IMG/VR virus record: IMGVR_UViG_3300022213_000011
Coordinates: 1 to 45,986 of that record
DNA: 45,986 nucleotides
From: a virus
Direction: 5' to 3' (one strand)
In this document: positions 1 through 45,986 of the stretch, in pieces
Layout of the letters: the number at the start of each line of letters is the position of its first letter
How positions within the stretch are numbered: the stretch's first letter is position 1
The notes under the pieces: generated by a model
Seen by the model: the letters and a program-made list of their open reading frames with translations, nothing else
What the model was told of the DNA's origin: nothing
The model's database searches: none
Translations under genes and position numbers: made by a program

Positions 1-161
1 GGCATACCAAGGGGCATCCGAAGGGGCATACCAAGGGGCTACCCCAAGGGGCTACCCCAAGGGGCAGGGGTAAGGGGCAGGGGGAAGCCATAGCAGTAGC
101 AGGTGCAGTAGCAGTAGCAGTAGCAGTAGCAGGGGCAGGGACAGAGACAGAGAGACAGAGC
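1..161. repeat. Left copy of the terminal direct repeat
   Basis: Bases 1-161 repeat at 45832-45986. The copies align base for base except that this one has one extra GCAGTA hexamer (four in a row here, three at the right end). It carries part of an AAGGGGC iteron array (to about base 84), then GCAGTA and ACAGAG short repeats. The initiator reading frame is open through it, so the repeat reflects closure of a circular or permuted genome rather than a gene boundary. Confidence 0.93.
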
Positions 162-659
162 AATCGTCCTCCCACCTCGAGATCCCGGACCGCGCGCGAG
201 ACGTCGCCACCGCCTCGGGAGGATGAAGGCACAACCGCGGCGGGCGAACCCGACGAGCTCCCCGCGCTGGCGATCGCGCGCCGCAACATCGTCGCGATTC
301 ACGGAGGCACCGAGGACCCCGTCGAGATCGAGGGCCACAAGGTCGGCGTGGGCATCGAGGTCAACGCGTTCCGCGCGTTATGCGGCAAGGTCGCCGATCC
401 GCCCGACATCATCGCCCGAGCGATCGCCTACCTCCCCGAGGTCACCGGTCTCGAGCCGCCCGTCTCGCTCGCTCGATGGGCCGCGGAGGACGGGCCGGCC
501 GTGTTCGAGCAATGCCTCGCCAGGGCATACGGCGAACGGCGAGGAGCTCCCGCCGACGTCCACGTGGCCAAGATTCCGCCCGAGGACGTGAGGGTGCGCG
601 ACGCCAAGCAGCGGGCCCGCGAACAGCTCGCAGGATTGCGTCGAGCGGCCGAGGCCTGA
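1..659 (+). CDS. Replication initiator, 3' part (gene starts at 45297)
   Basis: This frame is open from base 3 through the terminal repeat to a stop at 657-659 and is in register with the gene starting at 45297. Joined across the repeat (counted once), the protein is 397 residues. This half encodes a low-complexity linker (GHTKG, GLPQG, then Ala/Val and Thr/Glu repeats) and a folded-looking C-terminal domain of about 150 residues, starting near LPALAIARRN, with no motif I recognise. A basic, Ala-rich tail ends the protein. By analogy with lambda O, a DNA-binding N-terminus, a repeat-encoded linker overlying the origin and a partner-binding C-terminus would be expected; that is inference. Any separate start here, such as GTG 348, is unlikely. 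Confidence 0.8.
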   Translation, partial: HTKGHPKGHTKGLPQGATPRGRGKGQGEAIAVAGAVAVAVAVAGAGTETERQSNRPPTSRSRTARETSPPPREDEGTTAAGEPDELPALAIARRNIVAIHGGTEDPVEIEGHKVGVGIEVNAFRALCGKVADPPDIIARAIAYLPEVTGLEPPVSLARWAAEDGPAVFEQCLARAYGERRGAPADVHVAKIPPEDVRVRDAKQRAREQLAGLRRAAEA

Positions 660-663
660 CAGA

Positions 664-1266
664 TTGCGCACCGTGAACCCTCGCAACAACCAGGTCGAGC
701 TCCTCGGGATCCCCGAGCTCGAGCGCACGTTATCGCGCATCCAACGGGACGTGTTTCCTACCGCGAACGCTCGAGCGCTCAACCATGCCGGCGCACGGAT
801 CCGAACGATTCAGGTCCGGGCCATCGCCGCGACGATGGGAGTGCAACAGAAAGACGTGAGGTCTCGCGTGGTGCTTACCCGCGCACGGAAGAATCGCCAG
901 CAAGCGCTCGTCGAGTACACGGGCCGAGCGTTGAACCTCGAGCACTTCAAAGCGAGGCAGACCCGGAAGGGTGTCACCGCCTCACCGTGGGGAAAGCGCA
1001 GGCTGTTCGCGCACGCGTTCATTGCGACCATGCCGCAGGGTGGGCGGGTCGTGGTGATCCGACAGAAAGGCGCGAACGGTCGTCTCGTGCCACGGATGCC
1101 CATCCGTGCGATGCTCGGACCGGGCATTGCCAAGACAGCGGGCGACCCGCACCTCGAGGCGCAACGCGCGGACATACTGCGAGACGACTACCCGGCCGAG
1201 CTAACGCGCCAGCTCGACCTCCTCGTGCAGCAAGTTCTCGCACGCGAGACTCGGGCGCGCACGTGA
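664..1266 (+). CDS. Minor tail protein Z-like (GpZ family)
   Basis: The 200-residue basic protein has the GpZ pattern: an N-terminal helix region, ALNHAGARIRT followed by conserved Arg, a central FKARQTRKGV stretch, AFIATMP, then RLVPRMPIRAMLGPGI. GpZ proteins act in tail completion and head-tail joining in lambda. It begins with TTG 664, four bases after the initiator stop; GTG 673 is an alternative. I see no clear Shine-Dalgarno sequence. In lambda, Z lies between the FII and U genes; here it lies upstream of terminase, away from the FII-like and U-like genes at about 9.9-10.7 kb. Family assignment is by residue pattern only. Confidence 0.72.
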   Translation: MRTVNPRNNQVELLGIPELERTLSRIQRDVFPTANARALNHAGARIRTIQVRAIAATMGVQQKDVRSRVVLTRARKNRQQALVEYTGRALNLEHFKARQTRKGVTASPWGKRRLFAHAFIATMPQGGRVVVIRQKGANGRLVPRMPIRAMLGPGIAKTAGDPHLEAQRADILRDDYPAELTRQLDLLVQQVLARETRART

Positions 1267-1397
1267 GACCGTCCACGATGGGGGAGGGGAGGCCCGGCCG
1301 CGGGTCCTTCCGGAGACCCTCGACGTTGCGGGTCCGGCGCCGCAAAATCGGAGGGGATTGTGGGCCGAAAAATCCTGGCTTTCGGTTGACCGCGTGA
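1263..1397 (+). CDS. Possible 44-residue protein
   Basis: A GTG at 1263 overlaps the TGA of the GpZ-like gene by four bases, the coupling used throughout this genome. The frame runs to a TGA at 1395-1397. The product is very rich in Arg, Gly and Pro (RPSTMGEGRPGRG...) and matches nothing I recognise. Codon use is less typical than in neighbours, so this stretch may instead be non-coding DNA, for instance a packaging site. Low confidence. Confidence 0.25.
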   Translation: MRPSTMGEGRPGRGSFRRPSTLRVRRRKIGGDCGPKNPGFRLTA

Positions 1398-1431
1398 TCC
1401 ACCGATCCGTCCTTCGGGCCGCGCGCTTCGC

Positions 1432-1566
1432 GTGAAGCGGCGCTGCATGGTTCCGCTGATCGTCGCCGGCCCGGATGGCGAGTTCATGTTCCACGACCGA
1501 CTCCTCGCGTGGGTCCGCCGGTTCTACGGCAACACGACGGAGAACGGCGAGGTCCGCCGCGCGTGA
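1432..1566 (+). CDS. Small hypothetical protein
   Basis: The 44-residue frame starts with GTG 1432, or ATG 1447 for 39 residues, and reads VPLIVAGPDGEFMFHDRLLAWVRRFYG before a basic end. It stops at 1564-1566, overlapping the next GTG by four bases, which supports translation. The GTG lies in the loop of a small hairpin (CGCTTC at 1424-1429 pairing with GAAGCG at 1434-1439). No function is recognised. Confidence 0.4.
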   Translation: MKRRCMVPLIVAGPDGEFMFHDRLLAWVRRFYGNTTENGEVRRA

Positions 1567-1799
1567 ACCCCTCGCAACTTGTCGGCCGGCGCGTTGAGCT
1601 CGTGAGGAGGAGGACGTGGCGGGAGCGCCTCTTCTCGCGGCCGTGGCGTCCGATGGAACGCGACGAGGTCACGGCGTCCGGCGTGCTCGAGGCGGTTGAG
1701 GTAATCGAGGGCGGGCTATCGTTCTCGATCTACGGCGAGCGCTTGCCCGTGGACGTCGCCGGCGAGTGCATCGTGTCGACCACTGACGGCACGAGGTGA
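1563..1799 (+). CDS. Hypothetical protein
   Basis: A 78-residue product starting at GTG 1563, overlapping the previous stop. It has a strongly basic N-terminus (RRVELVRRRTWRERL) and a C-terminal half that looks like a small beta domain (EVIEGGLSFSIYGERLPVDVAGECIV). The next gene starts at GTG 1804. No family recognised. Confidence 0.55.
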   Translation: MNPSQLVGRRVELVRRRTWRERLFSRPWRPMERDEVTASGVLEAVEVIEGGLSFSIYGERLPVDVAGECIVSTTDGTR

Positions 1800-1803
1800 G
1801 CAC

Positions 1804-2579
1804 GTGAAGATTCTTAACGAGGCGCTCGAGCTCGTGCCGGTGCGTGCGCTCAAGGTGCACCCGAAAAACCCGCGGAAGGGGAACGAGGCTGCGATCCTCG
1901 AGAGCCTCGAGGCGAACGGGTGGTGGGGTGCCCTCGTGGTGCAGCGCTCGACGTCGCGCGTCCTCCCGACCCGCCCTATTGCTCGGGCGGGTTCCAGGAG
2001 GCGGGCCGCGCGTCCGGCTCCGTCGGCACGGACGCGGCGCACAAGCAGATCGCGAACGACCGGCTCAGCACGCGCGGGTACCAGGCGTTGCTCAAGCAGG
2101 CGTTCACGCACCCGGGCGCGCCGTTCCTCTACGCGTTCACCGACTGGCGAATGTGGGTCTGGCTCTTCGACATCGCCGAGTCGTGCGGGTTTGGCGTGCG
2201 CTCGATGATCGTGTGGGACAAGGGCACCCCGGGCATGGGCCGCGGGTGGCGAGCTCAGCACGAGCTGATTCTGTGGGCGTGCAAGGCGACGCCGCCGTAC
2301 GACAAGTACGCGTCGGGCGTCGGGAACGTCATCGGCGACAAGCGCACCGGGAACCACCATCACACGACGGAGAAACCGGCGACGCTCGTCGGGTCGCTCC
2401 TCGCCAATTCGCCGTTCGTGCGCACGGTCTACGACCCGTTCCTCGGGTCCGGCACCACGATCGTCGCGGCCGAGCAGGAGCGCCGGACCGGGTACGGCCT
2501 CGAGCTCGACGCGCCGTACGTTGCGGTCGCCCTCGAGCGTCTCGCGGCGATGGGGCTCAAGCCGCACCGCGTCGGGTGA
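1804..2579 (+). pseudogene. ParB-domain/DNA methylase gene with internal deletion and frameshift
   Basis: From GTG 1804 the first frame encodes a ParB-type N-terminus (VRALKVHPKNPRKG... then GWWGALVVQRSTSRVL). It stops resembling ParB exactly where the GNHR-type box should begin. At about 1966 homology moves to another frame with DPPYCSGG (amino-methyltransferase motif IV) and, near 2436-2475, DPFLGSGTT (SAM-binding motif I). That order is the beta-class N4/N6 methylase type, closed by a TEKP motif and ending at 2579. One added base after GTCCTC would join the frames as RVLTDPPYC, so the likely history is a deletion between two GTCCTC sites plus a one-base shift. The methylase part could still be made from GTG 1920, but it lacks the residues normally preceding DPPY. 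Assembly error is possible. Confidence 0.75.
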
Positions 2580-3268
2580 CGGCCGCGCCCGCGGCGCCAC
2601 CGGCCGCACGTCCGAAGAGCGAGGCGACGCAACGCCAGCTCGCGGCGCTACTGAACCTCACGACTCAGCAAATCAGGAACCTCGAGGACAAGGGGATCCC
2701 GCACCGCGCCGACGGCCGGTCAAAGCTCTACCCGCTCCCGGACGCGATCGTGTGGTACGTCGACTTCAAGGTCGCCGAGGCCTTGGCGCGCCGCGGCGGC
2801 AACGGGGGCGAGGTATTCGAGGACGCGCGGAGTCGGCGCGAGCAGGCACGCGCGCGTATGGCCGAGCTCCAAGTCGCGCGCCAGGAGGGCGAGCTCATCC
2901 CGCGCGAGGTGGTCGACGACGTCTACGGCAAGAAGCTCCTCGAGGTGCTCCGCGCGGGCATCTTGAATATGCCCGGGCGTTGGGCCTCCCAAGTCCTCGG
3001 GCTCAAGAAACCCCGCGAGGCGGAGGCCGCGCTCAAGCGCATCGCCGGCGAGCTCCTCGAGGAGTTCTCGGGTCCGGTCGCCGACGCGTTCGAGCGGGCG
3101 GGCGACGAGCTCCCCGCGGACGTGCCGGGCCGCGAGCTCCTCGTGGCCGCGGGGATCGAGACCGTCGCCGCGCTCGAGGAGCTCGAGGACGTGCGAACCG
3201 TGCCTGGTGTCGGGGCCGCGACCGCGCGGAAGATTCGCGAATGGCTCGAGGACGTCGTTGCCGCGTGA
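2576..3268 (+). CDS. Terminase small subunit, Nu1-like with C-terminal helix-hairpin-helix
   Basis: The 230-residue protein starts at GTG 2576, overlapping the methylase stop by four bases. The N-terminus holds a winged-helix/HTH segment (TQRQLAALLNLTTQQIRNLEDKG, then IPHRADGRSKLYPL) as in Nu1-type terminase small subunits, which bind cos or pac DNA. The middle is helical and contains GILNMPGRWASQVLGL, typical of this family. The last 45 residues (LLVAAGIETVAALEELEDVR, then VPGVGAATARKI) form a helix-hairpin-helix DNA-binding motif, which is not part of the lambda protein. It sits directly before TerL. Confidence 0.82.
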   Translation: MTAAPAAPPAARPKSEATQRQLAALLNLTTQQIRNLEDKGIPHRADGRSKLYPLPDAIVWYVDFKVAEALARRGGNGGEVFEDARSRREQARARMAELQVARQEGELIPREVVDDVYGKKLLEVLRAGILNMPGRWASQVLGLKKPREAEAALKRIAGELLEEFSGPVADAFERAGDELPADVPGRELLVAAGIETVAALEELEDVRTVPGVGAATARKIREWLEDVVAA

Positions 3269-5222
3269 GGCGGTAGAGCTCCATCGAACCCGCGCCGCCC
3301 GCCGGCGCGCGCACCGCGCCGCGGCCTCGCTCCTCCGCGACCACCTCAAGCCACCGCCGCAGCTCACCGTCTCGGAGTGGGCCGACGAGCACCGGATCGT
3401 GCCGGCGACCTCCGCGGAGCCGGGCCGGTGGCGCACCTCCCGGACGCCGTACCTCCGCGAGGTGATGGACGCGTTCTCCGATCCCCTCGTCGAGCGGGTC
3501 GTGTTCATGAAGGGCGCGCAGGTCGGAGGGTCGGAGGCGCTCAACAACGTCATCGGGTATTTCATCGACCAGGACCCGAGCACCGTTCTGTTCGTCCAGA
3601 CGACGGACGAGGAGGCCGCGAATTACTCGCGGGAGCGGATCGCCCCGATGATTTCCGACTGTGCCGTGCTCAAGAGCAAGGTGAGCGCGCCGCGGTCGCG
3701 CGACTCGACGAACACGGTCGACGCGAAGAGCTACCCGGGCGGGCACCTCGGGATAGTCGGCGCGAACGCTCCGTCGGGTCTCCGCTCGAGGCCTCGGCGC
3801 GTGGTGCTCTTCGACGACGTCGACGGATACCCGGCGAGCGCCGGCGACGAGGGCGACCCGATCGAGCTGGCGGTCAAGCGCACGTCGACCTATTGGAACC
3901 GGAAGGTCGGGCTCGTCTCGACGCCGACCACGAAGGGCGCGAGCCGGATCGAGAACGCGTTCGAGGAGTCGGACCAGCGGTTCTATTACGTGCCGTGTCC
4001 GCATTGCGGGCAGGAACAGAGACTGCAGTGGGACCGCGTGCGGTGGGACAAGCTCCGGACTCCCGACGGGCCGGTCTCGGTTCCGTCGTCGGCGCACTAC
4101 GTGTGCGAGGCGTGCGACGAGCGGATCGAGGAGCGGCACAAGGTCGGGATGCTCGAGCGCGGCCGATGGATCGCGACGAAGCCGGAGCGCGAGGTCGTCG
4201 GGTTCCACCTCTCCGCGCTTTACTCGCCGTGGTTCACGTGGGTGGAGCTCGTCGAGGAGTTCCTCTCGGCGAAGGACCACGTCGAGAAGCTTCGCGTGTT
4301 CATCAATACGCGGCTCGCCGAGACGTTCGAGGAGCGCGGCGACGCGCCGGAGTGGAAGCGGCTCTACGAGCGCCGCGAGTCGTACGAGCTCGGCACGTGT
4401 CCCGAGGGGGTCGTGTTCCTCACCGCCGGCGTGGACGTGCAGAACGATCGCGTCGAGGGGTTCGTGTGGGGGTGGGGCTACGACAAGGAAAGCTGGTTCG
4501 TCGAGCACGTCGTCGCGGAGGGGCGCCCGGCCGAGGCGGGCACGTGGGATCCGATAACGGCGATGCTCCACCGCACCTACCCGGGCGCCGGCGGCGTCTC
4601 GTTCCCGCTCGCCGCGGTGGCGGTCGACACCGGGTTCGATCACCTCTCCGTCGTCGACTGGCTCCGGCGCGTCGGCGATCGCCGCGTGATGCTCGTGAAG
4701 GGCGACCACTGGAAAAACTGGACCGTGGTCGTCGGGTCGCCGACGAAGTCGGAGGTGGTCCGCGACGGCCGCCGGTTCGGGTATCTCCTGTGGCCGGTCG
4801 GTGGAGCTCTGATCAAGCAGGAGACGTACGGGTTCCTCGGCCTCGAGGCGCCCGTCGAGGGCGAGCGGTACCCGCCCGGGTACGTGCACCTCCCGATGGT
4901 CGGGTCGGAGCTCGTGCAGCAGCTCGTCGCCGAGGATCTCGTCACGTCGACGGACAAGTACGGGCGCGCCAAACGCGCGTGGGTGACGCATCGCCGGCGG
5001 AACGAGGGGCTCGACGGTCGGGTCTACGCCCGCGCGGCCGCGGAGCGGGAGGGGTTGTCCCGCCTCGTTCGTCCTCTCGAGGAGCTCGCGATCGCGCGGA
5101 AGCCGCACGCGAAACAATTGCGGGAGGAGCGCTCGCGCGGCGATGATGATTCCGGCCGGAATAAACGGCCGGCGGGGTGGCTCAAGCGCCGCGGCGGAAA
5201 ACCGCGCGGTGGGTGGCTGTAG
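3258..5222 (+). CDS. Terminase large subunit, GpA family
   Basis: The 654-residue packaging motor and nuclease is read from TTG 3258, overlapping TerS by 11 bases; the frame is open further upstream to 3207. Walker A is KGAQVGGSE (about residues 85-93) and Walker B VVLFDDVDGY (about 181-190). CPHCGQ and CEACDE near residues 250-295 form a zinc-binding insertion typical of GpA. The C-terminal nuclease part has LTAGVDVQNDRVEG and AVDTGFDHLSVVDW with the expected acidic residues. The C-terminus is basic. Size and domain order match lambda GpA, implying cos-type packaging in that family. Confidence 0.93.
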   Translation: MPREAVELHRTRAARRRAHRAAASLLRDHLKPPPQLTVSEWADEHRIVPATSAEPGRWRTSRTPYLREVMDAFSDPLVERVVFMKGAQVGGSEALNNVIGYFIDQDPSTVLFVQTTDEEAANYSRERIAPMISDCAVLKSKVSAPRSRDSTNTVDAKSYPGGHLGIVGANAPSGLRSRPRRVVLFDDVDGYPASAGDEGDPIELAVKRTSTYWNRKVGLVSTPTTKGASRIENAFEESDQRFYYVPCPHCGQEQRLQWDRVRWDKLRTPDGPVSVPSSAHYVCEACDERIEERHKVGMLERGRWIATKPEREVVGFHLSALYSPWFTWVELVEEFLSAKDHVEKLRVFINTRLAETFEERGDAPEWKRLYERRESYELGTCPEGVVFLTAGVDVQNDRVEGFVWGWGYDKESWFVEHVVAEGRPAEAGTWDPITAMLHRTYPGAGGVSFPLAAVAVDTGFDHLSVVDWLRRVGDRRVMLVKGDHWKNWTVVVGSPTKSEVVRDGRRFGYLLWPVGGALIKQETYGFLGLEAPVEGERYPPGYVHLPMVGSELVQQLVAEDLVTSTDKYGRAKRAWVTHRRRNEGLDGRVYARAAAEREGLSRLVRPLEELAIARKPHAKQLREERSRGDDDSGRNKRPAGWLKRRGGKPRGGWL

Positions 5223-5246
5223 GAAACCGGACCTCGAGGGGGGCGA

Positions 5247-5456
5247 ATGGCATACGTGCAGGCGGACCTCGATCGCATCGACAAGGCGATCGCCCAGGGC
5301 GTTCTCTCGGTCTCGTTCTCGGACGGCCGATCCGTCACGTTCTCGAGCTTCGCCGAGCTCGCCGCTCGCCGAAACTTCATCGCGAACCAAATGGGCGTCG
5401 CGAACGCCGGCCGCCAACGGCTCCTCGGCGAGTACAAGAAAGGGGTGGCACCATGA
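5247..5456 (+). CDS. Head-to-tail joining protein gpW-like
   Basis: This 69-residue protein (MAYVQADLDRIDKAIAQGV, then SVSFSDGRSVTFSS and LAARRNFIANQMG) has the length and helix-beta-hairpin-helix pattern of gpW, which plugs the portal after packaging. It lies between TerL and portal as in lambda. Its TGA overlaps the portal ATG. Confidence 0.88.
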   Translation: MAYVQADLDRIDKAIAQGVLSVSFSDGRSVTFSSFAELAARRNFIANQMGVANAGRQRLLGEYKKGVAP

Positions 5457-7021
5457 AGCGGCCGAAGCTCAACGCACTCGATCGCGCGATCGCGGTGGTT
5501 TCCCCGGGGTGGGCGCTCCGGAGGATGGCGGCGCGCGTCCGTCTCGACATCGCCCGCGCATACTACGACGGCGCGACGACCGGCCGCCGCGGCGCGAGCA
5601 TCCGACGCTCGGGCGCCGACGCGAACGTCATCGCGTACGCTCAGCTCGGGAAGCTTCGCACGGGCTCGCGGGACCTCGCGCGGAACAACCCGCACGCGCG
5701 GCGCGCCGTCGAGGCGATCGTCTCCAACACGGTCGGCGAGGGGATCGCGCCGAGCTTCCTCCGTGGGACCGTGCGCGCGGAGGACCTCGAGGAGCTCGCG
5801 AAGCTCCACCTCTACACGACGGCGTGCGATAGCGACGGGCTCCTAACGTGGGGCGGGCTCCAAGCGCTCGCGCTCAAGTCGATCGCCGAGGGCGGCGAGG
5901 TGCTCGTGCGTCGGCGCTGGCGGCGGTTGGGTGACGGCCTCGCGGTGCCGGTGCAATTCCAAGTCCTCGAGGGCGAGTACCTCGACGACACGAAGGACGG
6001 CCCGGTCGCCGGCGGGGGCTACATCGTGCAGGGTGTCGAGTACGATGCGATCGGCCGCCGGCGCGCGTATTGGCTCTTCCGCGAGCACCCCGGCGGGCGC
6101 CGTGCGACCACGGACTCGAGGCCGGTGCCGGCCACGGACGTCGCGCACGTCTACCGCGTCGACCGCCCGGGCCAGGTCCGCGGGATCCCGTGGGGCGCGG
6201 CCGTGCTCCTCTCGCACGCGGACTTCGCGGACTACGAGGAGGCGCACCTCCTCCGCCAGAAAATCGCCGCTTGCTTCGCCGCGTTCGTCGAGGAGCCGTT
6301 CGACTCAGGCCTCCCGAGCACCGCGCGCCAGGAGGACCAGGAGGACGGGACAACGAAGCTCATCGACTCGATGGAGCCGGGCATGGTGGAGCGTCTCCCC
6401 CCGGGCACCAAGGTCACGTTCGGAGCTCCTCCGGGAGTCGAGGACTACGCCGAGTTCTCGAGCGTCTCGCTCCACAAGGTCGCGATGGGGTGGGGCGTCT
6501 CTTACGAGGCGATGACGGGCGACCTCTCGGGGGTCAACTTCTCGAGCGGGAAAATGGGCCGCCTCGAGTTCCAGCGGAACATCGACACGTGGCGCGCCCA
6601 TATGCTCCTCCCGATGCTGTGCGACCGGGTCGCCGCGTGGTGGCTCGAGGCCGTCGAGCTCGGGACGGGGACCGACACGGATGGCGTAACGGTCCGGCAC
6701 GTCGCGCCACGGCACGCGATGATCGACCCGACGCGCGAGTGGCCGGCAATCCGCCAGGCGGTACGTTCCGGCCAAAAGACCATGTCGCAGGTGATCCGCG
6801 AGTCGGGCCGCGACCCGGTGGAGCACTTCCAGGAGTACGCCGAGGATCTCAAGCTCCTCGACAAGCTCGGGATCGTGCTCGACTCCGACGCGCGGGTGCG
6901 CACGAACGCCGGCCTCGGGATCGTGGAGCCTGCGAGCTCGAGCGGCGCCGGCGATGGTGGTGGCGAGAATGGCGAACCGGGCGAATCCGGCGAGGAGCTC
7001 GAGGAGCTCGAGGAGGAGTGA
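5453..7021 (+). CDS. Portal protein, lambda B family
   Basis: A 522-residue portal read from ATG 5453 (ATGA overlap with gpW). Family features include ARDLARNNPHARRAVEAIVSN-type text near residue 75, LRQKIAACFAAFVEE near 265, MEPGMVERLPPGTKVTFG near 305 and SYEAMTGDLSGVNFSSGKMG near 350, all characteristic of lambda-type portals. The C-terminus is an acidic Gly/Glu-rich tail (GEPGESGEELEELEEE). It forms the dodecameric ring at the head vertex through which DNA enters and to which the terminase docks. Confidence 0.93.
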   Translation: MKRPKLNALDRAIAVVSPGWALRRMAARVRLDIARAYYDGATTGRRGASIRRSGADANVIAYAQLGKLRTGSRDLARNNPHARRAVEAIVSNTVGEGIAPSFLRGTVRAEDLEELAKLHLYTTACDSDGLLTWGGLQALALKSIAEGGEVLVRRRWRRLGDGLAVPVQFQVLEGEYLDDTKDGPVAGGGYIVQGVEYDAIGRRRAYWLFREHPGGRRATTDSRPVPATDVAHVYRVDRPGQVRGIPWGAAVLLSHADFADYEEAHLLRQKIAACFAAFVEEPFDSGLPSTARQEDQEDGTTKLIDSMEPGMVERLPPGTKVTFGAPPGVEDYAEFSSVSLHKVAMGWGVSYEAMTGDLSGVNFSSGKMGRLEFQRNIDTWRAHMLLPMLCDRVAAWWLEAVELGTGTDTDGVTVRHVAPRHAMIDPTREWPAIRQAVRSGQKTMSQVIRESGRDPVEHFQEYAEDLKLLDKLGIVLDSDARVRTNAGLGIVEPASSSGAGDGGGENGEPGESGEELEELEEE

Positions 7022-7269
7022 CGGAGGCGCGCTACCGGCCGGCGGTCAACTGTCCTCGATGCAGCAGGGCGCCGAATGTGCGGTTCTCTCTCGAGCAAGT
7101 CAGGCGCGCGCGGACCGAACGCCAGGCCGCGCACGTGCTGAGCGTGAGGTGTCCGCGGTGCCACGCGGAGTATTGGATCCGCGCCCGCGACATAGCCGAA
7201 AGCACGCTCGACGCGGACGAGGCGCGAGCCTCGAGGCTTGACGTGGCGACCGAGGCCGCGGTACCGTAG
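7018..7269 (+). CDS. Small zinc-ribbon protein
   Basis: This 83-residue protein starts at GTG 7018, overlapping the portal stop. Two CPRC knuckles (NCPRCSRAP near residue 11 and VRCPRCHAEYW near 44) should hold one zinc ion; the remainder is helical and charged. The pair of knuckles and the VRCPRC wording resemble Mu Com, the small translational activator of mom, although the spacing here is longer and the Mom-like gene is 33 kb away. Position between portal and protease is more usual for a structural accessory protein. Function not established. Confidence 0.7.
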   Translation: MTEARYRPAVNCPRCSRAPNVRFSLEQVRRARTERQAAHVLSVRCPRCHAEYWIRARDIAESTLDADEARASRLDVATEAAVP

Positions 7270-7360
7270 GCTCGACGCAGGAAAAGCCGCAGTACAGAGG
7301 GCCACGGGCTCCGACTCCGCCGCGAGGTGGGGAAGGGGCCCCTCATCGTTGGGGGGTCGA

Positions 7361-9439
7361 GTGGCGAAACGCACCGCGCCGAAGGCCAAGCTCCTCGAGG
7401 ACGGAACGCTCCTACTCTTCGGAACGATCGGCGACGAGTTCGACGGCCTCACGGCCGCGCGCGTGATCGAGGAGATCCGTAGTCTCGGCGACGTTGCCGA
7501 GCTCGAGGTGCTCGTCAATTCGCCGGGCGGCGTGGTGCACGAGGGGCTCGCGATCTACAACGAGCTCGCGACGCACCCCGCGAACGTTACCGTCACAGTC
7601 TCGGGGCTCGCGGCGTCGATGGCTTCGGCGATCGCGATGGCGGGCAACCGGATCCGGATGGCGCGGAACGGTATGCTCATGATCCACAACCCGTGGAACG
7701 TGGCGGTCGGCGACAAGGACGACCTCCGCAAGGCCGCCGACGTCCTCGAGAAGTTCGGGACCTCGCTCGTTCGGATCTACGCCGAACGGACGGGCCTCGA
7801 GCTCGACGAGGTGCAGGCGATGATGGACACCGAGACGTGGCTCGACGCCGACGAGGCGTTGGCCAAGGGGTTCGTCGACGAGATCGTCGAACCCGTCGAG
7901 GCCTCCGCGTTCGCGGACCTCGACGTTTCGGAGCTCGTGGCAGTACCCGCGGCACTCACGACACTCATCCGAGAGGGCAAGACAATGGGCAAGGTGACGG
8001 ACACTCCCCCGCCGGCTCCGGCTCCGGCTCCCGCGCCGGCGGCCCCGGCACCCGTGGCGGTGGTTCCCGACGCGACGATCAACGCGGCCGCGCAAGCGGC
8101 GGTGGTCGCGGAGCGCGAGCGGACCGACGCGATCCAGGCGATCGCCGACCGGCACGGCCTCGACTCCAAGTGGGTCCGGGCTCAGGTCTCCACGGGCGCG
8201 ACGCTCGAGGCGGCCCGCGGTGCGGCGCTCGCGGCGCTCGAGGCGCGGCAGAGCGGCGGGCCCTCTCCGATCCCCGGCGGGGTCGGCGTCACCGCGGACG
8301 AGACGGAGAAGTTCATCGCCGGCGCGACCGCGGCCCTCATCCAGCGGGCGGCCGGTCAGGCGCAGACGTACGAGAAGTTCTACGGCCACAAGCCGGAGCC
8401 GGGCGAGTTCCGCGGGATGTCGCTCCTCGACCTCGCGAAGGAATCGCTCCACCGCCGCGGGATCTCGACGCGCGGTCTCTCGAAGATGGAGATCGCCGGC
8501 GTCGCGCTCGGGAGGATGCAGCACCCGCGCGGCGAGGCCGGGCTCAACACCCGGTCGGACTTCTCGGTGCTCCTCGAGAACGTCCTCAACAAGTCGCTCC
8601 TCGCGGCGTACGGGACCACGCCCGACACGTGGAGCCGGTTCTGTGCGGTGGGGTCGGTCTCCGACTTCCGCCCGCACCCGCGTCTCCGGATCGGGCACTT
8701 CTCGGCGCTCGACGCGCTCCTCGAGTCGGGTGAGTTCAAGCAGAAGCACATCCCCGACGCGAAGAAGGAGTCGATCTCCGCGACGACTCGCGGGAACGTC
8801 GTGGGCCTCACGCGCCAGGCGATCGTCAACGACGACGTCGACGGGTTCCAGCGGGTTGTGGCGAACCTCGGCCGGGCCGCGCGTCTCTCGATCGAGACCG
8901 AGGTCTACGCGCTCCTCGCGTTGAACAGCAACCTCGGCCCAACGATGAACGACGGCCTGTCACTGTTCCACGCGACGCACCTCAACGTCGGCACGGGCGC
9001 CGCGCTGAGCGCGGCCGCGATCGACGCCGACCGCGTGGTCCTCTCGAGCATGAAGGACCCCGAGTCGAACGAGATCCTCGACCTCCGGCCGGCGGTGCTC
9101 CTCATCCCGGTATCGCTCGGTGGCCAGGCGCGCGTCATCAACGAATCGCAGTACGACCCGGACACCGTCGCGAACAAGGCGCAGATGAAGGCGAACGCCG
9201 TCGTCGGCCTCTTCCGCGACGTGGTCGACACGCCGAGGCTCTCGGGCACGCGGCGCTACCTCTTCGCGGATCCGGCGATCGCCCCGTGCATCGAGGTCGT
9301 GTTCCTCGAGGGCCAGAGCTCGCCGGTCCTCGAGACCGAGGAGGGCTTCGATTACGACGGCGTGAAGTGGCGCGTCCGGTTCGACTTCGGCGTCGGCGCC
9401 ACCGACTTCCGCGGAGCGGTCACGAACGCCGGCGTCTAA
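7361..9439 (+). CDS. Prohead protease-scaffold-major capsid fusion
   Basis: Start GTG 7361 follows a G-rich Shine-Dalgarno-like run; the product is 692 residues. Residues 1-200 are a ClpP/S49-like protease with LVNSPGGVVHEG, nucleophile Ser86 in SGLAASMAS, His109 in MLMIHNPW and Asp-rich WLDADEALAKGFVDE. A Pro/Ala linker (about 223-245) leads into a charged helical scaffold segment. From about residue 330 the major capsid domain follows, resembling the Mu gpT-type head subunit (DFSVLLENVLNKSLLAAY, LGRAARLSIETEVYALL, FHATHLN). Protease-scaffold-capsid fusions are known in this portal lineage. The protease must cut the polyprotein during head maturation. Confidence 0.88.
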   Translation: MAKRTAPKAKLLEDGTLLLFGTIGDEFDGLTAARVIEEIRSLGDVAELEVLVNSPGGVVHEGLAIYNELATHPANVTVTVSGLAASMASAIAMAGNRIRMARNGMLMIHNPWNVAVGDKDDLRKAADVLEKFGTSLVRIYAERTGLELDEVQAMMDTETWLDADEALAKGFVDEIVEPVEASAFADLDVSELVAVPAALTTLIREGKTMGKVTDTPPPAPAPAPAPAAPAPVAVVPDATINAAAQAAVVAERERTDAIQAIADRHGLDSKWVRAQVSTGATLEAARGAALAALEARQSGGPSPIPGGVGVTADETEKFIAGATAALIQRAAGQAQTYEKFYGHKPEPGEFRGMSLLDLAKESLHRRGISTRGLSKMEIAGVALGRMQHPRGEAGLNTRSDFSVLLENVLNKSLLAAYGTTPDTWSRFCAVGSVSDFRPHPRLRIGHFSALDALLESGEFKQKHIPDAKKESISATTRGNVVGLTRQAIVNDDVDGFQRVVANLGRAARLSIETEVYALLALNSNLGPTMNDGLSLFHATHLNVGTGAALSAAAIDADRVVLSSMKDPESNEILDLRPAVLLIPVSLGGQARVINESQYDPDTVANKAQMKANAVVGLFRDVVDTPRLSGTRRYLFADPAIAPCIEVVFLEGQSSPVLETEEGFDYDGVKWRVRFDFGVGATDFRGAVTNAGV

Positions 9440-9455
9440 TCCACGCCACGGGGGC

Positions 9456-9484
9456 GGGGAGGGGGGAGCCGATCCCTCCTCCCC
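9456..9484 (+). terminator. Strong hairpin after the capsid gene, without a U tract
   Basis: Bases 9456-9467 pair with 9473-9484 (GGGGAGGGGGGA with TCCCTCCTCCCC, one G-U) around the loop GCCGA. No T run follows, so it is not a textbook intrinsic terminator. It may act as an attenuator or as an mRNA 3'-end barrier that keeps capsid message abundant. Confidence 0.55.
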
Positions 9485-9529
9485 GAGCAGGTGAAGTAGC
9501 GCGCAACCCAAAACACGAGGGCCCGGGAC

Positions 9530-9892
9530 ATGGCCAGGAAGTACCTCCAAAAGGGCGACACGATCACCTTCACGAACGCCGGGTCGGCGATCGCCGCGGG
9601 TGCCGTCGTCGCGATGAACGACTTGGTCGGTATCGCCGATACCGACATCGCCGCATCGACCGGGACCGGGTCGGTCTCGATCGAGGGGTGCTTCGAGGTG
9701 ACGAAGATCGCCGGCACCGCGTGGAACCTCGGCGACTCCGTCGATTGGGACGCGTCCGCCGTCGCGTTCGGCAAGGGGATCACGCCGGCCGCGGGCGACG
9801 TGCTCCTGTGCGCCGTGTGCATCGAGGCGGCCGCGGCGGGCGCCACGACGGCGAAGATCAAGCTCACGCCCGGCGCCGGCACCGGCCAGTAA
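9530..9892 (+). CDS. Capsid decoration/stabilisation protein, DUF2190-like
   Basis: The 120-residue, Gly/Ala-rich beta protein (ARKYLQKGDTITFTNAG, then IAAGAVVAMNDLVGIA and GDVLLCAVCIEAAA) matches the DUF2190 family. Members follow major capsid genes in Mu-like and lambda-like phages and act as cement proteins. It is separated from the capsid gene by the hairpin at 9456-9484, which could allow different expression levels. Confidence 0.75.
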   Translation: MARKYLQKGDTITFTNAGSAIAAGAVVAMNDLVGIADTDIAASTGTGSVSIEGCFEVTKIAGTAWNLGDSVDWDASAVAFGKGITPAAGDVLLCAVCIEAAAAGATTAKIKLTPGAGTGQ

Positions 9893-9895
9893 GCC

Positions 9896-10243
9896 GTGAC
9901 GATGCAGGACACCCTCGCGTTCGCGTCGCAAGCGATCGGGCACGCGCTCGGCGTATCGGCGATCGTCACCACGCCGGCCAACGGGCCGCGCGCGGTCGAC
10001 GCCATACTGTCGGCCGAGTTCGATCGGTTGCAGAGCGGGAGCGCGAGGGTGTCCGCGCAGCGGGTTACGGTCCAGGTCACGGCCGCCGACTTCGATACGG
10101 CGAGCGTGAGGCTCGCCGATTGGGCCGGCGGGTCGGTGGAGTTCCTCGAGGGCCCGCTGGAAGGGGAGACCCTCGAGGTCGCGAACGCCAAGCCGGACGC
10201 CGAGGGCGTCGGCGTTACGCTCGTCCTCAAGCGGGTGGGATGA
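9896..10243 (+). CDS. Head-tail joining protein, FII-like
   Basis: A 115-residue product from GTG 9896 (ATG 9902 is equally good). The length, an N-terminal helix followed by VSAIVTTP and AILSAEFDR, and a late GETLEVANAKPD...VTLVLKRVG strand pair mirror the layout of lambda FII (117 residues), which completes the head and binds the tail. Its position between the decoration and tail-terminator genes agrees. Sequence identity to FII is low, so the call rests on layout and order. Confidence 0.55.
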   Translation: MTMQDTLAFASQAIGHALGVSAIVTTPANGPRAVDAILSAEFDRLQSGSARVSAQRVTVQVTAADFDTASVRLADWAGGSVEFLEGPLEGETLEVANAKPDAEGVGVTLVLKRVG

Positions 10244-10246
10244 TGC

Positions 10247-10690
10247 GTGGCGCACGTCAACCAGCAGGTTCGCGACGCGGTCAAGGCGGCACTCCTCGGC
10301 GGCGCGGTCAAAACCATCCGGGGCACGGCGGGGCCCGACTTGCTCGACGTCGAGTTTCCCGCGGCCGTGGTGGCCACGGATGGCGACCAGGCCGAACCGT
10401 GGAGCAAGGGCCCGCCGGTGCAGGAGGTCCGATCGATCGAGCTCACCGTGTTCGTGGTGAGCGCGGGCGATCCGGAAACGCTGGCGGACGAGCTCGACAC
10501 GTTGCGGTCCGCGATCGAGACGGCGGTCAATGGCTCGCTCGGAGTGATCGCGCGGCGGCTCCAACACACGGCCGGAGAGACCACATACGGGCAGGACGAG
10601 GAGACCGATCGATGGGTCGGGTTCCTCTTGCTCACGTGGGTCGTTGACGTCGTGACAGACAAGGGCAACCCCGAGGTCGCGTTCGTATGA
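10247..10690 (+). CDS. Tail terminator protein, U-like
   Basis: The 147-residue product shows the lambda U arrangement: an N-terminal helix (VRDAVKAALLGG), FPAAVVATDGD, an alternating strand carrying Glu and Val (ELTVFVVSAGDPETLADELD), then LGVIARRLQHTAGETTYGQD and a final strand pair WVGFLLLTWVVDVV. GpU-type proteins cap the tail tube and fix its length. Start GTG 10247 lies three bases after the previous stop; the next gene overlaps by ATGA. Confidence 0.65.
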   Translation: MAHVNQQVRDAVKAALLGGAVKTIRGTAGPDLLDVEFPAAVVATDGDQAEPWSKGPPVQEVRSIELTVFVVSAGDPETLADELDTLRSAIETAVNGSLGVIARRLQHTAGETTYGQDEETDRWVGFLLLTWVVDVVTDKGNPEVAFV

Positions 10691-10875
10691 AAATCGAGAT
10701 TCAACCGGGCGTCATTCTCCAAATCGACGCGAACCGCACCGCGACAACCCGCGGCGGCGTGATCGACGTCGAGGTGTCTCCCGAAGATCGCGCGCGCATC
10801 CTGGCAACGCCGGGCGTGCGCCTCCTAGACGAAGTTCCTGAGCCGGCGGCCGAGGCCGCGGAGGAGTCGAAATGA
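10687..10875 (+). CDS. Small hypothetical tail-region protein
   Basis: A 62-residue acidic protein (KIEIQPGVILQID, then GGVIDVEVSPEDRARILATPGV) overlapping both neighbours by four bases. Short beta-rich proteins with a closing Glu/Ala tail are common between tail terminator and tube genes; no specific role can be assigned. Confidence 0.65.
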   Translation: MKIEIQPGVILQIDANRTATTRGGVIDVEVSPEDRARILATPGVRLLDEVPEPAAEAAEESK

Positions 10876-11282
10876 AGGGCGACGTCTTTCTCCTGAAAGG
10901 CTACACGGGCGCCGTGTTCGTCACGATCGACGCGCTACGCGCCACCTCCGTCTCGATCAACGGCGAGGTGGTCAACGTCACGTCGAAGAGCTCGCCGGGA
11001 GGGTTCCGCCAGCTTTTGAGCGGTGGCGGCGTGAAGTCGATGTCGATCACCGCCGAGGGCGTGTGGGGCGGAGGTGCGACCCCGGGCACCCCGACCGCCG
11101 AGCAGAAGGCGCTACGCACGAAGGCGCTCGACGGGATCGCGCGGGATTACCAGATCGCCGACAGCGACCAGGTGATCGAGGGCTCGTTCGTCGTCACCAA
11201 CTTCGAGCTGAGCGGCCCGCACGGCGCCGAGCAGACGTATTCCGTCACGCTCGAGTCGGCCGACCTCCCGGTCGTCACCTAA
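10872..11282 (+). CDS. Major tail tube protein
   Basis: The 136-residue protein (MKGDVFLLKGYTGAVFVTID, RATSVSINGEVVNVTSKSSPG, FRQLLSGGGVKSMSITAEGVW, GSFVVTNFELSGPHGAEQTYSVTLESAD) matches TP901-1-type major tail proteins, which stack as rings around the tape measure. It directly precedes the chaperone pair, as in most siphoviruses. Starts at ATG 10872 (ATGA overlap). Confidence 0.85.
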   Translation: MKGDVFLLKGYTGAVFVTIDALRATSVSINGEVVNVTSKSSPGGFRQLLSGGGVKSMSITAEGVWGGGATPGTPTAEQKALRTKALDGIARDYQIADSDQVIEGSFVVTNFELSGPHGAEQTYSVTLESADLPVVT

Positions 11283-11623
11283 TGCCGCCAGCGGTCGGAG
11301 TGGCGATCACGTTCGCGGGCGAGCCCCGGACGCTACGGTTCACGGCGCCGGTGCTCGCCCGCGTGCAACGCGAGCTCAACGGCGAGGCGATCCTCGATTC
11401 GATCGGGCAGCTTGCTCGCGGATCCGTGCGCCACGTCGCGGTGCTCACGTGGGGCGGGTTGCTCCACGAGCTCCCGGAGCTCAAGGTCGACGGCGTCCTC
11501 GAGCACATGGAGCCGCCGCTCCTGGACCTCTCCAAGGCCTGTCTCGAGGCGCTCCGGCCGTGGGTGCGTTCGACGGAGTCGCCGGCCGATCCGGAAAAAA
11601 AAAGCACGCCGACGCCCGCCTAA
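11282..11623 (+). CDS. Tail assembly chaperone, G-like, with slippery A9 site
   Basis: A 113-residue product starting at ATG 11282, sharing one base with the previous stop. Its position between tube and tape-measure genes and its helical composition (APVLARVQRELNGEAILDS, LGLLHELPEL-type text) fit the G chaperone. Near the end nine A bases (11595-11603) contain the heptamer A AAA AAA in the reading frame. A -1 slip there joins the next frame, giving a 213-residue G-T fusion, as in lambda. Without slipping the protein ends STPTPA at 11623. Confidence 0.82.
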   Translation: MPPAVGVAITFAGEPRTLRFTAPVLARVQRELNGEAILDSIGQLARGSVRHVAVLTWGGLLHELPELKVDGVLEHMEPPLLDLSKACLEALRPWVRSTESPADPEKKSTPTPA

Positions 11624-11922
11624 TCGAGGACTGGGCCATGCACTTGGCCGAGGGGATCCCCGACGAGCTGTATTGGGCAACGACTCCCCCGGAGCGTGCG
11701 GCCCTCGTCAACGCGATCCGCAAGGTTCGCCACCGCACCGAGCTCGGGTTCGGGCTCGTCGCCGCGCAGATCGAGAATTGGAGCGGGTTCCGTAAGGGTG
11801 GCACCGCTCAACCCGAGGACTACTTCCGGATGTCCGACGGAAGCTCTAGGGCACCCGTAACGGCCGAGGACCGCGCGCGACTCGCGCACCTCATGGGCCC
11901 AACCAAGAGCATCCGGGCATGA
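11596..11922 (+). CDS. Tail assembly chaperone T part, made by -1 frameshift
   Basis: This frame lacks its own convincing start before the A9 run and continues KKHADARLIEDWAMHLAEG, then RHRTELGFGLVAAQIENWSG and DYFRMSDGSS. It ends at 11922 with ATGA overlap to the tape measure gene. Gene order, slip site and frame relation are those of lambda GT, whose T domain binds the tail tube subunits while G coats the tape measure. Confidence 0.8.
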   Translation, partial: KKKHADARLIEDWAMHLAEGIPDELYWATTPPERAALVNAIRKVRHRTELGFGLVAAQIENWSGFRKGGTAQPEDYFRMSDGSSRAPVTAEDRARLAHLMGPTKSIRA

Positions 11923-13610
11923 GCCCACGCGGCGGTAAGACATTCGATCTCCTCACCGTCAAGATTGGCGCGGAGTACGACGAAGCGCTCAAGGCGTTCG
12001 ACGGCGTCGAGGCTCGCGCGAAGGCGATGACGGAGGGCTTCATGGCCGCGGGCGCCGCGGCCGCGGCGGTCGGCACGGCACTCGTCGCGGCGGCCGTCTC
12101 CGCTGGGGACTACGCCGACGAGCTTCTCGACTTGCAGGATCAAACGGGGCTCACGACCACCGAGCTCCAACAATTCCGCGCGGTGGCGATCCAGGCCGGG
12201 GTCGGGCCGGACACGATCGCCGAGGCGGTGCAGAAGCTACAGGTCAGAATGGCGCAGGGCGCCGAGGGGTCGGCGGATCTCCGGTTCGCGCTCAAGGAAT
12301 TGGGCCTCGAGCTCGAGAACGTCGACGGCACGTCGCGCGCTATGGGCGATGTGGTAAGGGAGGCAATCGGCAAGCTCGGCGATATGGAGGACGTGACGAA
12401 GAGGAACGTCCTCGCTGTGCGCCTCTTCGGCCGCGGCGCGACCGAGTTACTGCCGGTGCTCTCGCTCACCTCGAGCGAGATCGACGGCGTGATCGAGCGC
12501 GCGGAGCGGCTAGGCCTCGTCATGTCGGAGGACGCGCTCGACGCGGCGAACGACTTCCGCGTCGAGTGGGACCTTATGAAGGCCTCGCTCGCCGCGGGAA
12601 GCCGAGAGATCGGCGTCGCCGTAATCCCGATGTTGGTCGAGTTCGTGCGCCTCGTGAACGACACCGTGGTTCCCGCGCTCCGGAATTGGGCGGACGAGTG
12701 GCGGCGCATCCTCGCGAGTCAGGGCGGCGGGCCGAGCGCCGCGGCGCAGGGGATCATCGAGGGGTTTGGTACGATCGACGACCTCGCGGCGCTCCAATCG
12801 CGGTACATGATGTTCTTCGATATGCTCCCGAACGTCGCGAGCGCGGCGGGCAAGTCGATCAACGAGATCCAGGCGGACTTCGAGGAGCTCGGGATCACCG
12901 CGACGGATCTCACGCATATCCTCCTCGCGCTCGAGGAGCGGATCGCGAACGTGCCGGCGGCCGCCGCGAGCGGTGCCGGCGGTGGCGCGACGGTCGTAAT
13001 TCCCGAGCTCACCGAGCGCGTCGTCGCGTTGCAGCTCTCCACCGCGTCACTCGTCGGCACGTTGCACGAGCTCCCGGTTGCGCTCGAGGGGATCGGGGCC
13101 CCGGCCGAGGAGGCAGTCGAGGACATGGAGCGGCTCGACGAGGGCCAATCGATCATGGTCTCGGCGTTGAGCTCGGGCCTCGCGGACGCCGCGCTCGACG
13201 CGCGCAACTTCGGCGAGGTCATTCACCGGATGGCGCAGGGGATTATCCGCGACCTAATCCGGGTCGCAATCCAGGCCGCGCTCACGCGCGCGATTCTCGG
13301 GACCGCGACGGGTGGCGTAGGTTTCCTCGGCGGGGTGCCGGGACGCGCCGCGGGCGGGCCCGTGACGGGTGGCCGGCCGTACATGGTCGGCGAGTCGGGG
13401 CCCGAGCTATTCGTGCCGTCGACGGCCGGGCGGATCGTTGCGTCCGCTCCAACGGCCGCGAGCTCGGAATCGTTCGCGAGCTCAATCCTCGAGCGGCTCG
13501 GCCCGATGCCGCAGGCCATGACACCCGACGCGGTCGCCGCGCATCGGTGGTACCGCCAGCTCTTCGAGGCTCAAGTCCGATACGGGCGCCACGACGGCGT
13601 GAGGATCTAG
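11919..13610 (+). CDS. Tape measure protein
   Basis: The 563-residue helical protein has Ala-rich hydrophobic stretches (AAGAAAAAVGTALVAAAVS near residue 43), an LQDQTGLTTTELQQFRAVA segment typical of tape measures, long coiled regions and a Gly-rich end (GGPVTGGRPYMVGESGPELF) that recurs at tape measure C-termini. At roughly 0.15 nm per residue, the tail would be near 80-85 nm, short for a siphovirus. No peptidase or lysozyme motif is seen. Confidence 0.88.
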   Translation: MSPRGGKTFDLLTVKIGAEYDEALKAFDGVEARAKAMTEGFMAAGAAAAAVGTALVAAAVSAGDYADELLDLQDQTGLTTTELQQFRAVAIQAGVGPDTIAEAVQKLQVRMAQGAEGSADLRFALKELGLELENVDGTSRAMGDVVREAIGKLGDMEDVTKRNVLAVRLFGRGATELLPVLSLTSSEIDGVIERAERLGLVMSEDALDAANDFRVEWDLMKASLAAGSREIGVAVIPMLVEFVRLVNDTVVPALRNWADEWRRILASQGGGPSAAAQGIIEGFGTIDDLAALQSRYMMFFDMLPNVASAAGKSINEIQADFEELGITATDLTHILLALEERIANVPAAAASGAGGGATVVIPELTERVVALQLSTASLVGTLHELPVALEGIGAPAEEAVEDMERLDEGQSIMVSALSSGLADAALDARNFGEVIHRMAQGIIRDLIRVAIQAALTRAILGTATGGVGFLGGVPGRAAGGPVTGGRPYMVGESGPELFVPSTAGRIVASAPTAASSESFASSILERLGPMPQAMTPDAVAAHRWYRQLFEAQVRYGRHDGVRI

Positions 13611-13613
13611 GCC

Positions 13614-15296
13614 ATGCCCATTGTTGGAAACGCCGCGCTCATGGTTACCGCGCCGAGCGGTGCGACCTACACGTACCGGCTCGCGCACCCGCTCGCGTTC
13701 CAGCTCGCGCCGGGGCATCGCACGAACCGCTACGTCCGCGACTCGCTCGACTTCTCGGCCCGCGACGTGATCGCAATCGGTTCGGGCCGCATGGAGCTCG
13801 ACGCGATGCTCAGATTCGAGCGCACGTCTCGCGACCTCCTGGACGTCCTCGCCTACGCGGCCGACGGCCGGACCGTCACCTATGTTCCGGACCTCGCCGG
13901 CGCGACGTCGTACGATCTCCGGCTCGTGAACGCGGCCGAGCTCGTCGAGCTCGTTCAGGACCCGGAGCGCTACAATTATGGCGAATACCAGGTGCGCGCC
14001 AGGTTCCGCGACGCGGCCGCCACCGCGGTCTCGCTCGAAGAGCTCTACGCGCCGTGGCTCTTCCGGTTCACGGGCGGGGTGCCGGGGAGGTTCTCGACGT
14101 TCACGCGGACCGGCTCGCCGTCGAACGCGTGGGCGCCGGGCCGCGACGGGATCTATCAGCAAGTCGCGTCCGGTCTCCCGGGTATTGGGTTCGTCGAGTC
14201 GGCCGGCGTCCTCGTGCCGGCGTACATCGGCAACCCGGCGGCGACGAACCTCGTGCTCGACTCCGCGGACATCGACCCGGACGACGCGAATTGGAACGAG
14301 AGTACAGCATGGACGCAAGCCGCGGCCGTCGCGCTCTTCTCGGGTAAGACGTCGCAGAGGTTCACGAACAACGGGACCGGCAACCATTCTGTAATTGGGC
14401 AGGTCATCGTGCTCGCCGCGTCGCCGTACGTCGCGTCCGTGATAATCGAGGAAGGCACCGCCGATTATTTCATGTTCGGGATTTACGACGAGGTCGCCGC
14501 TTTATGGGTGAACCTCGCCGAGTACACGTGGGCGACGGGTGCGCTTTCGACGCTCGACAGTAACGCGGGAACCGCGGTCGGCGTCCGAGCTTGCACGTTG
14601 CGAGCGAAAGGACCGAACGGGGGCAAGCTCGTCCGCCTCGAGGCGTACGGCACGCCGTCTAACGCTGGCAACAACGGGCGCCTATACATCTACCCCGACG
14701 GGGGAAGGACTACGTCCGACTACGTCTACCTCCACCATGCGCAGTACGAAACGGGCACGGTTGCCACCGCGCCGATCGTCACCGACGGGAGCACGAAAAC
14801 CCGGAACGACGAGCTCATCTCTATTCCGGTCCCGCGCGGGATCGTCCCGATGGCGATCCTTGCGGAGGTCGTGGAGTGGGGGTCCGGGTTCCTCGAGAAC
14901 GCGAGACTGTGGTCGATCACGAACGGGTCAGACGCGAACCCGCGGCTCCTCCTATACGCGAGCGCGCCGGGCACGTTCTATATCCACTACCAAACGGCGT
15001 CGGCCGTGTCCGTCGATCGCACCGTCACGCCGGGCCAGGTTGGTGGCGATCGGTTGCGTATCCTTGCGCTCCTCTACTCGGATGGTTCGGTGCAGATCGG
15101 GTGCCAGATCGGGAGCGGCGCGGTCACGATGTCCACGAGGTCAAGCGCGATCGGCCTCCCGCGTGAGTGGGCCGCCGGCACGCTCTACGTGAGCGGTAAC
15201 AGCTCCGCGCGCGGCGTCTCTCCAATCGTCGGTATTGTTGGCGCACCCGGCACCGATTGGACCTTGGCGCAGGTGGCGGAGCTCCTCAGAGCATGA
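13614..15296 (+). CDS. Tail tip protein: Dit-like N-terminus with jelly-roll domain
   Basis: The 560-residue protein comes straight after the tape measure, where the distal tail protein normally sits. Residues 1-140 (beta-rich, ending DPERYNYGEYQVRARF) fit a Dit-like ring domain. From about residue 205 (NLVLDSADIDPDDANWNES) to about 400 a concanavalin/carbohydrate-binding jelly roll is suggested by the phrasing SQRFTNNGTGNHSV, YVASVIIEEGTADYF and VRLEAYGTPSN. A second beta domain follows to the C-terminus. The fused sugar-binding part suggests early host contact at the tip. Domain calls are by pattern only. Confidence 0.65.
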   Translation: MPIVGNAALMVTAPSGATYTYRLAHPLAFQLAPGHRTNRYVRDSLDFSARDVIAIGSGRMELDAMLRFERTSRDLLDVLAYAADGRTVTYVPDLAGATSYDLRLVNAAELVELVQDPERYNYGEYQVRARFRDAAATAVSLEELYAPWLFRFTGGVPGRFSTFTRTGSPSNAWAPGRDGIYQQVASGLPGIGFVESAGVLVPAYIGNPAATNLVLDSADIDPDDANWNESTAWTQAAAVALFSGKTSQRFTNNGTGNHSVIGQVIVLAASPYVASVIIEEGTADYFMFGIYDEVAALWVNLAEYTWATGALSTLDSNAGTAVGVRACTLRAKGPNGGKLVRLEAYGTPSNAGNNGRLYIYPDGGRTTSDYVYLHHAQYETGTVATAPIVTDGSTKTRNDELISIPVPRGIVPMAILAEVVEWGSGFLENARLWSITNGSDANPRLLLYASAPGTFYIHYQTASAVSVDRTVTPGQVGGDRLRILALLYSDGSVQIGCQIGSGAVTMSTRSSAIGLPREWAAGTLYVSGNSSARGVSPIVGIVGAPGTDWTLAQVAELLRA

Positions 15297-17695
15297 CGGC
15301 GATCGAGAAGAGCTATCGGTTCCGCGTCGCGACCGCCGGCGCTTCCGTTGTCGAGGGCAACGTCGACTGGACGGAGACCGGCAACATCGCGACCGTCGGA
15401 GACATCGGTGGCCAAACCGTGCACCCGACGAAGGGCCAAACGACGGCGCGCCCGTGGTCCGTCGAGATCGTCGACCTCAACGAGGCCATAACGGCGCGGC
15501 TATCCAACGCGAACGGCCGCGCGCACCTCCTCCGCCGGCTCGCCGACATCGCGGAGTCGACCAACGGCGGAAGCACGTGGACCGTGCTCGCGACGGCGCG
15601 GATCGACCGCGTGGAAATGGTCGACGTCGCCGCGTTCCGTTTCACGATGCAGGACGAGAGGAGCGTCGAGCGTGTCACGACGATCTTCACCGGGTCGAAC
15701 ACGACCCGGGTTCTTCCTCGAGGCCTCGCGGCGTCATGGCTCGCCTATGCAGGCGCCAGGCACACGACGTACCAGGTCAACACGGTCGACACCGTCAACG
15801 ACGTCTCGCAGTACGTCTTTCTCGGCAACAACGACGAGGACGTCGACCCGCCGACGGTTTCCGAGCAGATAATGGACCTCCTCGAGGCCGACGTGGTGGA
15901 CGCGCCGGCCAACTACCAGGGCAACTTCCGAACGCTCCGGGTGAGCATCAACGGCGTGGATCGCGAAATCTTGTCGATCAACGGTTCGCCGCCCCAGGAC
16001 CCGCTCAAAAAGCTTCGGGAGGAGCCGCGGCGCTGGCTTCGGTTCTTCGACGTCGCCGACTACGAGGACACGCCGGGGTTCGCACGCCAGGTCTATTTTC
16101 ACATGGGCTCGCGCGACCCGTCGCCGGAGCTCCCGCTCCATATCGGCGGACTCTCCGGCGTGGATCCGTTCACGTTCGTGAAGGACCTATACGACGGCGG
16201 CTATCAGGGCACGAACCCCGCGACCGTGCGCTACGAGGCCGCGAGGTTCACCGCATACGATCCCGCAACGAACCCGCACGGACTCGTCGACAACCCGCGA
16301 TTCCCTCGGATGCACTGGCGGATCACCTCGCCGGCGAACATGGCCGAGTGGCTCGAGGACAACATCTACGGGCCGCTCGGCGTGGTGCCGTTCATCAACG
16401 CGGCGGGCGAGGTCTCGCCGCGGATCGCGCTCATGCCGGCGGTCGACCAAATCGCGGACCCCGACACGTTGCCCGAGCTCACGGCGGCGAACCTGGCGGC
16501 TCCGCATCCGGGGTGGGTGAACGACGGCCGCGAGCTGATCACCGTGGTCGAGGTCACGTTCGAGTACGCGACCGCGCCGAGCTTTATCCGCACGCGGGCC
16601 GCTGGCGGTCTCTTTGGATCCCTCTTCGGGACCGGGATCCTCCTCCCGACGGAGGGCGGGCAGGACGTCGGCGGCGACCTCCTCGTGACGAAGCAGCTCA
16701 AGCTCACGAAGGAACACGATCGCGCCGCGGACTTCCGCGCCGTGCACCCCGTCACCGTCCGCGGGATCCACCGGCCGCTGAACCAATGGGCCTTCCTCAA
16801 CAAGCTCGCGCTCGATCTCTTCGAGAGGTTCGGCGACGGGCCGATCTACACGGACGCGTCGCCGTTGTCCGGGGCGGCCTCCGCGCCGGCCGAGGGTGAT
16901 TGGGTCCGGATCAATCTCCCCGGCTCTTACCCGGCGCTTCAAAACCAATCGCGCACCGGCTCGAGGATCGCGCAAATCCTCTCGAAGGTGTACGGCGCCG
17001 ACGGCGTGCGCTTCGAGCTCCTCGAGGGCGGGCCCAATTCGCAACCGATGGGCACGCCGACGATCTCTCTCGCGGCGAACGCGGCCGACCCCGAGAACGC
17101 GATCGACGTCACCGTCTCCGGCCTCGAAGCAGGCGGGAGCTACGAGGCACACTTCGCGGTGGCGACGCTCGAGCCGGCGGAGGACTCGAGCGATTGGCAG
17201 TTCCGGCACGCGCGCGGGTCCGCGGTCTCGCCGGCGACGAGCGTCACGTTCACCGTGCGCGGGATCCCGGCCGGCTCGACGGTATGGGGGCGAGCTCGCG
17301 AGACGGCGGTCGGCCGTATCTCCTCCGATTGGTCGACGGCCGACAGTCAGGCGACGACCGGCCTCTCCGCGCCGACGGGGCTCGCGAGCTCGGGCGTAGT
17401 CGGCGACGAGGCGACGATCTCCTGGACCGTCGGCGAGGCCGCGTTCGATCTCATGGTCGACCTCATCCTACAGTCAGGCGGGGCGCAAGTCGTCGCACCG
17501 TTCCGCCTCCCCGCCGGTTCGGCGCGTTGGCGGTTCACGGGGCTCGCGCTATCGACCGGATACACGGCGCGCGTGTGGCACGTCGACGACTACGGCGGCG
17601 CCTCGAGTAAGACGACGGTCAACTTCTCGACGACGGGCACGGCCGCAACGCTCAGCAAGCCGCGATCGATTCGCGTGCTCGTGGGGGTAACGTGA
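15293..17695 (+). CDS. Tail hub/central fibre protein with FN3 domains
   Basis: The 800-residue protein (ATG 15293, ATGA overlap) follows the Dit-like gene. Its first 580 residues look like a baseplate hub: early beta barrels (EKSYRFRVATAGASVVEG), a central region with RRWLRFFDVADYED and PRMHWRITSPANMAEWLEDN, and DWVRINLPGSYP near 540. From about 585 to 785 two fibronectin type III-like repeats are visible (ISLAANAADPENAIDVTVSG; GLASSGVVGDEATISWTVGE). This is the usual place for a gpJ- or Tal-like protein. Confidence 0.72.
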   Translation: MTAIEKSYRFRVATAGASVVEGNVDWTETGNIATVGDIGGQTVHPTKGQTTARPWSVEIVDLNEAITARLSNANGRAHLLRRLADIAESTNGGSTWTVLATARIDRVEMVDVAAFRFTMQDERSVERVTTIFTGSNTTRVLPRGLAASWLAYAGARHTTYQVNTVDTVNDVSQYVFLGNNDEDVDPPTVSEQIMDLLEADVVDAPANYQGNFRTLRVSINGVDREILSINGSPPQDPLKKLREEPRRWLRFFDVADYEDTPGFARQVYFHMGSRDPSPELPLHIGGLSGVDPFTFVKDLYDGGYQGTNPATVRYEAARFTAYDPATNPHGLVDNPRFPRMHWRITSPANMAEWLEDNIYGPLGVVPFINAAGEVSPRIALMPAVDQIADPDTLPELTAANLAAPHPGWVNDGRELITVVEVTFEYATAPSFIRTRAAGGLFGSLFGTGILLPTEGGQDVGGDLLVTKQLKLTKEHDRAADFRAVHPVTVRGIHRPLNQWAFLNKLALDLFERFGDGPIYTDASPLSGAASAPAEGDWVRINLPGSYPALQNQSRTGSRIAQILSKVYGADGVRFELLEGGPNSQPMGTPTISLAANAADPENAIDVTVSGLEAGGSYEAHFAVATLEPAEDSSDWQFRHARGSAVSPATSVTFTVRGIPAGSTVWGRARETAVGRISSDWSTADSQATTGLSAPTGLASSGVVGDEATISWTVGEAAFDLMVDLILQSGGAQVVAPFRLPAGSARWRFTGLALSTGYTARVWHVDDYGGASSKTTVNFSTTGTAATLSKPRSIRVLVGVT

Positions 17696-18774
17696 GCATC
17701 CCTGTTGTTGACGAGCTCCGGCCGCTCCCGCTCGGGATTATCCTCGCGTTGTACCCGTACGACGCGCGCACCGCTCAGGAGATCCAACGCGCGCCGGATA
17801 GTGGCGGGTCTCCCGGGACGTTCGTGACCATCGGGTACGCGGAGCCGGGAGCTCGCACCTATTGGGACATCATCGGCGGGGCCGGGCCATATTGGTACCG
17901 CGCGCGCCACGTTCGCCCGGGCGCGACCTCGAGCGCTTGGACGCACGCGGTCTCCGGGACGCCGCGGATCATCGGCGAGATCCCGAACGTCCCGAAGCTC
18001 AGAGCGCCGGCGATCGAGGTGGCGTGGACTCGAGCGAGCTCTACGACCGCCGCGCTCGACCTCACGATCACCGACCCGGACCGGCTCGTGACGGCGGTGC
18101 GGTTCAACAAGCGCGAGGGCTCGGAGACCGCCGACGCGTTCACCGGGTGGGTGACGACGTGGGACCGCTCGACGGGCACTATCGGCACCGACGGCACGCT
18201 CGTCCGCGGCGAGGACGTCCTGGTTGAGGCGGGGCAGGAGTCGATGATCCGGTGGGAGGTCGACTACGTCGACGAGGACGGCACGGCGCATACGATCGCG
18301 GGAGCTCAGACGAGCCAGAACGCGGACGAAAACTCGGTCACGGTCTACTGGCAGGCGGTCGCGGCGGACCCGATCAATGACACCGTGCCGTATGACAAGT
18401 CAAACGGCGACCTCCGCAATCGAACGGCCGGGTTGAATTACTACAACCTGGCCGCACGGCTCCCCGTCGGCGTCATCGTCACCGAGGTCGCGGCTAACCT
18501 GTACCGCCAAGACACTAACGGCACGGCGGTATTCACGTTCGTCGAGACGTGGGAGGCGGGGGACACGGTAAACACTGTCGTCTACGGGCCGGGCACGCAC
18601 GCCACGACCGCGTGGGACATCGTTACTGTCGGGAGCCTGTCCATCACGATCGCCGCCACGCGCGCCTACTCGTTCTCGATCACGCTGGACAACCTCGCGG
18701 GAGCCGCGGCGGACGAGCGGCTTCTATGGGTGCGCGCGACCTACACGCGCAAGAGCCAAGCGCAAGTCATATGA
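17692..18774 (+). CDS. Tail appendage protein with FN3-like domain
   Basis: A 360-residue beta-rich protein starting at GTG 17692 with four-base overlaps on both sides. The N-terminal half has an FN3-like pattern (YDARTAQEIQRAPDSGG, YWYRARHVRPGATSSAW), and the C-terminal half (VIVTEVAANLYRQDT onwards) looks like an independent beta domain. It probably extends the hub. No enzyme motif is seen. Confidence 0.6.
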   Translation: MSIPVVDELRPLPLGIILALYPYDARTAQEIQRAPDSGGSPGTFVTIGYAEPGARTYWDIIGGAGPYWYRARHVRPGATSSAWTHAVSGTPRIIGEIPNVPKLRAPAIEVAWTRASSTTAALDLTITDPDRLVTAVRFNKREGSETADAFTGWVTTWDRSTGTIGTDGTLVRGEDVLVEAGQESMIRWEVDYVDEDGTAHTIAGAQTSQNADENSVTVYWQAVAADPINDTVPYDKSNGDLRNRTAGLNYYNLAARLPVGVIVTEVAANLYRQDTNGTAVFTFVETWEAGDTVNTVVYGPGTHATTAWDIVTVGSLSITIAATRAYSFSITLDNLAGAAADERLLWVRATYTRKSQAQVI

Positions 18775-19169
18775 CGCCCCGCGCGATTCGGGATGGGTTC
18801 CTCGAGGCGGTCGACCGGCGACCCCTGGACACGTACCTCGCCGTCCAATCGTGGTGGTGGGGGCTATGGGCTCTCTCGCCGTGGGACGCGTTCGGCGTAA
18901 TCCCGGGCGCGTATACGGTCCTCGCGCTTCTCCCCGAGTGGGCGTGGGGTGCCGTGTTCACCGCGCACGGAGTCGGACATCTCGCCGCGGTTGTCCGCGG
19001 CGATGACGCGAGCTGCCGGCGCGCGGCGCTTTCGCTCCAGTACCTTTGGGCGATCGTGTTCTTCAACTACCTCGTGACGATCCCCCTCAGTCTAGCGACG
19101 CCAACGTACGGGATGTTGTTCGTTGGGAGCCTGTGGGTCCACGGACGCCATTGCCGGAGGGTCGTCTAA
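18771..19169 (+). CDS. Membrane protein, holin candidate
   Basis: The 132-residue protein has three or four hydrophobic stretches (YLAVQSWWWGLWALSPWDAF; PGAYTVLALLPEWAWGAVF; ALSLQYLWAIVFFNYLVTIP; YGMLFVGSLWV) with charged connectors. It opens the lysis block (ATGA overlap with the tail gene). It could be a holin or another membrane protein of the cassette. Confidence 0.6.
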   Translation: MTPRAIRDGFLEAVDRRPLDTYLAVQSWWWGLWALSPWDAFGVIPGAYTVLALLPEWAWGAVFTAHGVGHLAAVVRGDDASCRRAALSLQYLWAIVFFNYLVTIPLSLATPTYGMLFVGSLWVHGRHCRRVV

Positions 19170-19585
19170 TGGAAGAGCGCTGGGCGTGGATTGATAGGCT
19201 CATGCCGGTAATCCTTGCCGTGGTTCCAATCGCCGCGGTGGAGTGGATCCGGCGCAAGCGCGCCGCGCGCCTCGAGGCCTCCACGTCGAGAGAAACAACG
19301 GTACAACTCAACCTCGAGGAGACGAAGCTCATCCACGAGGAGCGGCGCGCCGACTTGGACCGTCTCCGCGAGGAGATCGAAAGGGTTGAGGAACGGGCGA
19401 ACACTAGGTATGCTGCGCTCGAGGAGGCGGAGCGCGAGTGCCAGGACGACCGCCACCGGCTCCGCGTCGATTTGGCCGCAACGAACGAGCGGCTCTTCAT
19501 CCTCGAGGAGCGGGTCCGCCAGGGACGCCCCGACCTCCTCGAGGGCGATCGGGAGGGACCACGCCACGCAGGAGGAGCCGCATGA
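19169..19585 (+). CDS. Membrane-anchored coiled-coil protein
   Basis: A 138-residue protein with one N-terminal transmembrane helix (LMPVILAVVPIAAVEWI), then a long charged coiled coil (KLIHEERRADLDRLREEIER, ERANTRYAALEEAERE) and a short basic end. ATG 19169 shares one base with the previous stop. The topology is that of an inner-membrane spanin or an antiholin-like lysis regulator. Confidence 0.58.
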   Translation: MEERWAWIDRLMPVILAVVPIAAVEWIRRKRAARLEASTSRETTVQLNLEETKLIHEERRADLDRLREEIERVEERANTRYAALEEAERECQDDRHRLRVDLAATNERLFILEERVRQGRPDLLEGDREGPRHAGGAA

Positions 19586-19875
19586 CAGACGAGTTCGAGG
19601 TGACGGAACGGCGCGCGGAGCCGGGAGCGCCGACGCGCTCGAGGGCCGATGAGCGCCGGAACACGAAGGCCGGGATGGCGATCGCGGCCGTTGGTGCCGC
19701 GGTGGTTCTCATCCCGCTCGTCGGCGCCGGCGAGCTCACGACCCTCCCGGCCGTCGTGGGCATCGTGTTCGTCGGGGCCGGTTGCCTGTATAGCGAGCCG
19801 GCGACGTTCACGCCGATCGCGAACCGCATCGTCGAGCGGATCCCGCTCCCCGCGTTCCTCCGGAGAGAGCCGTGA
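19582..19875 (+). CDS. Two-helix membrane protein, holin candidate
   Basis: This 97-residue protein has a charged N-terminal 30 residues, then two hydrophobic helices (KAGMAIAAVGAAVVLIPLVG and LPAVVGIVFVGAGCL) and a basic tail. It sits directly before the endolysin gene with an ATGA overlap, the classic holin position. Confidence 0.6.
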   Translation: MTDEFEVTERRAEPGAPTRSRADERRNTKAGMAIAAVGAAVVLIPLVGAGELTTLPAVVGIVFVGAGCLYSEPATFTPIANRIVERIPLPAFLRREP

Positions 19876-20381
19876 CGCTCGCCGCGGTCGCGCTCGGGTT
19901 CCTCGCCGCCGAGATCGACCATGGCGTGCGGGAGGAGGGCGGCAACAACCGCGGCCCGCGGATCCGGAAGTACGCGGCGAACATCGACCCGCCGATGCCT
20001 GAGGGCCTCGCGTGGTGCGCGATGGCGGTGCAGTACGCGGCCGACGAGGCCGCCGCGGTGCTCGAGGTGGCGAACCCGCTCGACGCCGTGAGGCAGGAGG
20101 CGCTCGTACAGAGCTACTTCGACCTCCTCCACGGCGACCAGGTCGCGCCGGCGGACGCTTGGCCCGGCGACCTCGTGCTCTACAAGTTCAATGGGTCGGC
20201 GACGTGGAACCACATCGGCCTCGTCGCGCGCGTGCCCGGCCGCGGCGACACGTTCACGGCGCTCGAGGGCAACACGTCCGACGAGAACGAACGCGAAGGC
20301 GACGCAGTCGCACGCAAGCGCCGCGAGCTCGGCAAGTATCCGGTGTGTTTCATCGCGTGGCCGTCGAGGGTGACGGAGTGA
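19872..20381 (+). CDS. Endolysin, CHAP/NlpC-P60-type cysteine peptidase or amidase
   Basis: The 169-residue enzyme has catalytic-looking Cys49 in GLAWCAMAVQYAADE, His114 in WNHIGLVAR and the following EGNT (about 132-135), the Cys-His-polar triad of CHAP-fold peptidoglycan hydrolases. PGDLVLYKF before the His is typical of the fold. No signal peptide or wall-binding domain is present, so release would need a holin. The start is GTG 19872, overlapping the putative holin stop. Confidence 0.82.
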   Translation: MTLAAVALGFLAAEIDHGVREEGGNNRGPRIRKYAANIDPPMPEGLAWCAMAVQYAADEAAAVLEVANPLDAVRQEALVQSYFDLLHGDQVAPADAWPGDLVLYKFNGSATWNHIGLVARVPGRGDTFTALEGNTSDENEREGDAVARKRRELGKYPVCFIAWPSRVTE

Positions 20382-21079
20382 GGACCGCGGCGCGCTCGAT
20401 GGTTCCGTGGTTCCTCGCAGGCGTTCTGGCGGTGGCGCTCTTGGCGTCTCTGTTCGTGAACGGCCGGCGGATTGAAGGGCGGGACGCGCGCCTCGAGCAG
20501 CTCCGGACCGAGGCGCTCGAGCTACGGCTCGACTCCGCGGGATGGGAGACCCGGCTCGTCGGAGCTACCGCGGACCTTGAAAGGCGATTGCAGGAGGCCG
20601 GCGACTCTGTTGGGCTTTTCGCCGCGGCGAACGCCGAGCTCGCGCGGCAAGTCGAGGAGCTCGGCGGCGAGCTCCGGACCCTGGCCATCATGTACGCCGA
20701 GCTCGCCGGCTCGATCGAGGCGCACGACGCGACGGTCCACACGAGCACGCCCGGAGCTCCGCCCGACAGTATTTCGGCCGTAATCAACGACGGGCTCCTC
20801 TCCGGCCGGCTCGTCTATCGCCCGCCGGCGACGCTCGCGATCGACCCCTACCGCGTGGAGCTCGCGCTGGCACTCGGGTGGATCGAGGCGCCGGACGGGC
20901 GCGCCCTCCTGACAGCTCGAGCCGCGCACCCGAACGTGCGCCTCTCGTTCGGCGACGTGTACTATCAACCGCCGAACCCGGTCACGTTCTGTGGGTTCGG
21001 CGCTCAGCTCAAGGCTGGGGCGATGGGCGGCGCCGCCACCGAGCTCTTGCGGTTCCTCCTCGAGGCGGTGGCACGATAG
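20378..21079 (+). CDS. Spanin-like membrane protein with coiled coil
   Basis: The 233-residue protein starts at GTG 20378 (four-base overlap with endolysin). One transmembrane helix (VPWFLAGVLAVALLASLFV, about 9-27) is followed by a coiled coil (residues 30-110, RLEQLRTEALELRLD and ELARQVEELGGELRTL), then a soluble domain of about 120 residues. Position after endolysin and topology match an inner-membrane spanin, though it is longer than Rz (about 150). I found no lipoprotein gene nested in it. Confidence 0.62.
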   Translation: MRTAARSMVPWFLAGVLAVALLASLFVNGRRIEGRDARLEQLRTEALELRLDSAGWETRLVGATADLERRLQEAGDSVGLFAAANAELARQVEELGGELRTLAIMYAELAGSIEAHDATVHTSTPGAPPDSISAVINDGLLSGRLVYRPPATLAIDPYRVELALALGWIEAPDGRALLTARAAHPNVRLSFGDVYYQPPNPVTFCGFGAQLKAGAMGGAATELLRFLLEAVAR

Positions 21080-21131
21080 GGCTCGCCCGGGAGCCATTAG
21101 CGGAGGTAGCTTCAAGCCGTCAACCTGAAGC
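21080..21131 (+). other. Two hairpins closing the lysis operon
   Basis: GGCTC (21080-21084) pairs with GAGCC (21091-21095), and GCTTCA (21109-21114) pairs with TGAAGC (21126-21131). They lie in the 74-base gap between the lysis genes and the next gene. No T run follows, so termination is uncertain; this is where codon style also begins to change. Confidence 0.4.
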
Positions 21132-21153
21132 CCAAAACGGGGGGGGCGACCGG

Positions 21154-21369
21154 ATGAAGGTCCAGCTCATCATCCAGCACGACACCGAGACCGGCAAAAC
21201 CGAAATGGCGCTTCCGCCGGATATCGGCCCGAAGCTCTCGACGCTGATGCTCGCGCGGGCGCTGACGAGCGTCTCGAACATGATGCACGAGACCGGCGAG
21301 GTTCCGCGGATCGTCGTTCCGGACGTGCGAGTGTCGCCGGGCTCTCTCGCCGCCATCGGGCGCGGGTAA
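21154..21369 (+). CDS. Small hypothetical protein
   Basis: A 71-residue protein (MKVQLIIQHDTETGKTEMAL, LARALTSVSNMMHE, then RIVVPDVRVSPGS) starting after an eight-G run that may act as ribosome site. A short beta hairpin and one helix are suggested. No family recognised; it starts the fibre block. Confidence 0.6.
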   Translation: MKVQLIIQHDTETGKTEMALPPDIGPKLSTLMLARALTSVSNMMHETGEVPRIVVPDVRVSPGSLAAIGRG

Positions 21370-21373
21370 GGCA

Positions 21374-22249
21374 TTGGCTAGGACCGTTCTTCTCGATGCG
21401 CGTCCGCCTCAAGGCGGCGGCGGCGGCGGCGGCGACCTACCCGCAGACCTTATCTTCACGTCGTCGTTCACCAACGGTCAGGGCAACGGCGACGCATACG
21501 CGCTCGACGGCGGGCGCTGGCAAGCGGGTTATGGCAGCGACACCTACGCCGACGTGATCGCATCGACCGGGCTCGACTTCCCGTCTCCGAATTGCCTCCG
21601 TTGGGGTGCCGCGAACGTCGGCGGTGCGCAGAATCAAACGCACGTCGATTGGGCTTTCCCGGTTCCGGCAATCGGGGAGAGCGTCAGCCTCCGGCGTTAC
21701 TGGCGGATCTTCGACCGTCAGTACCTCGGAACAGGTGGAGAGCACCCGTCCTACTTCGGCACTCACTCACCGCCGTTCACCTATCCGTCCGTCTGGACAA
21801 TTGACATTCAGCACGGCGGTGGAAGTACGTTCACGCTATTCCTTGCATCGACCGGCAACCACAACGGAGGAGGTGGCACGACAGACCGGACGAGTACCGT
21901 CAGTTTGAACCTGGACCAGACCTATCGCTTTGAAATGCGGATTACCCGCACGGGAACGTTGACGTTCACGGCGCTCGCTCGGATCTACGACACCGCTGGC
22001 AACCTCGTGTACGACGAAACGGATTTCGTCTGCGGGAGCCTGACGTTGGCCACAGCAGAATGGACCGTGCCGTCATCGGGTGAGTTCAACGATCTCGTGA
22101 GTTGGATAAACGGGTGGGAGGGTGTCGAGGGTCGTTCCGGTCCGTTTGAGCCATACAGTTACGAAAGCTGCTACGCTGTGTGCGCTGGTGTAGACGCGAC
22201 ATTTCCGATTGGACCGTTCAACGAAGCAGAAGCCGACTGGACTCCATAG
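21374..22249 (+). CDS. Tail fibre/appendage protein with jelly-roll domain
   Basis: A 291-residue product from TTG 21374. After a Gly-rich flexible stretch (PPQGGGGGGGDLPADL) comes a beta-sandwich domain with the phrase TYRFEMRITRTGTLTFTALA and IYDTAGNLVYDET. The same wording recurs in the next gene (TRTGASAFTVGFEVRNMDGS, LVYDES), so the two are paralogues. Codon choice in this gene is less GC-skewed than in the head genes, consistent with exchange of receptor-binding modules. Probably binds a host surface glycan; inference. Confidence 0.6.
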   Translation: MARTVLLDARPPQGGGGGGGDLPADLIFTSSFTNGQGNGDAYALDGGRWQAGYGSDTYADVIASTGLDFPSPNCLRWGAANVGGAQNQTHVDWAFPVPAIGESVSLRRYWRIFDRQYLGTGGEHPSYFGTHSPPFTYPSVWTIDIQHGGGSTFTLFLASTGNHNGGGGTTDRTSTVSLNLDQTYRFEMRITRTGTLTFTALARIYDTAGNLVYDETDFVCGSLTLATAEWTVPSSGEFNDLVSWINGWEGVEGRSGPFEPYSYESCYAVCAGVDATFPIGPFNEAEADWTP

Positions 22250-22262
22250 GAGAAATCGAACC

Positions 22263-23273
22263 ATGAAAGGATGCGTGCTACTGGCCATCATGACGACGGC
22301 AGCGCCGTTGTCCGCGCAGTCGCGTCTTGACTCGCTCGTCGCCGCCGCGGACACGCTCGGCACCGAGGTCGTCCGCTCGCGCGCGTTCATCCGCGCAGCG
22401 GACACGCAGCTCAGCAAGGTCGTCCGGCTACAGAACCGAATCGACTCGCTCGTCGCGCGCATGAACAACCTTCCGGTTCCGCCACCGACCGATACCGTGG
22501 CGCCTCCGCCTCCGGTGGAGCCTCCTCCGCCTCCGCCCCCCACGGGCGGCAACGTGGTCCTCGCGGCCGATTGGGATACGGGCGAGCTGACGGACGGAGG
22601 GCGGTTCGTCGATTGGGCGGCCAACGGCGGGTCCTTCGAGGTGCGGAACACGGCCACGGACGGCAAGTCGTTTTCCACGCCGCGCTATCTCAGGGTGAAC
22701 GCGAGCGGTGGCGGGTGGGTTGACATGATCTCGGGAACGTGGCCCGCTCCGCAGGTCGGGCAGACCGTGACGGCAAGCTGGGAGATCATGTGGCGCACCT
22801 CGGTCTCGGGGCAGACCACGCACGGCTTCTACTTCGACGACAACTTCGGCGGGACGAATTGGGGGCCGCAGACGCTCGGGCTCGAGATCAATGACTCGGG
22901 CGACCGCTGGGAAATTGGAGTGTGGACGGGCATCGGCACCACGCCAGACAGCGGCCCGCACAAGCACCCGACGCGCTACAACCTGCTCAAGTCGCAGGCG
23001 TACCGCGTGGCGCTATCCTACACGCGCACGGGCGCGAGCGCGTTCACGGTCGGTTTCGAGGTCCGCAACATGGACGGCTCGCTCGTCTATGACGAGAGCG
23101 TCATGGACGACGACTGGTTCCCTGGCTCGCAAATCCTCGGGACGCGCACGTTCACAAAGACAGACGCTGGCGCTCAGGGTATGCGCGGTTTCCGCCTGGG
23201 CAACAACGGGCTCGACGTGCCATTCACGGGGGTCATCGTGGAAGTGGCCAATCTCCGCGTGACGGTGGAGTAG
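22263..23273 (+). CDS. Secreted protein with fibre-type jelly-roll domain
   Basis: The 336-residue protein begins with a clear signal peptide (KGCVLLAIMTTAAPLSAQ, cleavage expected after SAQ). A short helical segment (LDSLVAAADTLGTEVVRS...RIDSLVARMNN) and a Pro-rich linker (PPPPVEPPPPPPP, about residues 75-93) lead to a C-terminal beta-sandwich domain paralogous to that of the preceding fibre gene. Export of a fibre-like domain is unexpected for a virion protein. It may mask the receptor or be a captured host gene. Alternatively the hydrophobic N-terminus is structural and not processed. Confidence 0.62.
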   Translation: MKGCVLLAIMTTAAPLSAQSRLDSLVAAADTLGTEVVRSRAFIRAADTQLSKVVRLQNRIDSLVARMNNLPVPPPTDTVAPPPPVEPPPPPPPTGGNVVLAADWDTGELTDGGRFVDWAANGGSFEVRNTATDGKSFSTPRYLRVNASGGGWVDMISGTWPAPQVGQTVTASWEIMWRTSVSGQTTHGFYFDDNFGGTNWGPQTLGLEINDSGDRWEIGVWTGIGTTPDSGPHKHPTRYNLLKSQAYRVALSYTRTGASAFTVGFEVRNMDGSLVYDESVMDDDWFPGSQILGTRTFTKTDAGAQGMRGFRLGNNGLDVPFTGVIVEVANLRVTVE

Positions 23274-23280
23274 ACAAATC

Positions 23281-24315
23281 GTGGCCGTCCTCCGTAAGAC
23301 CGAGGTTCGCACGCAACGCGGCACCACGGCGCTCGACATCGAGTACGACGAGGCGACGCTCGACGTGCTCGACGTGCGCGTGGTCTCAGATGATCCCGAG
23401 TGCGAGTACGTTACGCGCTTCCGTGGCGTGCGCGACGCGCCGAGGAAAGACGCCGGGCGGTCGCTCAACGCGGTGGGCCTCAAGATGCGGCGCGTCTGGA
23501 ACGAACGCGCGGGGCGAGAAGGCATTGCACCCGACTTCGACGTCTCGCTCGCCACACGACACGGGAAGGTGCGGACGCGGCCGCCGCGAGCGGACGGCGA
23601 GTCGAACACGGTCAACAACCCGCAGTCCAATTCCGTCGAGAACGCATCGACTGTGAGCGTGGCGAGCTACGCCGTGGGCTCAGAAGCGAACCGTGTTTTG
23701 GTGGCGATCGCGACCGGCAACAACGGGACGACGTTCACGTTCAGCTCGTGCGTGTTCAATACGACCGAGACGTTGACTGAGGTCGTCACGAGGGTTGATG
23801 ACGCGGGCGGCACCGCATACTACCGGTGCAGCCTATACCACCGTGTCGCCCCAAGCAACGCGACGGCGAATGTGGCACTGACCGCGAGCGCGACACTGTG
23901 GGGCGTCGGCTTGCAGGTCTGTTATCTATCAGGTGTCGAGCAGGACACTGCGGAGGCGTCTGCCACGGCGGAAGATTTCGACACTCCACACGAAGTGACG
24001 ATCGGGGCGGGGATCACGGTCGGCGCGGATGTGGTCTACGGAGGGATCTTTTCTTCGGGCTCGTTCAACATCACTGCGCTTACCGCGTCGGGATGCACGG
24101 CGAGAACCTCCCGCGAGCAGGACAGCGTGGAGAACGCGTTCGTCGGCATGGCGTCCGAGACCGCGGCCGGCTCCTCCGAGACGGGTGGCTGGACGCACGA
24201 CGGGACCGGCGGCACCCTCGCCGGGACGATGGTAGCCGGAAGCTGGGCGCCGCAGGGTGGCGGTGGGCCACCCCCGCAGGGCGTGGCGTTTGTACCCTAT
24301 CGGATACGCCACTGA
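23281..24315 (+). CDS. Putative structural/appendage protein
   Basis: A 344-residue product from GTG 23281. The first 100 residues form a charged small domain (VLRKTEVRTQRGTTALDIEYD...). The rest is Thr/Ser/Ala-rich beta structure (NSVENASTVSVASYAVGSEANR, TLWGVGLQVCYLSGVEQDT) ending in a Gly/Pro run and VPYRIRH. Such composition is typical of fibre shafts or decoration proteins; no specific family is recognised. Confidence 0.5.
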   Translation: MAVLRKTEVRTQRGTTALDIEYDEATLDVLDVRVVSDDPECEYVTRFRGVRDAPRKDAGRSLNAVGLKMRRVWNERAGREGIAPDFDVSLATRHGKVRTRPPRADGESNTVNNPQSNSVENASTVSVASYAVGSEANRVLVAIATGNNGTTFTFSSCVFNTTETLTEVVTRVDDAGGTAYYRCSLYHRVAPSNATANVALTASATLWGVGLQVCYLSGVEQDTAEASATAEDFDTPHEVTIGAGITVGADVVYGGIFSSGSFNITALTASGCTARTSREQDSVENAFVGMASETAAGSSETGGWTHDGTGGTLAGTMVAGSWAPQGGGGPPPQGVAFVPYRIRH

Positions 24316-24860
24316 TGTCGTCGACGGGCAACGTCTTCGCCGGCACCGGCGAGAACAACGCGGGGATCGGCGCGACCTTGTGGAGCACCCCGGGCAACGT
24401 CACGGCCGACGACGCGTCCGACGCGACGTGCGCGGCCGGAGCGTCGAGCCAGTACCTCGTCGCGCGCAACTTCAACTTTTCGTCGATCCCGGCCGGAGCT
24501 CTGATCGACGGCATCCTCGTCCGGATCTCGGCGAGCGAGCACTCGGCGAGCACCGAGGCGTTGCGAGCGCAGCTTCAGGATGCGAGCGGCACGCTCTTCG
24601 GGAGCAGCAAGACGGCGTCGAACGAGGGCAACATCAGCGGCACGACCAAGGCGGTCTACACGTACGGGAGCGCGCGCGATCGTTGGGGCGTCGCAACCTC
24701 GCTGCTTACCCGCGCGGTCGTTCAAGACGCAGACTTCGGCGTGCGGTTCTGGTTCGTAACGGCTCACGACGTTCGGATCAACTACGTAACCATGGCGGTG
24801 GATTGGCGGATCCCTCTGGAGGCGATCGCGAGGAAGCAGAACCGACTACTGAAGATGTGA
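24315..24860 (+). CDS. Putative structural beta protein
   Basis: A 181-residue protein whose ATG shares one base with the previous stop. It is Ser/Ala/Gly-rich with beta-strand patterns (TGNVFAGTGENNAG, IPAGALIDGILVRISASEHS, VRFWFVTAHDVRINYVTMAVDW). It most likely belongs to the appendage set; function unknown. Confidence 0.5.
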   Translation: MSSTGNVFAGTGENNAGIGATLWSTPGNVTADDASDATCAAGASSQYLVARNFNFSSIPAGALIDGILVRISASEHSASTEALRAQLQDASGTLFGSSKTASNEGNISGTTKAVYTYGSARDRWGVATSLLTRAVVQDADFGVRFWFVTAHDVRINYVTMAVDWRIPLEAIARKQNRLLKM

Positions 24861-24877
24861 CGGAAGAATCCCGCCCA

Positions 24878-24902
24878 GGGGCCGGCGGGGAGATTCGGCC
24901 CC
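24878..24902 (+). other. Intergenic hairpin
   Basis: GGGGCCG (24878-24884) pairs with CGGCCCC (24896-24902) around an 11-base loop. It lies between two appendage genes and just upstream of a strong ribosome site (GGGGGAGGAG, 24921-24930). No T run follows. Confidence 0.4.
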
Positions 24903-24938
24903 AATCAACGTCCCTTAGGTGGGGGAGGAGACACAAGT

Positions 24939-25403
24939 ATGAACGGGTTGCAGTATCTACTGACGAGCGACGCCGTAAACTTCACCGCGGCGGGCGCGAT
25001 GATGACGATTTCAGCGCCGGCCGACGCGGCGGTCATCATCGACCGCATCGAGGTCACGCAGGAGTCGGTCACGAGCTCCGAGGCGAACGCGATCCAGGTC
25101 AACCGCGCCTCGGACACCGGCACGGGCGGCGGCGCTAGGACGCCGGCACCGGCTCAGGTCGGGTTCCCGGCGGCGGGTACGTCGGCGAAGGATGGCTCGA
25201 CGGTCTGGAGCGTGCAGCCGACGCTCACCACGCTGATCATGAGGAAGGCGTTCAACCTCTTGACCGGCTTCCTGTGGCACCCGACTCCCAACGAGCACAT
25301 CGTGCTCTCGCCGAGCGGCATCCTGTGCATCCGACTGGAGAACGCTCCGGCCGGGTCGACGGCGTTCTCGATCGACGTGCAGTTCAGGGAGATCGGCGGC
25401 TAG
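24939..25403 (+). CDS. Putative structural protein
   Basis: This 154-residue beta-rich protein (VNFTAAGAMMTISAPADAAVI, IDRIEVTQESVTSSEANAIQV, IVLSPSGILCIRLENAPAGS) has a very good Shine-Dalgarno sequence eight bases before ATG 24939, suggesting high expression. Likely a virion protein; fold compatible with a small jelly roll. Not otherwise recognised. Confidence 0.52.
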   Translation: MNGLQYLLTSDAVNFTAAGAMMTISAPADAAVIIDRIEVTQESVTSSEANAIQVNRASDTGTGGGARTPAPAQVGFPAAGTSAKDGSTVWSVQPTLTTLIMRKAFNLLTGFLWHPTPNEHIVLSPSGILCIRLENAPAGSTAFSIDVQFREIGG

Positions 25404-25421
25404 TAACGGCGCCGTAGCAGC

Positions 25422-27344
25422 ATGAACGAGGAGGGAGTGGGCGCTCCGGGCGTTTACTATGGCTGGTCGCGCGTACCCTTCCGGGTACGCGCGTCAGCCG
25501 CCCTCATCGTCGCGACGTCCGGTCTGGCGCCGGTGCCGGAGGCTCTCGTCTCCCACCGGCGCCCGGACGTCGCGCCGACCTACGAGGCGGCGGTCCCGCG
25601 TCTCGATGTAGGCACGACGTTGAAGCACGGTCTCATGATCGCCCCGGCGTTCAGAGACCCGAGGATCGCGGCACGCGTATCCGATCGCGGCGAGAGTATC
25701 GCGACGTTCTGGATCGCGCCGTCGCCGCGGAGGCAGGTCGCACGCTTCCCGCTCGCTGTTCTCGCGGGATCTCCTCCTCAGTCGACGCCGGAGGCGCTCG
25801 TCTCGTTCCGCCGGCCGGACGTCGCACCGGCGGTTTTCGAGGTCGAGCGGCTCGCGGTCGGAACGACGCTGAAGCATGGACTTCTCATCGCGCCAACGTT
25901 CCGCGACCCGCGGCTCGTCGTCGCGGTCGCGCGCGATCGAGAGAGCCTCGCGACGCACTGGCCGCGAAGCGCGACGGTGTTCGATCGGCGACCGTTCCCG
26001 CTCGGGGCGCTCGCGGCCGCTCCGCCGGTCGCGTTCCCTTCGGCGCTCGCCGGACGGCGGACCGATGTAGCCACGGGATACTCGGTCCCGACGTTGCCGG
26101 TCGGGAGAATGGACGAGCTCCGGGTGTTGGTGTACGACGGCACCGAGCCGGCGCCATTCGTCCTAATCGCGCGGCGCCGACCCGACCTGGCGACGAAGCC
26201 GGGGCCGACGTCCTACGTCACGCAGACGCGCGAGCTCCCGCCGGCGCTGTTCGCTGCCGAGGTGCCGCCGACGCCGGCCGAGCCGGCGATCGTCGCGCAC
26301 CGTCGTGAAGACCTGGCGTTGCGTGTCCGTGCGCTCGCCTTCGCGACGCAATCCACTCGGCCGCTCCCGATCGTCGCTCCGGCGGCGCCGATCGACGAAG
26401 TGCTCGCGCGTCGCCGGCCGGACCTCGCGGTCGAGTATGCCGCGCACGTCCGCACGATGGCGGTCGGGACGACGCTCAAGAGCGGCCTGCTCATCGCCCC
26501 GATCGGATCGCCAACTGGGTCCACGCCGGTGGCGCTCCTCAAGCGGCGACCCGACGTCACGCCGCTGTACATCGTGCCGACGCTGCCGGTGCCGAAGCTC
26601 GACGAGCTCCGGGTGTTGGTTTACGACGGCACGGAGCCAGCCCCGTTTGTCCTGATCGCGCGGCGCAAGCCGGATCTGGCGACCGAGCTGAAGCCGGCGC
26701 CGTTCACGACGCGGGCGCGGGCGCTCCCGCCGGCGCTGTTCGCTGCCGAGGTGCCGCCGACGCCGGCCGAGCCGGCGATCGTCGCGCACCGACGCGAGGA
26801 TCTATCGGCGCGGTCGCGCGCGCTCGCGTTTGCGACTCAGTCGACACGGCCACTTCCGATCGTCGCGCCGGCTACCCCAGCGCAGGCGTTCTTCTCGCGG
26901 CGGCCGGACGCGGCTCTGAGCTATGTCGTACCATCACTGCCCGTGCCCGAGCTCGACGAGCTCCGGGTGCTCGTGTACGACGGGACGGAGCCGGCGCCGT
27001 TCGCGCTCATGTTCCGCCGGAAGCTCGACCGCGCGTTGCGCTGGCCGGCTCCCGAGGTGCGGACGTCCGAGCGTCCCGCGGCGACCTTCCTCGTGGCACC
27101 GGCCGCAGCGCCGACCCTCGAGCTTGCGGGGCTCGTTCGACATGAGGTATTCCGCTACGACCATGGCGATCACGGCCGACGTCAACATGCGCGTTTCCCG
27201 CTCGCTGTCCTCGCCCCGACCGTGACTACGTCCCGGCCGCCGCGGTCGCAAATGATCGACGCGACGCACCGCGCGGAGATCGGCGACGCGACGCACCGCG
27301 CAGAAATCATCGACGCGAACGACGCCGAGATCGGCGACGTCTAA
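25422..27344 (+). CDS. 640-residue repeat protein built on an RRPDxA motif
   Basis: At least eleven copies of a short box of the type RRPDVA/RRPDLA/RREDLA are spaced along the protein. Long segments also repeat: DELRVLVYDGTEPAPF three times, LPPALFAAEVPPTPAEPAIV twice, LAFATQSTRPLPIV twice and VGTTLK(H/S)GL(L/M)IAP three times. The C-terminus is a different short repeat (DATHRAEI twice, then DANDAEI). The unit of about 55 residues is rich in Pro, Ala and Arg. Its location among appendage genes suggests an elongated virion protein, but I know no family like it. The repeats are less alike at the DNA level early in the gene than between 26100 and 27000. Confidence 0.6.
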   Translation: MNEEGVGAPGVYYGWSRVPFRVRASAALIVATSGLAPVPEALVSHRRPDVAPTYEAAVPRLDVGTTLKHGLMIAPAFRDPRIAARVSDRGESIATFWIAPSPRRQVARFPLAVLAGSPPQSTPEALVSFRRPDVAPAVFEVERLAVGTTLKHGLLIAPTFRDPRLVVAVARDRESLATHWPRSATVFDRRPFPLGALAAAPPVAFPSALAGRRTDVATGYSVPTLPVGRMDELRVLVYDGTEPAPFVLIARRRPDLATKPGPTSYVTQTRELPPALFAAEVPPTPAEPAIVAHRREDLALRVRALAFATQSTRPLPIVAPAAPIDEVLARRRPDLAVEYAAHVRTMAVGTTLKSGLLIAPIGSPTGSTPVALLKRRPDVTPLYIVPTLPVPKLDELRVLVYDGTEPAPFVLIARRKPDLATELKPAPFTTRARALPPALFAAEVPPTPAEPAIVAHRREDLSARSRALAFATQSTRPLPIVAPATPAQAFFSRRPDAALSYVVPSLPVPELDELRVLVYDGTEPAPFALMFRRKLDRALRWPAPEVRTSERPAATFLVAPAAAPTLELAGLVRHEVFRYDHGDHGRRQHARFPLAVLAPTVTTSRPPRSQMIDATHRAEIGDATHRAEIIDANDAEIGDV

Positions 27345-27361
27345 AACCGCAAGGGGGAACC

Positions 27362-27757
27362 ATGGCCGGACGCGTGAGAACGCTCGAGTGGGACAAGCAG
27401 GGCGACCTCGACGCGCACGTGCGCTTTCACGAGGAGCTTCCGCCCGGGGTCACTCTGAGCGCGCCGAGCGTGGAGCTCCACCAGCGGATCGCGACGGAGC
27501 CCGAGACGTGGGTCTCGAGGAGCTCCGAGGTCACGCTCGCCGCGTCGGTCGTCGCCGCGCTCACCGACAAGTGGGTCGCGATTTCGGGCGGCACGTCGCG
27601 CGCGGTGCGGGTCGTCGTCACGAAGGACCCGGACGCGCAACCCGACGTCACCGACGAGCCGAAGCCGGGGGATAACTACCGGCTCAAGATCATCGCGACC
27701 CGGAGCGACTCAGGCCGCCCGATCGCCCGCGAGGTCGCGCTCCGCATCCTCCCGTAA
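27362..27757 (+). CDS. Hypothetical structural protein
   Basis: A 131-residue protein with a good ribosome site (AAGGGGGAACC) before ATG 27362. The text (RTLEWDKQGDLDAHVRFHEE, SSEVTLAASVVAALTDKWVAI, DNYRLKIIATRSDSGRPIAR) suggests an Ig-like or small beta domain. It is the last gene before the early promoter region. Confidence 0.52.
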   Translation: MAGRVRTLEWDKQGDLDAHVRFHEELPPGVTLSAPSVELHQRIATEPETWVSRSSEVTLAASVVAALTDKWVAISGGTSRAVRVVVTKDPDAQPDVTDEPKPGDNYRLKIIATRSDSGRPIAREVALRILP

Positions 27758-27797
27758 CGGGGGAGGTTGGCCAACCGCTCACGCATCGCCTGCCCCT

Positions 27798-27825
27798 CCG
27801 TGCGGAATTGCGCCGTTCCGCACGG
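27798..27825. terminator. 10-bp perfect inverted repeat between late and early regions
   Basis: CCGTGCGGAA (27798-27807) is complementary to TTCCGCACGG (27816-27825) around an 8-base loop; only three T bases follow a few bases later. It sits between the last structural gene and the promoter at 27842. It could end late transcription or serve as a dyad operator for the HTH protein encoded just downstream. Confidence 0.5.
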
Positions 27826-27841
27826 CCAGGTTTCGCGACTC

Positions 27842-27870
27842 TTGACGTTGCCGGACAGCGGTGCCATACT
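27842..27870 (+). promoter_or_regulatory. Sigma70-type early promoter giving a leaderless message
   Basis: TTGACG (27842-27847), a 17-base spacer and CATACT (27865-27870) form a good -35/-10 pair. Transcription would start about seven bases later, at or next to ATG 27878, so the HTH gene would be translated from a leaderless or nearly leaderless mRNA. It stands at the head of the early gene block. Confidence 0.72.
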
Positions 27871-27877
27871 GGCCAAC

Positions 27878-28099
27878 ATGGACACCACGGACAACGCGGA
27901 CAACGGGGCGATGCGGTTCGATGCGACCGCGGCCGACGTGGCTAAGAAGTACGGCGTGACGGCGAGGAGCGTGCGCCGTTGGTGCGAAATGACGGAGATC
28001 CCGCACCGATGGACCCCTGGCGGGCCCCGGTTCAACCTCGAGCAAGTCGACGCATGGATGATGCAGAAACGCGCCGAGCTCGCCGCGGCGAGGACGTGA
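27878..28099 (+). CDS. HTH DNA-binding protein, MerR/excisionase type
   Basis: The 73-residue protein has an HTH core FDATAADVAKKYGVTARSVRRW (about residues 14-35), then PHRWTPGGPRFNLEQVDAWM, the layout of small MerR-like or excisionase-like winged helices. I chose ATG 27878 because the promoter at 27842-27870 would start transcription there; the frame is open upstream to 27767 but lacks coding character. As first gene of the early block it may regulate it. Confidence 0.75.
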   Translation: MDTTDNADNGAMRFDATAADVAKKYGVTARSVRRWCEMTEIPHRWTPGGPRFNLEQVDAWMMQKRAELAAART

Positions 28100-28100
28100 G

Positions 28101-28400
28101 GTGATCGCTCTGCAAGTGGGCCAGGCCGTGAGCGCCGCCGAGGAGCGGGTGCCGGTGGAGCTCACGCCGGAGGAGCTCGTCGACGTTCGGCTCATCGTCT
28201 CGTTCGTGTGGTCGCGCACTGACCACGCGACGCGGCGCGACGCTGAGACCGTGAGCGCGCTCCGGCACGCCGGCACCGAGGCGTGGGACATCATCGCCGG
28301 GTTCGCCGCCTGTCCGCGGCCGACGACGGCCCGGGTCCGGGCCGCGGTACTCGAGGAGATCACGCGCCGCGTGAAGCGCGCGCGGTGGGGGATAGAGTGA
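28101..28400 (+). CDS. Hypothetical helical protein
   Basis: A 99-residue mainly helical protein from GTG 28101, one base after the HTH stop (VELTPEELVDVRLIVSFVWS, TVSALRHAGTEAWDIIAGF, VLEEITRRVKRARWG). No family recognised. Confidence 0.6.
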   Translation: MIALQVGQAVSAAEERVPVELTPEELVDVRLIVSFVWSRTDHATRRDAETVSALRHAGTEAWDIIAGFAACPRPTTARVRAAVLEEITRRVKRARWGIE

Positions 28401-28546
28401 CGTCGCGGGGCGTGCAGTCTGTACGCTCGCGAGAGGGTGCCAACGCGAACCGAGCGAGGCGCGCCCCGCGATAGCTCAGCAGGGCCGGCGGAGCCAACGG
28501 AGGAGCACCCCTCCGCGCCGGGGAGATCCAAACCGGGAGACGATGA
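28401..28546 (+). ncRNA. Structured non-coding stretch, possible leader RNA
   Basis: No gene is seen in these 146 bases. CGGAGG (28498-28503) pairs with CCTCCG (28510-28515), and CCCCGCG (28464-28470) can pair, with one bulge, with the CGCCGGGG ending at 28523, enclosing a GCTC/GAGC arm. The part GATAGCTCAGCAGG looks like a tRNA D-arm but no acceptor or T-arm can be closed. The structure ends just before the Shine-Dalgarno of the gene at 28547, so it may be a regulatory 5' leader. Confidence 0.4.
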
Positions 28547-28867
28547 ATGACGACCGAGACACGCCGCGCATACACGTGGCGGCAGATTCAGGGCAGCCCG
28601 TTCGGGTTCGCCACGACGATCCGGGGCCACCAGGTCACGGTCTACACGGAGCGCCGGGAGGAGCGCGCACCGTGGCACCTCGAGATCCGCCAGAACGGCG
28701 AGCTCGTGAGGCCTCGGAGTGAGCACCACGGGCCCGCCGGCGCGATGGCGACCGCGGTGGAGCTCCTAGACGAAAAGGCCGGCGACGGGAGCCAACCCGC
28801 CACCGGCCGCGACTGTCAGGAGACGACGAATCGTGGCGATAATCTACACGGAAGCGCCGCCCGATGA
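28547..28867 (+). CDS. Hypothetical protein
   Basis: A 106-residue protein (YTWRQIQGSPFGFATTIRGH, QVTVYTERREERAPWHLEIR, then a disordered end). A GGGAGACGATGA ribosome region precedes ATG 28547. Beta-hairpin-rich N-terminus; no known family. Confidence 0.58.
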   Translation: MTTETRRAYTWRQIQGSPFGFATTIRGHQVTVYTERREERAPWHLEIRQNGELVRPRSEHHGPAGAMATAVELLDEKAGDGSQPATGRDCQETTNRGDNLHGSAAR

Positions 28868-29013
28868 AGTACCGCGCCGCGCTCCTCGCGGGCGCGACCT
28901 ACTGTCTCGCGTTCACGCTGTGGGGGGTAGGTGAACGGCGCCTCGATTGGCTAAATCTCGCGCTCGACTTCCTCATCCTCGCCGCGATCCTCGAGCAGAA
29001 AGGCAAGCAATGA
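28864..29013 (+). CDS. Small membrane protein
   Basis: A 49-residue protein (ATGA overlap on both sides) with two hydrophobic stretches: YRAALLAGATYCLAFTLWG and WLNLALDFLILAAIL. Tiny, coupled to the neighbours; role unknown. Confidence 0.5.
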   Translation: MKYRAALLAGATYCLAFTLWGVGERRLDWLNLALDFLILAAILEQKGKQ

Positions 29014-30446
29014 CACCCGACACGCCCGCGCGCGATCCGCGTCTCCCGTTCACGATGATCGAGGAGCGGTTCCTCGCGCCGCGCGACCCGGTCCTCGGGT
29101 TCGTGAAGATTGGCGGCAAGGACCCGCACGTCCGGTTCGCGAAGAGCGGCCGGCCGTGGGTGGCGCCCTCGAGGTACGTCGACCCGCCGCGCTTCGAGGT
29201 GACGAATCGAGAGAAGCGACTGCAGATCGTCGAGGGCCAGGGCAAGGCGAAGGGCGAGAAGTTCACGGTCGACCTTGGGTACGTCCGCGACGCGAAGTTC
29301 CACAAGGTCGTAGGCGAGAACCCGGCGGCGCTCCGGGTCCGGCTCCTCTATCCGCGGTGGCACCAGAACCTAATCGCGTTCCTCGGCGCGCACTCCGGGA
29401 CGAAGTGGATATGCCGCGGGAACGGCGTCGAGGCGGTCGACCTCGTCCGCGGGGCGTGCGCGTGTCCGTGTCCGCGGCTCAAGCAATTCGAGGGGACCTA
29501 CGAGGGGACGCCGCCGAACGATCACCTCCAAGGAGGCGCGCTCTACCCGTGCAAGCCACACGGCCAGCTCAACGTGCTCCTCGAGGACGCCGACGTGTTC
29601 GGCGGGTTCCATGCGTTCAAGACGACGAGCTTCGAGAGTATCTCCAACCTGACGAAGGCGCTCCGCATCTTCGAGGATATGTTCGGCCGCGTCGACGGGA
29701 TCCCGTTCGAGCTCCGGGTCATGGCGGCGACGAAGAGCTACGGCGAGGGCACGACCACGCAACCGATCGTAACGCTCGTGCTCCCGGCCTCGATGTCGAC
29801 CGCGCGCCAGGTCGCCGCGGACGCGGCCGCCGAGAGTCGGAAGTACCTCCCGGCCGGCGAGCTCAACGACTACCGCGAGGCGATCATCGCCGAAATGGAG
29901 ACGGAGGCCGCGAGCTACGTCGGCGAGTTCGTTCCGGAGACTCAGGACCCGGACGCGCCGACGGGGCCCGCCGCGGCGCCGGCGCCGACACCCGCGCCCG
30001 CGGCACCCGCGCGACCCGCTCGAGCTCCGACCGTGACACCCGCGCCGGCGCCCACCGCGGCCGAGGAGGAGGACGAGGGGCCCGACCACGAGCTCGCCGG
30101 CGACGACGAACCCGAGGTCGAGGCCGAGGCCTCGGCGCCGACTCCCCCGCCGGCCGATGATTCCGGCCGAAATGAAGAGGGTGCTCCCGCTCCCGCGAAC
30201 GCGGTGCCGGCGCCGGATCCGGCCTCGCCGGCGGACCGCCTCGAGGCGACGTGCCGCGCGATCCTCGAGGCCGACGGGTGGCAACCGCAACCGATCGAGG
30301 ACCGGCTCGCGCACCATCGCCGGCAAGGCCTCGAGGGGCTCCGGAAGCTCCTGGACGGGCTCAAGGTCCACCGGCCGGACGCGTGGGCGAAGGTGAACCA
30401 GGGCGGGCTCTTCGACTCGCCGCCGAACGACGGGCTCCCGTTGTGA
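29010..30446 (+). CDS. Recombination directionality factor-like metal-binding protein
   Basis: The 478-residue protein has an N-terminal domain of about 290 residues with the pattern of the Gp3-like RDF family: GFVKIGGKD..., PPRFEVTNRE, AALRVRLLYPRW, WICRGNGVEAVD, the Cys cluster GACACPCPRL, a later Cys in YPCKPHGQLNVLLEDADVFGG, then FKTTSFESISNLTKALRI and GIPFELRVMAAT. A long Pro/Ala/Glu-rich linker (about 310-420) leads to a short helical end carrying QGGLFD, a beta-clamp-like motif. RDFs switch serine integrases, but no integrase is in this genome, so another DNA-processing role is plausible. Confidence 0.65.
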   Translation: MTPDTPARDPRLPFTMIEERFLAPRDPVLGFVKIGGKDPHVRFAKSGRPWVAPSRYVDPPRFEVTNREKRLQIVEGQGKAKGEKFTVDLGYVRDAKFHKVVGENPAALRVRLLYPRWHQNLIAFLGAHSGTKWICRGNGVEAVDLVRGACACPCPRLKQFEGTYEGTPPNDHLQGGALYPCKPHGQLNVLLEDADVFGGFHAFKTTSFESISNLTKALRIFEDMFGRVDGIPFELRVMAATKSYGEGTTTQPIVTLVLPASMSTARQVAADAAAESRKYLPAGELNDYREAIIAEMETEAASYVGEFVPETQDPDAPTGPAAAPAPTPAPAAPARPARAPTVTPAPAPTAAEEEDEGPDHELAGDDEPEVEAEASAPTPPPADDSGRNEEGAPAPANAVPAPDPASPADRLEATCRAILEADGWQPQPIEDRLAHHRRQGLEGLRKLLDGLKVHRPDAWAKVNQGGLFDSPPNDGLPL

Positions 30447-30532
30447 GGCGCGCGGCGTTGCTCGCGCTGTTGCTCGCCGGCGGGGAGCAATGGTGGACGT
30501 CTCCGCGCGTCGAGACGGAGCCGCGGCCGTGA
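30443..30532 (+). CDS. 29-residue coupled peptide
   Basis: GTG 30443 overlaps the RDF-like stop, and the TGA at 30530-30532 overlaps GTG 30529 of the nuclease, a chain of four-base overlaps that argues for translation. Sequence: a hydrophobic start (RRAALLALLLAGGEQWW) and a polar end. It may be a tiny membrane peptide or only a device for coupling. Confidence 0.4.
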   Translation: MRRAALLALLLAGGEQWWTSPRVETEPRP

Positions 30533-31680
30533 ATTGGTCCGGCTCGAAGCTCGCGCTCCTCCGACTGTGCGGGTGGGCGTTCGCGGAGGATCACGTGCGC
30601 AACGTGCCGCGGCCGCCGCACCCCGCGCTCGCCGGCGGATCCAACGCGCACGCCGGCCTCGCGCGTCTCGTCCAGCTCGCGATCGACGACGAGCCGCTCG
30701 ACGTGCGCGCGATCGCGCGCGAGGTCACGGCCGGAAACGCCGCGGAGTTCGCCGACGTCCTCGGCGTGCTCACGCTGGCGCAGGAGGAGCTCGCGGGGGA
30801 TCCGCCGCTCTTCGAGCCGCGCGACGTGATCTACATCGAGACGCGGCTCGCGATGCAGCTTGGGCCCTACACGTTCGATGGCCAGGCCGACCTCGTCGAG
30901 GCGCGCGGGAAAACCGCGACGGTCTCGGATTGGAAAACGCACTGGCGGCCCGAGTCGCAGGATGCCTTCGAGGCCGACGTGCAGCTCCCGCGCTACGCGC
31001 TCCTCCTCGACGCGAACCACCCAGGCCGGTTCGAGCGGTTCGTCCTCCGGAAGAGATTCGTCCGCTACCGCGGCGCCGTCCGCGAGCTCGTGCTCGAGCG
31101 GCACCAGCTCGAGCTCGTGAAATGGGACCTCGTCCAGGAGATCGAGGACGCCGAGCGACGGATGGCCGCCGGCGCGTTCGAGGCGACGCCGGGCGATTGG
31201 TGCACGATATGTTCGCGGACCGACGCGTGTCCGCGGGTGCGTGAGTTCCTCGAGCACGGGCTCGACCTCACGCTCGACGACGACGTGGCGGCGCGGCGCG
31301 CCGCGGAGACCGTGCGCGCGATCGATGCGCACTCCGCGCGGCTCAAGGCGCGGCTCAAGGTCTATCTCGGGAGCGACCATCCGACCGGCCGGGTCCGCCT
31401 CGCCGGCGGCTCGTTCGGGTTCGGGCCGGCGCGGCACAAGCGGGCGAGCGTGTCCGACGTCGTCGAAGTGTTCGAGGCGCACGACCGGCCCGTCAACCAG
31501 CGGGTGCTCCGCGTGGACGTCGACGAGCTTCGCCGCTCGCTCGAGCGCGAGCCGGGCGCGGTGCGGCGGGCAATGCAGGCCGTCGTCGAAGAGTACGAGA
31601 CCGCCGACTGTCGGTACCGCCGCGGCGACGGTCTCGAGGACGAAGAGGTGCAAGAGGAACCAACAACGGGGGGAACGTGA
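30529..31680 (+). CDS. PD-(D/E)XK nuclease, RecB/Cas4/AddB-like with four-Cys cluster
   Basis: The 383-residue protein is read from GTG 30529, overlapping the tiny upstream frame; ATG 30490 is an alternative. Nuclease residues: Glu104 in YIETRL, Asp121 in FDGQADLV, Asp134 and Lys136 in VSDWKTHW, and a QxxxY motif QLPRY near 152-156. Cys14 (LLRLCGWAF) and Cys225, Cys228, Cys234 (WCTICSRTDAC) have the placement of the Fe-S cluster seen in AddB and Cas4 nucleases. It lies directly upstream of a zinc-binding peptide and a Rad50-like ATPase, suggesting DNA end resection in recombination or replication. Confidence 0.82.
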   Translation: MNWSGSKLALLRLCGWAFAEDHVRNVPRPPHPALAGGSNAHAGLARLVQLAIDDEPLDVRAIAREVTAGNAAEFADVLGVLTLAQEELAGDPPLFEPRDVIYIETRLAMQLGPYTFDGQADLVEARGKTATVSDWKTHWRPESQDAFEADVQLPRYALLLDANHPGRFERFVLRKRFVRYRGAVRELVLERHQLELVKWDLVQEIEDAERRMAAGAFEATPGDWCTICSRTDACPRVREFLEHGLDLTLDDDVAARRAAETVRAIDAHSARLKARLKVYLGSDHPTGRVRLAGGSFGFGPARHKRASVSDVVEVFEAHDRPVNQRVLRVDVDELRRSLEREPGAVRRAMQAVVEEYETADCRYRRGDGLEDEEVQEEPTTGGT

Positions 31681-31856
31681 GCGAGACGAAGCATTGCAAC
31701 CAAAAAGGGTGCACGAACGCCGGCGCCTACCGATTCACGTGGCCGGGCAACGACGAGGCGCACATTTGCGAGGAGCACGCGCCGAAGCTCCGGGGGATCG
31801 CGGCCGCGATGGGGCTCCACGTGCAGCTCATCCCGATCGAGAGGGCGCCATCGTGA
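31677..31856 (+). CDS. Small zinc-binding protein
   Basis: A 59-residue protein (VSETKHCNQKGCTNAGAYRF, then HICEEHAPKLRG) with C-x4-C and C-x2-H pairs, consistent with one zinc ion. It overlaps both the nuclease and the Rad50-like gene by four bases, so it may belong to the same complex. Confidence 0.65.
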   Translation: MSETKHCNQKGCTNAGAYRFTWPGNDEAHICEEHAPKLRGIAAAMGLHVQLIPIERAPS

Positions 31857-33886
31857 GACCGACGAGCCTAGCAGTCCGCGGGTTGAAGAGCTGGCGCGAG
31901 CACGAGCTCGAGCTGGCGCCGCTCACCGCTATCAGTGGACCGAACGGCGCCGGGAAGTCGGCGCTCCTCGAGGCCGTCCGCCTCGCGATCCTCGGGCACG
32001 AACCGAGCGTCGGCAAGCAGCTCGCCGACACGCGGAAGCTCGTGAACGAGGAGGTCGGGTGGGCCGAGGTCGGTCTCTCGTTCGACACCGGGTTCGGGAT
32101 CCGCCGGCGCTTCGGCACCTCGAGCGAGACTCAGGTCATGCCGTCGCGCGGCGAGTCGACCGGCCGCGCGTGTCAGGCGCGGATCGACGAGGAGACCGGC
32201 GGTCTCGTGGTCTCGCTCAACATCGGCGACTTCCTCGAGCGCTCCGACGAGCAGCGGCGGGCGTGGTTCTTTGAGCACCTCCCGCGTGAGGCGGCGGTCC
32301 TCGATTGGGCGACGTTCGCCACGTGGACCGACGGCGAGGAGGGCCCGCTCGCCGACGTCGTGCGCAATCTCTGGACCTACTCGGTCCAGGCCGCACCGAA
32401 CGCCGTGATCGGGCTCGGGTCCGCGATCGAGGTGGCGCACCGCCAATTCCTCGAGGGCGACACGCGCCGGCAAGCTCAGGGTAAGGTCGTCGCGCGTGGG
32501 GATGATCTCAGGCGCTCGAGCACCCCGCCCGCGGTGGTCCCGGAAGATGCTCTGCAGGACGCGGAGCAACGCGTGGGAGGACTCAACCAACGGATCGGCG
32601 AGGCGAGGGCGGGCCGGGAGGCGATCGAGGCTATACGGGCACGGGTGAAGCGAGCCGAGGACGAGCTCGGGCGGGCCGAGCGGCAACGCGAGCATACGGA
32701 AGGCGTGCGTCGCGACCTCGAGCGCCAGTTCGAGGAGCTCGGGCCGCCGGTCGAGCTCGACGGGCTCGGGCTTGTCTTAGATGGGCGCGCGGTTCTTGCC
32801 GCGGTGCTCGCCGAGCTCGGCCGCCTCGAGACGGAGCGGACGCAAGCGCAGGAGCGGCTCGCCGCGGCGCGGGCCCACCTCCACGAGCTCCGCGGCCGCG
32901 AGCAAGCGCTCCTGCAGCACGGGGCGTGTCCGTTCGCCGGCCTCGGGTGCACGACCGATACCGAGACGCTCCTCGCCGGAGCTCGGGCCGAGCTCGCGAG
33001 CTCGATCGACGAGGCGCGGGACCGATTCGAGGGCGCGGCCGGGATCGAGGCCGACGTCGTCGAGCAGATTCGGATCCGGACCCGCGAGCGCGGGCGCCTC
33101 GAGGCCTCGGCCGCCGCGGAGCTCGAGCGCTCCCGCCGGCGCGCGGCGCTGGCGTCCGACTTGGCGGCAAAGGACGTCGCGCTCCGCGAGCTCGCCGAGC
33201 GGGCCGAGCTCCACCGTAAGGACCTCGAGCGGGCCCGCCTCGAGGAGTCGGCGCTCGGGGGCGACGACGTGCTCGCAGGCCTCTACCAGGTCCGCGGGGA
33301 CGCCGAGGCCGCGCTCCGCGAGCTCCAAGGGGACCGGGAGCGCCGGGTGCGCTACGAGGCCGAGCAGGAGGCGCACGCGCGCGAGGTGCGCGAGCTCGAG
33401 GCGCTCACGGCCAAGGCCTCCGCGCTGAAAGAGCTCGACGGCAACCTCCGCCGGCTCCGGGCTCACGTCATCCAACGGATGATCGAGCCGCTACACGAGG
33501 CGGCCGACGGGATCCTCCGCTCGATCGACCCGCACAAGCGCTGGCGGTTCGTATTCGAGCGGGAGGGCGACCGGCCGACGATGGACTTCGGGTTCGAGGA
33601 GGACGGCGCGCTCCGGCTCTACGACGCGGCGAGCAAGGGCGAACGCGTCCTGCTCGCCGTCGCGTTCGTCGGCGCGCTCCTGACGGTCCTCGCGCCGCCG
33701 ATGCGCCTCCTCGTGATCGACGATGCCGAGCAGCTCGACCCGGTCCGCCGGCGCCGGCTCATGGAGACACTCGTCGAGCTCCGGCACCTATGGGACGGCG
33801 TGATCCTCGCCGGCGCGTGTCCGCTCGCGGGCGTCGAGGGGTGGGGGGTCGTGCAGCTAGGGCCCGTCGAGGACGTCGCCGCGTGA
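31853..33886 (+). CDS. Rad50/SbcC-like SMC-family ATPase
   Basis: The 677-residue protein starts with SLAVRGLKSWREHELELAPL and Walker A GPNGAGKS (29-36). Two long coiled coils flank a central Cys pair (C359-x6-C366, ACPFAGLGC), a possible zinc-hook equivalent with wider spacing than the usual C-x2-C. The C-terminal head has the signature SKGERVLLAVAF and Walker B RLLVIDDAEQLD. No Mre11/SbcD phosphoesterase gene is nearby; instead a RecB-family nuclease is linked. Likely holds and processes DNA ends during recombination-dependent replication. Confidence 0.85.
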   Translation: MRPTSLAVRGLKSWREHELELAPLTAISGPNGAGKSALLEAVRLAILGHEPSVGKQLADTRKLVNEEVGWAEVGLSFDTGFGIRRRFGTSSETQVMPSRGESTGRACQARIDEETGGLVVSLNIGDFLERSDEQRRAWFFEHLPREAAVLDWATFATWTDGEEGPLADVVRNLWTYSVQAAPNAVIGLGSAIEVAHRQFLEGDTRRQAQGKVVARGDDLRRSSTPPAVVPEDALQDAEQRVGGLNQRIGEARAGREAIEAIRARVKRAEDELGRAERQREHTEGVRRDLERQFEELGPPVELDGLGLVLDGRAVLAAVLAELGRLETERTQAQERLAAARAHLHELRGREQALLQHGACPFAGLGCTTDTETLLAGARAELASSIDEARDRFEGAAGIEADVVEQIRIRTRERGRLEASAAAELERSRRRAALASDLAAKDVALRELAERAELHRKDLERARLEESALGGDDVLAGLYQVRGDAEAALRELQGDRERRVRYEAEQEAHAREVRELEALTAKASALKELDGNLRRLRAHVIQRMIEPLHEAADGILRSIDPHKRWRFVFEREGDRPTMDFGFEEDGALRLYDAASKGERVLLAVAFVGALLTVLAPPMRLLVIDDAEQLDPVRRRRLMETLVELRHLWDGVILAGACPLAGVEGWGVVQLGPVEDVAA

Positions 33887-34170
33887 AGCTCGCGACGGTC
33901 CGCCCGATGAAGCTCAACGGCCGGCCGGGCCTCCTCGTGCGCACGCCGTTCGACGAGGTATTCAACGGGCAACTTCGGGCGATGATCCCGCGCGGGCAGG
34001 TGTGGTTCAACGCGCACGCGAAAGGGTGGTGGGTCGCCGAGGCGCACCGGTCCGTGGTGCTCCACCTCGCGCTTGAGGCGTTCGGCGGCGTCGAGGTCAC
34101 GGACGAGAACGGCGAGACCGTCGCGCACACGGCCGCGGGCGAGCGGCTCCACCAGGAGAAGCTCCTATGA
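33883..34170 (+). CDS. HARP-like small protein
   Basis: A 95-residue protein from GTG 33883 (KLNGRPGLLVRTPFDEVFNG, IPRGQVWFNAHAKGWWVAEA, then LALEAFGGVEV). The pattern of a phenylalanine-containing helix, an (x)W(x)3-A-K-x-W strand pair and a closing helix resembles the HARP domain of SMARCAL1-type annealing helicases and phage helicase N-termini. Here it stands alone, so an accessory role with the adjoining recombination genes is inferred. Confidence 0.5.
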   Translation: MKLATVRPMKLNGRPGLLVRTPFDEVFNGQLRAMIPRGQVWFNAHAKGWWVAEAHRSVVLHLALEAFGGVEVTDENGETVAHTAAGERLHQEKLL

Positions 34171-34559
34171 CGGGCCAACCCACGCTCTTCGACGCACCGG
34201 TGCACCGCGATGCGACCGATACCGAGCTCGAGGCCGCGGCTCGAATCGCGCCGGTTGCGGGAGACCTCCGCCGGCGGGTCCGAGGGCTCGCGCTCGAGCG
34301 CGGCGTCGACGGCGTCACCGGGTGGGAGACAGTCGTGGGCCTCGGCCTCGAGCGTCACGAGACGAGCGTGCGGCCGCGGCTCACCGAGCTCGCGAAGGAC
34401 GGGGCGTTCCGGAAGAGTCGGATCCGCCGGCCGAACGCGCACGGCAACCGCGAGGTGGTCTATATCGCCGTCGAGTATTGGAGCGAGGAGCTCCACAACC
34501 CCGCCCGGGGGGACGGCCGGGATCAACCCCAACCCATAGGAGGACCGGCCAAAGGGTAG
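34167..34559 (+). CDS. Winged-helix-like protein with N-terminal clamp-binding-like motif
   Basis: The 130-residue protein begins TGQPTLFDAPVH, close to the bacterial beta-clamp motif QxxLF. Residues 30-100 read as a winged helix (LRRRVRGLALERGVDGVTGW, SVRPRLTELAKDGAFRKSRI, NREVVYIAVEYW). Such small proteins are frequent in phage replication blocks. The role (loading, regulation) is not known. Confidence 0.58.
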   Translation: MTGQPTLFDAPVHRDATDTELEAAARIAPVAGDLRRRVRGLALERGVDGVTGWETVVGLGLERHETSVRPRLTELAKDGAFRKSRIRRPNAHGNREVVYIAVEYWSEELHNPARGDGRDQPQPIGGPAKG

Positions 34560-34580
34560 ACTCTCAACGCGCCCGAAGTA

Positions 34581-34607
34581 CCCGGGGGAGGCGCCACCTC
34601 CCCCGGG
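34581..34607 (+). other. 11-bp perfect hairpin in a leader region
   Basis: CCCGGGGGAGG (34581-34591) pairs with CCTCCCCCGGG (34597-34607) around CGCCA. It lies 38 bases before ATG 34645, which has an excellent ribosome site (GGAGGTGG, 34633-34640). Without a following T run it may stabilise or regulate the downstream message more than terminate. Confidence 0.55.
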
Positions 34608-34644
34608 CCTCGGCAGGTTCACACGCAACAACGGAGGTGGTTCC

Positions 34645-34992
34645 ATGGTGGCACCTCGACGTCTCACGCTCGGCGAGATCCGCCGGGCAGAGCAGGACCG
34701 GAGTTTCTCGGCCGCGTGCATCGGGTTCGCGGTGGCCGTCGCGCTATGCGCAACGGGCGCGATCGCCTACGCGTACGGCCGAGCGGTTGAGTCAGAGCTC
34801 GCGCTCGACGCGTTCGGGATGGCGAACAACGCGACGGAGCTCCTCCGCGAGTACGTGCCGATCGGCGAGGCCGCGTTGGCGGAGTGTATCTCGGAGAACG
34901 AAGGGTTCCGCGTGTTCCTCGAGGAGGAGCCGGTGTGGGGCGCTCGGGTCCAGGCGATGATGATGGCCGAGGGACCCGGGGCGCCGAGGTGA
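34645..34992 (+). CDS. Single-pass membrane protein
   Basis: A 115-residue protein with a basic N-terminus, one transmembrane helix (ACIGFAVAVALCATGAIAYAY, about 25-45) and a soluble helical remainder. The strong Shine-Dalgarno suggests good expression. Role unknown; superinfection or host-takeover functions are possible for such early membrane proteins, without evidence here. Confidence 0.6.
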   Translation: MVAPRRLTLGEIRRAEQDRSFSAACIGFAVAVALCATGAIAYAYGRAVESELALDAFGMANNATELLREYVPIGEAALAECISENEGFRVFLEEEPVWGARVQAMMMAEGPGAPR

Positions 34993-35195
34993 GAGGCAAG
35001 GCGGTCGTCGTCGTGGCGGTCGCCGGGTTCGTCGCCGGGTTCGTCGCGTTCCCGGTCCTCGCGCTCTACGCGCTGAAACGCGACGAGAGGAGAGGAGACG
35101 AGGCGGAGGGTTGGCACGCGTACGGCGTCGGATCGGATTGCCGGTCCGACATTCACAACCAACGAGAGGCGGAGCGATGCAAGTCGAAAAGGTGA
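34989..35195 (+). CDS. Small membrane protein
   Basis: A 68-residue protein from GTG 34989 (overlaps previous stop): one transmembrane helix VVVVAVAGFVAGFVAFPVLA followed by a charged tail with two Cys (DCRSDIHNQREAERCKSKR). Its end overlaps the start of the next gene by 19 bases. Confidence 0.55.
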   Translation: MRGKAVVVVAVAGFVAGFVAFPVLALYALKRDERRGDEAEGWHAYGVGSDCRSDIHNQREAERCKSKR

Positions 35196-35719
35196 GGTAC
35201 AAAGATGGCGAGGGCGCGGAGCTCGCGTGGTCCGTTCCGAACGGGAGCGACCGCGAGGCGCGCACGCTCGCGTGCGACGACGTGCCGGAGGAGTCGTTCG
35301 TCGCGGCGCTCGAGGCGCTCCGTCCGCTGATCGCGCGGGCGAACGAGCTCCCCGAGGACTACGCCGAGAAGATCACCGTGCACACGGTCTCTGTCGGCCG
35401 CGACCAGCACGGACTCCGGCGGTTGATCGTGTCGGGCACCGTGAGCGTAGGCGCCGGGAAGTACGCGATGTCGACGCCGAACCTCCGCGAGCCGGCGGAG
35501 CTCATCGACGAGGGCGGCCCGTCGCAGCTCACGGCGGACGACCTCGAGCTCGTGGACGTGCTCTGTGCCGAGGTCGCGCGCTACATCAACGGAGCGCGCC
35601 TCAAGGAAGAGCCGGCGAAACCGATCGAGGCCGCGCCGCGGGATCCGTTCGCGGGCGACGCGGAGGAAGAGCAGGACGAGGACGCCGAGCAGCTCGTCGG
35701 CGCCGGCGTGGGGCACTGA
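35177..35719 (+). CDS. Conserved-looking early protein with acidic tail
   Basis: The 180-residue protein has an N-terminal domain of about 140 residues (EKVRYKDGEGAELAWSVPNG, RRLIVSGTVSVGAGKYAMST, LTADDLELVDVLCAEVARYI) and an acidic disordered end (DAEEEQDEDAEQ). Acidic tails are found on phage single-strand binding proteins, and the neighbours are recombination genes, but I see no OB-fold signature. Function open. Confidence 0.6.
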   Translation: MQVEKVRYKDGEGAELAWSVPNGSDREARTLACDDVPEESFVAALEALRPLIARANELPEDYAEKITVHTVSVGRDQHGLRRLIVSGTVSVGAGKYAMSTPNLREPAELIDEGGPSQLTADDLELVDVLCAEVARYINGARLKEEPAKPIEAAPRDPFAGDAEEEQDEDAEQLVGAGVGH

Positions 35720-35721
35720 GC

Positions 35722-36270
35722 GTGCACCGCGTAATCGTCGCGCTGGACCCTTCACTCACGGCCACCGGGGTGTGCGACTCGCGCACCCCGGGCAGGCCTC
35801 ACACGCTCGAGCCACCCGACAAGCTTTCCAGGTTGGCGCGGCTCGCGTGGATCCAGCGGGAGGTCAAGCTCGTCACCGCCGACGCGTGGCTTGTAGTCGT
35901 CGAAGGCTACGCGCACGCGGCGAAGTTCCAGGCGCACCACCTCGGCGAGCTCGGTGGCGTGATCCGGTTGACTCTCTACTCGCTCAGGATCCCGTTCGTC
36001 GACGTCGCGCCGACTGTGCGCGCGAAGATTGCGACGGGCAACGGGGGCGCGTCGAAGGACGAAGTGTTCGCGGCCGCGTTCAAGCGGCTCAACTACGCCG
36101 GGCACTCAAAGGACGAGGCCGACGCGCGCTGGCTCCTCGAGCTCGCGCTCCAACACTACAAGCTTCCCGGGCGTGCGCAGCTCCCGGCGAAAAACCTCGA
36201 GCCGGTCGCGGCGAAGTCGCGGCCGCAATGGCCAACGCTCGAGGAGCTCGACGCGGTGGCGGCAAAGTGA
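35722..36270 (+). CDS. RuvC-like Holliday junction resolvase
   Basis: The 182-residue protein has Asp9 in VALDPSLTATGVC, Glu61 in LVVVEGYAHAA and the closing acidic pair in GHSKDEADARWLL (Asp131, Asp134), the RuvC RNase H-fold catalytic set in order. VDVAPTVRAKIATGNGGASK before the last motif is typical of phage RuvC-like enzymes. It would resolve branched DNA before packaging, in line with the recombination genes upstream. Start GTG 35722 is two bases after the previous stop. Confidence 0.83.
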   Translation: MHRVIVALDPSLTATGVCDSRTPGRPHTLEPPDKLSRLARLAWIQREVKLVTADAWLVVVEGYAHAAKFQAHHLGELGGVIRLTLYSLRIPFVDVAPTVRAKIATGNGGASKDEVFAAAFKRLNYAGHSKDEADARWLLELALQHYKLPGRAQLPAKNLEPVAAKSRPQWPTLEELDAVAAK

Positions 36271-36587
36271 CGGCCGGGCAAATGATCGACGTCGAGTTCT
36301 ACGCCGTCGTCGAGCTGAAAACGCCAGGGTATCCGTGGCGAGGCCTCGCCGTGCCGCGGGTGACAAAAGGGAAGCCGACGATCCCGCGCGGCGCGATCGC
36401 GATCCGCCTCCGGTTGTCCGTGCCGGTCTCGCTCTTCTCGGAGTTCATTCCCGAGGGGACGATCACGCTCCCCGCCGATGCGTCGATCGGGCGCCCGGCG
36501 ATCGAGGTACACGTGCCGGCGGGCCTCGAGGTCACGCCGAACGTGCGCTTGCAGCTTGTCACCTACGAGACGCCGGAGGACTCGTGA
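36267..36587 (+). CDS. Hypothetical protein
   Basis: A 106-residue beta-rich protein from GTG 36267 (GTGA overlap): DVEFYAVVELKTPGYPWRGL, AIAIRLRLSVPVSLFSEFIP, PAIEVHVPAGLEVTPNVRLQ. No family recognised. Confidence 0.6.
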   Translation: MTAGQMIDVEFYAVVELKTPGYPWRGLAVPRVTKGKPTIPRGAIAIRLRLSVPVSLFSEFIPEGTITLPADASIGRPAIEVHVPAGLEVTPNVRLQLVTYETPEDS

Positions 36588-36775
36588 AGCTCGTGAAGCT
36601 CGACCCCGACCAGGTTTGCGCGTGCGGGAAGCCGCGGCCCTCCGGAACGTTCCACCTCGGGTGGGAGAAGTGTCTCACGTGCTCCGGGTTCATCGTTCCC
36701 GAGCGAGGTGAGCGGGAGCGGCTCGCAAGGTCCCGCGATCGCGGGAGCTCGAGCGCCGACTTGTTGGGCAGGTAA
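36584..36775 (+). CDS. Small zinc-ribbon protein
   Basis: A 63-residue protein with CACGKP and CLTCSGF knuckles (C-x-C and C-x2-C, about residues 12-14 and 30-33) and an Arg/Ser-rich tail. GTG 36584 overlaps the previous stop. It ends just before the first regulatory module. Confidence 0.6.
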   Translation: MKLVKLDPDQVCACGKPRPSGTFHLGWEKCLTCSGFIVPERGERERLARSRDRGSSSADLLGR

Positions 36776-36783
36776 CGGGGGCC

Positions 36784-36843
36784 TTGCGCACCCGTGAGCT
36801 ATTCACCATTATACCCTCACGGCCCGGGCAATCCCGCCCGGCC
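36784..36843 (+). promoter_or_regulatory. Regulatory module copy A: promoter, dyad operator, leader hairpin
   Basis: TTGCGC (36784-36789), 17 bases, CATTAT (36807-36812). The spacer holds the dyad GTGA-GCTAT-TCAC (36794-36806). The leader contains a GC-rich hairpin at 36821-36843 (GGCCCGGGC with GCCCGGCC, one bulge). A strong ribosome site precedes ATG 36861. The same arrangement recurs at 37703, 38872 and 39410. Confidence 0.82.
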
Positions 36844-36860
36844 AGAAAGGGGAGGCCAGG

Positions 36861-37184
36861 ATGGCCAGCAAGAACGAGGGGTTCCAGGCGGTGCGCACGA
36901 TGCCTCGGCGGGAGCTGGGGTGGCAGGTCCAGGCGAACGAGCGCCTCGAGCGCTTCACGCGGTTCGCCGCCGAGCTCCTCGAGCCGTTCCCGGATCACAC
37001 GTACGAGCGCCGGCAAGTCATCGCGAGTCTCGCGCGCTACGTGCTCGCGCTCGGGCTCGACGGGGCGTACGACGGGCACACGTTCGAGGACTTCGGCGAG
37101 ATCGTCGAGGACGCACGCGAGCGCGGGCTCATCAGCTCGGACACCTACGACGCGATTTGCCGCTGGCTCGCGGAGGTGGTCTGA
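36861..37184 (+). CDS. Hypothetical early protein under module A
   Basis: A 107-residue helical protein (WQVQANERLERFTRFAAELL, YERRQVIASLARYVLALG, YDAICRWLAEVV) with a strong ribosome site supplied by the repeated module. Not recognised. Two bases after its stop the next gene starts. Confidence 0.65.
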   Translation: MASKNEGFQAVRTMPRRELGWQVQANERLERFTRFAAELLEPFPDHTYERRQVIASLARYVLALGLDGAYDGHTFEDFGEIVEDARERGLISSDTYDAICRWLAEVV

Positions 37185-37186
37185 CC

Positions 37187-37495
37187 ATGGCCATCGCGAA
37201 CGGAACCGAGCAAGTGCTCACCGAGATCGCCGACGGCGTGCTCCTCCTCGCCGGCGTCGAGGTCGACGATCTCCACCGCGCGCGGCTCTACAAGCTCGCC
37301 GGCCTCCTCCTCGAGCTCGCCGCGGAGGAGGCGCTCGAGGGGTCCATCGAGCCGGGCTCGGCGACGCTCTCGCGCGTCGCCGAGGAGCTCCAGGAGGCCT
37401 ACGCGTGCGGCCCTGTCGGCGTGGAATTATGGGAGCGCTTCGAGACTTGGGTCGGCGAGGTGCCGGCGCGCGCGGAGGCCTTGTGGGGTCTCTGA
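37187..37495 (+). CDS. Hypothetical helical protein
   Basis: A 102-residue, Leu/Ala/Glu-rich helical protein (VLTEIADGVLLLAGVEVDDL, YKLAGLLLELAAEEALEGS, VGVELWERFETWVGEVP). ATG 37187 sits in TGACCATGG, the same junction wording as at 39226, suggesting both arose by copying of the module-plus-gene unit. Function unknown. Confidence 0.62.
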   Translation: MAIANGTEQVLTEIADGVLLLAGVEVDDLHRARLYKLAGLLLELAAEEALEGSIEPGSATLSRVAEELQEAYACGPVGVELWERFETWVGEVPARAEALWGL

Positions 37496-37680
37496 CGCGC
37501 GCCGAGCAGGTCGCGCTCCTCGAGCGGCGGATCGCCGAGTCGGGCCTCTCGGCCCGGCGGTTCGCTGTCGAAGTGCTCACGCGCGACGAACGCACGATCC
37601 GCCGGTGGCTCGCCGGCGACCAGATACCGCAGGTCGTTCTCGACTTCCTCGAGGACCCGCAACCCGCCCCGTGGCCGTGA
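37483..37680 (+). CDS. Small HTH regulator
   Basis: A 65-residue protein from GTG 37483, overlapping the previous gene by 13 bases. AEQVALLERRIAESGLSARR and the following FAVEVLTRDERTIRRWLAGD form a Cro/XRE-type helix-turn-helix with a recognition helix DERTIRRWLAG. It lies 23 bases before module B and is a natural candidate to bind the GTGA-N5-TCAC operators; that is inference. Confidence 0.62.
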   Translation: MGSLTRAEQVALLERRIAESGLSARRFAVEVLTRDERTIRRWLAGDQIPQVVLDFLEDPQPAPWP

Positions 37681-37702
37681 CACCCGGGACCCGCCGGGGG
37701 CC

Positions 37703-37762
37703 TTGCGCGCCCGTGATAGATTCACCATCATACCTCCACGGCCCGGGCAATCCCGCCCGGCC
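37703..37762 (+). promoter_or_regulatory. Regulatory module copy B
   Basis: TTGCGC (37703-37708), 17 bases, CATCAT (37726-37731). The dyad here reads GTGA-TAGAT-TCAC (37713-37725), with a changed centre but identical arms to copy A. The leader hairpin (37740-37762) is identical. ATG 37780 follows. Confidence 0.8.
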
Positions 37763-37779
37763 GAACAGAGGGGCAGAAC

Positions 37780-38124
37780 ATGGCGACCTTCCGGATCTAC
37801 TACTCGCGGCCCGAAGCTTTCCGGGACCTTTCGCTCGGGTTCGAGTTCGCGGCGAAGTACGGCGTGACGGTCACGGCGGCGACGCTCGATCGCACGCACG
37901 TCTTTCTCCGCGAGATCGAGGCGGCCGACCTCCACGAGGTCTACCGCGTGTCGCAGGGCGAGATTTGGAGTCCGAACGGCGAGGCGCGCGAGCTCATCCG
38001 CTCCAAGGGCCTCGCGCACACGTCGATGTCCGTCGGCGACGTGATCGTCGACGCGGCCGGCGTCGCGCACATGGTCGAAATGGTGGGCTTTCTTCCCCTC
38101 CCGGCTCGGGAGGGCGCGCTGTGA
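37780..38124 (+). CDS. Conserved phage/plasmid protein of unknown function
   Basis: The 114-residue protein contains THVFLREIEAADLHEVYRVS, QGEIWSPNGEARELIRSKGL and HTSMSVGDVIVDAAG, wording I associate with a widespread uncharacterised family of phages and plasmids. It is likely a small alpha/beta protein. Its GTG/TGA junction couples it to the TGT-like gene, which may indicate joint function. Confidence 0.65.
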   Translation: MATFRIYYSRPEAFRDLSLGFEFAAKYGVTVTAATLDRTHVFLREIEAADLHEVYRVSQGEIWSPNGEARELIRSKGLAHTSMSVGDVIVDAAGVAHMVEMVGFLPLPAREGAL

Positions 38125-38849
38125 TCTACCTCGTCGGCGAAATGTCGAACGGCTCGGCGAAGCTCGCCGACACCTACCCGCGCGGGATCGGCCGGTGCTA
38201 CGTCGAGCGCCCGCTCGAGCCGTTCCCGGGCGAGCCGTGGATCCTCGACAACGGCGTTTTCCGCGCGTGGAACGCCGCGGGCCGCGACCCTTCGATCGAC
38301 TACGCGGACTGCTACGCCGCGTTCGAGGCGCGCCTCGAGAACGTCGCCGAGCTCGTCCGCGAGGACCGCGGGCCTCTGTTCGTCGTCGTGCCGGATCGGC
38401 CCGCGGACCCGTCCTCGTTCTGGACGTCGCTCGCGTGGCTCGACGACTACGAGCAGGAGCGCCAGGAAGAGCTCGATCCGAGCGGGTGGTACCACGGCGC
38501 GCGCATGATCCCGCTTTTCCTCGCGGTGCAGAACGGCATGACGCCGGAGCTCCTCGAGGCGGAGCGGTGCGCCGAGACGGACCGCCCGCTCCTCGAGCGG
38601 GTCGACGGGCTCTTCCTCGGCGGCACGGACGAGTTCAAGGCCGACACGCTCGACGCGTGGCGCGAGCTCGCCGACCGCCACGGCCTCCGGTTGCACTTCG
38701 GCCGGTGCACTCAGAGCAGGATCGCCGCGGCGCTCGAGGCCGGATGCGACTCCGCCGACTCCTCGCACCCGAACCGCCTCGGCGGCGAGCGGTGGGCCCG
38801 GTTCCTCGAGGCCTTCGACGCGGTCCAGGCCGCCAGGTCCGTCGCGTGA
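38121..38849 (+). CDS. TGT/DpdA-like TIM-barrel protein, possible base-exchange enzyme
   Basis: The 242-residue protein shows, in order, motifs matching tRNA-guanine transglycosylases: ILDNGVFRAW (compare DSGGF), LFVVVPDRP, PLFLAVQNGM (compare IVQGG), GLFLGGTDEFK (compare GGL), and LHFGRCTQSRIAAALEAGCD followed by SADSS. Phage DpdA proteins of this superfamily exchange guanine in DNA for a 7-deazaguanine. The protein is shorter than bacterial TGT (about 370). No FolE, QueD, QueE or QueC genes are present, so the base would come from the host. Start GTG 38121 overlaps the upstream stop. Confidence 0.6.
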   Translation: MIYLVGEMSNGSAKLADTYPRGIGRCYVERPLEPFPGEPWILDNGVFRAWNAAGRDPSIDYADCYAAFEARLENVAELVREDRGPLFVVVPDRPADPSSFWTSLAWLDDYEQERQEELDPSGWYHGARMIPLFLAVQNGMTPELLEAERCAETDRPLLERVDGLFLGGTDEFKADTLDAWRELADRHGLRLHFGRCTQSRIAAALEAGCDSADSSHPNRLGGERWARFLEAFDAVQAARSVA

Positions 38850-38871
38850 CGCCGGACGTCCTACTCCCCCC

Positions 38872-38931
38872 TTGCGCGTCCGTGAGCTATTCACCAATAT
38901 ACCCTCACGGCCCGGGCAATCCCGCCCGGCC
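38872..38931 (+). promoter_or_regulatory. Regulatory module copy C
   Basis: TTGCGC (38872-38877), 17 bases, CAATAT (38895-38900). Dyad GTGA-GCTAT-TCAC at 38882-38894 as in copy A; the leader hairpin at 38909-38931 is unchanged. ATG 38948 follows after an AAAAGGG ribosome region. Confidence 0.8.
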
Positions 38932-38947
38932 AGAAAAGGGTGCCACG

Positions 38948-39223
38948 ATGTCGACTTCCCGCTTCGCAGTCACGAACGACGCCGCTTTCATCGCCCGCGT
39001 TTCCAGCTTCAACCGCCGCGCCGAGTCGAAACTCCGCCGCTCGCTCTTCGCCGCGACCAAGGCGAACGCCGGCACGCCGTCGGAGCACTTCCGGTTCACG
39101 TTCGCGCCCGGCGTCGACGCGGCGACGGTCAACGAGCGGCTCGAGCGGCTCGTCGCCGCCGGCGCGGCCGCCCACCAGGTCGAGCTCCCGGGCGAGCTCG
39201 GCGCCGTGGCGGAGGTTCGCTGA
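38948..39223 (+). CDS. Small hypothetical protein under module C
   Basis: A 91-residue protein (NDAAFIARVSSFNRRAESKL, RRSLFAATKANAGTPSEHFR, ATVNERLERLVAAGAAAHQV). Basic N-terminal half, helical C-terminal half. Not recognised. Confidence 0.6.
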   Translation: MSTSRFAVTNDAAFIARVSSFNRRAESKLRRSLFAATKANAGTPSEHFRFTFAPGVDAATVNERLERLVAAGAAAHQVELPGELGAVAEVR

Positions 39224-39225
39224 CC

Positions 39226-39987
39226 ATGGCCGCCCGCCTCGCGACGTCCTACCGCGTCGAGAAAACCGCGCGCCCGGTCCACGACCGGGTCGCGCGGGCC
39301 GCGACCACCGAGTCGCACCTCACGGGCCTCCCGCTGGCGGACGTCCTCCTCGAGCGCGAGCGGGTGGCGCGCCTCGAGGAGCTACCGCCCCGGGAGTCGG
39401 CCGGGAGCCTTGCGCGCACAGTGATAGATTCACCATTATACCTCGCGGCCCGGGCAATCCCGCCCGGCCGAACGAAGGGGGAAAAGATGGCGAAGCAACC
39501 CGAGCGGTTCGCGGTGGTCTACCGGACGGGCGGGACGGCGCGGTTCAAGTGGAACCGCCTCTTCCGGGACTTCACCACGCGCGAGGTCGCGGACGCGGCG
39601 AAGGCCGAGCTCGAGCGCCAGGGCTACGCGGCCCACGTGCACGACGCCGCCCTCCTGGACGCGATAGGCCTCCCCGAGACGTACGGCGGGGGGGTCGGCC
39701 TCGAGGGCGTCCGGATCTACAACCGCGGCGACGTGGCCAACCACCCGCACTTCGGTATCGTCACGAAGGACGACGGCCAGAACGTGTGGGTCCAGGTCGA
39801 CTTCGACGCCGAGGACGAGGCGCCGGGCGAGACGTACGCGGTCGCGCGCTCCATGGTGGAGCACGTCGACGACGGGTACGCCCGGATCGTCACCGTTGCC
39901 GCCTACCTCGAGCGCCGCGAGCGCCGCGAGCGCCGCACCGCGGACATCGCGCGCCGGAAGGCGCTCGAGACCGGGAGGGGCGCTTGA
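39226..39987 (+). CDS. Readthrough frame: small ORF fused in frame through module D to the next gene
   Basis: ATG 39226 starts a frame (ARLATSYRVEKTARPVHDRV, LADVLLERERVARLEEL) that meets no stop before module D. It is translated through the promoter DNA (VIDSPLYLAARAIPPGR) and continues into the gene at 39487, giving a possible 253-residue fusion. The start repeats the TGACCATGG junction of 37187. Either the original stop was lost, or two products are made: a long one from upstream transcripts and a short one from module D. Confidence 0.5.
   Translation: MAARLATSYRVEKTARPVHDRVARAATTESHLTGLPLADVLLERERVARLEELPPRESAGSLARTVIDSPLYLAARAIPPGRTKGEKMAKQPERFAVVYRTGGTARFKWNRLFRDFTTREVADAAKAELERQGYAAHVHDAALLDAIGLPETYGGGVGLEGVRIYNRGDVANHPHFGIVTKDDGQNVWVQVDFDAEDEAPGETYAVARSMVEHVDDGYARIVTVAAYLERRERRERRTADIARRKALETGRGA
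39410..39471 (+). promoter_or_regulatory. Regulatory module copy D, inside an open frame
   Basis: TTGCGC (39410-39415), an 18-base spacer (one longer than other copies), CATTAT (39434-39439). Dyad GTGA-TAGAT-TCAC at 39421-39433 as in copy B. The hairpin GGCCCGGGC/GCCCGGCC follows (about 39447-39469). ATG 39487 is its gene start. Confidence 0.78.
39487..39987 (+). CDS. Hypothetical protein under module D
   Basis: The 166-residue product (RFAVVYRTGGTARFKWNRLF, AAKAELERQGYAAHVHDAAL, then GVRIYNRGDVANHPHFGIVT and QVDFDAEDEAPGET) resembles widespread phage small proteins that begin RFAVVYRTGGT, of unknown role. The ending is very basic (ERRERRERRTADIARRKA). A GGGGGAAAAG ribosome site precedes ATG 39487, supporting independent translation. 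Confidence 0.65.
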   Translation: MAKQPERFAVVYRTGGTARFKWNRLFRDFTTREVADAAKAELERQGYAAHVHDAALLDAIGLPETYGGGVGLEGVRIYNRGDVANHPHFGIVTKDDGQNVWVQVDFDAEDEAPGETYAVARSMVEHVDDGYARIVTVAAYLERRERRERRTADIARRKALETGRGA

Positions 39988-40379
39988 GCTCCGAGGCCTA
40001 CCGCGACCACGCCGGTCGCACGACCCCGCCGAGCTCGTGGGGGCCCGGGCTCGCCTACCTCGGCAACCTCGGCCGCGGCCGCGTGTGCACCGATCACCGC
40101 GGCGCGCGCCTCAAGGTTCTCGCGCAGAACGTCGGGAGCACGACGGTCCGGCGCTCCGGATCGGCCGCTCGCACGTTCACACGCGCGGACGGTTCGGTCG
40201 CTCAGCTCGGGCCGACGTCGGAGGAGATCACGCTCGCGCGCGGCACGGTGGTCCGCGTTCGTACTTCCACGGTCTCGTGCGCAGTATGCGCGGCCCACTA
40301 CGGCGACGCGGAGCCGTGCGACGAGGGGAAGCCGGTCAATTCGCCGCACCGGGCCACGGTTTCCTTGGGGGCGGCATGA
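39984..40379 (+). CDS. Hypothetical Cys-containing protein upstream of the Mom-like gene
   Basis: A 131-residue protein from TTG 39984 (four-base overlap). The C-terminal part has TVSCAVCAAHYGDAEPCDEG with three Cys (C-x2-C...C). Beta-rich middle (VGSTTVRRSGSAARTFTRAD, TLARGTVVRVRTST-type text). Its TGA overlaps the ATG of the Mom-like gene. In Mu a small zinc protein, Com, is coupled to mom; similarity here is positional only. Confidence 0.55.
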   Translation: MSSEAYRDHAGRTTPPSSWGPGLAYLGNLGRGRVCTDHRGARLKVLAQNVGSTTVRRSGSAARTFTRADGSVAQLGPTSEEITLARGTVVRVRTSTVSCAVCAAHYGDAEPCDEGKPVNSPHRATVSLGAA

Positions 40380-41167
40380 TCGGCGTGCAACGCTGGCGCG
40401 AGCGCCGCGACTCCTACCGGCCCGCCGGCGAGCGGATCCGCCCCGAGCTCTTCGACGTCGCGCCGATCTCGAGCGACCTCGTGGCGCGCGCGTTCGTCCA
40501 AGAGCACCACTACTCCGGGACCTACCCGGCCGCGCGGTTCCGCGTCGGGCTCTACCGCGGCGGCGAGCTCGTCGGCGTCGCCGTGTTCTCGCACCCGTGC
40601 AGTAACCGCGTTCTGACGAACGTGTTCACGTCCACGCCGGCGCTCGAGGCCGTGGAGCTCGGCCGGTTCGTGCTCCTCGACGAGGTCCCGGGCAACGGCG
40701 AGACGTGGTTCCTCGCGCGGGCGTTCGACCTCCTCCGCGCCGAGGGGATCCGGGGCGTAGTCTCGTTCTCGGATCCGACGCCGCGGACCAACGCCGCGGG
40801 CCGGGTCATCTTCCCGGGCCACGTCGGCACGATCTACCAGGCGCACAACGCACGATTCCTCGGCCGCGGCGACGCGCGGACGCTCAAGCTCCTCCCGGAC
40901 GGGCGCGTGTTCTCCAACCGCGCGGAACAGAAGATCCGCGCGGGCTCGCGCGGGTGGCGCTACGCGAGCGACCAGCTCGTCGCGCACGGCGCGGGCGTTC
41001 TCGAGGAGGGCGCCGACCGGGAGGCGCGCCTCGCGTGGCTCGAGCGCTGGACGGGGGCGTTGACGCGCCCGCTCCGGCACCCCGGCAACCTTCGGTACGC
41101 GTGGCCGCTCCGGAAGTCCGTGGCGCTCGCGACCGGCACCCCATACCCGAAGAGGCAAGCCGCATGA
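40376..41167 (+). CDS. Mom-like DNA modification protein (GNAT-type fold)
   Basis: The 263-residue protein carries AFVQEHHYSGTYPAARFRVG, LVGVAVFSHPCSNRVL, AVELGRFVLLDEVPGNGETW (ELGRF, then Asn/Glu-Thr), VVSFSDPTPRTNAAGRVIFP and GTIYQAHNARFLGRG. This layout matches the Mom family of acyltransferase-like phage proteins, which convert adenine to N6-carbamoylmethyladenine and protect phage DNA from restriction. ATG 40376 overlaps the upstream stop. Modification of this genome is predicted, not shown. Confidence 0.75.
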   Translation: MIGVQRWRERRDSYRPAGERIRPELFDVAPISSDLVARAFVQEHHYSGTYPAARFRVGLYRGGELVGVAVFSHPCSNRVLTNVFTSTPALEAVELGRFVLLDEVPGNGETWFLARAFDLLRAEGIRGVVSFSDPTPRTNAAGRVIFPGHVGTIYQAHNARFLGRGDARTLKLLPDGRVFSNRAEQKIRAGSRGWRYASDQLVAHGAGVLEEGADREARLAWLERWTGALTRPLRHPGNLRYAWPLRKSVALATGTPYPKRQAA

Positions 41168-41409
41168 CACACGAAGAGCTCAAGGCCCGCCGGGCCCGGC
41201 TCGAGCTGAGCCAAGGTACCCTCGCCAAGCGGCTCGGCGTCGACCGCTCCTACATCGCGCACGCGGAGAACGACGAGGGATTCGCGCGCCCGTGGTACCA
41301 CCTCGCGCTCCTCGCGATCGAGTACGAGGAGCGCCTCGTGCCGCTCCCCCGCAAGTGGACGAAGCCGGCGTGCCGCAGAGGGGGACGAGTCAAGAGGATG
41401 TCAACGTGA
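41164..41409 (+). CDS. XRE-family HTH regulator
   Basis: The 81-residue protein has a classic Cro/CI-type HTH: LKARRARLELSQGTLAKRLG then VDRSYIAHAENDEG, followed by a short helix and a basic tail (RKWTKPACRRGGRVKR). It is the second small HTH of the block and is coupled by ATGA to the Mom-like gene. It might control the four GTGA-N5-TCAC operators or mom timing; target not shown. Confidence 0.78.
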   Translation: MTHEELKARRARLELSQGTLAKRLGVDRSYIAHAENDEGFARPWYHLALLAIEYEERLVPLPRKWTKPACRRGGRVKRMST

Positions 41410-41918
41410 CCGCCCCCTGCGAGGAGCGCCGGAGCGGCGTCGAGAGGCGCGGCAACGATCTTGGGTACGTGGCGCGACTGACAGGCGAGCCGTGCAACCT
41501 ACGGCTATACGCAGTCGCAGACGGGTTCCCCGGTAGCGCGCCGTTCGACCGCCGGAAGTCGTCGCCGTCGTCAGTAGAGGAAGGAGACTCCCGCAATGAA
41601 TCCGGGCCAACCTCGGCTGGCGGCGGCGACCCTCTCGCGGAGGTGTGCGATGCGTTGGAGCGGGCCGCCGATATGGCCAACGACATGGAGTCGTACGGCT
41701 CGGAGGACGCGATGCGCGCCGCCCTGGCCACGCTCCGGCGCGCGAGGGTGGTGGCGTGTGGCATCGAGAACGGCGACGGAAGTGTTGAGCCGTTGTTCTA
41801 CGACGCCGCGACGGCCACACGATGGGCATCGCGCTATGCTCGTGGCACGTGGCGTGTCGTCCCTCTCTACCAGCACTCACCGCCGACAGGGGCGCGGCGC
41901 ACGGAGGGACAGCGATGA
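41406..41918 (+). CDS. Hypothetical protein
   Basis: A 170-residue product from GTG 41406 (four-base overlap). The first 70 residues are polar and likely disordered; the rest holds LAEVCDALERAADMANDMES and IENGDGSVEPLFYDAATATR, like small accessory proteins that read as helical plus beta. Codon use is less uniform than in the early genes, suggesting later acquisition. Confidence 0.5.
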   Translation: MTAPCEERRSGVERRGNDLGYVARLTGEPCNLRLYAVADGFPGSAPFDRRKSSPSSVEEGDSRNESGPTSAGGGDPLAEVCDALERAADMANDMESYGSEDAMRAALATLRRARVVACGIENGDGSVEPLFYDAATATRWASRYARGTWRVVPLYQHSPPTGARRTEGQR

Positions 41919-42208
41919 GCGACGAGCGCGGGGTGCTGACGAAGTGGAGCGACAACGTACTAATCGCGCGGGTGGGCGCTGCCTGTCGAGTAGCAAGCGA
42001 GGCTCTACCAAGTGACGACATTGATCGGGGCTTGAACCTGCTCAATGCACTACGAGAGGCGGGCTATGTCGTCGAGCCCATCGGCGCCGCGCCCGACGCA
42101 GGGGAGCGCGAGCGCACGGAGGGACATGACGAGGAACCAGAACCAGCGCACGACCTGCCACCCGCCGTGCTCGACGTGATCGCGGCGTCGGGGGAGGACC
42201 TCGGATGA
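41915..42208 (+). CDS. Hypothetical protein sharing its 5' end with the Lar-like gene
   Basis: A 97-residue product (SDERGVLTKWSDNVLIARVG, NLLNALREAGYVVEP, acidic tail). The first 25 bases of the gene differ by one base from the first 25 of the gene at 42205, so both begin MSDERGVL. Function unknown. Confidence 0.52.
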   Translation: MSDERGVLTKWSDNVLIARVGAACRVASEALPSDDIDRGLNLLNALREAGYVVEPIGAAPDAGERERTEGHDEEPEPAHDLPPAVLDVIAASGEDLG

Positions 42209-42229
42209 GTGACGAGCGCGGGGTGCTGA
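41915..42229 (+). repeat. Duplicated gene start (MSDERGVL)
   Basis: Bases 41915-41939 and 42205-42229 are identical at 24 of 25 positions and both are gene starts with ATGA overlap or similar. The gene at 42408 starts with a shorter version (ATGAGCGACGA). This suggests that accessory genes are inserted or exchanged by recombination at a common start sequence. Confidence 0.7.
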
Positions 42230-42411
42230 AGCCGTGTCCGTTCTGTGGGGGCGAAGCCAGTGTGCGGGCTGTCGCATCCGATGCCGACGAATGGGTTGAG
42301 TGTGGGTCGTGCCATGCCGTCCAGGGATCGGTCGAGAGGTGGAATCGCCGAGTTGAAACGGCGGAGGTCATGCGTGCGAGATCGAGCACCAACGCGAGGC
42401 GGGAGCGATGA
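42205..42411 (+). CDS. Lar-like restriction alleviation protein
   Basis: The 68-residue protein reads LKPCPFCGGEASVRAVASDA, EWVECGSCHAVQGSVERWNRR, the Lar family pattern: two C-x2-C zinc knuckles and a closing WNRR. Lar proteins of Rac prophage and phages modulate type I restriction in favour of incoming DNA. It sits near the Mom-like gene, consistent with an anti-restriction cluster. The ATG overlaps the upstream stop by four bases. Confidence 0.75.
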   Translation: MSDERGVLKPCPFCGGEASVRAVASDADEWVECGSCHAVQGSVERWNRRVETAEVMRARSSTNARRER

Positions 42412-42986
42412 GCGACGACAACAACGACAACAAGGGGGGCGACATGAGTGGAGGATTAGGGGTGCCCAGGGGCCTGGACGATGCGGCGGTCGGAGGGACG
42501 GCGACGAGCGTGGCCACGCCGTCGGCGAGGCGATCATCCCGACGCGGGCGCGCTTCACGCACGACGGGGCGCGCGGCGACGCTGGCGCGTTCGATCCTGA
42601 ACGCGGAACCCGACGCGAGGGGCGAGCCGTGCGACGTCGTGCTCCAAGCGCAACGCGCCGTCGAGCTCGCGACCCTCCTCGAGCGGGCGCCCGAGGTTGT
42701 CCTCGACGGGGGATACGGCGCGATCCCGACGCCGGCGCCGGACTTCTACGACCTCGCGCGAGCGGAGGAGCTCCGCGCGAACGGGAAGCACCGTTTGTTC
42801 ATGAGCCTCCATGAGGCCTACGCCGTCATCCTCGAGGAGGTCGACGAGCTGTGGGAGCTCGTGCGCAGGAAGGCGAGCGACCGCGACCCGCTCGATGTTC
42901 TCGAGGAGCTCGTCCAGATCGCCGCGATGGCCGGAAAAGCCGCGCGGAGTGCCGGCGTACTCGAGGAGGGGGGGGACGATGCGTAA
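42408..42986 (+). CDS. MazG-like nucleotide pyrophosphohydrolase-type protein
   Basis: The 192-residue frame has a low-complexity first 60 residues (DNNDNKGGDMSGG...; Ser/Arg/Thr-rich) and then a helical C-terminal half with HEAYAVILEEVDELWELVRR and DVLEELVQIAAMAGKAA. The EEVDELW helix and later DVLEEL acidic helix fit the all-alpha MazG-like fold, which cleaves non-canonical or alarmone nucleotides. The true start may lie further in, as the N-terminus is unlike the family. Confidence 0.6.
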   Translation: MSDDNNDNKGGDMSGGLGVPRGLDDAAVGGTATSVATPSARRSSRRGRASRTTGRAATLARSILNAEPDARGEPCDVVLQAQRAVELATLLERAPEVVLDGGYGAIPTPAPDFYDLARAEELRANGKHRLFMSLHEAYAVILEEVDELWELVRRKASDRDPLDVLEELVQIAAMAGKAARSAGVLEEGGDDA

Positions 42987-43164
42987 CGTACGCATGGCGC
43001 TCGAGCCGCTCGAGCCGGAGGACCCACCGGAGCGGCCCGAGCTCACGATCGACCAGGAGGCCGAGCTCGCGAACATCGTCGACCCGCGGGCCCGCGCGGT
43101 CTACCGCGTGAAGCTCGAGCAGGGGATCGCGCGCGACGACTTTATCCAAAGGGGGACACCGTGA
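42979..43164 (+). CDS. Small hypothetical protein
   Basis: A 61-residue protein (ALEPLEPEDPPERPELTIDQ, EAELANIVDPRARAVYRVKL) overlapping the previous gene by eight bases. A Pro/Glu-rich start and one amphipathic helix. Not recognised. Confidence 0.52.
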   Translation: MRNVRMALEPLEPEDPPERPELTIDQEAELANIVDPRARAVYRVKLEQGIARDDFIQRGTP

Positions 43165-43238
43165 AGTTCTCCGCGCGCGTTGTCGCAATCACGGCGATCG
43201 GGTGGGCGATCGCGTGGATCCTGGCGGGCGCACCATGA
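43161..43238 (+). CDS. 25-residue single-helix membrane peptide
   Basis: GTG 43161 overlaps the previous TGA and the TGA at 43236-43238 overlaps ATG 43235. Sequence KFSARVVAITAIGWAIAWIL with a short end would span the membrane once. Double coupling argues that it is translated, although it may only link the two neighbours. Confidence 0.4.
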   Translation: MKFSARVVAITAIGWAIAWILAGAP

Positions 43239-44329
43239 GCACCTCGTCGAAGATTCAGTGGACCGACGCCACGTGGAACCCAACCGTCGGGTGCTCGCCG
43301 GTCTCGGAGGGGTGCCGGAATTGCTACGCCGCGCGCGAGGCGATCCGGCTCGCCGGCAACCCGTCCCCGGCCGTCGGCGAGCTCTACGCCGGAACGTCGG
43401 ATCTCCGCGGAGCGGGTTCCGCGCGTCACGCCGTATTCACGGGAATCGTGCGCACGGCGCCGGACCGGCTCGAGGCTCCTCTTCGGTGGGGCCGGCCGCG
43501 GCGCGTGTTCGTCGACTCGATGTCTGACTTGTTCCACGAGGACGTGCCGGACGAGTACCTCGACCGCGTGTTCGCGGTTATGGCGCTGTCTCCTCGTCAC
43601 ACGTTCCAAGTGCTCACGAAGCGGCCGGAACGGATGGCCGACTACATGGACCGGCTCGGCGGCCGACTCGACGCGCTCAACGATCACGCCGCAACGTTCA
43701 TGCATTGGGACGATATGCCGACCGCGACGTTCCCGCTCGCGAACGTGTGGCTCGGCACGTCCGTCGAGAACCAAGCCGCGGCCGACGAACGGATCCCACA
43801 CCTACTGAGCACGCCGGCGGCCGTGCGGTTCCTCTCGTGCGAGCCGCTCCTCGGGCCGCTCGAGCTCCGCCAGGCGTGGCGCGACTACCTCGAGGGCTGG
43901 GACTCTGAACCGACGCACGTTTGCGGGGGAGACGAGGAGCGATGCGCCCGGCTCTGTCCCGAGGTGGAGCAATTCCAGACTCCGCGCGTCGATTGGGTGA
44001 TCGTCGGCGGCGAAAGCGGGCCCGGCGCGCGGCCGTGCGACGTCGCGTGGGTACGGTCGGTCGTCGAGCAATGCAGGAGCGCCAAGGTCCCCGCGTTCGT
44101 GAAGCAGCTTGGTCGGTGGATCACGGGGGACTACGCCGCCGGGTTCTCGGGCCTCGATCGATGGCTTCTCGAGGATGGGGCGGTATTCGTTCCGCCGATC
44201 ATCGGACCGCACACGCACACGCGACCGCGCGACGCGATCGCGTTCTCGATCGGACGCAAGGCCGGAGACCCGGAGGATTGGCCGGCGGACCTCCGCGTCC
44301 GCGAGTTTCCCGAGGAGGTGACACCATGA
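43235..44329 (+). CDS. Gp37/Gp68-family (DUF5131) three-Cys-motif protein
   Basis: The 364-residue protein has IQWTDATWNPTVGCSPVSEG then CRNCYA (C-x5-C-x2-C), VFVDSMSDLFHEDVPDEYLD, FQVLTKRPERMADY, NVWLGTSVENQAAADERIPH, RFLSCEPLLGPL and WVIVGGESGPGARPCDVAWV, all hallmarks of the phage Gp37/Gp68 family. The Cys triad and overall layout suggest a radical-SAM-like Fe-S enzyme; its reaction is not known. The partner protein often found with this family is not seen nearby. Confidence 0.88.
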   Translation: MSTSSKIQWTDATWNPTVGCSPVSEGCRNCYAAREAIRLAGNPSPAVGELYAGTSDLRGAGSARHAVFTGIVRTAPDRLEAPLRWGRPRRVFVDSMSDLFHEDVPDEYLDRVFAVMALSPRHTFQVLTKRPERMADYMDRLGGRLDALNDHAATFMHWDDMPTATFPLANVWLGTSVENQAAADERIPHLLSTPAAVRFLSCEPLLGPLELRQAWRDYLEGWDSEPTHVCGGDEERCARLCPEVEQFQTPRVDWVIVGGESGPGARPCDVAWVRSVVEQCRSAKVPAFVKQLGRWITGDYAAGFSGLDRWLLEDGAVFVPPIIGPHTHTRPRDAIAFSIGRKAGDPEDWPADLRVREFPEEVTP

Positions 44330-44541
44330 CACCGACCGCGCAGGTTCGCGCCATGAAGCTCGCCGTGATTCTCGCCGCGTTGCTCGTGCTCCTCGTCGCG
44401 TGCTCGAGGCCGACCGAACCCGTCCCGGAGCTCGATTGCGAGCCGCCAGGACCCGAGGCCGAGTGGTGCCACCACCTCGACGGCGACGCCGTCCGCGATT
44501 CGCTCATCCCGCTCCCGCCCGACACGACGGGCGCGCCGTGA
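44326..44541 (+). CDS. Small lipoprotein
   Basis: A 71-residue protein, or 62 from ATG 44353, with a signal peptide KLAVILAALLVLLVACSRP ending in the lipobox LVAC, so lipidation of Cys is expected. The mature part is short and Pro-rich (PTEPVPELDCEPPGPEAEWC), reminiscent of outer-membrane spanins (Rz1) or phage exclusion lipoproteins such as Llp. It is 23 kb from the lysis cassette. Confidence 0.65.
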   Translation: MTPTAQVRAMKLAVILAALLVLLVACSRPTEPVPELDCEPPGPEAEWCHHLDGDAVRDSLIPLPPDTTGAP

Positions 44542-44586
44542 GAAAGCTCTGGCGCTCCGGCGCGACGGATCGCAACCTGTCCGTAT

Positions 44587-44615
44587 CCGGGCGGAGACCG
44601 TGCGCCCGGTTTTTT
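44587..44615 (+). terminator. Intrinsic terminator
   Basis: CCGGGCG (44587-44593) pairs perfectly with CGCCCGG (44603-44609), followed at once by six T bases (44610-44615). It ends the long accessory operon before the cold-shock gene. This is the only textbook rho-independent terminator I see. Confidence 0.9.
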
Positions 44616-44646
44616 CGTCCCTCACTCTCTAGGAGATAGCTCCACC

Positions 44647-44874
44647 ATGTCGAAGCAAGTCGGCCGGATCCGTGGCACCGTGAAGTGGTTCAACGCCGAG
44701 AAGGGCTACGGGTTCCTAACGCGCGACGACGGCCAAAAGGACGTGTTCTGTCACTTCTCCGCGATCGAGGCGCAGGGGTTTAGGAAGCTCGAGGACGGGC
44801 AACGCGTGGAGTTCGACGTCGTCACCGGGACGAAGGGCCCGGCCGCGGAAAGGGTCGTGGTCGTCGATGCCTGA
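44647..44874 (+). CDS. Cold-shock domain protein
   Basis: The 75-residue protein has [34 protein letters not shown] and a final [15 protein letters not shown]1 (KGYGFL) and RNP2 (VFCHF) of CspA-type single-stranded nucleic-acid binders. An AGGAG ribosome site (about 44631-44635) precedes ATG 44647. It may melt RNA or single-stranded DNA near the adjacent origin, or act as an antiterminator. Confidence 0.9.
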
Positions 44875-45268
44875 CACGCTCAACCCGGAGGCGGTCCGCG
44901 CCCGCCTCCGGACGTTCGTCCTCGACAACCTCCGCGGGCGTTGCCGGCGTCTCTCCGTCGGCGACGCGTGCGTGTGCGCGCTGTGCGACCTCGAGCGCCT
45001 CGAGGGCCTCCTCGCGGTGCCGCTCGAGCGAATGGTTTCACGTGAAACGCCGCCCGACCCTCCCCAACGTTGGGACACGCCCGTGCAACCTCCGCCGCGG
45101 GTGCGCGTCGCCGTCGACGGCGTCGACCTCGAGAACGTCACGGCGTTCGACGTCGAGGCGGGATGGGCGCGCTACCTCGATCACGAGCTTCACGCCGACG
45201 GACTCCAACGCGTCGAGCGCATAGCTCGGGGGGTCGTGGTGATCACCGTCGAGGGCCCGGCAACGTGA
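44867..45268 (+). CDS. Hypothetical protein carrying a parS-like site
   Basis: A 133-residue product overlapping the cold-shock gene by eight bases. An N-terminal helical part with three or four Cys ([20 protein letters not shown]) leads to a beta-rich C-terminal half ([33 protein letters not shown]). In its middle, codons for RMVSRETP spell the palindrome at 45035-45048. GTT, TCA, CGT and GAA are unusual codons in this genome, so the DNA sequence itself seems selected. No family recognised. Confidence 0.65.
45035..45048. other. parS-like palindrome GTTTCACGTGAAAC
   Basis: The 14-bp perfect palindrome is identical to the core of the bacterial chromosomal parS site (TGTTTCACGTGAAACA), the target of ParB/Spo0J. 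Only the outermost T/A pair differs (G...G). It lies inside the gene at 44867, about 250 bases before the initiator gene and about 770 before the iterons. Chance occurrence of a given 14-mer in 46 kb is about 2 in 10,000 with equal bases, and lower in GC-rich DNA. Confidence 0.75.
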
Positions 45269-45296
45269 GCCGCGGCCCGCTTTTTTTTGCCCCACC
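45269..45296 (+). other. GC-rich stretch with T8 before the initiator
   Basis: A GC-rich segment is followed by eight T bases (about 45281-45288) right before the initiator start. I cannot draw a convincing stem, so it is at most a weak terminator or a pause site. No clear ribosome site is seen before ATG 45297. Confidence 0.3.
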
Positions 45297-45986
45297 ATGT
45301 CGCGCGGGCGCGTCGCTGTCGCGCACCGGCGACGCTTCAACGGAGACCCGGAGAACGTGAGCAAAGGCACCCGCACATATCGACGGATCGCGACGACGTT
45401 TTGGAACGATCCAGACCTCCGCCGGCGAGGGATCACAGGGGACCAACGGCTCCTCCTCCTGTACTACTTCACGGGCCCGCGGACGAACCTCGCGGGGCTC
45501 TATTGGCTCCCGCTCACGTACGCCGCCCAAGAGACCGACCTACCCCTCGAGGACGTCCGGCGGTGGACCCTCGGCGAGCTCGCGCCGTACGTGTCCTACG
45601 ACGTCGAGACCGAGGAGATCCTCGTCCACCGGCTCGCGTTTCACAACATCGGCGACGACCTCAAGGCGCGCGACAAACGACTCCAACCGATCGCGCGGAA
45701 CCTCTCCGACGCACACTCCGCGGAGCTCCTCGCGAAGTGGTTCGAGCTCTACCCGGCGTGGCCGATCGACCCCGAGACTATGGCGCCAATCCTCGATCCT
45801 GAAGGGGCAGGGGTAAGGGGCAGGGGTAAGGGGCATACCAAGGGGCATCCGAAGGGGCATACCAAGGGGCTACCCCAAGGGGCTACCCCAAGGGGCAGGG
45901 GTAAGGGGCAGGGGGAAGCCATAGCAGTAGCAGGTGCAGTAGCAGTAGCAGTAGCAGGGGCAGGGACAGAGACAGAGAGACAGAGC
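45297..45986 (+). CDS. Replication initiator, 5' part (continues at base 1 to 659)
   Basis: From ATG 45297 the protein has a helical winged-helix-like N-terminal domain: RTYRRIATTFWNDPDLRRRG, GDQRLLLLYYFTGPRTNLAG, LYWLPLTYAAQETDLPLEDV. This is the pattern of phage replisome organisers and DnaD-like initiators. VSYDVETEEILVHRLAFHNI follows. At about residue 168 the frame enters the iteron array and becomes Gly/Lys/Arg-rich. It stays open to the window end and, after removing the repeated 155 bases, continues to 659 (397 residues in all). No helicase or primase gene accompanies it, so it probably recruits host replication proteins. Confidence 0.85.
   Translation, partial: MSRGRVAVAHRRRFNGDPENVSKGTRTYRRIATTFWNDPDLRRRGITGDQRLLLLYYFTGPRTNLAGLYWLPLTYAAQETDLPLEDVRRWTLGELAPYVSYDVETEEILVHRLAFHNIGDDLKARDKRLQPIARNLSDAHSAELLAKWFELYPAWPIDPETMAPILDPEGAGVRGRGKGHTKGHPKGHTKGLPQGATPRGRGKGQGEAIAVAGAVAVAVAGAGTETERQS
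45802..45915 (+). repeat. Nine iterons inside the initiator gene, candidate origin
   Basis: Nine units of 12 or 13 bases begin with AAGGGGC: AAGGGGCAGGGGT twice, AAGGGGCATACC, AAGGGGCATCCG, AAGGGGCATACC, AAGGGGCTACCCC twice, AAGGGGCAGGGGT and AAGGGGCAGGGGG. Because 13 is not a multiple of three, the peptide changes from unit to unit while the DNA unit is kept, which points to selection on DNA. Lambda has its origin iterons inside gene O in the same way. Seven of the units are also visible in whole or part at bases 1-84. Confidence 0.75.
45832..45986. repeat. Right copy of the terminal direct repeat
   Basis: Matches 1-161 with one GCAGTA hexamer fewer. It covers iterons 3-9, the GCAGTA repeats and the ACAGAG repeats. 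Together with the continuous reading frame this shows that the contig closes on itself. Confidence 0.93.

Follow-up and report, generated by a model that had tools for sequence, protein, structure and literature searches.

Repeated putative promoter-operator-hairpin modules upstream of small phage genes and a candidate HTH repressor

The genome of an uncultivated bacterial virus (IMG/VR record IMGVR_UViG_3300022213_000011; all 45,986 nucleotides were analysed and are called the window here) carries four near-identical modules, each located 5' of small genes. What do these modules do, and which protein would act on them?

The four modules and the genes behind them

Each module contains, in this order, a TTGCGC hexamer, 4-5 nt, a 13-bp dyad GTGA-N5-TCAC, a CANNAT hexamer, a 23-nt GC hairpin, a ribosome site and an ATG. 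The first-pass annotation had placed such cassettes at 36784, 37703, 38872 and 39410, and all four are present as described: the pattern TTGCGC-N{3,6}-GTGA-N5-TCAC-CANNATACC has exactly 4 matches in the window (0.00 in shuffles). All modules are on the + strand. Module A (36784-36860) has its -35 TTGCGC at 36784-36789, the dyad GTGAGCTATTCAC at 36794-36806, the -10 CATTAT at 36807-36812 and the hairpin at 36821-36843, followed by the SD GGGGAGG and an ATG at 36861. Module B (37703-37779) has its -35 at 37703-37708, the dyad GTGATAGATTCAC at 37713-37725, the -10 CATCAT at 37726-37731 and the hairpin at 37740-37762, with an SD and an ATG at 37780. Module C (38872-38947) repeats the dyad of A, GTGAGCTATTCAC, at 38882-38894, between the -35 at 38872-38877 and the -10 CAATAT at 38895-38900; its hairpin is at 38909-38931 and its SD precedes an ATG at 38948. 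Module D (39410-39486) has its -35 at 39410-39415, one extra base before the dyad GTGATAGATTCAC at 39421-39433, the -10 CATTAT at 39434-39439, the hairpin at 39447-39469, and then an SD and an ATG at 39487. The spacing from TTGCGC to CANNAT is 17, 17, 17 and 18 in modules A to D, and the hairpin lies 17, 17, 16 and 17 nt from the ATG.

When the modules are aligned, 12 of 63 columns are variable, while the dyad arms and the hairpin are constant throughout. GTGA-N5-TCAC by itself occurs four times in 46 kb, always inside a module, against 0.41 occurrences expected by chance, and a count of 4 was reached in 0 of 100 shuffles. A 4+4 dyad anywhere in so short a segment is found in about 30% of shuffles; since a single dyad of this kind is not rare, the module dyad is convincing because it recurs in other phages, as described below.

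The alternation of two dyad centres (A and C versus B and D) that had been noted earlier holds, and the two subtypes also differ outside the dyad centre, in the discriminator and in the leader 3' of the hairpin. This pairing of the modules supports the earlier suggestion of spread by duplication. The genes behind the four modules share no homology with each other, so duplication is demonstrable for the modules only; we also weighed a tandem duplication of the entire A-B gene block and rejected it, as the modules pair but the genes do not.

All genes of the segment are on the + strand. Module A is followed by A1 (36861-37184, 107 aa) and A2 (37187-37495, 102 aa), neither assigned to a family, and, as third gene, by A3 (37483-37680), which encodes a 65-aa HTH protein. 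Behind module B lie B1 (37780-38124, 114 aa), which has at least 80 homologs in metagenomic phages, belongs to a phage family without a name and served as marker gene of related modules, and B2 (38121-38849), a TGT-like protein of the queuine tRNA-ribosyltransferase family (DpdA-like; PF01702, 3e-6; phrog_15826) with a possible role in DNA base modification. Module C precedes C1 (38948-39223, 91 aa), and module D precedes D1 (39487-39987, 166 aa) and D2 (39984-40379, 131 aa), all three without a family. These are followed by D3 (40376-41167), a Mom-like DNA modification protein (PF25680, 5.4e-24; phrog_1384) whose counterpart in Mu is anti-restriction, and D4 (41164-41409), an 81-aa XRE HTH protein and second regulator candidate.

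The same layout in other phages and the candidate regulator

Homologs of Mom and the terminase led to no close relative of the phage (best terminase 54%), and INPHARED contained neither related DNA nor a B1 homolog. Pattern scans of IMG/VR and GTDB gave no further module copy; two pattern matches in IMG/VR are AT-rich single sites without the hairpin. Among records with B1 homologs, however, six contain promoters laid out like the modules, as many as 13 in one genome, but their arms are different and read TAGGNC-N5-GNCCTA. These promoters read CCTTGCGC-CCTA-GGGC-N5-GCCC-TATAT or TTGAC-N-TAGGNC-N5-GNCCTA-TAT and are located 5' of an SD and an ATG. The symmetry centre is at the identical base position relative to the -35 in the window and in the relatives. 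The arms vary from phage to phage yet remain symmetric, the dyad centres are variable, and the dyads of other phages in the -35/dyad/-10 layout are 13-17 bp long. A search that fixed the -35 and -10 alone gave four sites, each with a dyad, and a scan agnostic to sequence, which asked for this geometry repeated within one locus, recovered the window and records G017 and G005 and nothing else. The conservation of the dyad among relatives that the first-pass annotation had expected is thus seen in the architecture but not in the operator sequence, since the arms GTGA/TCAC of the window occur in 0 of 50 related or comparison records. Repeated promoters are also found in L009, L018, L019, L044 and L050, where the dyads are placed otherwise and have no link to an HTH gene of the A3 type; they were set aside and are treated as convergent.

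Homologs of the A3 protein are encoded in all six operator-bearing records with B1 homologs. Over the 50 records, 9 have the HTH homolog, 7 have operators and 6 have both (Fisher p 3.5e-5; this value is optimistic, as some of the related records are kin to each other, with G006, G011, G017 and G023 in one group). Some of the related records also supplied the operator pattern, and G005 is the cleanest independent match. In G012 an operator is directly 5' of the HTH gene.

Two small HTH proteins had been proposed as binding partners, and of these we favour A3. Its similarity to the HTH proteins of the relatives (50% over 40 aa, hhalign E 9e-6) covers a short stretch, and D4 matches the relatives' regulator over its first 29 residues only. 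The structure predicted for A3 is an HTH of the HigA/HipB/Aca type. Aca2 and Aca1 are among the fold neighbours of the model in the PDB, with E above 0.3 each, and one of the relatives' HTH proteins matches Aca2_YdiL weakly (E 0.095). The A3 sequence has no match in Pfam or NCBIfam, nor among sequences of solved structures.

We consider it probable, at about two in three (0.68), that the modules form a phage regulon in which host-sigma70 promoters carry a spacer dyad bound by a small Aca-like HTH repressor encoded in the regulon itself. The four modules would be copies of one promoter-operator-leader cassette, with TTGCGC-N17/18-CANNAT read on the + strand by the host sigma70 RNA polymerase. 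The dyad fills the promoter spacer and abuts the -10. A dimeric HTH protein, most likely A3 from the operon behind module A, would bind there and keep the polymerase off every one of the four promoters, and thus also repress its own operon. Entry of naked phage DNA would then lead to a burst of expression, followed by shutdown of the small genes and of the TGT-like and Mom-like genes. That a bound protein blocks the promoter had been suggested before, and the idea gains support from other phages that combine this layout, different arms and homologs of A3. As the same switch with a related small HTH protein is found in unrelated viruses, it looks like a shared way of shutting off helper genes after the burst.

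A broader interpretation, which we offer only tentatively, is that the modules belong to a widespread and so far undescribed regulon family, with changing operator specificity under fixed geometry and an AAUCCC leader loop read by a trans-acting factor. Such modules would mark counter-defence islands, here made up of A1, A2, B1, C1, D1 and D2 beside the TGT-like and Mom-like genes.

The same spacer position could also be used by a MerR-like activator that realigns the promoter. The dyad lies exactly between -35 and -10, and the forward hexamers of the window are weak (ranks 44-86 of 91,910, scored on the E. coli consensus), as would fit a promoter in need of help. MerR-type promoters, however, have spacers of 19-20 bp and the modules 17-18 bp; G005 and G012 carry near-consensus TTGAC and TATA hexamers in the same layout, which need no activator; and the nearest structural neighbours of the A3 model are repressors or antitoxins (HigA, HipB, Aca1/2). 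Activation therefore appears unlikely.

The leader hairpin and the direction of transcription

The hairpin had been described as invariant, and its 23 nt are indeed identical in the four copies, which is significant against the variable columns elsewhere (p 0.002). The exact 23-nt sequence is absent from IMG/VR. Its loop AATCCC is shared with G017 and G002, and the stems covary across phages. In G017 the AATCCC-loop hairpin is 5' of a ribosome site, and in G002 such leaders precede ribosome sites at 12 distinct places in a record that has no operator. These observations would suit a mainly RNA-level action, in which a translation or antitermination factor reads the leader hairpins and the dyad is either incidental or part of the RNA. 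We find this improbable, as the arms of the spacer dyad change symmetrically and the dyad tracks the HTH gene; moreover, neither the window (gathering threshold) nor L126 (E 0.1) matches an Rfam family. In G012 and G005 the promoter-operator occurs without the hairpin, so the latter is not an obligatory part. Whole-leader stability is not unusual for the GC content (z -1.5 to 0 against shuffles of equal composition), no T run follows the stem, and the hairpin is absent from the terminator scan list.

If the modules are repressible promoters as proposed above, transcription would start directly 5' of the hairpin, so that a stem-loop would stand at the head of each mRNA, ahead of the ribosome site. 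The hairpin probably acts at the mRNA level, and we speculate that it is most likely a stabiliser of the 5' end or an insulator.

The direction of transcription deserves a comment, because the - strand of the modules reads TATAAT, TATGAT, TATATT and TATAAT, and when both strands are scored on the -10 alone, these four rank 1, 2, 3 and 5 of 91,910 positions. Antisense or divergent transcription is nevertheless very unlikely: there is no - strand -35 at 15-19 nt (the best is GGGATT) and no - strand gene, while each module ends in a + strand SD-ATG at a constant distance. In addition, the near-consensus TTGAC and TATA of the relatives lie on the module strand and point to the forward direction. 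Finally, that the modules are chiefly homology tracts for shuffling gene cassettes, with regulation secondary, is hardly credible despite the non-homologous genes and the alternating subtypes A, B, A, B, as conservation is limited to regulatory elements and other phages have the layout in unrelated sequence, which recombination homology does not require.

Comparison with known systems

It is instructive to set the modules beside known phage regulatory systems. In acr-aca operons of phages and other mobile elements, the core promoter contains an internal inverted repeat and the operon itself codes for the repressor, a small HTH protein (PMC9410906; Aca2 structure, PMC8434428). The modules likewise have an inverted repeat inside a core phage promoter, a gene for a small HTH protein among those of the operon of module A, Aca1 and Aca2 among the PDB neighbours of its predicted model, and DNA-modification genes of counter-restriction type. 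The differences are that no known acr gene was seen in the window, that there are several such promoters per genome rather than one, that the HTH protein is outside the named Aca families, that a leader hairpin is present, and that repression is here an inference.

The ESAS/SAS of cluster K mycobacteriophages are intergenic modules of 46-47 bp, seven of them in Adephagia, in which a SigA-like -35/-10 with 17-18 bp spacing and an inverted repeat lies 5' of a conserved ribosome-site element; they precede non-structural genes, and an unidentified repressor has been proposed (PMC3203893, PMC11373665). The window modules share the intergenic repetition, the 17-18 bp spacing, the inverted repeat and the position 5' of small genes, but there is no sequence similarity. 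At the ribosome site the mycobacteriophages have the SAS, 13 bp long and reading GGGATAGGAGCCC; the window instead has a 23-nt GC hairpin 5' of a variable ribosome site, and none of the four ribosome sites, which differ among the modules, matches GGGATAGGAGCCC. Unlike ESAS, modules of the window type co-occur with a candidate regulator.

The PeSLs of T4-type phages are repeated units of early promoter and stem-loop between blocks of small genes (Arbiol 2010 and Comeau 2014, as cited in PMC4503421 and PMC5931544). As far as these secondary accounts go, the repetition of promoter plus stem-loop is shared; by title, however, the PeSL is a promoter-terminator composite, while the window hairpin has no T run and lies 3' of the promoter. 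We know of no operator described for PeSLs.

In archaeal rudiviruses one promoter-regulator sequence, that of Aca8, precedes most early small genes; a small HTH protein presumably represses it, and the sequence has served to locate anti-defence genes (PMC11065993). The arrangement and the presumed repressor type resemble those of the window, but the promoters are of the archaeal BRE/TATA type and the proteins are unrelated. The principle is already known, and what is new is the sequence and the regulator. A -35 of the TTGCGC or TTGAC type, a spacer filled by GTGA-N5-TCAC or TAGGNC-N5-GNCCTA and then a -10, together with the candidate regulator, make up a signature that delimits regulons of uncharacterised small genes in uncultivated phages. 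A shared switch of this kind could lead to anti-defence genes, as Aca8 did in archaeal viruses, and it makes the unnamed B1 family a direct target. The operator arms that change under a fixed geometry also offer a tractable case of repressor-operator co-evolution.

Module anatomy and direction

The first-pass annotation had proposed four cassettes of promoter, operator and hairpin, and these are present exactly where it placed them, on the + strand at 36784, 37703, 38872 and 39410 (modules A, B, C and D). When aligned, they read TTGCGC, 4 nt (5 in D), the dyad GTGA-N5-TCAC, CANNAT, ACC, a few nt and the hairpin GGCCCGGGCAATCCCGCCCGGCC, which is identical in all four, followed by 16-17 nt with a ribosome site and then the ATG. 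Twelve of the 63 aligned columns are variable, none of them in the dyad arms or the hairpin, and GTGA-N5-TCAC does not occur in this genome outside the modules. A and C are sister copies over the entire module length, as are B and D. Module D differs from the others by one inserted and one deleted base, with the frame kept. The open frame following gene C1 behind module C is stop-free up to module D and in frame with gene D1 (39226-39987), so a C2-D1 fusion protein of 253 aa may exist; at 69% GC the open frame could also be chance.

The forward hexamers are modest (scored with E. coli weights), and the genome's best -10 hexamers lie on the - strand of the modules, i.e. TATAAT (36808-36813), TATGAT (37727-37732), TATATT (38896-38901) and TATAAT (39435-39440). 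A - strand promoter is nevertheless disfavoured: it has neither a -35 nor a gene downstream, whereas the forward modules reach SD-ATG at a constant distance. In -10 elements generally, the positions that vary in CANNAT belong to the least constrained. As judged by comparison, the direction is settled as forward, because the equivalents in relatives read TTGAC...TATAT in that sense. The phage has another promoter in the forward sense, TTGACG-N17-CATACT at 27842, and its -10 likewise starts with CA. This promoter (27842-27880) lies only a few bases 5' of the ATG of an excisionase-like HTH gene at 27878, the mRNA of which is likely leaderless.

The putative operator and its candidate regulator

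Relatives with related promoters were reached via B1 (37780-38124), the gene behind module B, which encodes a small protein; IMG/VR contains at least 80 homologs of it. PHROGs, NCBIfam and INPHARED gave no matches to B1 and Pfam only a chance-level one; it represents a common unnamed phage protein family (the window and loci L126-L205), with the motif SPNGEARELI.SKGL.HTSMSVGD. At locus L137 a small HTH gene lies directly 3' of the B1 homolog. In three loci (L145, L132 and L167) the B1-containing operon is preceded by the promoter TTGCGC-CCTA-GGGC-N5-GCCC-TATAT, then a GC hairpin and a ribosome site. The phage record of L153 (G017) has three modules with TTGACG or TTGCCG, then CCCTA, GGGC-N5-GCCC and ATAT; the hairpin loop is AATCCC in two of them, as in the window, and AATCCG in the third. 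The palindrome TAGGNC-N5-GNCCTA occurs 13 times in the record of L147 (G012) and five times in that of L130 (G005), mostly within a TTGAC- or TTGC-type promoter immediately 5' of SD and ATG.

Counted from the -35, the dyad is centred on one and the same base in the window and relatives. The arms vary by group (GTGA/TCAC, GGGC/GCCC, GGCC/GNCC), and variation at the centres is free. A search of 20 records fixing TTGCGC and TATAT alone gave four matches, all with the dyad, one arm pair being imperfect. A geometry scan of every locus in hand, allowing any arms and requiring repetition within the locus and a ribosome site downstream, recovered the window and the records of L153 and L130, and no others. 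Sequence comparison establishes the promoter layout and the operator geometry, and the spacer dyad is a putative operator.

Comparison also establishes an association with an HTH protein. The protein at 37483 (65 aa), one of two candidates in the first-pass annotation, has a match in an L167 HTH protein (50% over 40 aa; profile comparison, E 9e-6). AlphaFold predicts a compact four-helix HTH (pLDDT 87 for the best model, 52-62 for the other four). Among solved structures it comes closest to the antitoxins HigA and HipB and to Aca2/Aca1, all with E of at least 0.1. Among 50 phage records the HTH is found in nine, the palindrome in seven and both in six (Fisher p 3.5e-5, weakened by kinship among four of these six); G005 has both, though it lay outside the construction of either query. 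Autoregulation is likely, since the palindrome is immediately 5' of the HTH gene in G012 and the window HTH gene is the third behind module A. The other candidate, encoded at 41164 in the module D operon, is an XRE protein and is still a second possible regulator.

The leader hairpin

The hairpin lies at the expected mRNA start. It has no T run and leaves the ribosome site uncovered, which rules out a terminator and a simple translational lid, respectively. Its stems covary (0.42 versus 0.12 shuffled, in a loop-anchored alignment); the set was selected by the loop, so loop conservation is not measurable from it. Other stems carry the loop AATCCC in G017 and, at 12 sites, in the L126 phage (G002), which has no operator. 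By analogy, our default reading is that the hairpin would slow mRNA decay as a 5'-terminal stem-loop, as described for ompA in work cited in PMC3997798; a trans factor reading the loop is possible.

The 12 sites in G002 (24.5-32.2 kb) are elaborate leaders before many small genes. They consist of GATTGC..., then a first hairpin that varies, a second one whose loop is AATCCC, and a mini-hairpin, TGCC-TAGGAG-GGCA. The loop of the latter displays the ribosome site, and in this the mini-hairpin resembles GGGATAGGAGCCC, the SAS of cluster K phages. Since GATTGC and the GCAATC of the second hairpin are complementary, the leader might form a pseudoknot or act as a switch. An Rfam search with this leader found no match.

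Genome setting, gene content and known parallels

The ends of the 45,986-bp IMG/VR virus record (1-161 and 45802-45986) have a repeat-rich stretch in common, differing by a short insertion, and because of this imperfect overlap the genome is probably complete, that of a tailed phage of a high-GC host. Nearly all genes are on the + strand, a lambda-like terminase and portal on the left and small non-structural genes on the right. Close kin were not found in IMG/VR, GTDB genomes or INPHARED. The promoters precede genes for a TGT-like protein, a Mom-like protein and six small proteins without known function, a set that suits a counter-defence island with products needed early and costly later. 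The TGT-like (38121-38849) and Mom-like (40376-41167) genes share one island, and at L006 a TGT-like homolog is immediately upstream of mom, so the two DNA-modification genes may form a conserved pair. At entry, host polymerase would fire the four promoters together; the HTH protein would then build up, occupy the promoter spacers and shut the whole set down. Here we infer start sites, binding, repression, timing and gene functions.

The modules may be compared to three known systems that would work alike. Promoters under Aca control carry an inverted repeat inside their core and are subject to repression by their cognate HTH protein (PMC9410906), the ESAS of cluster K phages are repeated modules of promoter and inverted repeat whose regulator is unknown (PMC11373665, PMC3203893), and in archaeal viruses a common Aca8-type regulatory sequence served to find anti-defence genes (PMC11065993). 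The principle is known, and we file the modules as a variant that departs in one respect from each bacterial system: in contrast to acr-aca the HTH protein is outside the named Aca families, in contrast to ESAS there is no SAS, and in contrast to PeSL of T4-type phages there is no terminator. Unrelated phages (L019, L018, L009, L044, L050 and L011/L041) also place repeated modules of their own, promoters or leaders, ahead of small genes. Several of these have dyads close to the -35 or -10; the L019 module is at 2044 and 9563, with a third copy elsewhere in the record. Such modules seem to have arisen many times.

Follow-up and report, generated by a model that had tools for sequence, protein, structure and literature searches.

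A TGT/DpdA-like gene and a Mom-family gene under one promoter-like module family in a 46-kb tailed phage

Can a small phage alter both guanine and adenine in its own DNA? The question is raised by a block of IMG/VR record IMGVR_UViG_3300022213_000011 in which a gene resembling tRNA-guanine transglycosylase (TGT) and phage DpdA stands close to a gene resembling mom of phage Mu. The window analysed here is the whole stretch of 45,986 nucleotides, and because its two ends match each other as imperfect terminal repeats (161 bases, 96%), the record is taken to be close to a complete genome. The bearer of the two genes is a 46-kb tailed phage.

The locus and its promoter-like modules

A gap of 1526 bases separates the TGT-like and Mom-like ORFs, in agreement with the 1.5 kb first given for it. 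Both ORFs overlap the stop of the preceding gene, the first opening with GTG and the second with ATG. The two had also been placed under one module family, which is borne out by an invariant 23-base hairpin core: there are exactly four copies of it (at 36821, 37740, 38909 and 39447; 0 expected), and copies of the module stand at the head of both operons (Table 1). The parts of the module, as seen in the copy at 37695, are TTGCGC, a GTGA-N5-TCAC palindrome, a TATACC-like box, the 23-base hairpin and an RBS. In two of the four copies the hairpin folds little better than its shuffles (fold z -0.74 and -1.33).

Table 1. Features of the modification block and its surroundings
Feature	Position	Strand	Basis
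Promoter-like module, upstream of gene 36861	36776..36865	+	Repeat family D1, alignment A8, hairpin pattern
Promoter-like module, leads TGT-like operon	37695..37784	+	Repeat family D1, alignment A8, hairpin pattern, folds
Small gene, 114 aa, first in TGT-like operon, overlaps TGT-like start	37780..38124	+	ORF list
TGT/DpdA-like protein, 242 aa, phrog_15826, no zinc site	38121..38849	+	Pfam TGT, PHROG, family invariants, AF2, VIA-align
Promoter-like module, upstream of gene 38949	38864..38953	+	Repeat family D1, alignment A8, hairpin pattern
Promoter-like module, leads Mom operon	39402..39491	+	Repeat family D1, alignment A8, hairpin pattern, folds
Gene without assigned family, first in Mom operon	39487..39987	+	ORF list, Pfam, PHROG
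Gene without assigned family, overlaps Mom start	39987..40379	+	Pfam, PHROG
Mom-family protein, 263 aa	40376..41167	+	Pfam Mom, phrog_1384, PDB 8bv8
HTH (HTH_3/HTH_31) regulator, ATG overlaps Mom stop	41164..41409	+	Pfam HTH_31; start read from sequence
Lar-like zinc ribbon, marginal match	42205..42411	+	Pfam, NCBIfam, PHROG

The small gene that opens the TGT-like operon has a sub-threshold Pfam match and no PHROG match, and the regulator after the Mom-like gene matches Pfam HTH_31 at E 3.5e-7 over 41167-41409. A Lar-like anti-restriction gene had been described 1 kb further on. Its start does lie about 1.04 kb after the Mom-like gene, but the Lar match is marginal, at 28.8 bits against a cut-off of 28.6 for Pfam Lar_restr_allev and 25.5 against 39.6, and so under the cut-off, for NCBIfam Lar, with a PHROG match to phrog_599 at E 3e-9.

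A compact TGT/DpdA relative and a Mom-family protein

Judged by its sequence, the 38121 protein is a compact TGT/DpdA-superfamily protein without a zinc site. It clears the Pfam TGT cut-off narrowly (27.0 bits against 26.3, E 3e-6), a model matched at E 0.01 by just 4 of the 43 family members, and belongs to phrog_15826 (E 1e-15). The motif order reported for it (DNGVF, VPD, AVQNG, LGGT) is indeed present and is followed by HFGR and CDSADSS. Across the family, D43, N44, P91, D92, Q137, G167, G168, K173, H192, R195 and D213 are each found in at least 58 of 62 rows; the catalytic aspartates and base-pocket positions among them (D43, D92, Q137, G167, G168, D213) are retained in 60 or 61, and the window's own protein keeps every catalytic position. 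The family profile matches the MED16-type DpdA group with an hhalign probability of 97 (E 1e-10). The comparison of alignment A4 with E. coli TGT gives a register to D143, Q187 and D264, but at a probability of only 2.6, and D43 is equated with E. coli D89 by motif order only. Profile searches of the PDB with alignments A4 and A6 returned no TGT up to E 1. The CxCxxC zinc motif occurs in none of the 43 rows of A4, P0001 included, and the protein was not filed as a canonical tRNA TGT, the CxCxxC...H site of which is missing. GenBank annotators call relatives DpdA-like, and some relatives are carried on Pseudomonas plasmids. The sole relative from a single-sequence search (L003) proved to be a chance match of 30 residues within a tail-gene region.

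Structure prediction had been proposed as a check against TGT and DpdA, and its outcome is divided. The AF2 model is confident (pLDDT 90.5, pTM 0.89) and TGTs make up 41 of 50 rows in VIA-align, the best being 1p0e with preQ1 (Z 14.2, rmsd 3.3 over 210 residues); but pyruvate kinases share the best Z, and the 50 rows listed by Foldseek hold other folds, mostly barrels, and no TGT.

The 40376 protein is, by its profile matches, clearly a member of the Mom family, at 85.4 bits against a Pfam cut-off of 27.1 (E 5e-24), with matches to phrog_1384 (E 1e-28) and to the Mu Mom structure (PDB 8bv8, E 2.6e-6). Its residues H45, Y46, D133 and Y154 align to H49, Y50, D140 and Y150 of the 8bv8 chain, the numbering of which is offset by one from that of the Mu Mom catalytic residues (H48, Y49, D139 and Y149). 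All four are invariant in 12 of 12 close relatives, whether or not a TGT-like gene accompanies them. A 'Mom' of Synechococcus phage JY42 (28.6 bits, 149 aa) was judged to be an XF1762-like relative and was not counted, nor were two sub-threshold matches (G029, G069).

Substrate supply and recurrence of the pair

That 7-deazaguanine is the substrate of this family is well supported by its gene neighbourhoods, since the family adjoins genes for preQ0 synthesis or transport. FolE, QueC/D/E or Vut_1 lies near 31 of 80 viral family loci and near none of 80 control loci (p 1e-11), where the controls come from one gene family, DUF5131, itself a neighbour in the window, where the flanks alone were scanned, and where distances to supply genes run short, being measured between stop-to-stop frames. 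In Arthrobacter phage Aoka, for instance, Vut_1, QueF and a TGT-like family member are consecutive. The window itself was said to lack 7-deazaguanine synthesis genes, and this stands: home-made models (that for QueF built from one sequence and that for FolE from three) found no FolE, QueC, QueD, QueE, QueF or Vut_1 up to E 10, and none of the 20 window proteins scanned matched a supply family in Pfam. As the genome has a DpdA-like gene without synthesis genes, salvage from the host is the natural reading and the likely source of the substrate.

Taken from gene content, the pairing is no one-off and recurs in unrelated viruses. Whole records were scanned for all but two (L171, L176) of the 73 Mom viral loci. 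Among 71 viral records with Mom, 10 have a TGT-superfamily gene, six with a TGT-like gene of the phrog_15826 family and four with a different one; one of the latter (G146) also encodes QueC, QueD, QueE and FolE, the preQ0 pathway. The two genes touch or overlap in three loci, and on the TGT-like tree the pairing requires at least five changes. Since the window and the loci of Mom relatives have almost nothing else in common (RuvC with L104, DUF5131 with L107), common descent alone does not account for the pair. A TGT lies near Mom in 6 of 73 loci against 1 of 80 control loci, which is just significant (p 0.045). When the pair is present, six of nine distances fall within 1.5 kb (p 8e-4), a cut-off picked after the distances had been seen, in a test that leaves out the window and counts the near-identical Noviherbaspirillum loci L205 and L214 separately. 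Most TGT-like records have no Mom and most Mom records no TGT, and no Mom was found in the records of the window's closest TGT relatives (L021-L024).

Proteins of the L111 type (L111, L186, L205, L214) are classed as TGT-like on the order of their motifs and on a profile match with a probability of 91; on scanning, the first three had no Pfam match. A TGT-like match in G139 contains a stop and was not counted, and the A6 matches in G082 and G121 (both weak) and in G126 fall on the genes already matched by A4. The recurrence, including the three touching or overlapping loci, had escaped the preliminary description.

Competing readings and known systems

On balance, we consider it probable that the block encodes two independent DNA-modifying enzymes, both predicted, under a shared promoter set. 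As the majority in each family occur without the other gene, two independent modifications are the best fit. The 38121 protein would be a compact DpdA-type enzyme that uses host-made preQ0 or preQ1 and exchanges it for guanine in phage DNA, with D213 as nucleophile and D43 as general acid, and the 40376 protein, like Mu Mom, would move a small acyl-type group onto N6 of adenine in that DNA. Put simply, the one probably swaps guanines for a host-made look-alike and the other probably decorates adenines. Together with the Lar-like gene they could form a layered anti-restriction system, and the recurrence of the pairing points to a double layer of disguise from the bacterial defences that cut DNA. 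Homology, conserved residues and shared regulation are observed, along with the family's supply genes and the recurrence; activity on DNA, salvage from the host, the alteration of both bases at once and the anti-restriction benefit are what we infer.

Alternatively, the block may be an anti-restriction island in which accessory genes have gathered, the TGT-like enzyme being idle or nearly so for scarcity of host preQ0, with no real dual modification. We hold this to be unlikely, though a serious contender. The low share of Mom records with the pair and the bare significance of the enrichment are consistent with it, as are DpdA-only phages: 7-deazaguanine is absent from the DNA of Orion, whose host lacks preQ0 genes, and 7-11 and MED16 have traces of modification. 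Yet the touching or overlapping loci and the repeated changes on the tree exceed what loose clustering would lead one to expect, and the window's TGT-like protein retains its catalytic positions. An action on RNA or on a free base, as in host tRNA or in the queuosine metabolism of the host, unrelated to phage DNA, is improbable; TGT ancestry and the plasmid-borne relatives would suit it, but the absence of the zinc motif throughout the family argues against it, as does the profile match to the group with the DpdA of MED16, a phage whose DNA contains dADG.

A base shared by the two enzymes is possible. That the two genes make up a cassette assembled again and again, with products that work jointly and, at its boldest, a Mom-like protein that acylates the inserted 7-deazaguanine to an undescribed base, is more doubtful still. 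Least credible is a single pathway on one base, in which the 7-deazaguanine put in by the TGT-like enzyme bears an amine and is acylated by the Mom-like acyltransferase instead of adenine: amines are acylated by GNAT-fold enzymes and the repeated adjacency would fit, but the records of most Mom relatives contain neither a TGT nor a QueC gene, so Mom must work without TGT, the residues aligned to Mu Mom are the same in paired and unpaired members, and the window has no QueF for preQ1.

If both enzymes of the favoured, two-modification reading act on virion DNA, a small phage alters guanine and adenine by two chemistries, one of them paid for by the host. Three loci of the recurring and at times overlapping pair (L105, L118, L203) offer compact tests of whether hypermodifications in combination defeat restriction systems against which a single one fails, and bear as well on whether one enzyme builds on the product of the other. 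In addition, phrog_15826, a phage family of 'unknown function', is now firmly placed beside 7-deazaguanine metabolism.

Among known systems, phage DpdA (MED16 type; 9g, CAjan and the DpdA2 of nt-1; PMC6884629, PMC8306585) shares with the 38121 protein the DNG, PD and late D motifs on what is here a predicted TGT-superfamily barrel, and preQ0 genes are linked to it in many relatives, as in the family described here; a singleton DpdA with host supply is known for MED16 and 7-11. The phrog_15826 proteins are a distinct family of shorter sequences, which a profile-profile comparison made with the MED16 type links to that type, and in this phage have a Mom partner. The DpdA-like tRNA-guanine transglycosylases in GenBank from Arthrobacter phages Aoka and Sonali and the Mycobacterium phage Phegasus group belong to the same family and have the catalytic positions in common, but their genes adjoin Vut_1, QueF or QueC/D/E, which the window lacks, and no Mom was found in the records of this group that were scanned. 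Mu Mom (PDB 8bv8) and phrog_1384 share the Pfam family of the 40376 protein, well above cut-off and with the four aligned residues kept; the 40376 protein differs in its longer C-terminus and in the TGT-like gene nearby. No described pairing of this sort had been known to the preliminary description, but the coexistence of momylating enzymes and a deazaguanine system in one genome was reported earlier for jumbo phage PA5oct (PMC7824862), a coexistence that the scans made here did not reproduce. PA5oct has a giant genome with several modification systems, whereas here the two genes form a close and recurring pair in a 46-kb tailed phage.

Two genes under one promoter-like module

As the preliminary description had it, the window encodes both a protein with the TGT motif order and a Mom-like protein, and each gene lies in an operon headed by one copy of the same promoter-like module. 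PHROGs assigns the TGT-like protein to phrog_15826, a family of unknown function, and the Mom-like protein matches the solved Mu Mom structure 8bv8 (E 2.6e-6). Each module copy sits just before small genes and comprises a TTGCGC box, an operator-like GTGA-N5-TCAC palindrome, a TATACC-like box and an invariant 23-base inverted repeat (hairpin). The TGT-like gene is the last of its operon, the Mom gene lies inside another, and both starts overlap the stop of the preceding gene. The arrangement of the four copies resembles a phage regulon controlled by one common repressor, for which the HTH gene at 41164 is a possible candidate.

Features of the window and of two touching TGT-like/Mom pairs in relatives
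Feature	Position	Size	Evidence or remark
Methyltransferase-like ORF	1920-2579		phrog_498, E 1e-29, alignment covering only part of the profile; just upstream of terminase
Promoter-like module, four copies	between 36,776 and 39,491		repeat and pattern comparison
TGT-like gene	38121-38849 (+)	242 aa	TGT motif order; Pfam TGT 27.0 bits (cut-off 26.3)
Mom-family gene	40376-41167 (+)	263 aa	Pfam Mom 85.4 bits, unambiguous
Touching pair, L203 (Actinobacteria MAG)	9189-10780		TGT-like gene sister to that of L118, opposite order with Mom
Touching pair, L118	9968-11492		TGT-like gene sister to that of L203, opposite order with Mom

The record (45,986 bases, 69% G+C) is a near-complete genome, since its two ends (1-161 and 45826-45986) share 161 bases at 96%. 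This terminal repeat is imperfect, its copies differing by short tandem units, and circular permutation or terminal redundancy of the genome is probable. Among the encoded proteins are the terminase large subunit, portal, head protease and tape measure protein, together with RuvC-like, SbcC-like and DnaD-like proteins, the first of these three a resolvase; no tRNA was found in the window. The ORF at 1920-2579, which resembles a DNA methyltransferase, is a possible third modification gene.

Identity and supply of the TGT-like protein

An AlphaFold2 model of the TGT-like protein is confident (pLDDT 90.5), and VIA-align places it on TGT with preQ1 at Z 14.2. Pyruvate kinase scores equally, so the fold alone is indecisive and residues must decide. 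Of 62 family rows, 60 or 61 retain D43, D92, Q137, G167, G168 and D213, and in the hhalign register, weak on its own, D92 and D213 fall on E. coli D143 and D264, which we take to be among the catalytic aspartate and base-pocket positions. The protein lacks the zinc motif that tRNA TGT has, and so do the seven sequences of the MED16-type DpdA group, which the family matches with a profile probability of 97; we therefore do not class it as a tRNA TGT. Taken together, these features lead us to file the protein in the TGT/DpdA superfamily, with a predicted DpdA-like mode of working. Relatives in named phages (Arthrobacter Aoka and Sonali, Mycobacterium Phegasus and others) are annotated DpdA-like. 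The family also matches 154 plasmid records, 139 of them Pseudomonas, and the 30 plasmid matches listed are annotated hypothetical. Large Pseudomonas plasmids commonly carry it (e.g., L015, L017 and L018).

Among the best 80 of 199 confirmed viral loci, a gene for 7-deazaguanine synthesis or transport flanks the TGT-like gene in 31, vs 0 of 80 DUF5131 control loci. Aoka has the order Vut_1 transporter, QueF, TGT-like gene; ReqiPine5 has Vut_1, TGT-like gene, PAPS reductase; Sonali has QueC, QueD, QueE and a second TGT-like gene; and R29Z has FolE and QueD. In two phages that are not related to each other, a PAPS reductase gene lies a short way downstream of the TGT-like gene, as the next gene in ReqiPine5 (L014) and the third downstream in Erythrobacter R6L (L005).

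The window itself bears out the proposed lack of 7-deazaguanine genes: none was found in a model scan of it or by Pfam on 20 of its proteins. Published results for DpdA-only phages are mixed: MED16 carries dADG at ~0.13% of G, phage 7-11 has traces of modification, and Orion, whose host lacks preQ0 genes, has none (PMC8306585, PMC6884629). Salvage from the host is therefore possible, and the resulting guanine modification may be slight.

Pairing with Mom among relatives

Mom exceeded the cut-off in one of the best 80 TGT-like viral records (G047). In 14 named phage and plasmid records, the only true Mom carrier was HGTV-1, which was picked for its Mom; none of the 13 picked for their TGT-like gene had an accepted Mom. 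A Mom-first search yielded 73 distinct viral loci. Whole records were scanned with the TGT-like profile for 71 of them, and for 50 of these 71 also with the A6 profile and for QueC. A TGT-superfamily gene occurs in 10 of the 71: six strong profile matches (G082, G086, G095, G121, G126, G128), two MED16-type or related genes (G083, G146), and two L111-type genes, a different TGT-like type recognized by motif order and profile match and sought in flanks only (L111, L186). Record G146 (locus L183) has QueC, QueD, QueE and FolE, with the TGT-like gene ~10 kb away; of all the records it is the strongest candidate for a complete dual modification that brings its own supply genes. Among 80 genome loci, three have a TGT-like gene near Mom (L203, L205, L214). 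In L205 and L214, from two Noviherbaspirillum genomes, an L111-type gene lies 741 bases from an opposite-strand Mom.

In L105 (ATGA) and L203 (GTGA) the stop codon of the TGT-like gene overlaps the start codon of Mom; L118 has the opposite gene order, and a single base separates the two genes. In a tree built from 62 TGT-like rows, Mom pairing takes seven changes, of which branches with good support require at least five, although 122 of 500 label shuffles score as low. The paired rows are dispersed over the tree, a pattern that either recurrent pairing or recurrent loss would produce.

Two proposed modifications and known systems

Most members of each family occur without the other, so each enzyme would need its own substrate, and two independent modifications are the simplest account of the gene content. 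The TGT-like enzyme would modify guanine in phage DNA and Mom would modify adenine, the two genes being gathered for anti-restriction. Adjacency and coupling leave room for a joint pathway. Jumbo phage PA5oct is reported to combine momylating enzymes with a deazaguanine system in one genome (PMC7824862); our scan of PA5oct gave one Mom match, below cut-off, and no QueC. The earlier suggestion that no such pairing had been described thus fails for coexistence at the genome level. It holds for a recurrent TGT-Mom gene pair, of which we found no description in the open-access PMC literature covered (including passages of PMC6884629, PMC8306585, PMC7824862 and PMC8670742). Against these sources, a close pair that recurs in smaller phages appears to be new.

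Follow-up and report, generated by a model that had tools for sequence, protein, structure and literature searches.

Where does a phage start to replicate its genome, when the only conspicuous row of short repeats near its putative initiator gene lies inside that gene? This question is raised by the window, i.e. the whole stretch of 45,986 nucleotides analysed here (IMG/VR virus record IMGVR_UViG_3300022213_000011), for which a previous reading of the sequence alone (the sequence-only reading) had placed the replication origin at iterons within the initiator gene. Comparative sequence evidence supports that proposal, which is the best supported of the readings considered below, and we propose that positions 45802-45986, comprising intragenic iterons and an unwinding tract, are very probably the replication origin of this phage.

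The initiator gene and the contig ends

The following features, all on the plus strand, define the gene:

45357-45986, plus strand: 5' portion of the initiator gene (the frame stays open up to the contig end; N-terminal homology)
3-659, plus strand: 3' part of the initiator gene (the bases to 161 are contig-end overlap; the joined frame is stop-free until its end)
1-161, plus strand: the last iterons and the tract, read a second time (contig-end overlap, with one extra TAGCAG copy)
45372-45752, plus strand: codons of the N-terminal domain (residues 26-152 of the protein P0001), a predicted winged helix (PHROG 1701; AlphaFold2)

The initiator gene spans the contig ends because positions 1-161 repeat positions 45832-45986 (155 of 161 identical, with one 6-bp gap in the TAGCAG tract). 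One in-frame 6-bp repeat copy is the sole difference between the two end readings, and the array visible at 9-78 is that of 45802-45909 read again across the overlapping ends. Joined across these ends, the two parts form a single gene of 374 sense codons with no internal stop, the start codon of which is presumably the GTG at 45357, as suggested by the alignment with relatives and by an upstream GGAG, ATG 45297 being the alternative. The record closes on itself by this overlap, yet it is classed as linear. An exact-match circularity test would miss a circle whose overlapping ends differ by a 6-bp repeat copy.

The linear classification, together with a contig that ends within the array and carries the array at both ends, would also agree with the repeated 155-161 bp being true terminal repeats, or the packaging site, of a linear genome. 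We regard this as very unlikely, knowing that the gene is complete only after joining the ends, that the relatives hold the array mid-contig and that assembly usually breaks contigs at a repeat with two alleles.

Residues 26-145 of P0001 match positions 2-119 of the 323-position profile of PHROG 1701 (DnaD-like helicase loader; E 5.6e-18), the term helicase loader being the name given in the database annotation, and the C-terminal two thirds of that profile are unmatched by P0001. The protein also matches PHROG 6251 (replisome organizer), more weakly than PHROG 1701, and a Pfam search at E up to 1 returned no convincing match. AlphaFold2, run with 14 sequences, predicts the N-terminal domain to be a winged helix (mean pLDDT 85.5), in which residues 52-59 and 63-71 form helices and residues 78-81 and 86-89 form strands. 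Following the convention for winged helices, we take helix 3 (residues 63-71) to be the recognition helix. Comparison of this domain with solved structures returned generic winged helices only, and the lack of a DnaD or lambda O match in such fold searches carries no evidential weight.

As regards the surroundings, the gene next to the initiator matches a tail/neck family (Pfam and PHROG), while a cold-shock domain protein (44647-44871) and a DUF5131 gene (43202-44329) lie upstream of the initiator. Elsewhere in the window, a recombination directionality factor-like match (28947-30446; PF18897, E 1.3e-17) hints at a temperate phage. Furthermore, DNA modification genes may be present at 37605-38849 / 39896-41167, where a tRNA-guanine transglycosylase match (PF01702, weak and below the cut-off) lies close to one of the Mom family (PF25680, E 2.5e-23).

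The iteron array in the window and in its relatives

The proposed origin consists of two adjoining parts:

45802-45909, plus strand: iteron array of nine AAGGGGC cores (exact matches, repeat analysis, shuffles)
45916-45986, plus strand: purine-rich triplet tract of TAGCAG and ACAGAG repeats, the proposed unwinding region

The cores start at 45802, 45815, 45828, 45840, 45852, 45864, 45877, 45890 and 45903 (exact matches), with spacings of 13, 13, 12, 12, 12, 13, 13 and 13 bp, which confirms the nine units of 12-13 bp that had been reported inside the putative initiator gene. Their codon phases are 1, 2, 0, 0, 0, 0, 1, 2 and 0, so that all three phases are used. The 12-bp units encode a four-residue protein repeat (KGHT KGHP KGHT KGLP), which the 13-bp units disrupt; both phases and translation bear out the earlier statement that the mixed unit length breaks the protein repeat and keeps the DNA repeat. 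AAGGGGC occurs 16 times in the whole window versus 4.29 expected (SD 1.99), a count of 16 or more being reached in 0 of 100 shuffles. Finding one 7-mer nine times within 114 bp is also out of the ordinary, in that dinucleotide shuffles (n = 20) give at most five copies and any 7-mer elsewhere in the window at most four per 114 bp (the second array reading at 9-78 set aside).

Using tblastn, we found homologues in 19 phage records. Ten of the 11 homologue regions inspected were annotated, with products including DNA replication protein O, and most of the inspected regions adjoin repressor-type genes and DnaC-type or primase-helicase genes. When viral_contigs was searched with single proteins, i.e. 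the two domains from the window, no relatives emerged, and a scan for closer relatives with the window and L123 returned the L123 contig alone. The set of relatives comprises 112 homologues (E up to 1e-5) falling into 31 clusters at 75% domain identity, some of which were found through the DNA pattern and 20 by protein alone. Homologues also came from further genomes (8/369 and 4/385). L305 is a fragment, and L307-L309 look like phosphatase fusions without arrays; these resemble membrane phosphatases, with a weak match to the domain profile at their N-terminal ends.

At least two AAGGGGC or GCCCCTT cores (up to one mismatch) lie downstream of the domain in 27 of the 31 clusters, and the other four (L010, L011, L014 and L015) have repeats of a different sequence at the array site. 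Relatives lacking repeats at this site, which the sequence-only reading had named as speaking against it, were thus not encountered among the 31 clusters. AAGGGGC-type chains (up to one mismatch) occur just past the domain in 16 of the 20 clusters found by protein alone, whereas only 44 of the 1644 segments of 300 bp taken as controls from the same loci contain one, a comparison in which the clusters are mutually related and the p-values overstate their independence. The cores of the relatives occupy all three codon phases, and they lie on either strand of the gene.

The numerous GGGG runs on the window's coding strand could suggest that the array works through G-quadruplexes formed by its G-rich strand. 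This account is very improbable: the core is inverted at the same place in L115, L118, L123 and L128, which shows that the G-rich strand is not fixed, and the spacing of one helical turn fits binding to double-stranded DNA.

When the DNA pattern alone was scanned, three cores were found at 11-bp spacing in 18 viral loci and at 12-13 bp in 19 loci. The cores lie in an initiator frame in 13/18 and 5/19 of these, i.e. 18/37 loci (17/37 when the profile used was the first one, to which none of these loci had contributed), the 18 initiator-bearing loci not being independent and forming about eleven groups (L098 was too weak to cluster). The reversed pattern, a control that covers the 12-13 bp spacing only and not that of 11 bp, occurred in 45 loci, with an initiator frame in 0/45. 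In bacterial genome contigs (genome_contigs) at least 116 pattern stretches were found, with an initiator frame in three of the 116 listed, which suggests that chromosomal repeats of this type are for the most part of another nature and that tandem AAGGGGC repeats do not by themselves mark an origin. By eye, AAGGGGC arrays were also seen in replication-like genes without a profile match (L099, L100, L117, L132 and L126), with a purine triplet tract again following the array in L099 and L117/L132; the core may be shared by other types of initiators. Two Shewanella loci (L232 and L249) have long 11-bp AAGGGGC arrays with no initiator match nearby.

The adjoining tract and the recognition-helix codons

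The low-complexity tract of GCAGTA/ACAGAG repeats that had been described after the array is indeed present, as simple repeats at 45916-45986. It had been called the longest low-complexity stretch of the genome; in TRF, another array of the window (27257-27339) scores as high. The best 60 bp of the tract rank in the top 0.026% of the window for purines and in the top 0.24% for low duplex stability. With about 55% GC, the tract cannot be called AT-rich as such. Over 27 clusters, the tract as compared with the rest of the gene is richer in purines (0.71 vs 0.53), more periodic (0.62 vs 0.31 for the match at period 3/6) and poorer in GC (0.50 vs 0.57). The exceptions are L219, which has an array without a tract, L128 (pyrimidine-rich), L118 (aperiodic), and both L097 and L108 (no purine enrichment). 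Of the same 27 clusters, 15 have the A-phase of the tract in codon frame 1, seven have it in frame 2 and five in frame 0. Near-identical tract DNA encodes QE, GT, GA, SS or AV across the relatives; for instance, CAGGAACAGGAA is translated as QEQE in L005 and L009, and as GTGT in L017 and L111, and TAGCAGTAGCAG as AVAV in the window and SSSS in L123. It is the DNA, not the protein, that appears to be conserved at the array and the tract.

These data bear on the possibility that the repeats simply encode a protein linker of low complexity, which slippage has lengthened, the DNA itself being without function. The region is linker-like in the protein, and the contig ends differ by one 6-bp copy, such that the repeat number may vary. 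Nevertheless, the relatives read the same DNA in different frames, the DNA pattern is tied to the initiator family while its reversed control is not, and the helix-3 codons of the relatives are restricted to one codon choice (see below), which makes slippage alone quite improbable as an explanation.

In many relatives, extra cores occur upstream, in the codons corresponding by alignment to helix 3 of the predicted fold. An EGASKGL-like motif, whose helix-3 codons are iterons, was found in 19 of 30 relative clusters, the codons GAA GGG GCT TCG AAG GGG CTT making up two iterons. In these 19 clusters the motif glycine is encoded by GGG in 35/35 cases versus 45/167 for the glycines elsewhere in the same domains, a difference whose p-value is too small owing to the relatedness of the clusters, the codon choice being nonetheless uniform. 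Helix 3, rather than any other part of the domain, has the longest DNA stretch in common with the downstream region in 21 of 31 clusters, although L014 and L123 owe this to a non-iteron word, in all likelihood shared by chance, and L007 fails this test despite having cores. A cruder 6-mer test, which left out L297, L298, L305 and L307-L309, favoured helix 3 in 11 of 38, many rows having picked the tract or chance words; it is mainly the codon use that carries the helix-3 reading. An altered word, CGAAAGGGTT, is present in both the helix-3 codons and the downstream repeats of L015, and a co-change of the ACGGTT type was seen by eye in L306. No helix-3 copy was seen in the window, nor in L010, L011, L018, L108, L115, L118, L128 and L219; L300-L304 keep a QE-type tract, again with no helix-3 copy seen. 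Arrays may be longer where the helix copy is missing (median 5.5 units, vs 3 where it is present), but this apparent trend, based on hand-entered counts, is biased in that the 12-13 bp clusters were found with a pattern requiring three units.

From these observations we tentatively suggest that, in this phage family, the recognition helix of the initiator may be encoded by its own binding site. A change in specificity and a change in the site could then arise within a single stretch of DNA and subsequently spread to the downstream array, the window's lineage having no helix copy and, instead, a longer downstream array.

The second core pair, upstream in the gene of the relatives, spreads the sites over the gene, as might be expected of an operator for the initiator's own gene or of a partition site, with the origin located elsewhere. 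This is unlikely, since the array lies deep within the gene and not at a promoter, the adjoining tract fits an unwinding region, and the window has no second comparable array. GC skew was uninformative either way, its detrended range being reached by 75.5% of block shuffles.

Comparison with known origins and proposed mechanism

In phage lambda, the iterons of ori-lambda lie inside the initiator gene O, between the parts encoding two domains, and are followed by an easily opened region, as described in PMC5043065 and PMC7466680. The sequence-only reading had invoked lambda O, and the analogy holds for the layout: in the window, the repeats lie inside the initiator gene and adjoin a region of lower stability, in the same order as in lambda and phi80, and, as in lambda and phi80 gp15, the region proposed to open is purine-rich on the coding strand. 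It does not extend to detectable ancestry, in that lambda O gave an hhalign probability of 1.6 against the N-terminal domain and was unreported by hmmsearch at E up to 100, and phi80 gp15 scored only 5.2 bits against this domain. The window and its relatives also differ from lambda by their 7-bp core at 11-13 bp, versus 18-bp iterons at 20-24 bp, and no DnaC-type loader was found beside the window's initiator. We infer that the origin would work like lambda O/ori, a likeness of operation rather than an established kinship with lambda O.

A similar arrangement occurs in the pSK41 Rep protein (RepA_N), which has a winged-helix N-terminal domain of DnaD-like structure and an origin central in rep (PMC5703833); the window has a predicted winged-helix N-terminal domain and a putative origin inside the initiator gene. 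The RepA_N domain was absent among the Pfam matches to P0001 (E up to 1). The N-terminal domain resembles 4pql_B (Z 6.0, 85 aligned) and 5kbj_C (Z 5.9, 84 aligned), which we take to be RepA_N domains, in a tie with many winged helices, the structural likeness being only at the common winged-helix level.

The temperate-phage family of PHROG 1701 has homologues of the N-terminal domain, most of which share the AAGGGGC core and the tract. Most members have two to four downstream cores at 11 bp in addition to the recognition-helix cores, whereas those of the window number nine, spaced 12-13 bp, and its helix codons contain no core. The tract also recalls the DnaA-trio of bacterial oriC (motif 3'-(G/A)AT-5', PMC10797057), as a triplet-periodic tract beside double-strand binding sites, putative in the window. 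There TAG, which fits this motif, alternates with CAG, and other relatives have CAG/GAA; only some triplets fit, and the window's initiator is not DnaA-like. A BstA/aba self-immunity element was considered and rejected, the BstA/aba repeats being CCCGCC.

By analogy with these systems, we propose that subunits of the initiator would line up on the array through their N-terminal domains, the AAGGGGC cores following one another at roughly one helical turn, and that the resulting strain would open the adjacent tract. The C-terminal part would recruit the host replicative helicase, a role assigned to it because the searches of this record revealed no DnaB (DnaB_C) or DnaC/IstB-type gene. The origin DNA can sit where it does because the protein segment that links the two domains tolerates changes of sequence.

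An origin inside an initiator gene is of a known kind. What appears to be new is the shared core, the frame-independent tract and, in relatives, the overlap with helix 3; no account of AAGGGGC iterons or of this overlap was found in the literature searched, which covered few subscription papers. These features would provide a sequence-level way to locate origins in a widespread phage family, and they would describe an origin whose DNA is kept across all three reading frames. If true, the helix-3 overlap would offer a testable coupling between the recognition helix of a protein and the DNA that it recognises.
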